The translations under genes and the position numbers were made by a program. Below, piece by piece: positions 1 to 27,250 of a stretch of 27,250 bases of DNA. The first letter of the stretch is position 1; each line of letters begins with the position of its first letter. The notes below the pieces were generated by a model. The model saw nothing but the letters and a program-made list of their open reading frames with translations. It was not told where the DNA came from and ran no database searches. This stretch comes from a virus, in IMG/VR virus record IMGVR_UViG_3300043411_000902, positions 1 through 27,250 of that record; one strand, 5' to 3'.

Positions 1-140
1 GAAACAAAGGTGGCGGGGTGCTTAATGGAGGAGAAAAAGAACCGCTCAGAAAAGATTGGCTCAGGAAAGGTTGCAAGCTCGAACAAGTTTGTAGGAGCAG
101 GAACTGAGGAAAGGAGATTGTTGAATGCGGGATTGTTCAT
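1..140 (-). CDS. N-terminal part of an unidentified leftward gene (cut by window edge)
   Basis: An open frame runs from an ATG at 140 on the minus strand to the window edge without a stop, giving 46 residues that begin MNNPAFNNLL and end in KHPATFV. A GGAAA ribosome-binding sequence lies about 9 nt upstream of the ATG, and the stop of the preceding gene is only 15 nt away, so it continues the same leftward operon. The visible part is rich in Phe and Pro and shows no recognisable domain. Function is unknown. The short visible length is the main uncertainty. Confidence 0.55.
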   Translation of the reverse strand, partial: MNNPAFNNLLSSVPAPTNLFELATFPEPIFSERFFFSSIKHPATFV

Positions 141-155
141 GATGATGATTTCCGA

Positions 156-422
156 TTAGTTAACAACACGGGGAAAAGGGCCATTGACCCATTGGAGGGA
201 ATAATTGGATTGCTTCACTGTTTTGGCATGCTTGAAGCTACCATCCATGTAAAGGATTTCCAAGATGTGATCGCAGGGAATATGTCCTTCTACACCATAA
301 CGTTGACCATTGGGAACTGAAAGGATTTCTTGAGTGCAGATCTCATTTTCCATTGGTGTTCTGCGTTCTTGAATGTCACGTGCAAGAATAGCAGCGAACA
401 TTTCAGATGTGGTTTGATACAT
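156..422 (-). CDS. small hypothetical phage protein (88 aa)
   Basis: This 88-aa leftward ORF has a good ribosome-binding site (AGGAAA, about 7 nt before the ATG). It sits 55 nt after the 61-aa gene and 15 nt before the truncated gene at the left edge, so the three probably share one transcript. The protein has a charged N-terminal half and a C-terminal half with a beta-strand-like pattern (HILEILYMDGSFKHAK). There is no signal peptide or membrane segment. I do not recognise a family. Position in the cluster of small genes opposite the structural operon suggests an early or accessory function, which is inference only. Confidence 0.7.
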   Translation of the reverse strand: MYQTTSEMFAAILARDIQERRTPMENEICTQEILSVPNGQRYGVEGHIPCDHILEILYMDGSFKHAKTVKQSNYSLQWVNGPFPRVVN

Positions 423-456
423 AATGATTTCCTAGGGTTGAGGAAAGGAAAGAAAT

Positions 457-474
457 GTGCGGATGCACGGGAGA
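457..474 (+). repeat. 18-nt GTGC-NNAT-GCAC-GGGAGA element, copy 1
   Basis: An 18-nt element reads GTGCGGATGCACGGGAGA on the plus strand. A second copy matching at 16 of 18 positions lies on the minus strand at 1793-1810. The first 12 nt form a small hairpin (GTGC/GCAC, 4-nt loop). Copy 1 lies in the 55-nt gap between the 88-aa and 61-aa genes, opposite to their direction of transcription, so here it is not acting as their ribosome-binding site. Confidence 0.5.
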
Positions 475-477
475 AGG

Positions 478-663
478 TTATTTAATTGATTTCATCCATT
501 CAAGAATCTGTTGATTTTCTTCAACAAGTCTAATCATATCTTCTTGCATGGACAGGATTTGTTCAGTCAACATAACAACTGTATTTGTTAGTTGTTCTTG
601 TGTCATCAATGGAAGATCATTGGCTGCGGCTAGGCGCAAATAATTGATTACTTTATCAGTCAT
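478..663 (-). CDS. small helical, coiled-coil-like hypothetical protein (61 aa)
   Basis: This 61-aa leftward ORF starts 8 nt downstream of a GGAG ribosome-binding site. From about residue 23 to 58 the sequence is a continuous amphipathic helix with Leu, Val, Met and Ile at heptad-like spacing (LTNTVVMLTEQILSMQEDMI and on), typical of a short dimeric coiled coil. It is the first gene downstream of the candidate minus-strand promoter at 736-764. A regulatory or scaffolding role by oligomerisation is possible, but no DNA-binding motif is visible. Function is unknown. Confidence 0.72.
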   Translation of the reverse strand: MTDKVINYLRLAAANDLPLMTQEQLTNTVVMLTEQILSMQEDMIRLVEENQQILEWMKSIK

Positions 664-717
664 AATAGAATCTCCGTTTGGTCGGTGGGTGAAATAATGA
701 AAACAAAAGATAAAAAG

Positions 718-742
718 GTAGACCGTCAGACTGCTAGACTAC
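718..742 (-). repeat. 25-nt repeat, arm A (three GTCT units on an 8-bp period)
   Basis: Arm A matches arm B (994-1018, opposite orientation) at 21 of 25 positions. Read on the minus strand, it begins GTAGTCT and ends GGTCTAC, and contains three GTCT words spaced 8 bp apart. The last part overlaps the -10 region of the minus-strand promoter, so a protein bound here would cover the promoter. The repeated short word at a near-helical period resembles an operator or an iteron. The binding protein is unknown. Confidence 0.65.
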
Positions 743-764
743 GCCTAGGCCGATGGGTTGTCAA
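736..764 (-). promoter_or_regulatory. candidate sigma70 promoter for the leftward genes 663-1
   Basis: On the minus strand a perfect -35 box (TTGACA, plus-strand 759-764) is followed by a 17-nt spacer and TAGTCT (736-741) as a poor -10, matching TATAAT at three positions. Transcription would begin near 729 and enter the 61-aa gene. Arm A overlaps the -10 region, consistent with regulation. The perfect -35 and ideal spacing support it; the weak -10 argues for caution or for an activator. Confidence 0.45.
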
Positions 765-894
765 GCCCTGTCCGGGGGAATCTAAGCTGCCCTGAATGTA
801 GGGAATAGATAATCTAGCTATGCCTACAGGCACGATGGATGGGTCTTTTCTAGGGGTATTCAAAATGAAAATAAACCCATACCCATAGCATATA

Positions 895-913
895 AGTATG
901 TGTAATACATACT
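895..913. repeat. AGTATGT-5-ACATACT inverted repeat, operator-like
   Basis: Perfect 7-bp arms separated by 5 bp lie in an A+T-rich part of the intergenic region. The symmetry and size fit the binding site of a dimeric regulator, but no regulator gene is identified in the window and there is no second copy. Confidence 0.4.
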
Positions 914-993
914 AGGATGCAATGGATGGATAGGTTAGATTGTGAGAGCTGCTAGATTCAGGCATGCCGACGGCAGCACCCGTGCGGGGGTCT

Positions 994-1018
994 GTAGTCT
1001 GGCGGTCTAGCGGTCTAC
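994..1018 (+). repeat. 25-nt repeat, arm B (GTCT units)
   Basis: Arm B is the partner of arm A, in opposite orientation, with four differences in 25 nt. On the plus strand it has GTCT words at 997, 1005 and 1013 (8-bp period), and one more at 990, just outside the arm. It lies about 40 nt beyond the terminator of the 222-aa gene. Unlike arm A, no good -35 box sits at the right distance. Confidence 0.65.
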
Positions 1019-1058
1019 ATTTGGGTTTTTCAGAATCAATCCGTTCTAGAATGTACAA

Positions 1059-1084
1059 AAGCCCCGAAGTTTCCAACGGGGCTT
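1059..1084 (-). terminator. rho-independent terminator of the 222-aa gene
   Basis: A perfect 8-bp stem (AAGCCCCG at 1059-1066 with CGGGGCTT at 1077-1084) encloses a 10-nt loop. On the minus strand the stem is followed by a short T run. It starts 33 nt past the stop of the gene ending at 1117, and it separates that gene from the downstream leftward genes. This implies those have their own promoter. On the plus strand the T tract is interrupted, so activity in that direction would be weaker. Confidence 0.8.
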
Positions 1085-1116
1085 CTAACATGCCAGAACT
1101 CAGAACTGCGCAGCAC

Positions 1117-1785
1117 TCACCCGATATCGATCATTTCCAGATCTTCCACTGTCTTGCGCTCAAGCTCATTCATCTTCGCAGTGATCCGCGCGTTCATTGC
1201 ATCTTCTGGGGCAATCTTCAGCATGTTTCGGATGCCAGCAGCCTGCTTGGGTTGCAGAATCACACTCCGTCCGGCGATCATGCATAGAACATCACGGTGA
1301 ATCTTCACGTGCTTGGCAACAGTGGATTCCTGCTCCGGAGTTTCCAGTGTGAACCCCAGTTTGTCCGCAACAATCACAGTCAGTGCGTCAGTCAATTCAG
1401 AATCGAACCATGCACCAACAGTATCAGCCGACAAATCCGCCCGCTGGGCTTCCATGAATGCGATGCATGCGGGAATGCTCAGTTCCTCATCTGCAATGGA
1501 TGACAGAGTACCAGCAGATGACACATACAGACTCCGGAAAATGCCATCTTGCGCCGTTTCCAGTAGTGTCTGGACATAGGGGACCAGATTCTCCCAATGC
1601 ACTTCAATGGCAGCCGGATCGATCATCGGCACACTGGCGCAAACACTGGGCAATGCTTTCTGCCCGGCTTTCTTCATCTTCTCCGTGAGCTTGAAACCCA
1701 CACGGGCCAGCCGTTGTTCGCTCAGTGCTTTGGAAGTGCCCGCAACAAACGGGACCACGGAATGGCGATTGGAAATGGTGGACAT
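1117..1785 (-). CDS. conserved-looking hypothetical phage protein (222 aa)
   Basis: This leftward ORF of 222 aa starts 7 nt after GGGAGA, which sits at the foot of a small hairpin. The protein is soluble, with no signal or membrane segment, and mostly alpha-helical by eye. The N-terminal block (residues 28-50) is basic and ends in PSVCASVP; the middle is acidic. The pattern 'RVGFKLTEKMKKAGQK...LPSVCA' recalls an uncharacterised protein common in the early regions of proteobacterial phages, but this is recollection only. It is closed by its own terminator at 1059-1084. Function is unknown. Confidence 0.78.
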   Translation of the reverse strand: MSTISNRHSVVPFVAGTSKALSEQRLARVGFKLTEKMKKAGQKALPSVCASVPMIDPAAIEVHWENLVPYVQTLLETAQDGIFRSLYVSSAGTLSSIADEELSIPACIAFMEAQRADLSADTVGAWFDSELTDALTVIVADKLGFTLETPEQESTVAKHVKIHRDVLCMIAGRSVILQPKQAAGIRNMLKIAPEDAMNARITAKMNELERKTVEDLEMIDIG

Positions 1786-1792
1786 TTTAGAA

Positions 1793-1810
1793 TCTCCCGT
1801 GCATTGGCAC
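1793..1810 (-). promoter_or_regulatory. hairpin next to the ribosome-binding site of the 222-aa gene (18-nt element, copy 2)
   Basis: On the minus strand the element reads GTGCCAATGCACGGGAGA. Its GTGC/GCAC hairpin (CGTGC/GCACG with the flanking pair) directly abuts the GGGAGA ribosome-binding site of the gene starting at 1785. Folding could limit ribosome access. The same 18-nt element, with two differences, occurs at 457-474 in opposite orientation. Confidence 0.4.
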
Positions 1811-1845
1811 GATTCTGCGATCTAGCGAAAGTGCTAGTGCATTGG
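1799..1845. repeat. GTGCATTGG direct repeat with CTAGC hairpin between
   Basis: The 9-mer GTGCATTGG occurs at 1799-1807 and 1837-1845. Between them CTAGC (1822-1826) and GCTAG (1833-1837) form a hairpin with a 6-nt loop. This 95-nt spacer lies upstream of the 222-aa gene. A related TGCAC-containing cluster (2126-2147) precedes the 67-aa gene, so the motif may be a shared leftward-operon control site. Confidence 0.4.
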
Positions 1846-1880
1846 ATATGGCCCGGATTATCAGACCATAGGACAATGAA

Positions 1881-2084
1881 CTATTGCCGATTGATAGTTT
1901 CGCGAAGTTCAGTTTCTGCCCGATTAATCGCAATATATACGGCATTGATTGAACGCAATGCACGGTCCACGGGAATCAGGATGTTGCGGTAGTCGTGGAT
2001 GCAACCATTGTTCGGGTCAACATTGCGCAGTGCCGACAATGCAAGTTGTTCGATGGAAGCAAAGCGAGATTCAAGTGATGACAT
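1881..2084 (-). CDS. small helical hypothetical protein (67 aa)
   Basis: This 67-aa leftward ORF has a GGAGA ribosome-binding site 9 nt before its ATG. It is predicted mostly helical (SLESRFASIEQLALSALRNV, then RALRSINAVYIAINRAETEL), with a break around Cys28. It has no membrane segment and no recognisable domain. It lies 95 nt upstream of the 222-aa gene and 79 nt downstream of the 83-aa gene. Function is unknown. Confidence 0.65.
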   Translation of the reverse strand: MSSLESRFASIEQLALSALRNVDPNNGCIHDYRNILIPVDRALRSINAVYIAINRAETELRETINRQ

Positions 2085-2163
2085 AGCCTAGTCTCCTATC
2101 TGCAAAACCGGAATGGTTCGCATTACAATGCACCCGATTGGATGCACTAAATGAGAATCAATC

Positions 2164-2415
2164 TCAATCCTCAAGAATCACATAATCAATGCCAAGTGAT
2201 TCCAGCAGCTTCACTTCATTTTCATCAATCCAGAATCCGGCCGGACACACAACCTCCTGAGTTACTGGGTGGCAGATATCAATGGCAGGCCACGCGCCCT
2301 TACCTGACTTCGAGCGTGAGATCACTTTATGCAATGGCACAGCATCAGTAGTGACAAGATCAAACCCGCATGCCGCAGCATGAATACGGGCTTGTGAATA
2401 CGTTAGACCGGACAT
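2164..2415 (-). CDS. small hypothetical protein (83 aa), first gene of the leftward cluster
   Basis: This 83-aa leftward ORF has a GAGG ribosome-binding site 6 nt before the ATG. The protein looks like a compact alpha/beta domain, with a helical N-terminus (SQARIHAAACGFDLV) and a C-terminus ending in LLESLGIDYVILED. There is no membrane segment. It is the gene nearest the origin-like spacer, so it would be the first transcribed if a leftward promoter lies in 2416-2600. One weak candidate is a TATATA box near 2468-2475 on the minus strand, with TTGGTT 16 nt away. Function is unknown. Confidence 0.68.
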   Translation of the reverse strand: MSGLTYSQARIHAAACGFDLVTTDAVPLHKVISRSKSGKGAWPAIDICHPVTQEVVCPAGFWIDENEVKLLESLGIDYVILED

Positions 2416-2508
2416 ATCAACCTCACTTTGCTAACCTACCTACCGACGAAAAAACAGTACCCACTACATATATAGCACGCCATAGGCCAGAACCAAAAAA
2501 GCCTTATG

Positions 2509-2527
2509 AATCAAGCACTTAGCGCAT
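2509..2527 (+). promoter_or_regulatory. IHF consensus site 1 within direct repeat copy 1
   Basis: AATCAAGCACTTA at 2509-2521 fits the Escherichia coli IHF consensus WATCAANNNNTTR at every defined position. It overlaps a 17-nt exact direct repeat (TCAAGCACTTAGCGCAT, 2511-2527). The second copy starts 105 bp further on, ten turns of B-form DNA, so both sites face the same side of the helix. Confidence 0.6.
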
Positions 2528-2574
2528 ATGCACCCTGCACCAACACCCCAAATGTAAAGAATCCCGACAGTATC

Positions 2575-2592
2575 TGTTACACTTGTTACACT
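2575..2592 (+). repeat. tandem TGTTACACT x2
   Basis: Two perfect, directly adjoining copies of the 9-mer TGTTACACT lie between the two IHF sites. They could be a pair of binding sites for a phage initiator, regulator or TerS. There are no further exact copies nearby. Confidence 0.6.
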
Positions 2593-2613
2593 CTATTTTG
2601 AAAACATCAATGA

Positions 2614-2632
2614 AATCAAGCACTTAGCGCAT
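2614..2632 (+). promoter_or_regulatory. IHF consensus site 2 within direct repeat copy 2
   Basis: AATCAAGCACTTA at 2614-2626 is again a perfect match to WATCAANNNNTTR. It lies in the second exact copy of the 17-nt repeat (2616-2632). The DnaA boxes begin about 80 bp to the right, a distance compatible with IHF bending acting on an initiator complex. Confidence 0.6.
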
Positions 2633-2639
2633 TCACCCG

Positions 2640-2670
2640 TTCTTTACAGCACTATCTTGCCTTTACAGCA
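2640..2670 (+). repeat. CTTTACAGCA direct repeat, plus inverted copy
   Basis: CTTTACAGCA occurs at 2642-2651 and 2661-2670, 19 bp apart. TTCTTTACA (2640-2648) also has an exact inverted copy, TGTAAAGAA, at 2553-2561. TTTACA resembles a -35 box, but the recurrence in both orientations makes a protein-binding site at least as likely. Confidence 0.5.
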
Positions 2671-2703
2671 ATATATTGCATGTTTCCCAGCTCCCAGCTC
2701 TAT

Positions 2704-2741
2704 TGTGGATAACTCTACCCTTGTGCATAACATGTGGATAA
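2704..2741 (-). promoter_or_regulatory. cluster of three DnaA boxes
   Basis: TGTGGATAA (2704-2712), TGTGCATAA (2722-2730) and TGTGGATAA (2733-2741) are the complements of TTATCCACA, TTATGCACA and TTATCCACA. All three fit TTATNCACA perfectly, all in the same orientation, with starts 18 and 11 bp apart. Boxes 1 and 3 share a 12-nt word (TGTGGATAACTC). About 0.02 such boxes are expected by chance in this spacer, so a cluster of three is a strong signal for binding of host DnaA. Confidence 0.8.
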
Positions 2742-2759
2742 CTCCGAACACTCCAGCCG

Positions 2760-2772
2760 CTAGCGAAGCTAG
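2760..2772. repeat. CTAGC-GAA-GCTAG mini-hairpin
   Basis: A perfect 5-bp stem closes a GAA triloop. The core GCGAAGC is known to form an exceptionally stable single-stranded DNA hairpin and occurs at some phage replication origins. Here it lies 18 nt past the third DnaA box. A looser relative (CTAGC, 6-nt loop, GCTAG, then TGC) occurs at 1822-1840. Confidence 0.5.
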
Positions 2773-2823
2773 TGCTTACAAACATACCCACCCCCCAGGA
2801 CCTTTTTTGAGTCTGATCTGCTG

Positions 2824-2870
2824 TCCTATCCTATTACAACTCTTTTATTTTCCTAAACTTTTTCCAATCA
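2824..2870. other. G-free A+T-rich tract, possible duplex-unwinding element
   Basis: These 47 nt contain no G on the plus strand and are about 72% A+T. They lie between the DnaA boxes and the first structural gene. Strand asymmetry and low stability fit an unwinding element, but I see no clear DnaA-trio array and no 13-mer repeats. Confidence 0.4.
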
Positions 2871-2878
2871 GTATCCCC

Positions 2879-2909
2879 TTGCCTACGGCAACCGAGTTCT
2901 TGCTATCAT
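2879..2909 (+). promoter_or_regulatory. weak candidate promoter for the structural operon
   Basis: TTGCCT (2879-2884) and TATCAT (2904-2909) match the sigma70 boxes at 4/6 and 5/6 positions, but the 19-nt spacer is longer than ideal. A promoter upstream of the small terminase gene is expected for this long rightward operon, and this is the best candidate I see. A phage-type or activator-dependent promoter is equally possible. Confidence 0.25.
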
Positions 2910-2933
2910 ACCTGCAATTCCTAGGAATCCATC

Positions 2934-3518
2934 ATGCAACTTACCACCACCACAACTACAGAAGAGCGCGCACTTTCCCTTTTGGGACAGGGTTGCGGAC
3001 CTGAGCTTGTTGCTTCTGCAATCGGTGTTTCAGTTTCCAGGATTTCCCAGCTCCTTTCCCTCCCGGAATTTGCAGAAAAAGTCGCAGCGCTGCGCTTTCA
3101 GAATCTAGCAAAACACAACGAACGGGATCAGCGAGCGGATCGGATAGAGGATATGCTTCTGGAAAAGCTTGAGAATATCATTCCTTTCCTGATGGATCCA
3201 ATGAAGATCATCATGGCATATACAAAGATCAATGCAGCGAAAAGGCGTGGTTCTTCTAGCCCGGATGCAATCACTGCGCAAACCACGGTAGTAGCTCTGA
3301 ACATTCCCTCTGTAGTTATCAATCAACACGTTAAGAATGATGTGACCGTGAATATCAATAATCAAGTAATCAAAGCGGGTGCCCAAGATCTAATCACAGT
3401 GCAATCTAGCAATATGGAGAAACTTCTTGCACGTTCAAAGAGTCTCGCACCTATGGCAGAAATCGCGAATGCAGTTATGTCCCCACCACAGAATCAAGGT
3501 GTACAAAATGTCCCGTAA
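2934..3518 (+). CDS. small terminase subunit (TerS), DNA-recognition protein
   Basis: This 194-aa protein starts after CTAGGAA (about 9 nt before the ATG). Residues 5-45 form a helix-turn-helix: EERALSLLGQGCGPELVASA, then IGVSVSRISQLLS. A long helical segment follows (residues 45-110: ERDQRADRIEDMLLEKLENI and on), then a beta-rich C-terminus with VVALNIPSVVINQH and VTVNINNQVI. HTH, oligomerising helices and a beta tail are the usual TerS layout, and it lies just before TerL as expected. TerS binds the packaging site on the concatemer and hands it to TerL. Sequence similarity across TerS families is low, so the call rests on layout and position; a transcription regulator is the main alternative. 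Confidence 0.72.
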   Translation: MQLTTTTTTEERALSLLGQGCGPELVASAIGVSVSRISQLLSLPEFAEKVAALRFQNLAKHNERDQRADRIEDMLLEKLENIIPFLMDPMKIIMAYTKINAAKRRGSSSPDAITAQTTVVALNIPSVVINQHVKNDVTVNINNQVIKAGAQDLITVQSSNMEKLLARSKSLAPMAEIANAVMSPPQNQGVQNVP

Positions 3519-3654
3519 TCCCACTTTCCAAGAGCTTCGCGCTCTAAAAGAAGCTGAAAGCAAAGCCCGGATCCTTGCCAAAAACAAGGAAGCTGCGCGC
3601 GCACACCTTCTTACCACCCAACTTTTGCTAGCAAAGCGCCCTCTTTCCAAATGA
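3508..3654 (+). CDS. 48-aa basic helical protein coupled to terminase genes
   Basis: This small ORF (MSRNPTFQEL...KRPLSK) overlaps the end of TerS by 11 nt and the start of TerL by 4 nt (ATGA), so the three are probably translationally coupled. Residues 6-40 are a single amphipathic helix rich in Lys, Arg, Glu and Ala (ALKEAESKARILAKNKEAAR). It may bind nucleic acid or the terminase complex, or exist mainly to couple translation. I do not recognise a family. The double overlap, which uses the whole TerS-TerL gap, is the main evidence that it is real. Confidence 0.65.
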   Translation: MSRNPTFQELRALKEAESKARILAKNKEAARAHLLTTQLLLAKRPLSK

Positions 3655-5198
3655 GTCAAGAAACTTGGGAGGAAAAGCTTGGATTCTCAGCTCCTGCGCT
3701 AGATGAACCTTCGCCAGAACACCTTCCTCCTTCAGAACAGCACTACAATGCAGCAGAAGTTGAGGCACTAGCGAAGAATTCCCTGGATTTCCTGGCGGCG
3801 CTAGCAATGCCGCTGGTTTTCCGCTATCTTTTTCCTGATCTTTTCAAAGCTGCCTGGAATTGGCTCCTCTCTTATGTGCACAAAGAGCGAGATTTTTCGC
3901 AATTGGCATTAGGCTTGCCTCGCGGCTTTGCAAAAACCACATTTATCAAGATTTTCCTGCTCTATGTAATCCTTTTCACCAAGAGAACCTTCATCCTTGT
4001 CTGTGCGAACAACCAGGACAAAGCAAATGCGATTGTTGCTGACGTTATGGACTTCCTTGATGAGCCGAATATCAAGAAGGTCTTCGGAGATTGGCGAATT
4101 GGCGCGGAAACCGATCAGCAGAAGCAGAAGAAATTTGGTTTTCGTGGTCGCAATATCAACATTGTAGCAGGCACTGTAGATACAGTTCGCGGTCTAAACC
4201 TGAAACATCAGCGTCCAGATGTGATGTTATTTGATGACATCCAGAACCGAAAAGAAGCGGAATCTGAGGTAATTTCCCGGCAGATTGAGACAGATATGTA
4301 CGGAACCGCTATGAAAGCGAAGTCTCCGCACGGCTGTCTCTTTATCTTTGTAGGGAATATGTATCCCACAAAGTGGTCTCTCCTTCGCCGCCTCAAGCAC
4401 AATCCAACCTGGTTCAAATTCATTGTCGGCGGTATCCTTGCAACCGGGCAATCTCTCTGGGAAGAACTTCAACCGTACGATCAGCTCCTGAAAGAGTACG
4501 AGAATGACTTGGCAGCCGGGCGCCCAGAAGTATTCTTCGCGGAAGTTCTTAATGACGAAACAGCTTCCTCAAATCACCTCGTTGATCTTTCAAAGCTTCC
4601 CGCATATACGATCCCAGAAGATGAAATCCACCAGGGCAATTTCATCGTCATTGATCCTGCAACAGACAAGGCGAACGCTGATGCAGTCACGGTAATGTAT
4701 TTTGAAATCTATGACACCAAACCAGTCTGTAAAGAGCTAGTCGAAGACCGTCTATCCCCAGGGGAAACTATTTCCACAGCACTTAGAATGGCGCTAAGAC
4801 ATAACTGCCGCGTGGTTGGAATTGAATCCAATGCGTATCAATATACCCTCAATTATTGGTTCGCCTTCATATGTCAGCAAATGGGTGTTATTGGTATAGA
4901 GGCGGTGGAACTATACTCCGGAACGTACTCAAAGAACTCACGGATCATGAGTACCTTCAAAGAACTAATGGCTGGGGAACTGCTGATTCACCCTTCCTGT
5001 ACTGCAGCAGTATTTCTCCAGATAACGCAGTTCAATCCTCTCAAGAGAGACAACGTAGACGGTATCTTAGATTGCCTCTCCTACGCAAAGAAGATGATTG
5101 AACTGTACGGACATTACATTGCATCAACTCTTACTCTGGAAATGCAGGAATTCTCAGCAATACCTGTTCTTCTAGAGGGTGAGAACTCTCCATTCTAG
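3651..5198 (+). CDS. large terminase subunit (TerL), ATPase-nuclease packaging motor
   Basis: This 515-aa protein has the full two-domain TerL layout. The N-terminal ATPase carries a Walker A-like GLPRGFAKTT (residues 88-97), a Walker B VMLFDDIQ with Asp195-Asp196, and a likely coupling segment FIFVGNMYP (231-239). The C-terminal RNase H-like nuclease has FIVIDPATD (Asp335), VGIESNAYQ (Glu392) and an acidic cluster NVDGILD (Asp470, Asp474). It binds the portal vertex, translocates DNA into the prohead using ATP, and cuts the concatemer. It starts in a 4-nt ATGA overlap with the preceding 48-aa gene. All key residues are present and the length is typical, so it should be functional. Confidence 0.96.
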   Translation: MSQETWEEKLGFSAPALDEPSPEHLPPSEQHYNAAEVEALAKNSLDFLAALAMPLVFRYLFPDLFKAAWNWLLSYVHKERDFSQLALGLPRGFAKTTFIKIFLLYVILFTKRTFILVCANNQDKANAIVADVMDFLDEPNIKKVFGDWRIGAETDQQKQKKFGFRGRNINIVAGTVDTVRGLNLKHQRPDVMLFDDIQNRKEAESEVISRQIETDMYGTAMKAKSPHGCLFIFVGNMYPTKWSLLRRLKHNPTWFKFIVGGILATGQSLWEELQPYDQLLKEYENDLAAGRPEVFFAEVLNDETASSNHLVDLSKLPAYTIPEDEIHQGNFIVIDPATDKANADAVTVMYFEIYDTKPVCKELVEDRLSPGETISTALRMALRHNCRVVGIESNAYQYTLNYWFAFICQQMGVIGIEAVELYSGTYSKNSRIMSTFKELMAGELLIHPSCTAAVFLQITQFNPLKRDNVDGILDCLSYAKKMIELYGHYIASTLTLEMQEFSAIPVLLEGENSPF

Positions 5199-5214
5199 GA
5201 CTCTTGGAAATCTG

Positions 5215-6441
5215 ATGGCATCAACTACCGAACAGAGAGCTGCGCAAGGTGCGAAAGATGTAGAGGCAACTCTAGATCGTATTCGTAACTTTGGCATTGG
5301 TGTTCTCAAAGGAGTGACAACGGATGTGCCAGGATTCCTTATGGATGTGGCAGATAAGTTGGCAGGAGACACTGCAGTTCTGGGGGAAAGAGATAGATCT
5401 GCGCAGCTTTTCAAGAAGCTAACAGGCATTGAAACCACAGGTACGCCGCAACAGAAGCTCGGGGAAGTAACTAATCCTGCTGCACTTCTCAAAGCGATAA
5501 TGGTTCCGGCCTTTATGGTGAAAGGACTTCCCGCAGTTAGAGAAGCCACGCGCGCACTAGCAAAGGATCCTAGGAAAGCAGAGGAAATCTTTCGAGAAAC
5601 CGGGATCTTTGCATCGCCCTTAGAAGACGGGGTTATGCGTGCAATCATTGATGATTCAGCCGTGCGCCTAAGAACAGATTCTTCCGCTGTTAGAACTGCC
5701 CTTGACCCTATCAATAAATACAACGGCCCTCAGATGCTCCGTTCTGGAAACAGCTGGGAGCCAGGTTATCTTCCAGATGTGCTAGATCACCCAGAACTTT
5801 TGAAAGTAGTGCCAGGTCTTAAAGACACCAAGATTGGTGGAGCTGGTTTGTCTTCTTACGGCGAAGCTTACTATGATCCGGTCAAAGATTACATTGGCAT
5901 GGGGATGTTTACTAGGCCTCAAGATTTCATGGGAGCTCTTCTTCATGAAGTTCAACATGCAGTGCAAACCAAAACTGGCCTAACAGGCGGTGGCAATCCA
6001 AACATGTTTGTATCTGATGCGAAGCGTTTGGATGATGCAATCATGCGCGCACGTGAAATGAAGGATCTAGCTTTCCTGGCACTGAAGAAAGAAGCTAGTA
6101 GAGTGGGTGAGAATATTTATCAAATGTCGGATTCATTTGCATCCTCCAGTGCTAACCGTCGCATGGATACTGTTGAAGAAGCTCTCTCTACTCTCACATC
6201 CGCAGAATCTAGAAAAGTCCCGCAGTACAAGCGCCTTGCCGGAGAAGCCGAAGCTCGCGCAGTTGAAGCAATGTACAAACAAGGCGGCAATAAATACCCT
6301 CTTTCATACTACGATGTGCCTCTCACTTCCATCATTGAAGATGCATCGTTTGTCAAAAAGGTTGACGATGATCCTGTAACTCAGGCAATCATCAACTCTG
6401 TTCTCCGCAATCCTGCAGCTCTCCCTCCTGCGAAGAAATAA
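5215..6441 (+). CDS. HEXXH metallopeptidase-like protein, polyvalent-protein type
   Basis: From the ATG at 5215 the protein has 408 aa; a GTG at 5179 would add 12 residues but would start inside TerL, so the ATG is preferred. Residues 1-120 are helical with small hydrophobic stretches. The C-terminal half holds YYDPVKDYIGMG, then LLHEVQHAVQ with the zinc-binding His244-Glu245-x-x-His248, then GGGNP, and near the end RLAGEAEARAVEA (about 340-352). This combination matches the metallopeptidase-like domains that accompany large polyvalent phage proteins, as far as I recall. Those are thought to be injected with the DNA and to act on host targets. It lies between TerL and portal, an unusual place for a peptidase, so a capsid maturation protease is the alternative. 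Confidence 0.7.
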   Translation: MASTTEQRAAQGAKDVEATLDRIRNFGIGVLKGVTTDVPGFLMDVADKLAGDTAVLGERDRSAQLFKKLTGIETTGTPQQKLGEVTNPAALLKAIMVPAFMVKGLPAVREATRALAKDPRKAEEIFRETGIFASPLEDGVMRAIIDDSAVRLRTDSSAVRTALDPINKYNGPQMLRSGNSWEPGYLPDVLDHPELLKVVPGLKDTKIGGAGLSSYGEAYYDPVKDYIGMGMFTRPQDFMGALLHEVQHAVQTKTGLTGGGNPNMFVSDAKRLDDAIMRAREMKDLAFLALKKEASRVGENIYQMSDSFASSSANRRMDTVEEALSTLTSAESRKVPQYKRLAGEAEARAVEAMYKQGGNKYPLSYYDVPLTSIIEDASFVKKVDDDPVTQAIINSVLRNPAALPPAKK

Positions 6442-6474
6442 TATTCTTCAACTTCCTCACTTAGGAAACTCACA

Positions 6475-8508
6475 ATGGCAGCCGACCAAGCCTTTAACAT
6501 CCCAAAGAATGTACAAGAAGGATTGATTCAATATCACCGAACAGCTTCCACATTGGTCGAGCGTCAATGGAATCTTCGGGAACAGATGCTGAACATCGAT
6601 CTTGCATACCTCCGGGAGCAGGATAATACAACCGAGAATCAGCGAGCTCGCATTTACAATCGTGCGGGCGATTCAAACAAGATCCAGAACATTACGATTC
6701 CTGTTATCAAACCACAGGTGCGCGCAGCCGTAGCTTACCAAGCCGCTGTGTTTCTAACCGACTATCCAATCCTTGGCGTTGTTGCCTCTCCAAAGTACAT
6801 GGAAGCTGCCAAGCAGATGCAGGCAGTTATCGAAGAGAATTCCATTCGGGGTTCCTGGACTCGTGAACTCCTTCTGTTCTTCCAAGATGGGTTCAAATAC
6901 AATCTCTCAGCAATTGAACTTGCCTGGGACAAATGCACTACTGCAGCACTGGATACTGATGTAACTTTCCGAGGTGGTCAGGAAGGCAAGGTCCGGGAAG
7001 TTATCTGGTCTGGAAATGTGCTGGAACGCTGGGATCCGTACAATACTTATTTCGATTGCCGCATTGATCCATACGATATTCCTACCAAAGGGGAGTTCTG
7101 CGGTCATACGAAACTGATGTCACGTACCGCCCTCAAGACTTTCATTGCAAAGCTTGATAACAAGATTACCGAGAACATTCGTCCTGCCTTTGAATCTCCT
7201 TCCATTCTGAACTCTGGAGCTGGCGGACAATACGGCGCATCTTTCTACCTTCCCATTGTCAATCCTGATGCAATCATTGATTCCAGGAATGTTGGTTACT
7301 TCGATTGGGACGGTTGGGTAGGTCTTTCCCAAGCTACTCGCAAGGACGGCTCTAGGATTTCCTATCGTGGAATCTATGAGGTTTCCATTGAGTACGTGAG
7401 AATCATTCCCTCTGATTTCGATCTGAAGGTTCCGGCTCGCAACACTCCGCAGGTTTGGAAACTCATCATCGTGAATCATTCGGTGATAATCTACGCCGAG
7501 CGCCAAACTAACGCACACGATAAGATTCCCGTATTTTTCGGCTGCCCTTCCGAAGATGGCCTTGGCTATCAAACCAAATCTCTCGCCACTGATGGACTCC
7601 CGTTCCAGCAAACTTCCTCCGCTCTGATGAATTCTGTGATGGCTTCCCGCCGTCGCGCTATTACTGACAGAACTTTGTATGATCCTTCACGTGTGTCAGA
7701 AGCGCACATGAATTCATCCAATCCTTCCGCTAAGATTCCGGTTCGCCCGGCAGCTTACGGCAAGCCAGTTTCAGATGCTGTTTACCAGTTCCCTTTCCGA
7801 GATGACCAGTCAGGTATCAATCTCCAGGAAATCCAATCTCTGATCAATTTCTCTAACACTCTGAATGGCCAGAATGCAGCGCGCCAAGGTCAGTTTGTCA
7901 AGGGGAATAAAACTGACGGACAGTGGCAATCTACCATGTCCAATGCAACTTCTAGCGATCAGATGACAGCCTTGCTTTACGAAGCACAAGTGTTTACTCC
8001 GCTGAAGGAAGTTCTCAAACTGAACATCCTGCAATACCAAGGTGCGGCTTCAATCTATTCTCCTTCCCAGAAGAAGGAAGTCTCAGTAGATCCAGTCCTT
8101 CTGCGCCAGGCAATCATCAATTTCAAGGTGACTGATGGCCTTTTGCCTTCTGATAAGGTAATCTCCGGAGAGTCCTTGAAAGCTGCAATGCAGATCATTG
8201 GAACTTCTCAAACCTTGGGAGGCGCATACAACATTGGTCCGATGTTCTCCTATATCATGAAGTCTGAGAATGTGGATCTGGAGCCGTTCCAGAAATCTCA
8301 AGGTCAGATTGCATACGAACAAGCTCTTGGACAGTGGCAGATGGTTGCACTGGAAGCTGCTAAGAAAGGCACTCCGATCAATACCCCCATGCCTTTGCCA
8401 GAGCAATTCGGCTATGATCCTGAGATAAATGATCCAGAAGAAGCTGGCGAACAAGAACTTTCCACTAACCAACCTACTAGCGGAGGTATGTCAAATGGCG
8501 CAACTTAA
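6475..8508 (+). CDS. portal protein
   Basis: This 677-aa protein starts 9 nt after TTAGGAAA. Its position (after TerL, before scaffold and capsid) and length fit the large portals of podoviruses. Visible hallmarks are an N-terminal helical region, the block TIPVIKPQVRAAVAYQAAVF (about residues 82-101), the WDPYNTYFDCRIDPYDIP segment (about 189-206), and a long helical stem and crown region rich in Gln and Asn (about 440-560). The acidic tail ends in EEAGEQELST. Twelve copies should form the ring at one vertex through which DNA enters and leaves, docking TerL and later the adaptor. Its end overlaps the next gene by 14 nt. Confidence 0.9.
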   Translation: MAADQAFNIPKNVQEGLIQYHRTASTLVERQWNLREQMLNIDLAYLREQDNTTENQRARIYNRAGDSNKIQNITIPVIKPQVRAAVAYQAAVFLTDYPILGVVASPKYMEAAKQMQAVIEENSIRGSWTRELLLFFQDGFKYNLSAIELAWDKCTTAALDTDVTFRGGQEGKVREVIWSGNVLERWDPYNTYFDCRIDPYDIPTKGEFCGHTKLMSRTALKTFIAKLDNKITENIRPAFESPSILNSGAGGQYGASFYLPIVNPDAIIDSRNVGYFDWDGWVGLSQATRKDGSRISYRGIYEVSIEYVRIIPSDFDLKVPARNTPQVWKLIIVNHSVIIYAERQTNAHDKIPVFFGCPSEDGLGYQTKSLATDGLPFQQTSSALMNSVMASRRRAITDRTLYDPSRVSEAHMNSSNPSAKIPVRPAAYGKPVSDAVYQFPFRDDQSGINLQEIQSLINFSNTLNGQNAARQGQFVKGNKTDGQWQSTMSNATSSDQMTALLYEAQVFTPLKEVLKLNILQYQGAASIYSPSQKKEVSVDPVLLRQAIINFKVTDGLLPSDKVISGESLKAAMQIIGTSQTLGGAYNIGPMFSYIMKSENVDLEPFQKSQGQIAYEQALGQWQMVALEAAKKGTPINTPMPLPEQFGYDPEINDPEEAGEQELSTNQPTSGGMSNGAT

Positions 8509-8824
8509 TCCTGAAAGCCGATTCCAATCCTGGAAGCTTTCTGAAACTGAATTCTTCCAAGGTGCAATCCTCACCTCTTTGCAGAAGCAGGTTATCCAGA
8601 ATCAAATCTGTGATCTGGCCACACAGAAAATCAACCTTGAATTTGATCCAGCTGCACCGCTTGTTTTCATGCAAGCTGAAGCTGGTATGCGAGGGCAGAT
8701 TCTGGCCCTTGAGTATCTGATCACCCTCTCTTCTGAAGCGGAAAAACAGTTTGATCCGGGACTTCAGAAGATTCACATCCAAGACTCCGAATCAAATCCC
8801 GGTCAATCCAACCCACCTCTCTAG
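8495..8824 (+). CDS. small conserved-position head protein (109 aa)
   Basis: The chosen ATG (8495) has an excellent GGAGG site 8 nt upstream, inside the end of the portal gene; an upstream in-frame ATG lacks this. The protein (MAQLNPESRF...) is helical, with a central segment VIQNQICDLATQKINLEFDP and a Pro/Ser-rich C-terminus. Small ORFs of this size often lie between portal and scaffold in podoviruses, and a structural or assembly role is inferred only from that. No domain is recognised. Confidence 0.72.
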   Translation: MAQLNPESRFQSWKLSETEFFQGAILTSLQKQVIQNQICDLATQKINLEFDPAAPLVFMQAEAGMRGQILALEYLITLSSEAEKQFDPGLQKIHIQDSESNPGQSNPPL

Positions 8825-8842
8825 CACCCTCAGGAAACTACC

Positions 8843-9601
8843 ATGTCCATCTTTGAAAAAATCTTTGGCGCCAAGACTGCGAACATCCCGGTTCCGCAAC
8901 CTGGTATGACTAACAATCTGGCAACCAATCCCCAGCCTGCTGGGACTCAGGTTTCTGCTCAGACTGCCCCGAATGGTGCGGTTCCTGCAGGTTCCCAAGA
9001 AGCTCCCCCAAAAGAATCCCCTGAGGGGAAGTTTGAGAAGCTGTGGGAAACTGCTCCCACTGATCCGAATGCACCGAAAGAAAATGTGCAAGAAGGTCTC
9101 ACTCCAGAGAAAATGCTGGAAGCTGCTGGCAAGGTAGATTTCAAACGAATCCTTGATCCGGCTCTGCTTCAAAAGATTTCTGCTGGCGGTGAAGAAGCTG
9201 TTGCTGCGATGGCAGAACTGATGAATAAGACAGCTCAAACAGTTTACGGACAATCAACTGTGGTTGCTCAGAAACTGGTAGAGACTCAAGTTGCACGAGC
9301 TCGGGAAGATTTTGTAAAAGAGATTCCCAATCTTGTGCGAAAGCAAGCAGCGCGAGAATCGCTGTTGTCGGAAAACCCGGCATTCAACAAGCCAACTGTG
9401 GCACCAATCGTTGCGGCTGTTCAACAACAATTGCAACATAAGTACCCCAACGCTACCGTTGCAGAACTAAATACTCTGGCGCGGGAATTCCTCCAAACTG
9501 CCGTTTCGGATTTGTCCCCTCCCGTGAAATCTGCTGCATCTTCGGCGCCAGCAGGTATCGATTGGGATAGTTGGGCAACTACCAATCCGGCACAACACTG
9601 A
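8843..9601 (+). CDS. scaffolding protein
   Basis: This 252-aa protein starts 9 nt after CAGGAAA. The composition is typical of a phage scaffold: a Pro/Ala/Gln/Asn-rich disordered N-terminal half (residues 15-75), then long charged helices (GGEEAVAAMAELMNKTAQTV, VARAREDFVKEIPNLVRKQA), and a C-terminal IDWDSWATTNPAQH tail that may dock on capsid subunits. It immediately precedes the decoration-like and capsid genes, as scaffolds do. It should direct prohead assembly and then leave. There is no protease motif in it. The call rests on position and composition. Confidence 0.82.
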   Translation: MSIFEKIFGAKTANIPVPQPGMTNNLATNPQPAGTQVSAQTAPNGAVPAGSQEAPPKESPEGKFEKLWETAPTDPNAPKENVQEGLTPEKMLEAAGKVDFKRILDPALLQKISAGGEEAVAAMAELMNKTAQTVYGQSTVVAQKLVETQVARAREDFVKEIPNLVRKQAARESLLSENPAFNKPTVAPIVAAVQQQLQHKYPNATVAELNTLAREFLQTAVSDLSPPVKSAASSAPAGIDWDSWATTNPAQH

Positions 9602-9636
9602 TTCTTAGTTCTTCACTCTTCTTCTAAGGAAACGAA

Positions 9637-10041
9637 ATGCTTTTCAAACGTGTGATGGCAACCAACAATGCTGGTTTGCCGCAAGTCTCTCGCCAAGGTG
9701 TTGGTATGTTGGACAACATTAGTGTTGTCGAAAAAACTACTGATGCAAACCATGCCATTACTGTCGCTGAAATGGGCGGTGGTTGCATTTATTACAGTGC
9801 ACTGTCTGCTGGTCGAGTGGTTACTACTCCGACGGCTGCCTTGATTCTGGCCGCTTGTCCTGATATGGACATTGGCGATTCATTCTCCTTCTGGGTTGCT
9901 ATCCAGGACGCGTTTGCAATTACTTGGGCGGCTGGTACTGGCGTGACTTTGAAAGGTCGCACGACTACTGCTGCCTCGTCATCTAGCATGATTGTGGTTA
10001 CTAAGACTGCCGCGGCCACGGTCGATTGGTACGTCCTGTAA
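9637..10041 (+). CDS. capsid decoration-like protein (134 aa)
   Basis: The protein starts 5 nt after CTAAGGAAA. It is small, beta-rich and rich in Ala, Thr, Val and Gly (TPTAALILAACPDMDIGDSF, TWAAGTGVTLKGRTTTAASS), with no long helix, typical of head decoration or stabilisation proteins. It sits between scaffold and major capsid, the usual place for decoration genes. Codon use is the same as in the capsid gene, suggesting high expression. It would bind the mature shell. I base this on fold type and position, not on recognised sequence identity. Confidence 0.65.
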   Translation: MLFKRVMATNNAGLPQVSRQGVGMLDNISVVEKTTDANHAITVAEMGGGCIYYSALSAGRVVTTPTAALILAACPDMDIGDSFSFWVAIQDAFAITWAAGTGVTLKGRTTTAASSSSMIVVTKTAAATVDWYVL

Positions 10042-10076
10042 TCTCCCAACCTTCTCCAATCTAAGGAACATTCCAA

Positions 10077-11300
10077 ATGTCTACCGGTATCCAAAACACC
10101 AGTGGCTTTACCACTGATCTTGTCGAGAAATCATTTGCGTCGATGATCACGCGGCTGATGCCGAATGGTCAAGCACCGCTGTTTGGTATGTCAGCAATGC
10201 TGCCTACTGAAGTTGCTGTGCAAGTCGAACACGGTTTCTTCACGAAAACCATGCTGTTCCCGTCCTTGAATCTGGACGCTGCTGTTGCTGATGCAACTTC
10301 CACCACTTTCACCGTTTCCTCGACTTCCGATGTTCTGCCTGGAATGTTGATGCGCGCGGAATCGACTGGTGAAGTTGTTATCATCAACTCGGTTGTTTCT
10401 TCCACTCAAGTCACGGTGACTCGCGGTGTTGGTTCTACTGCGGCGGCAATTGCTGACAACGTGAATCTGTACCAAATCGGTAATGCGTTTGAAGAAAGTT
10501 CGGTTCGTCCGAACGCTCTGCAAATCAACCCGGTTCGCATCACCAACCTGACCCAGATCTTCCGCAACACCTGGGCACTTTCCGGTTCTGCGCAAGCTAC
10601 GCAGGTGATTGCTGGCGAAACTACTGTCGCTGAAAGTCGTATGGATTGTGCAGCTTTCCACGCTGCTGATATCGAAAAGGCTTTGTTCTTTGGTACCAAG
10701 AGCCAAGGTACTCGCAATGGCCAACCTTTCCGTACAATGGATGGTTTGCGCAACATCATCCTGAATGCTGCTTACTATCCTGCCAGTTACGGCGGTGTGG
10801 TGAACAACACTACGGCTGGCGGTACCACGAACTTCACCCAGTTGGAAACTGCTCTAGATCCGGTCTTCAATCAGGCAACTGATCCGAAGGTTGGCAATGA
10901 GCGTGTTCTGTTTGTTGGCGGTGCAGCTCGCAAAGTGATCAACAACATTGGTCGCCTGAATTCCACCTACTACATTCAGAATGGTGCAACTTCGTACGGC
11001 CTGCAATTCGGGCAATTCAATATTGCTCGTGGCAGTTTCCGTATGGTTGAGCATCCTCTGTTCAACAGCAATAGCGATTGGAGCAAGTACGCGATTGCCG
11101 TGGATCTGTCGACTTTCCGTGTTGCTTATCTTGGTGGCCGCAAGACCATGAAACAAGAATTCAACATGGCTGGTGACACTGTGGTGGATAACGGCATTGA
11201 CGCAGTTGGCGGTACCCTGACTACCGAACTGACTTGCGTTGTGAAGAATCCTCCTGCAAACGCCATCATCACCAATCTGACGGCTGCTGCTGCAGGCTAA
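10077..11300 (+). CDS. major capsid protein, HK97 fold, SU10/DUF5309-like
   Basis: This 407-aa protein has a TAAGGAA site about 8 nt upstream. Features in order: an N-terminal arm, an insertion domain of beta strands (about residues 66-135) with SSTQVTVTRGVGST, and then the characteristic blocks NLTQIFRNTWALSGSAQAT (158-175), VAESRMDCAAFHAADIEKAL and FFGTKSQGTRNGQPFRTMDG (about 184-223). These blocks are typical of the SU10-like capsid family (DUF5309). The C-terminal part includes VLFVGGAARKVINNIGRL. It builds the icosahedral shell over the scaffold. The adaptor family downstream (11819) fits the same phage type. Codon use is strongly biased, as expected for the most abundant virion protein. 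Confidence 0.93.
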   Translation: MSTGIQNTSGFTTDLVEKSFASMITRLMPNGQAPLFGMSAMLPTEVAVQVEHGFFTKTMLFPSLNLDAAVADATSTTFTVSSTSDVLPGMLMRAESTGEVVIINSVVSSTQVTVTRGVGSTAAAIADNVNLYQIGNAFEESSVRPNALQINPVRITNLTQIFRNTWALSGSAQATQVIAGETTVAESRMDCAAFHAADIEKALFFGTKSQGTRNGQPFRTMDGLRNIILNAAYYPASYGGVVNNTTAGGTTNFTQLETALDPVFNQATDPKVGNERVLFVGGAARKVINNIGRLNSTYYIQNGATSYGLQFGQFNIARGSFRMVEHPLFNSNSDWSKYAIAVDLSTFRVAYLGGRKTMKQEFNMAGDTVVDNGIDAVGGTLTTELTCVVKNPPANAIITNLTAAAAG

Positions 11301-11303
11301 TTC

Positions 11304-11373
11304 CTCCTGAGGGAAACAGTTTTCTGGTAGGGGTTTCCTGGTCTGAAACTCTTACTTCCATCCACCTCAGGAG
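11304..11373 (+). promoter_or_regulatory. predicted RNA structure covering the ribosome-binding site after the capsid gene
   Basis: CTCCTGAGG at 11304-11312, just past the capsid stop, is perfectly complementary to CCTCAGGAG at 11365-11373. The latter contains the AGGAG ribosome-binding site of the gene at 11382. Inside the loop two mutually exclusive stems are possible: GGAAAC (11312-11317) with GTTTCC (11333-11338), or GTTTC (11333-11337) with GAAAC (11345-11349). This could lower translation of the next gene relative to capsid, or stabilise the capsid mRNA 3' end. There is no U tract, so it is not a classical terminator. Confidence 0.5.
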
Positions 11374-11381
11374 TATTAAAT

Positions 11382-11816
11382 ATGTCCACTGCTCAACAGG
11401 CCAAGCGCCTTTTCAAAAGTACCTTCCGTTTCGGAAATGTCGTGACTCCCAAGGGTCACATTTTGCATTTCAAGGGCGGGATGTTTGCTACTGACAATCC
11501 AGCGTATATTGAATACCTGGACAGTGAGATTGCAAACAATGGTTTCGCGGGAACTGTGTTCATCGATCCCAATGCGCGCACAATTACCGCTGAGCAAGAG
11601 AATCCTCTGATTGCGCTTCGCAAGAAGTTCTACGAGGAATTCGAAGCTGAGCGTGCTAGCAAACTGCTCCCTTCCAATGACATGGGAAATTCGGAAGCTG
11701 GTAAGTTGACTCCCGCATCTACCTCAGATATCGCTTCCACTGCCGCTGGCGGCGATGCCAGTCAAACTACCGCCCGTTTGATGGCACTTGCAGCTCAGAC
11801 TGCCACGAAGAAGTAA
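11382..11816 (+). CDS. head-associated protein (144 aa)
   Basis: The ATG lies 8 nt after AGGAG. The N-terminal half (residues 8-65) is beta-rich (FKSTFRFGNVVTPKGHILHF, GGMFATDNPAYIEYLDSEI); then comes a charged helix (ALRKKFYEEFEAERASKLL) and a low-complexity Ser/Thr/Ala tail. Small proteins of this pattern commonly follow the capsid gene in phages with SU10-like capsids, and are likely head-completion or minor head proteins. Exact function is unknown. Its ribosome-binding site can pair with a sequence at the end of the capsid gene, suggesting its level is held below capsid. It ends 2 nt before the adaptor gene. Confidence 0.7.
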   Translation: MSTAQQAKRLFKSTFRFGNVVTPKGHILHFKGGMFATDNPAYIEYLDSEIANNGFAGTVFIDPNARTITAEQENPLIALRKKFYEEFEAERASKLLPSNDMGNSEAGKLTPASTSDIASTAAGGDASQTTARLMALAAQTATKK

Positions 11817-11818
11817 TC

Positions 11819-12409
11819 ATGAACCTGGCCGAATTGCGTGCAGAAGTCTATACCATTACAAACCGCCCAGATCTGGTGGCACAGACGCTCACCGCAATTC
11901 GGGCAGCTACCCTAAAAATTCATCAGAGAGATTATTTCTATAAGGATCTCTTTGAAACAGGCATCTCCTTTACAACTTCTGATTATACCCAACAGATTGA
12001 GTACCGCACTTTAATTCCAAAGTGGCGCTCTCTGAAATATATTCGGAAGACTGATAGTACTGGCACTGAGCAAGGTGCATTTTTTGATGTCATAGTTCCT
12101 GAGAATGTACTGGATGATTACAAACTCAACCGCTCTAACATTTGCTATGTTGCGGGAGAGGTAGTTCAACTTCGCTCGAAGGTTGAAATTCAGTACGCAA
12201 TTCTCGGTTGCTACGTAAACCCTGACATAACAGAAGCGACCTATAACTCCTGGGTTGCGATAGATCATCCATACGCTATCATTTTTGAAGCCGCTTCTTT
12301 GGTTTTCAAGATGGTAGGAGATACAGAACAGTTTGCAGCTTACAGCGACTTAGCTGGAATGCAGCTCCAAGAAGTTGTTATTTCTAATGTTCAATCCTTT
12401 GGTCAATAG
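11819..12409 (+). CDS. head-tail adaptor protein (SU10 adaptor / gp4-like)
   Basis: This 196-aa protein starts 2 nt after the previous stop. The N-terminus LAELRAEVYTITNRPDLVAQ followed by TLTAIRAATLKIHQRDYFYK is the characteristic opening of phage adaptor proteins that sit under the portal in podoviruses of the SU10 and P22 types. The rest is mixed alpha/beta with a C-terminal helix (ADLAGMQ-like, MQLQEVVISNV). Twelve copies would connect the portal to the nozzle and help hold DNA in the head. Codon use turns more A+T-rich from here through the tail genes. Confidence 0.78.
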   Translation: MNLAELRAEVYTITNRPDLVAQTLTAIRAATLKIHQRDYFYKDLFETGISFTTSDYTQQIEYRTLIPKWRSLKYIRKTDSTGTEQGAFFDVIVPENVLDDYKLNRSNICYVAGEVVQLRSKVEIQYAILGCYVNPDITEATYNSWVAIDHPYAIIFEAASLVFKMVGDTEQFAAYSDLAGMQLQEVVISNVQSFGQ

Positions 12410-12421
12410 GACTGTATAAAT

Positions 12422-14119
12422 ATGAGTGCCTCCATCTGGAATCCAGCAAATTCGGTAGAGATCAGCAGTCCTTTTACTCATGCCAGCAGTTATGCAGCTT
12501 CTACTGTAGGTGGTAGATTGGTGTTGGATATATATCCGGAAGATGCGCCATACAATGCTGTAGGAGATGGAGTAACTGACGACACAGTAGCAATCAATGC
12601 TGCTATTGCAGGATTGACTTCCGGACAAACACTGCACCTTACGCAAGATTATGCTTGTTCTGGCGATGTGTTGATTACGAATAAATCTCGTATTAACATC
12701 ACCGGTCCCGGACGCCTGAAATTTATCACAGGTACGCTAGATGCCACTCTGCTAAAGTGTGTTGGCACCTGTTCCGATATTCGCATTACTGGAGTAAGTT
12801 TTGAGGGTGAAGGAAATACAGGAGCTACCTATTTTCAACGCGGTATTTATAACAATAGCGGACAAACTCTCTCTAATATTCTCGTAGCTTATTGCAGTTT
12901 CAGAAATCTAAATGTAGGCGTAGCTTTCAACGCTGAATCTAGTGGCAGTGCTGTTAACTGTTTTGCTCTATACAACACTATAGAAGATATTACAGGTGTT
13001 GTTGGTGGGCAAGGTTATGGTATCTTTGCCTCAAAGATCACAAACGTACAAATTATTGGAAATGATATCAATAGATGTCAGCGACATTCTATTTATGTTT
13101 CCAGAGGTTCCACTGTCCCGGGAACTGACTTTGGCTCTTTAGTCCACTCAAACATCATTCGGGATCATAGATCTACCGTTGCTACTCTAAATACCTACCC
13201 CGCAATCATGTGTGTTCGCGGGTATGGATATTCCATCAAGAACAATAAACTCATCAACTATAAAGATGGTGGGATCATGGTGATACAGGATACCGTAGAT
13301 CTTACATCTGCAGGATTCTCTGTCATAGAAGGCAATGAATTGAATGAGCGCAAGAACGCTGTATTCTCAATCATGGCCGGCGAGCAGCTTGATCCTACTT
13401 CTTATCACCTGAGAAATGTTCGCATAGCAAATAACAATATCACAACAGATATCAGTGTTGGCGGCTATCAACATGAAATTTACGTTCCAAATGGAACTAA
13501 TGTTGATATAGTAGATAATCGTCTCTATGTTGCGGCTATTCCAAATAGTACGTATGCGCCCATTGGAATAGGTGAATTCTCGGCGGCAGGTGTTACTGAT
13601 CTGGATAACATCTTTATTAGTCGTAACGTATTCAGAGGCTCTCTAGCATCGGCCTTTACACCTACTTCGCAATACCTGGTAAAAGTTTTTGATGACGCTT
13701 GCACAAGTGCTTCCCGTATCCGTATCGTAGATAACGATTGGGATGAAGAAGTTATGATTGGCTGTGCCGCATTTCCTGTGACTCAGACAAACACAAAGTG
13801 CATTGTGCAAGAGCGTGGAGGTTTGCGTACAGGTATTTACATTGCCGGAGATACAACACCCACAGTAGGCTTAGGTATGGAATATGTTGGAGTTGCTAAT
13901 TCAGGCGCTATCAATATCACTTCGCTAGATGATGGTGTCGGCCAGCAGAAAGTTACTCTCGGTTTTGCTGATGGGAATACTACGCTGAAGCATGCAACAG
14001 GAAATCTTAGACTGGCAGGTGGAGTAGATTTTGTATCTACTTCCAGAGACGTGGTGACTTTGATTTATTCTAGTGCTGCAGGTCAGTGGTGGGAATCTGG
14101 TAGATCAGTTAACGCATAG
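12422..14119 (+). CDS. tailspike with pectate-lyase-type beta-helix, probable glycan depolymerase
   Basis: This 565-aa protein begins with a short N-terminal region (1-40) likely to attach to the virion. The Pectate_lyase_3-type motif DAPYNAVGDGVTDDTVAINA follows at residues 41-60. Then comes a long right-handed beta-helix with repeated short strands and Asn ladders (ITGPGRLKFITGT, NVQIIGNDINRCQRHSIYVS, NVRIANNNITTDISV) to about residue 440. The last ~60 residues (LGFADGNTTLKHATGNLRLA and on, ending AAGQWWESGRSV) match a common tailspike tail. Such proteins bind and cut surface polysaccharides. Catalytic residues cannot be assigned by eye. The gene lies between adaptor and nozzle-like genes, away from the other receptor genes. 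Confidence 0.82.
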   Translation: MSASIWNPANSVEISSPFTHASSYAASTVGGRLVLDIYPEDAPYNAVGDGVTDDTVAINAAIAGLTSGQTLHLTQDYACSGDVLITNKSRINITGPGRLKFITGTLDATLLKCVGTCSDIRITGVSFEGEGNTGATYFQRGIYNNSGQTLSNILVAYCSFRNLNVGVAFNAESSGSAVNCFALYNTIEDITGVVGGQGYGIFASKITNVQIIGNDINRCQRHSIYVSRGSTVPGTDFGSLVHSNIIRDHRSTVATLNTYPAIMCVRGYGYSIKNNKLINYKDGGIMVIQDTVDLTSAGFSVIEGNELNERKNAVFSIMAGEQLDPTSYHLRNVRIANNNITTDISVGGYQHEIYVPNGTNVDIVDNRLYVAAIPNSTYAPIGIGEFSAAGVTDLDNIFISRNVFRGSLASAFTPTSQYLVKVFDDACTSASRIRIVDNDWDEEVMIGCAAFPVTQTNTKCIVQERGGLRTGIYIAGDTTPTVGLGMEYVGVANSGAINITSLDDGVGQQKVTLGFADGNTTLKHATGNLRLAGGVDFVSTSRDVVTLIYSSAAGQWWESGRSVNA

Positions 14120-14140
14120 TACTTAGCGGGAATCTAATCC

Positions 14141-15757
14141 ATGGGACAAGTAACATACCGCGCGAATCTATCTTCCTCAGTGTTTCCAATGACACTGGCG
14201 GATGCTGGGCGCGCGGTTATCATTCCAGGTCCGGATCAGAACTATGATCGTCGGGTTGATCCAACTGGTGAACAGAAGAATGCTGGCATTCCGCAAGCTA
14301 TCTTTCTTCAAGATGTGATGCCAACTGCGGATGGCTATCAATCTGTGGGTTATCTCAGCACAGGATCTTTGCCTGGAAGAAACGGCGGTGGAGTGGGTTT
14401 TCCTCTTCCACACTCTCAATTTGTATTCTTCTTTAACTCTGGAACTGCACAGAAGAATCTTCACGTACTTCTTAGGGAAGCGCCAGCAGGTTATTTGGAT
14501 GGAATCTCCGGTAATCTTCAAGCTGTCCCTGCAGTTTGGTCCTATACAACTGGATCAAATCCAGCTACTCCCTCAGGTGGCAATGTTCCCGGACTGAGTG
14601 TTGCATATGTGCGTGGAACGAATTACCTCTTTGACGGTGTAAAGCTTTATGAAGTAACTAACACGGCGGGTATCGTCGTAGATTTCGCCGATGTTAGTGG
14701 CACTGTCACAGGATTGGTTCTTGCGGATGTCATAGCCATTTGCTCCTGTGCAAACTATCTCATTGCACTTCTTGAAGATGGAACTGTTGCTTGGTCTTCT
14801 ACCACAACACCTGTTGATTTCACAGCTTCCCTAGTTTCAGGGGCTGGATCAACCATTCCTTCTGATCTTCAGGGCCCTGTCATGTTCATGACGGAAGCTC
14901 CAAATGCATTCTATATTTATACGACTAAAGGAGTTATCTACTCCCAATATACAGGCAATGCCCGCTATCCGTTCAAGTTTCATGCAATAGCAGATGCCGG
15001 TTCATATACCTTTCCTACACAAATCAGTTCTGATAGAAGTAGGTCCGTACAGTACGGATTTGATAACTCAAACAAAGTTTTTCAGATAGCTCCTGATGGG
15101 GCGCGTTTGATTTCTGCGGAAGTCAGTACATTTCTGGAGCGCCAGAAAAAGATTGATCTCTTTGATTCCAGTACTAATATCTTCACATTAGGTGCCTTAA
15201 GCACTACTCTGGCTATCACTTCCAAGAGACAGATCTATTTCTACCTAGACAGATACATTCTTCTGCCAATTAGTACATATACCTATGTATACGATATACT
15301 GCTCCAAAGATATGGAAGGTTAAAGATTTCTGGAATGATTCTTCAGCGTGCTGATGACGTAGCTACTGAACTTCATTTCGTATCAGGGGATGCAGGAGAC
15401 CTAGGATCTAAACTCACCTTTGATATCTATGACACAGACTACACCTTTGATGCAGTTCTAGCTATAGGTCGTTTCCAATACGCTCGCTCGCGCAAGATCA
15501 AACTGGAAGAGATTGAATTCGAGGGGCCACCGAATACCTCTGAATCTCCCGTGCCTGCTACAACTTGCATCATCCTGCCTTGCCAGGATGGTCGGAACTT
15601 TGATGCGCCTGTAATTCCAACGCTTGCCTCAGATTCAACTGGCGGATTGCTACATTATCTGTGCCACCAAACTGCACAGAATCACACAGTAGTTATCAAA
15701 GGTGCGTTCTCTGTGAATACTCTGCAACTTGCATTTACTGCTGCGGGTGCAAAGTGA
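14141..15757 (+). CDS. nozzle-like tail protein (P22 gp10 / beta-propeller type)
   Basis: This 538-aa protein is almost entirely beta. Repeated blade-like segments are visible (VAYVRGTNYLFDGVKLYEVT; ICSCANYLIALLEDGTVAWS followed by STTTPVDFTASLVSGAGSTI; FMTEAPNAFYIYTTKGVIYS; YVYDILLQRYGRLKISGM). The pattern 'WSSTTTPVDFTASLVSGAG' is common in phage proteins related to the P22 packaged-DNA stabilising gp10 or to podovirus nozzle proteins. These attach below the adaptor, close the channel and carry spikes. Gene order (adaptor, spike, this gene) supports that job. The exact family cannot be confirmed by eye. Its stop codon overlaps the GTG start of the next gene. Confidence 0.65.
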   Translation: MGQVTYRANLSSSVFPMTLADAGRAVIIPGPDQNYDRRVDPTGEQKNAGIPQAIFLQDVMPTADGYQSVGYLSTGSLPGRNGGGVGFPLPHSQFVFFFNSGTAQKNLHVLLREAPAGYLDGISGNLQAVPAVWSYTTGSNPATPSGGNVPGLSVAYVRGTNYLFDGVKLYEVTNTAGIVVDFADVSGTVTGLVLADVIAICSCANYLIALLEDGTVAWSSTTTPVDFTASLVSGAGSTIPSDLQGPVMFMTEAPNAFYIYTTKGVIYSQYTGNARYPFKFHAIADAGSYTFPTQISSDRSRSVQYGFDNSNKVFQIAPDGARLISAEVSTFLERQKKIDLFDSSTNIFTLGALSTTLAITSKRQIYFYLDRYILLPISTYTYVYDILLQRYGRLKISGMILQRADDVATELHFVSGDAGDLGSKLTFDIYDTDYTFDAVLAIGRFQYARSRKIKLEEIEFEGPPNTSESPVPATTCIILPCQDGRNFDAPVIPTLASDSTGGLLHYLCHQTAQNHTVVIKGAFSVNTLQLAFTAAGAK

Positions 15758-16089
15758 GTAATACCAACTCAGTTATCCCATACACCGGAGCTAAGCTCAA
15801 GGAACTGGCGGATACTATTGGAATCACACAATTTCCCGATGAAACCTCCTGGTACCAAGTGCTCGGAGGTTTGATCTTTCAGGGCGGGAAAGTTTCTGCG
15901 GCAGCTTCAGCAGCTACAACAGTTGTAGATTTTCCTGCCCCGTACCCAACTCAGGCCCTAGGAGTTTGGCTTCAGGTCTCGGGGGCTGCTGGTAACAATG
16001 CAGATGTGACAATCTCTTCCCTAGATTCCTTTAATCTGAACAATGGTGTAGGTATCCGAGACTATTACTGGTGGTCAGTAGGTGTATGA
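15754..16089 (+). CDS. small fibre-tip-like protein (111 aa, GTG start)
   Basis: The GTG at 15754 overlaps the nozzle stop (GTGA). The only upstream ATG would extend it deep into the nozzle gene with an unlikely Cys-rich leader, so GTG is preferred. After a helical N-terminus (IPYTGAKLKELADTIGITQF), residues 36-111 are beta-rich, with the pattern TTVVDFPAPYPTQALGVWLQ and a terminal YYWWSVGV. This resembles the C-terminal knob of gp53-like tail fibre proteins, which bind receptors. Here it is a stand-alone protein next to the nozzle, so it may form the tail tip or cap. Family assignment is moderate only. Confidence 0.6.
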   Translation: MSNTNSVIPYTGAKLKELADTIGITQFPDETSWYQVLGGLIFQGGKVSAAASAATTVVDFPAPYPTQALGVWLQVSGAAGNNADVTISSLDSFNLNNGVGIRDYYWWSVGV

Positions 16090-16109
16090 AATCCCTCCCT
16101 CCAGTAAAT

Positions 16110-16137
16110 TTGCTATTCCCTTATCATTGTGTACACT
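16110..16137 (+). promoter_or_regulatory. candidate internal promoter before the holin-like gene
   Basis: TTGCTA (16110-16115) and TACACT (16132-16137) each match sigma70 boxes at four positions, with a 16-nt spacer. The site lies in one of the few real gaps (65 nt) of the operon. GTGTACAC (16129-16136) is an 8-bp palindrome overlapping the -10. A separate promoter for lysis and ejection genes is plausible but unproven. Confidence 0.3.
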
Positions 16138-16154
16138 GGTGAAAAGGATCAGCT

Positions 16155-16466
16155 ATGTTATACGATCCTCGCACTGAACAACTCCCTGAAATTCACATTG
16201 ATAGGAATGGTCACGTGACTACTCCGGAACACCAAGATGCAGTGGGGAATATTTTGGGTAAGCTAGGAATTGCCTGGGCCGGCTTCTTTGCTGGCGTTTC
16301 TCTTTCTGATCTTGTACTTCTAGCTACCCTGATATACACCTGCATCCAAACAGGTATTCTGATCTGGGAGAAGATTATCAAACCCTGGCGACGGATGACT
16401 AAGTATCGGAAACTTGGTCTCACGCCGCCGGAATCTAAACCGATTCCTTTGAACTCAGGAGATTGA
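16155..16466 (+). CDS. holin-like small membrane protein (103 aa)
   Basis: The ATG has AAAAGGA about 7 nt upstream. Residues 1-30 are polar; 34-47 (LGKLGIAWAGFFAG) are moderately hydrophobic; 50-71 (LSDLVLLATLIYTCIQTGIL) form a clear transmembrane helix. Then comes a basic segment WEKIIKPWRRMTKYRK and a polar tail. One or two membrane helices followed by a cationic tail, at about 100 aa, is the usual layout of phage holins, which open the inner membrane at lysis. No endolysin or spanin gene is seen beside it, so a virion-associated membrane protein is the alternative. Confidence 0.55.
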   Translation: MLYDPRTEQLPEIHIDRNGHVTTPEHQDAVGNILGKLGIAWAGFFAGVSLSDLVLLATLIYTCIQTGILIWEKIIKPWRRMTKYRKLGLTPPESKPIPLNSGD

Positions 16467-16467
16467 A

Positions 16468-17112
16468 ATGGCAACAGGTTTTTCGTTTGACTGGAACAAA
16501 ACCAAGGTCAACCAGAACAACACTACTGTCCGCCGTAAGGAAGTTACTCAGGAAGCTGTAGATAAATACATCTATGATGTAATGTCCTCGGATCAAGGAC
16601 TTGCAGCTCTTTCTTCTGGTGAGAATCTTTCTGCAGGTTTCAATAGCTCTTCCAAAACTCTCATGGCTCAGGACATGATGACGAAACTCATTGGAGAGCT
16701 GGCGCAGATTACTGCTGCGGATATCACAGAAGAAGATAAGACTACCCGGCAGGATGAAAAGAAATCCAAAGCAGGCCTTGGAACTGTGATCTGCACGGAA
16801 CTAGCTGAGCAAGGACTTCTTGATCCTGATCTATACGAAGCTGGCGGTCCTGCATCTAAGCAAGTTTCCTATCTGACCTGGGTTGGTTATCACATCTGGG
16901 CTACCAAGGTAGTTTCCAAGATGAAGAAATCTCCGGCTCTCTGTTTCTTCCTCCTGCCGATTGTGCAATCTCGGTATCTGTTCCTGCTAAAGCGTCCTGG
17001 ATTCCATTTCCTTGGGCGCGCCACCGTTTATATTGGTCACCCGGTTTGCAATCTCATCGGTCGCTTGGTAACTCTGCGGGGCTCTTATGGCCGAAACAAC
17101 GAATTTGCTTGA
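16468..17112 (+). CDS. uncharacterised phage protein with conserved-looking C-terminal half (214 aa)
   Basis: GGAG lies 7 nt before the ATG, 1 nt after the holin-like gene. Residues 1-95 are polar and helical. From about 103 there is a distinct segment: GLGTVICTELAEQGLLDPDL, YLTWVGYHIWATKVVSKMKK, and then a hydrophobic, Cys- and aromatic-rich end (CFFLLPIVQSRYLFLL; GRATVYIGHPVCNLIGRLV). A very similar pattern ('TVICTEL...GY..WA..V...M..S') occurs, as I recall, in an uncharacterised family of proteobacterial phages and mobile elements. The C-terminus may associate with membranes. Function is unknown; location suggests lysis or DNA ejection. Its end overlaps the next gene by 26 nt. Confidence 0.68.
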   Translation: MATGFSFDWNKTKVNQNNTTVRRKEVTQEAVDKYIYDVMSSDQGLAALSSGENLSAGFNSSSKTLMAQDMMTKLIGELAQITAADITEEDKTTRQDEKKSKAGLGTVICTELAEQGLLDPDLYEAGGPASKQVSYLTWVGYHIWATKVVSKMKKSPALCFFLLPIVQSRYLFLLKRPGFHFLGRATVYIGHPVCNLIGRLVTLRGSYGRNNEFA

Positions 17113-18745
17113 GCTGATTGCTGGACAGACTTCCCGTACAATCGGGACTGTTCGCGCTGCTGGCCTTGCTGCTGCAAACAATGCAGTTGGTATGGAAGAT
17201 ACTGCGAAAGACTCTGAGCAAATCTATAAGAACATTGCTCAGGATCAAGCACTCGTTATTCGTACCCAGCAACTTGCTAGTATGCAGGTTCAGCAAGCAA
17301 CGCAGAAAGCTGTTACTGCCGCAGGTGGTATGGATGCGCTGTATGATACCATCGGCACTCTGCGCACTAGCCAGCAACAACTTCGTGGCGAACTTGATGT
17401 TCTGCGCACGGAAGAAGTTAATGCAACAGGTCTGAACATTCTTGGCCGAGTTAAGAAAGCTCTGGACTGGGATGGAACTCGTGCTAAGGTTGCAGCCACT
17501 GCAGGGAAGATTCAGCAAGAGGTCGCTGTAGCTACAGGTATTGAAGGTCGTATCAACGCAGTTGGCACGATTGCCCGTAACTCCGCCGAGTCCATTACTA
17601 CCGCATCCATTGAAGCATCTGCTCGTATTGCAGCAGCAGACATGAGCTTGCGTGCGAATCAGGCTAGGATTGAGGGTCTCCGGTTCAATACGGATCAGAT
17701 CAATCAAATCGCCGGGATGGAAGATAAGACTCTGGATGCAATGATTAAGCTCCAGGGAGTTGCTCGCGGCGAAGATCAATACCAGCTTGCCTTGCAGGAA
17801 GAACAGCGTCGCAGAGAACAGTTCTCCTGGCAGAAAGAACAAGCTGATGCGATCAAGGCCGAGAAGATTTCAGTTCGTGACTTTGAAGCTCGCACGAAAT
17901 ACTATGTAAACCTTGCTGAAGCTGCTCGCGGACAACCTCTTTCTGACGGCCCTGAATGGGAAGATCAACTGAAATTGTTCAAGTCCGGCGCATCTAAAGC
18001 GATTGAGGATCTATACAACAAGGGTAAGATGATTCATCAGACCGGAGTTTCCGTCATTGGAACTTCCCCGGCTGATACCGCACGAATCCTTTCTGCTAGT
18101 CCGCAAGGCCTGAATCTCCCAGAAGAGCGAAAGAAAGCCTTGGCGCTAGTTACTGAAGCTCAAGCTGCATTGGCACAAGCGCGCAAACTCCCTGCCTCCC
18201 CTCTCCAGGATGACAAGGACGGTTCTAAGGCCGCTGGATTTATCAATGGTTTTGTGAACGATCGGGTTACTCGCGATCTTGGTTTCATTGGCAATAACCT
18301 AGATAACCCGTTCCACATTGGTGACCTTGGTTCTTATATTGGCACTGCTGCGAATCCTGGTGTTCTTCGTTTCCAATCCTACCCTCTGGTGCAACGAGTC
18401 CTGAATCCAGCCATCGCCGCGAATCAATCACTCTCCGATCCAAACGTGGTTGTCGGCCTAGCCATGGCTGCTGTTCGTAAGGGAGATATCTCTTCTTCCC
18501 AAGCTGCTGCTGACATCACAAATATCTATCGCCGGGCGAATCTTCTCCACCGTGCGGCAGTTGGTTTTGATACCCTCGGCATTCGCACTCCCGAAGGCGG
18601 TGCTGGATACCGTGTCAAGATTAATGGTAAGGTTGTGGATATGACTGATTGGCCGGCTGTTGCAAGGGCAATGAATGAGCAGGGTTCGGCAGATGCGTTG
18701 AAAGCTTACCAGCGCACAGGTTCTGCAACTCCTCCTCGATACTAG
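17087..18745 (+). CDS. internal virion (ejection) protein, coiled-coil rich (552 aa)
   Basis: The protein overlaps the previous gene. Residues 1-290 are nearly all helical, rich in Ala, Gln, Glu and Lys (RTQQLASMQVQQATQKAVTA; ALQEEQRRREQFSWQKEQAD), with no membrane segment. The C-terminal part (about 330-552) is mixed, with GGAGYRVKINGKVVDMTDWP near the end. Large Ala/Gln-rich helical proteins directly upstream of a giant internal protein are typical of podovirus ejection proteins, which are packed in the head and exit with the DNA to extend the tail across the envelope. Position and composition support the call; sequence family is not identified. Confidence 0.72.
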   Translation: MAETTNLLELIAGQTSRTIGTVRAAGLAAANNAVGMEDTAKDSEQIYKNIAQDQALVIRTQQLASMQVQQATQKAVTAAGGMDALYDTIGTLRTSQQQLRGELDVLRTEEVNATGLNILGRVKKALDWDGTRAKVAATAGKIQQEVAVATGIEGRINAVGTIARNSAESITTASIEASARIAAADMSLRANQARIEGLRFNTDQINQIAGMEDKTLDAMIKLQGVARGEDQYQLALQEEQRRREQFSWQKEQADAIKAEKISVRDFEARTKYYVNLAEAARGQPLSDGPEWEDQLKLFKSGASKAIEDLYNKGKMIHQTGVSVIGTSPADTARILSASPQGLNLPEERKKALALVTEAQAALAQARKLPASPLQDDKDGSKAAGFINGFVNDRVTRDLGFIGNNLDNPFHIGDLGSYIGTAANPGVLRFQSYPLVQRVLNPAIAANQSLSDPNVVVGLAMAAVRKGDISSSQAAADITNIYRRANLLHRAAVGFDTLGIRTPEGGAGYRVKINGKVVDMTDWPAVARAMNEQGSADALKAYQRTGSATPPRY

Positions 18746-18761
18746 GAATTAGGGAATACTT

Positions 18762-21700
18762 ATGGATGACACCCTCTCAGCAGATTCATATCTCCCGAAC
18801 TACCTAGTTTCCGCGGACAATCATAACCTCGCTAATGGCGGGGTGTCTTGGCTTGATCCGCAATCCTGGGGAACTAAGCTCGGGAATGTAGGTAAGTTCA
18901 TCGCAGGTTCCGCACTCTCTGGAACTAACAGCTTCTATAACACAGCAGTCGCTGTTGGAAACTGGTTCGGGGCGGAAACTCCTGAACGCGACACTGCTTC
19001 CTGGATCACGGAGTTTGATACTGATCTGGGAAAGTATTACCGTGAAAACCAAGCCGCCGTAGATCTGGGCGGTTTTGTTCTTGGTTCCCTGGTTCCTGGT
19101 ATTGGCGGTGTGAAGATCTTTAATGCAGGTCAAGTTGCACTGAAGACTGCACTGGCAGAAGGTAAGGTTGGTGGCACACTTGCTAAGTCCCTGGGCCTTC
19201 TGGTAGATCGCACGGACAATCTTCTGAGTGCTGCTGCTGCAGAAATCAATGGTTCCACCACTGCCCTGAAACTTCTAAATGTCAATACTACCAAAGCCCT
19301 AGCCGCTGGAGTTTGGCAGAACACTTTGGAAGCGGCTGCGTTTGAAACAATTGTACAAGCTACAATGTTTCGTTCACCTATCCTGGATCAACAAGATGCT
19401 GGCGATATTGCGCAAAACATTGCAGTTGGCGGTCTTCTTGGGGGTACTATTGGTGGTGCTTTCGGGGCTGCTAAGTTACTTGGAACTCTGAAGAAATCTG
19501 TTGCAGCAGAGGATGTTCTGCGCCGACCTTTTATGGAACGGCCAGCTATGTCAGAACGGACAACTCCTTCTGAGCGGATTGTGCAACTAGCGCATGATAC
19601 GGAAGTAGCTGCAACTCAGTCAGTAGCGGGTCCTGTGCAAGTAGCTCCTGGAGTTTCCAGCACACTCCTGGCAGATCGCATCCGCAAGAACTTTGATGAC
19701 ACCCGCACTGCAATCCACGATCTGACTGGACAAGACACTGTTCTTGCAAACGTGGTTGCCAATCTGAGCCAGCCGTTAGTTCGTGATGGCCAGATGATTC
19801 CAGGGTTCGCGCAGAACTACTTCGCCAATTTCTCTGGAGCTATCCGCATTCTCCGGCCGATGGAGGAATCTGCGGCTGAGACTAGGATGCTAAAGGCTAT
19901 TGCAAAGGGAGAAGTTCCTGAGCAAACAGTGGCGTCTAGATTCGTGAAGCTATTTGGTGACGATGCCGGGAAAGTTTCCGAGAGCGCGCCACTCCTGCCA
20001 TCCCTGGGAGATCTTCATTCCGGAGAGAAAGCAGTTCTGTCTGCTGTCCGGAAGTATGAGTTTGCTCCGAAGTTTGATGGTTCAACTGTTTGGTCTGCAC
20101 TTGCCGTTAAAGGAAACCGCGGCTATCTGGAAGCGGAAGCTCGCTACATCTGGGCCTCGAAAGTTCTGAAGGAAATCCCAGAAGGTGCGATGATTGGGAA
20201 GTACGATATCCCAGTTCTAGAGCGTGCGTATAAGGATTTCAAACCAGGAATTAAAATCATTTCTGGTGAAGGTCCGTCCCTGGAAGTCCTAACGGTATCT
20301 TCCAAGCAGGAACTTTATGACATCCTGAAAGCTTCCAAGGAAGATGCTGCTAATTATCTGCTCTACAATATGTCCATCAAGAAAGGTGGGCACATTCCTG
20401 TTGAGCAAGGAACTGAAGCAGCAGCGCGAATTGTGAATACTCGGCAAGGTTATTTGGAAGGGCTTCCTTCTAGTAGCGAAGCTGATGATTTGTTTGCGGC
20501 TCAGACGAATCATACCAAGTACTTGGAAGAACTTCGTGCTCGTGGACTTTCCACTAATGCTACTGAAGTTGTTGATCCGGTGTTCCTGCCGAAGTATGCA
20601 AAGATCATTTACGATGTAGATCGTGATATCGCTGCAACTACGCCGAACATTCTGGATGCAATCACCTTCTATAAGACTCAGCAAAAGATCTACGAGGAAG
20701 GTGCTTCCAGAGTATTCGCTCGGGTGATTGGTGAACCTAGCCAGCAATTCCCGGATATCACAGATCGGATGCTTCTGACTGCCAATCGCTCTGGATCTGG
20801 CGCAGGTCTGATTAGTGCGGAGAACGCTAACTACGGCACCCTCGGATCTACCCTGGCCTCTGTTGGTTCCGTAACCCGGAATGTAAAGCAACTGTTCCGC
20901 AAACAAACCTCGGATGCAATGGCTGCTCCTTTGGTAAAGCTTGGCGGGAAGCAGGAAGCTGCATTTGAATTCGAAAGTATCAATCAAAAGGTCACTCGTT
21001 CTGGCCAGCTCTGGGTTCGTTTGAGCGACAGTGGTGAGGAATATCTCGTAACTCAGCGAGCGATGAAACAGTTCACCGATAAGGAAACTGGCGCCTTTGA
21101 TTATGATTCCATGTTTGCCACACTTCCTGAGGATCTGATTTCCCTGAAGCACCCTGAAACTGTTGGCGCCATTGATGCACATATCCAAACATCTGGTCGC
21201 CGCACTCAAGCTTTCCGGGATATCCGCTCCCAGCAAGGACATACGGATGCAAAGGATCCTTCTGTGTTCCGGCCAATTCGCCCAGATCTGAAACAATATC
21301 CACATTTCGCTTTTGTGGTAGATCCTCGCGTCACTGGATCTGGCCACAAGACAATGATTCATGCGGCCTCAGAAAAGGAACTCGCGGCTCTGATTGATAA
21401 GGTGCCAGCTCAGTACAAGGTTGTCACTAAGAGCGACACTGAAGAATTCTTCCGTGCTCGTGGTGAATACGAATACTCCCGTACTCTGAATGAGAACTAC
21501 ATCAACAGTGATCTTTCCAATGCTGGTGTGTTCTCCAATTTCTTTCCGAAGTCTGATCCGCAAAAGATCATTGACGATGTGATCCAGCAACACTTCCGTG
21601 AATCAGACACTCTGGTTACGGAAGCTGTTCGCCTTCGCTATGAGGCACAATTCTCATTGCTGGAGGATTTTGGTAAGCAATACTCTAAGATTGAAACCTC

Positions 21701-23570
21701 ACGATTCGCGGCTCGCTCTGATCTTCTGGAGCGTACATCGAATAATCCGTATTTCAATTACATCAAGACTGCTCTGGACATTTCCAAGATCAATGAACAT
21801 CCGCTGATTTATGGATTCAATAAGCTCCTGGATACTGCGACCTCAAAAGCTGTGGGCGCCTATCGGGATGCATTCGCAAAAGCTAAGTCCCCGGCTGAGC
21901 TGGAAACTATAAATGCTCAGATGGATGTTTATGGAATGAAACCAGCTTTCTATGATGCATCTCTTCAGGCTCTTGCTAACCATACTGCGCCACGTGGTGA
22001 GCTTACCAAGTTTGTTCGTTCTGGCAACAGTCTGCTGTCTCTATTTACTCTTGGTCTTGATCCACTCAATGCCCTGAACAATGCAATCGGTTCTAACATT
22101 CTGCGGATGACGGAACTGCGTCACCTGACGAAAGCTATCGAGGCCGGAGATTCAGGGATCGCGGGAGAGCTGGCGGCTATTGCTAAGGTTGCTACACCGG
22201 GAGCTCCTGGAGAAATCCTTGCACCCACAAAGCTGGTTGCTAAAGCGATTTCTAATTTCTGGGCGGATCAGGGTCCGCTGATGGCTCGTTATAAATCCAT
22301 GGGCCTTATCAAGGATCGTGCTGAGCAACTCAAGATGCTCGCGGATGATTTCACCCTCACCGGAACAGAAACCGTTTCCGAACTCCAACGCCGTACTTCC
22401 CAAGCTTTCAAGCGTGCACAGGACTTGGCTGAAACTGGTGAGAAGGTTTCTGGAAATAAGCTGGCTGAAGAATTCAACCGGTTCATCAGCGCGAATGTGA
22501 TGGATCAGCTGACCTCGATTGCAACTCGTCGAGGTTTGATGGATGATGCCACGGCACAAACATACATCAATACATTCGTGAACCGGGTGGAAGGAAACAT
22601 TGTCGCCAGCCAGCGCCCTCTGATTTTCCAAGGTCCGGTCGGCCAGGCAATCTCACTGTTCCAATCATATCAGTTCAATCTGCTCCAGCAATTGTTCCGG
22701 TATGTCGGTGAAGGAAAATCTAAAGATCTGGCAATGTTGGCCGGTCTGCAATCTACCCTGTATGGAATTCAATCTCTGCCTGCTTTCCAGTTCATGAATG
22801 TCCATATCATTGGGCAAGCCTCTGGAAACAAGGAACACCGGGATGCATACGATGCAGTGTATGGAACTGTAGGCCGGACTGCCGGAAATTGGATGCTATA
22901 CGGGATGCCATCTAACATTCTTCAAACGAATATCTATTCTCGTGGCGACATCAATCCTCGTCACCTTACCATCCTCCCGACAACTCTCCAGGAAATTCCG
23001 GTAGTTCAAGGTTGGGGTAAGTTCCTCGGCTCAATGTACGACACTTCAAAGAAGATTACTGGTGGCGCGCCATTCTGGGAATCTGTCCTGCAAGGTGTAG
23101 AACACAATGGAGTTTCCCGCCCGTTAGCTGGATTCGCACAGACTCTCCAATCACTTGGCCCAGAAGGGAAGGTATACTCTACATCCTCTAAGGGCACTAT
23201 CCTCTATGAAAATGATCTGGTATCTTTTGCTACACTGACAAGACTTGCAGGTGGGCGACCACTGGATGAAGCAGTTGTCAATGATGCAATGTTCCGGGTG
23301 AAATCTTACGAGGCTGCAAGAAGGAAGGATATGTCTTCGCTTGCAGAGAAAGTGAAGATGACATTGATTCAAGGGAATCAACCGGACGCCGGGCAAGTTC
23401 AGGGATTCGCGGCCAGCTATGCTGAACTTGGTGGTAAGCAAAAAGGTTTCAATAAGTGGATGATGGATATGTATCGGTCAGCTAATACTTCCCAAGCTGA
23501 ACAGCTTCAAGGTTCTCTTAACAACCCGTTTTCCTATAAGGTACAACTCCTTATGGGTGGAGATGAATAA
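18762..23570 (+). CDS. giant internal virion (ejection) protein (1602 aa)
   Basis: The ATG follows TTAGGGAA. This is the largest gene of the window. Two Gly-rich hydrophobic segments near the N-terminus (about 101-118 DLGGFVLGSLVPGIGGVK; 219-243 VGGLLGGTIGGAFGAAKLLG) could insert in a membrane. The central part (300-1080) is a long charged, mostly helical region. The C-terminal third has a block common in podovirus internal proteins: FVNRVEGNIVASQRPLIFQG (about 1271-1290), then PVGQAISLFQSYQFNLLQQL. No lysozyme, transglycosylase or RNA polymerase motif is visible. It should be ejected and help form the trans-envelope channel. A polyvalent (effector-carrying) role is possible given the metallopeptidase-like gene at 5215. 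Confidence 0.78.
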   Translation: MDDTLSADSYLPNYLVSADNHNLANGGVSWLDPQSWGTKLGNVGKFIAGSALSGTNSFYNTAVAVGNWFGAETPERDTASWITEFDTDLGKYYRENQAAVDLGGFVLGSLVPGIGGVKIFNAGQVALKTALAEGKVGGTLAKSLGLLVDRTDNLLSAAAAEINGSTTALKLLNVNTTKALAAGVWQNTLEAAAFETIVQATMFRSPILDQQDAGDIAQNIAVGGLLGGTIGGAFGAAKLLGTLKKSVAAEDVLRRPFMERPAMSERTTPSERIVQLAHDTEVAATQSVAGPVQVAPGVSSTLLADRIRKNFDDTRTAIHDLTGQDTVLANVVANLSQPLVRDGQMIPGFAQNYFANFSGAIRILRPMEESAAETRMLKAIAKGEVPEQTVASRFVKLFGDDAGKVSESAPLLPSLGDLHSGEKAVLSAVRKYEFAPKFDGSTVWSALAVKGNRGYLEAEARYIWASKVLKEIPEGAMIGKYDIPVLERAYKDFKPGIKIISGEGPSLEVLTVSSKQELYDILKASKEDAANYLLYNMSIKKGGHIPVEQGTEAAARIVNTRQGYLEGLPSSSEADDLFAAQTNHTKYLEELRARGLSTNATEVVDPVFLPKYAKIIYDVDRDIAATTPNILDAITFYKTQQKIYEEGASRVFARVIGEPSQQFPDITDRMLLTANRSGSGAGLISAENANYGTLGSTLASVGSVTRNVKQLFRKQTSDAMAAPLVKLGGKQEAAFEFESINQKVTRSGQLWVRLSDSGEEYLVTQRAMKQFTDKETGAFDYDSMFATLPEDLISLKHPETVGAIDAHIQTSGRRTQAFRDIRSQQGHTDAKDPSVFRPIRPDLKQYPHFAFVVDPRVTGSGHKTMIHAASEKELAALIDKVPAQYKVVTKSDTEEFFRARGEYEYSRTLNENYINSDLSNAGVFSNFFPKSDPQKIIDDVIQQHFRESDTLVTEAVRLRYEAQFSLLEDFGKQYSKIETSRFAARSDLLERTSNNPYFNYIKTALDISKINEHPLIYGFNKLLDTATSKAVGAYRDAFAKAKSPAELETINAQMDVYGMKPAFYDASLQALANHTAPRGELTKFVRSGNSLLSLFTLGLDPLNALNNAIGSNILRMTELRHLTKAIEAGDSGIAGELAAIAKVATPGAPGEILAPTKLVAKAISNFWADQGPLMARYKSMGLIKDRAEQLKMLADDFTLTGTETVSELQRRTSQAFKRAQDLAETGEKVSGNKLAEEFNRFISANVMDQLTSIATRRGLMDDATAQTYINTFVNRVEGNIVASQRPLIFQGPVGQAISLFQSYQFNLLQQLFRYVGEGKSKDLAMLAGLQSTLYGIQSLPAFQFMNVHIIGQASGNKEHRDAYDAVYGTVGRTAGNWMLYGMPSNILQTNIYSRGDINPRHLTILPTTLQEIPVVQGWGKFLGSMYDTSKKITGGAPFWESVLQGVEHNGVSRPLAGFAQTLQSLGPEGKVYSTSSKGTILYENDLVSFATLTRLAGGRPLDEAVVNDAMFRVKSYEAARRKDMSSLAEKVKMTLIQGNQPDAGQVQGFAASYAELGGKQKGFNKWMMDMYRSANTSQAEQLQGSLNNPFSYKVQLLMGGDE

Positions 23571-23807
23571 ATGAGTTACACATCTGATCCCGCAGGTTTT
23601 GCTACTGCCGTAACCCCTTCTGATGCCACAGTTCTTACTCCTACGCGAGGACTGTATATCGGAAGTGCTGGACATGTAGTGGTGCAAATGTACGGAAGTG
23701 ATAACACAATTACATTTTCGAATGTACCTGTAGGCATTCTTCCTGTACGAGTTACGAAGGTGCTTGCTACTGGCACAGGCGCTTCTGACATTGTTGCTCT
23801 TTGGTAA
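23571..23807 (+). CDS. spike base protein, RCAP_rcc01079 (gene-transfer-agent) type
   Basis: This 78-aa protein starts directly after the TAA of the giant gene. The whole sequence follows a well-known small family: VTPSDATVLTPTRGLYIGSA, then GHVVVQMYGSDNTITFSNVP, then RVTKVLATGTGASDIVALW. In Rhodobacter gene transfer agents the relative (rcc01079) forms the base of the head spikes. In phages it is usually encoded next to receptor-binding proteins. It is all beta and likely oligomeric, and here it opens the receptor cassette. The assignment rests on motif order and length, both of which fit very well. Confidence 0.82.
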   Translation: MSYTSDPAGFATAVTPSDATVLTPTRGLYIGSAGHVVVQMYGSDNTITFSNVPVGILPVRVTKVLATGTGASDIVALW

Positions 23808-23862
23808 TCTTTTCTCCCGCTCTCTCTTCCTCTCCACAATTCTTTCCTAAAGGAACTCTGAC

Positions 23863-24282
23863 ATGGCTACTTACAACAAGTTCAATGTTTTCACTGAAGA
23901 CCTGATCGAAGGTGTTCATGATTTCGATGCACATACCTTTAAGATTCTTCTCACGAACACAGCTCCGGTTGCTACCAATGGTGTCAAAGCCGATCTGACA
24001 GAAATCTCTGCTGGTAACGGCTACACTGCTGGCGGCACTGCTACTACAATCACAACTTCCCGCTCCACCGGAACTTCCAAGGTTGCTGGCTCTGACGTGG
24101 TTTTCACAGCCACTGGCGCTGTTGGTCCTTTCCAGTATGCTGTGCTCTATAATGACACACCTACTTCTCCTGCTGATCCTTTGATTAGCTGGTGGGACTA
24201 TGGCTCTGCTGTGACTCTCGCTAACGGAGAAACATTCACTGTAGACTTTGATGCTACGAACGGCATCTTCCAGTTGGTGTAA
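23863..24282 (+). CDS. beta-rich virion structural protein (139 aa)
   Basis: AAAGGAA lies 7 nt before the ATG. The pattern YNKFNVFTEDLIEGVHDFDA, ILLTNTAPVATNGVKADLTE, GNGYTAGGT, VGPFQYAVLYNDTP, LISWWDYGSAVTLANGETFT is a recurrent small phage structural protein that I recognise as a type, though I know no experimentally assigned role for it. It is beta throughout with no membrane or coiled-coil segment. It often accompanies spike-base and receptor-binding genes, as here. It may be an adapter or baseplate-like component of the spike. Confidence 0.72.
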   Translation: MATYNKFNVFTEDLIEGVHDFDAHTFKILLTNTAPVATNGVKADLTEISAGNGYTAGGTATTITTSRSTGTSKVAGSDVVFTATGAVGPFQYAVLYNDTPTSPADPLISWWDYGSAVTLANGETFTVDFDATNGIFQLV

Positions 24283-24288
24283 TATCTA

Positions 24289-25668
24289 GTGGCACACTAC
24301 GCCCTAAGAATTGGGTTTGGAAATCTGCCTTCGTGGAGAGCCTCTGCGACTGAAAAGGTGTGGTTTGAAGTTCCTGTAGCACAAACTTTTGCAGCTTGGC
24401 TACAGGCAACTGATGCTACAAACTACGGAGGGTCCGATCCCTACGGTGGTGTGATAAATGCCTTCTGTAACGGAGCTTATTCTCCTACACTCAAAACCAC
24501 TGTTTATCATGGTGGCGGGCATGGGGACGCTCGTAATAATGGTGGGTACGCTTTCAATTGGCTAACCTCCACTTACAGCGTAGCTTGGGCTTCCACTCCG
24601 ATGGCAGCTAGACCTCCCGATTATGAACCTACTGGAGGATATGCCCTTTATCCCAGTGGATTGCACACAGGACGATTTGAAACTTCTTCAGTCCTAACTG
24701 ATCCCGCAGATTCAGGATATGCCGCTTCTGCGTTAAGTGTTCCAAGTAGGCATACTTATAGCGGCTGTGAGATTGTTGAAATTTCCGGTGTTCCGCACTA
24801 TATGCGAATATATGCTGCACCTGGAGAATGGAATTTATCCACAGGTGTTATGAGAGATGTGTCCCAAATTGCGTGGGGGCAGAGACTCCTTGATTGCACC
24901 GGATATTACCGAAACGGTTCTTTGCGAGCAGACCAAACCGCTGCGGCCCAGGGATACGCTAATTACTTCAATCTCACGGGTAATGCTGACTATACACAAG
25001 GTATGGTTGCCATTAACGGTGGCGCACAGCAGATTGGACAAATGGCCCGATCAACGCAAAGCGTGCGTGATCCTGCCACTGGAAAATTCTGGGCAACTTT
25101 AAATCCAGGCGATTGGTCCATGAACGGCCGCAATGGGATTATGAGATATAGCGCAGATGGTCAGACAGTTGAAGTTGTTGTTGACCACGATGTTGGGTAT
25201 GCAAACTGGGCCATTGAACTCAGTACCTCTTTAGTAATAGCTGGTGCTTATCTTTATATCTTTACTGTAAATACTCCAGGTGTTGGCACTAATGTGGCTA
25301 TGCGAGGTTGGCGCATTCATACCACTACATTAGTAACTGAGTGGATTACCATTGTTGGTGATTCATTAGAGTGGACATCTGGACAAGAAGTTGTCCCGTG
25401 CTTTTTTGACGGCTTAGAAATCATTCGCTGGAATTACATCGAATCACGCGATGCTGTATATCGCCTGAATCTCACGCCCGAAAGTGGTGCGGGAACATTG
25501 GCATCTCCATATGTAATGAGGCAAACGCTGCAAACCCTGACAGCCAGCAGTATGCCACTTCCAGCATGGACTTACAGACTGGATTACGATAGGGATTACC
25601 AAGGCGTATGTCTTCTACCGAATGGTACTGCAAAGCCCTGGTTTTTACCTTGGGCATGGAGAGGATAA
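24289..25668 (+). CDS. Kelch/galactose-oxidase-like beta-propeller, probable receptor-binding protein (459 aa, GTG start)
   Basis: The GTG at 24289 is 6 nt after the previous stop and lacks a good ribosome-binding site, so translation is probably coupled; the next in-frame ATG would remove the first conserved blade. The segment YSPTLKTTVYHGGGHGDARN then NGGYAFNWLTSTYSVAW (about residues 64-101) is the typical Kelch-type blade with its Gly-Gly-His-Gly-Asp turn. Similar but weaker blades follow (MVAINGGAQQIGQMARSTQS; ATGKFWATLNPGDWSMNGRN; IIRWNYIESRDAVYRLNL). Such propellers bind carbohydrate or protein ligands. It is flanked by other cassette genes, so it is likely a surface-exposed virion protein. 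No oxidase copper ligands are claimed. Confidence 0.68.
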   Translation: MAHYALRIGFGNLPSWRASATEKVWFEVPVAQTFAAWLQATDATNYGGSDPYGGVINAFCNGAYSPTLKTTVYHGGGHGDARNNGGYAFNWLTSTYSVAWASTPMAARPPDYEPTGGYALYPSGLHTGRFETSSVLTDPADSGYAASALSVPSRHTYSGCEIVEISGVPHYMRIYAAPGEWNLSTGVMRDVSQIAWGQRLLDCTGYYRNGSLRADQTAAAQGYANYFNLTGNADYTQGMVAINGGAQQIGQMARSTQSVRDPATGKFWATLNPGDWSMNGRNGIMRYSADGQTVEVVVDHDVGYANWAIELSTSLVIAGAYLYIFTVNTPGVGTNVAMRGWRIHTTTLVTEWITIVGDSLEWTSGQEVVPCFFDGLEIIRWNYIESRDAVYRLNLTPESGAGTLASPYVMRQTLQTLTASSMPLPAWTYRLDYDRDYQGVCLLPNGTAKPWFLPWAWRG

Positions 25669-26664
25669 ATGACAGTTTCAGCTTCCGATAGTTTTTCCCA
25701 TTCACCCGGAACAGACCAGAATTTAGTAGGTTTAACACCCACAGTAGGGGCGGCTTGGGCTACGGTATCTAGCACTTACCAAAGCAACTCGTATTGGCAA
25801 CCTACTGGTGTGGGATATTGTTATCCTTACGGCCCTTTGGGTATTGCAAAAATACCAACTACAGCCAATTCTGCTGATGATCCTGTAACTGTTAAATTTA
25901 CACCAGTTGCAGATAGTTGGATTGCGGGTGTGTGTATTCGCATTGATGGAAGTGATAACAGATATGAACTTACACTGCATAACAATGGTAATGCCTATCT
26001 AGCCCATCAGTTAGCAGCCGACGCTTGGCAAACAACTCCAATAGGTTCTGCTACCGCACACGGAATTGCTGCATCAAACCGTACACAACATACCATCGAA
26101 CTTATACCAACAGGTACATCACTTGTTGTAAAGGTGGATGGAACGACTATAATGACAGAGACAAACTCTGCCATTTCAGCGGCTGGTTATGGTGCAATGC
26201 TCGGCCGTGAGGCTTTTTTCGATGATTTTGCAGTTGGGACGGCCTCTTCAAACCCGATTCTCACAGCAGCTCAAGGAAGTCTTTCTTTAACCGGGCAAGC
26301 AGCTTCTCTGAAAGTTGCTCGTGTGCTATCAGCAGCTCAAGGAAGTTATTCACTCACTGGTCAGAATGCTACGCTTACATATGAACAGCCTGGGGTTTAT
26401 ACTCTAACGGCAGCGGCTGGCAGTTATACAATTACTGGAAGTGATGGGCTTGCACAGAGAGCAATGAATGCCGGGTTCGGAAGCTATGCTTTGAGCGGAC
26501 AGGCTGCCAGTTTCACTCTCACAACTCCACAAGATTACACACTAATCGCCGCACAGGGAAATTATACAATCTCTGGAAAGAGTGCAAGGTTGCAATGGTC
26601 CGGAGAACCTCCAGTTATTCCCAGAAGTTTTGGGATTGTTATGGGCATTAGAATGGGGCTTTGA
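25669..26664 (+). CDS. LamG-like adhesin with five C-terminal repeats (331 aa)
   Basis: It starts directly after the preceding TAA with GGAGAGGA just upstream. Residues 1-190 form a concanavalin A/LamG-like domain (DSFSHSPGTDQNLVGLTP; WIAGVCIRIDGSDNRYELTL; EAFFDDFAVG at its end). Residues 199-308 hold five repeats of about 21-26 aa of the form AAQGSYSLTGQAASL (starting near 199, 221, 247, 268 and 292), each a likely beta hairpin. The C-terminus is PPVIPRSFGIVMGIRMGL. Glycan-binding plus repeats suggests a receptor-binding or decoration fibre. Repeat number could change by recombination. Confidence 0.7.
   Translation: MTVSASDSFSHSPGTDQNLVGLTPTVGAAWATVSSTYQSNSYWQPTGVGYCYPYGPLGIAKIPTTANSADDPVTVKFTPVADSWIAGVCIRIDGSDNRYELTLHNNGNAYLAHQLAADAWQTTPIGSATAHGIAASNRTQHTIELIPTGTSLVVKVDGTTIMTETNSAISAAGYGAMLGREAFFDDFAVGTASSNPILTAAQGSLSLTGQAASLKVARVLSAAQGSYSLTGQNATLTYEQPGVYTLTAAAGSYTITGSDGLAQRAMNAGFGSYALSGQAASFTLTTPQDYTLIAAQGNYTISGKSARLQWSGEPPVIPRSFGIVMGIRMGL
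26264..26346 (+). repeat. 17-nt exact direct repeat with 66-bp period
   Basis: CAGCAGCTCAAGGAAGT is present at 26264-26280 and 26330-26346, exactly 22 codons apart, encoding the first two AAQGS repeats of the adhesin. Nucleotide identity shows recent duplication or ongoing homogenisation, while the remaining repeats have diverged. Confidence 0.75.
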
Positions 26665-26697
26665 GCCCTCCCTCTCCCTATCTTACTAAGGAATATC

Positions 26698-27033
26698 ATG
26701 CCTGATCCCGTCAATCCTTCCGTTCCTGTTGCAACTCCTGCACCTTCTCCAATCACCATTCCTTCAGATCCTGCGTTCATTACTTCACATCAGAAGATGT
26801 CGCAGGCAATGGTAGATGCTTTGCCGCATCAGAAACTGATGGCGGAATCTGCTGCAGTACAGGCAGGAATGAAATTCACTGCTGCACAAGTTTGGCTGTT
26901 GTTTGCAAATTCCGCTATGGAAGGAAAGCTCACCGCGAGTTCCAATGATATGGCTACGTTTGCAGATGATATGCTGGAGGAATTCAAAACGCGCTTTGCG
27001 GCTTCTATCGTTGTGAATTCCGTCGGCGCGTGA
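26698..27033 (+). CDS. hypothetical phage protein (111 aa)
   Basis: CTAAGGAA lies 6 nt before the ATG. Residues 1-26 are Pro/Val/Ala-rich and probably unstructured (PDPVNPSVPVATPAPSPITI). The remainder is helical (MSQAMVDALPHQKLMAESAA; AAQVWLLFANSAMEGKL; DDMLEEFKTRFAA). There is no membrane helix or signal peptide. Function is unknown; it follows the receptor cassette and may be a small structural or assembly protein. Its stop codon overlaps the start of the next gene (GTGA). Confidence 0.65.
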   Translation: MPDPVNPSVPVATPAPSPITIPSDPAFITSHQKMSQAMVDALPHQKLMAESAAVQAGMKFTAAQVWLLFANSAMEGKLTASSNDMATFADDMLEEFKTRFAASIVVNSVGA

Positions 27034-27248
27034 CAAATTTTACTCATGAGCGCGGGAGAAATAAAGAAAGACCTTGCAAGTATGGCGAGGCTTTTACGCC
27101 TACGTGGAATTGGGATGACCGTGGAAGAAGTTTGCTTAGCAGAGAGCAGATAGAGCAGGAGAGTAGATATGCTAGTTTGATGTACTCTGCTGCAATGGCT
27201 GGAAGATTGAAAGAATTCCTAGATTCCCAGAATTCCCAGACTCCCTGA
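27030..27248 (+). CDS. hypothetical protein (72 aa, GTG start)
   Basis: The GTG overlaps the preceding TGA (GTGA), the same arrangement as at 15754. The protein is hydrophilic: a basic N-terminus (FTHERGRNKERPCKYGEAF), an aromatic TPTWNWDD segment and a C-terminal helix (REQIEQESRYASLMYSAAMA). It ends two bases before the window edge. No domain is recognised. A 35-aa ORF in another frame (27046-27153) competes for the same DNA but lacks a ribosome-binding site. Confidence 0.5.
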   Translation: MTNFTHERGRNKERPCKYGEAFTPTWNWDDRGRSLLSREQIEQESRYASLMYSAAMAGRLKEFLDSQNSQTP

Positions 27249-27250
27249 AA

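Follow-up and report, generated by a model that had tools for sequence, protein, structure and literature searches.

Early genes of virulent phages are usually thought to be driven by strong sigma70 promoters or by promoters of a phage RNA polymerase. Enhancer-dependent sigma54 promoters of the glnA or nif type are built from a GG-N10-GC core with the consensus TGGCAY-N5-TTGCW, IHF sites and upstream activator sites. Closely spaced DnaA boxes accompanied by IHF sites are known from oriC-type arrays and from regulatory elements of Escherichia coli, namely datA, which consists of DnaA boxes and an IHF site, and DARS1, which contains three boxes (PMC11853086). Moreover, DnaA boxes were predicted by Ori-Finder in a Pseudomonas phage (PMC11512268). 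Within the Studiervirinae, TGTGGATAAC arrays are located beside the genome ends of phiEap-1, Shigella phage A7 and Escherichia phage P483. Concerning terminase sequences, the closest described phages are the Fredfastierviridae-like podoviruses (Pseudomonas phages PaP2 and PaMx41) and Polaromonas phage Tiera, which show distant TerL homology (32–35%).

The virus record analyzed here over its full length of 27,250 bp (hereafter the window) is a podovirus genome whose rightward genes are structural. It shares the gene order small terminase, TerL and portal as well as a G-tract/T-run/TATCCTA element preceding the terminase genes with PaP2, PaMx41 and Tiera, whereas neither DnaA boxes nor a clear sigma54 site were seen in the spacers of PaP2 and Tiera. 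The family represented by the window resembles glnA- or nif-type promoters in the order and spacing of its elements and, for some members, in NtrC-like palindromes located upstream. Here, however, the arrangement is phage-borne, features DnaA boxes in place of activator sites, and its function is predicted from sequence motifs. Likeness to datA, DARS and oriC-type arrays consists in closely spaced DnaA boxes combined with IHF sites, but the phage spacers have no adjacent AT-rich unwinding region above the family background and their boxes are not kept in relatives. The Studiervirinae arrays belong to unrelated phages and differ in being located inside or beside direct terminal repeats without an adjoining sigma54 site.

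In the window, leftward early genes and rightward terminase genes are parted by a spacer (2416–2933). An earlier note on this DNA had described a 518-nt spacer upstream of the terminase genes, and its boundaries, the 83-aa leftward ORF and the small-terminase gene, were confirmed (Table 1). The three perfect same-strand DnaA boxes reported therein were likewise recovered, all of them fitting TTATNCACA on the minus strand with start-to-start distances of 18 and 11 bp. Dinucleotide shuffles of the spacer predicted approximately 0.035 boxes; among 20,000 shuffled spacers, one box was obtained in 674, two in 14 and three in a single case, and none of 300 shuffles of the whole window contained three boxes within 60 bp. 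A chance origin of the triplet was thus ruled out. Since both outer boxes share the 12-nt repeat TGTGGATAACTC, the three boxes do not represent independent events, which corrects the earlier note, and duplication may have enlarged the array. A further perfect box at position 24835 (plus strand), located within a gene, corresponds to chance level, as 0.9 boxes are expected per shuffled window.

Table 1. Features of the window in and around the spacer.
Feature	Position	Strand	Remarks
Conserved leftward gene, 222 aa	1117..1785	-	Bounds the spacer in relatives
First leftward ORF, 83 aa	2164..2415	-	~60 bp downstream of the sigma54-like site
Putative sigma54-like leftward promoter TGGCCTATGGCGTGCT, GG-N10-GC, then ATATAT	2474..2489	-	8/11 consensus positions
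IHF-consensus site (WATCAANNNNTTR) in repeat AATCAAGCACTTAGCGCAT, copy 1	2509..2527	+	20 bp upstream of -24 of the sigma54-like site; kept in L004, L006 and others
Two TGTTACA repeats	2575..2590	+	Word enriched in family spacers
IHF-consensus site, copy 2	2614..2632	+	105 bp further upstream than copy 1
Tandem repeat CTTTACAGCACTATCTTGC, two copies	2642..2679	+	Palindromic GCACTATAGTGC in L004 and L006
DnaA box TTATCCACA	2704..2712	-	Exact match
DnaA box TTATGCACA	2722..2730	-	Exact match
DnaA box TTATCCACA	2733..2741	-	Exact match; 2-bp gap to box 2722..2730
Conserved cos-like element: G/C tract, T6, TATCCTAT, AT-rich tail	2787..2866	+	Nearly all relatives
Small terminase	2934..3518	+	Synteny and homology to annotated Tiera gene order
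Large terminase	3651..5198	+	PHROG 38, E 4e-47

The N base was C in 35 of 41 tallied boxes and, judged by this base, the boxes are of the predicted high-affinity type. Spacings between boxes on the same strand peaked at 11–12, 22 and 33 bp, which suggests that they are exposed on one face of the helix. A DnaA gene was absent from the 14 family records searched, and a sigma54 activator scoring above the family cut-off was not found in the family records searched, and any action at these sites would thus fall to host proteins. The direct use of host DnaA proposed in the earlier note is therefore plausible, whereas the replication origin or plasmid-like stage considered along with it is doubtful. 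The boxes probably constitute a genuine binding array for host DnaA, placed in the control region that separates the early operon from the packaging end, and we infer that DnaA binds there.

The sigma54-like site of the window is degenerate and was placed by homology with L004 and L006. Screening of the window spacer for sigma70 promoters was negative, clear NtrC-like activator palindromes were not found in the window, and the leftward flanking genes (the 83-aa and 222-aa ORFs) did not match Pfam or PHROG entries. Neither a plasmid iteron nor a promoter for a phage RNA polymerase was retained as the interpretation of TCAANCACTTAG, because this sequence fits the IHF consensus and adjoins sigma54 sites. 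Comparison with genome contigs yielded a single match to an Anaerolineae MAG, probably a binned phage, and accordingly no host was assigned.

Relatives of the window were collected by two protein scans (nine) and an alignment scan (approximately 80), resulting in 61 spacers after removal of near-duplicates. Wherever contigs were long enough, the leftward 222-aa gene, the spacer and the small and large terminase genes followed each other in this order. The leftward arm of near-complete relatives encodes a family A DNA polymerase (PolA), a DUF3987 primase-helicase and a Dda/RecD-like helicase, in addition to a Sak4-like protein and exonucleases. With replication genes to the left and terminases to the right, the spacer separates the early arm from the structural arm. 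An extra ORF between the cos-like element and the small-terminase gene was observed in L009, L010, L190 and L217, looking homing-endonuclease-type in the first three.

The spacers follow a regular order, in which a leftward sigma54-type promoter comes first, IHF sites and a slot filled with varying repeated boxes come next, and the conserved cos-like element comes last. Leftward TGGCAY-N5-NTGCW followed by TATATA, which fits the sigma54 consensus, was detected 31 times in 26 spacers compared to 0.6 times in shuffled sequences, and about 24 relatives possess a strict site. The only strict sigma54 site of each of the 44-kb genomes G001 and G002 is located in the spacer and points to the early genes; the only near-match in G003 lies elsewhere. 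Upstream of the sigma54 site, one or two IHF-consensus WATCAANNNNTTR sites are present (24 versus 3.5 in shuffles).

The slot is exchangeable at the level of predicted motifs, since relatives hold other operator-like repeats there, some of them Fur-like or NtrC-like. Fur-like AATGANAATGATT (13 occurrences), TGACAN5TGTCA (8) and NtrC-like TGCACN7GTGCA (4) each compare to 0.03 in shuffled spacers, and TTAGTNAG (33) and TGTTACA (34) each compare to 7. Several of the spacer patterns, from the sigma54 site to the cos-like element, were picked only after the spacers had been read, so that their enrichment is descriptive, unlike the DnaA pattern, which was set in advance by the original observation. 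The AATGANAATGATT sites, carried by L185, L195, L198, L207, L208, L212, L217, L226, L228, L242, L243 and L253, are mostly located 36–100 bp left of the cos-like element. The TGACAN5TGTCA palindromes belong to the spacers of L179, L201, L205, L207, L249 and L252. Furthermore, GTTAGTNAGCACTCACTAAC-like repeats resembling a TetR-type operator adjoin the cos-like element in L004, L006, L190, L192, L204 and L236.

The element comprising the G-tract, the T-run, TATCCTAT and the AT-rich tail is kept in nearly all members as well as in PaP2 and Aeromonas phage P5. The Tiera record starts and stops inside the same element, and the ends of this genome were determined with PhageTerm (PMC9959647). The element is accordingly regarded as a probable cos-like site, based on mapped ends for Tiera and on homology only for the window, whose genome end is expected near 2831/2832 by comparison with Tiera. 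The DnaA array is thus located approximately 90–130 bp from the predicted end.

Perfect-box arrays at or near genome ends were also found in cultured phages, namely Enterobacter phage phiEap-1, Shigella phage A7, Klebsiella phage Kp7, Arthrobacter phage Tiff81 and Vibrio phage BD1, in all cases within approximately 220 bp of the record ends. E. coli phage P483 possesses a homologous array in a rotated record, Streptomyces phage LilMartin features four boxes at 121.2 kb, and five boxes flank a sigma54-like site in Limnohabitans phage DC31. The assumption that phages with lytic-type modules rarely carry such boxes was therefore wrong. Taken together with the window, what the arrays have in common is a location next to the genome end and to the first early promoter. 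This position makes a role in packaging possible, in which the array together with IHF would mark or protect the terminase cut site, similar to the short repeats beside T7 ends. Such a role is very improbable, as an exact DnaA consensus is not expected of a small-terminase site, relatives devoid of boxes presumably package their DNA, and we know of no packaging function of DnaA. The repeats of microvirus mar31 were rejected as DnaA boxes, since they correspond to TGTGGAAAAC; in this virus (L296, 1940–2070), eleven TGTGGAAAACC repeats are located between the capsid and pilot genes.

Within the family, the slot contains clustered DnaA boxes in six of the 61 spacers (the window, L188/L191, L192, L212 with six and L254 with five boxes). 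L189 has a single box in poor context, and the remaining 54 spacers have none. In total, 20 boxes were counted in the spacers compared to 2.6 in shuffles. These 20 boxes fall into 43 kb of spacer sequence, compared to 18 in the remaining 587 kb of the loci, while the reversed-pattern control gave 1 and 15, respectively. On the TerL tree the arrays are scattered, requiring five changes, at least four of which are forced by well-supported branches. The sister and closest relative of the window, L002 (89% TerL identity), possesses a spacer without boxes, and L188 and L191, whose TerL sequences are nearly identical, differ by one broken box. These scattered differences indicate that the array is under rapid turnover. 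The L002 contig is chimeric and carries an inverted duplication; within its positions 1–1750, the small-terminase region is inverted relative to the large terminase gene. In L004, an inverted pair of perfect DnaA boxes (7094–7128) adjoins a small early gene.

A DnaA-dependent origin, at which host DnaA and IHF would open the spacer after genome circularization and load the helicase, has to be judged against this turnover. Clustered perfect boxes separated by 2-bp gaps and a nearby IHF site (two consensus sites, recognized at the sequence level only) are present in the window as in oriC-type arrays. Family records lack a DnaA gene of their own, and in L254 three tandem 13-bp repeats (ACCATCTCATCAT) directly follow the five DnaA boxes on the 3' side. 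An AT-rich unwinding element linked to the boxes was not observed, the AT content of the slot being equal with (0.60) and without boxes (0.59). The boxes were repeatedly lost or gained, so that conservation was rejected as proof of an origin; their absence from L002 and from 54 of 61 spacers is the loss in close relatives that the earlier note had named as speaking against its reading. The turn of the skew expected in that note was not seen either, as the window and the near-complete relatives show no consistent minimum at the spacer and G001 even has a local maximum nearby. GC skew as such was uninformative, being small and dominated by gene strand. Moreover, relatives have replication proteins of their own (PolA, a primase-helicase and a Dda-like helicase), and such arrays are also carried by T7-like phages, which replicate without DnaA. 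An origin at the spacer is hence considered rather unlikely.

Rapid turnover would be tolerated by a sink or switch similar to datA, in which many phage copies carrying boxes and an IHF site titrate DnaA or drive hydrolysis of DnaA-ATP and thereby stop host initiation. This explanation is a serious rival, because datA itself consists of DnaA boxes and an IHF site, both of which are present in the window. Furthermore, it needs no unwinding element and agrees with the occurrence of arrays in phages for which DnaA is dispensable. Three boxes are few compared to those of the host chromosome, however, and a location next to early promoters and genome ends would be unnecessary, which renders the sink improbable.

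Viral contigs were also scanned for strict sigma54 sites preceded by an IHF-type site, DnaA boxes not being required. Among the 39 contigs obtained (30 distinct), the latter 30 contained 18 DnaA boxes in the 500 bp upstream, 2 downstream and 12 elsewhere (13.8, 14.0 and 261 kb, respectively), compared to 1, 0 and 10 matches of a control pattern. NtrC-like palindromes were likewise biased toward the upstream side (7, 0 and 2). For the converse, at least 120 loci, including near-copies and about ten independent ones, were chosen solely for DnaA-box triplets. Among the matches listed, 20 sigma54 sites were located within 400 bp of the triplets (98 kb) versus 4 in the other 903 kb, corresponding to an approximately 46-fold enrichment. 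Many of the triplet loci listed come from a group whose large terminase is a different one and which features 8–11 boxes between the sigma54 site and the terminase operon. Tandem arrays of up to about ten IHF-consensus-like (A)TCAANNACTTAG repeats were noticed in the unrelated phage contigs L140, L135, L145, L156 and L165, and several tandem sigma54-like sites per intergenic region in L018, L092, L258 and L268.

What the sequences show are thus the DnaA boxes together with sigma54 and IHF motifs, the order and enrichment of these elements and, across unrelated phages, a bias of the boxes toward the upstream side. This bias, the association with sigma54 and IHF sites and the swap with other operator-like arrays favor a regulatory input on the early promoter, a reading to which a probability of roughly 0.4 is assigned. 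That such clusters recur next to sigma54-type promoters or genome ends of many unrelated phages likewise makes a host-controlled switch likelier than a simple replication origin. Host DnaA, together with IHF, would bind the spacer of the freshly injected DNA and act as an input on a leftward early promoter of the sigma54 type, by which early transcription would be coupled to the replication and growth state of the host. Both a working promoter at the sigma54 site and an effect of DnaA on its activity are predicted from these motifs. The degenerate sigma54-like site of the window, the lack of boxes in most relatives and the choice of some motif patterns after inspection of the spacers speak against this regulatory reading, and to our knowledge DnaA is not an activator of sigma54. 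Furthermore, obvious sigma54 promoters were not seen beside the arrays at the ends of phiEap-1, A7, P483 and the Arthrobacter and Vibrio phages; sigma54 regulation therefore cannot account for every array. With respect to the DnaA-controlled transcription of the structural operon suggested previously, regulation fits better than an origin, but its target would be the leftward early operon.

Neither a description of sigma54-driven early promoters in virulent phages nor one of DnaA arrays as a general trait of phage ends was found in the open literature, which is weak evidence of novelty, since most subscription journals were outside the search. Recurrence of the arrays beside sigma54 sites and at the ends of unrelated phages raises the general question of what use host DnaA is to phages with their own replisome, and an answer was not found in the open literature searched. 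Tentatively, a class of virulent phages may exist whose early operon is controlled by host sigma54 and IHF and whose swappable arrays for host regulators (DnaA, NtrC-like, Fur-like) are located between the promoter and the end of the genome. Whether infection goes ahead would then depend on the replication, nitrogen and iron state of the host, with lineages swapping the sensor. For the family described here, an early region equipped with DnaA, IHF and sigma54 sites would make phage development responsive to the physiology of the host.
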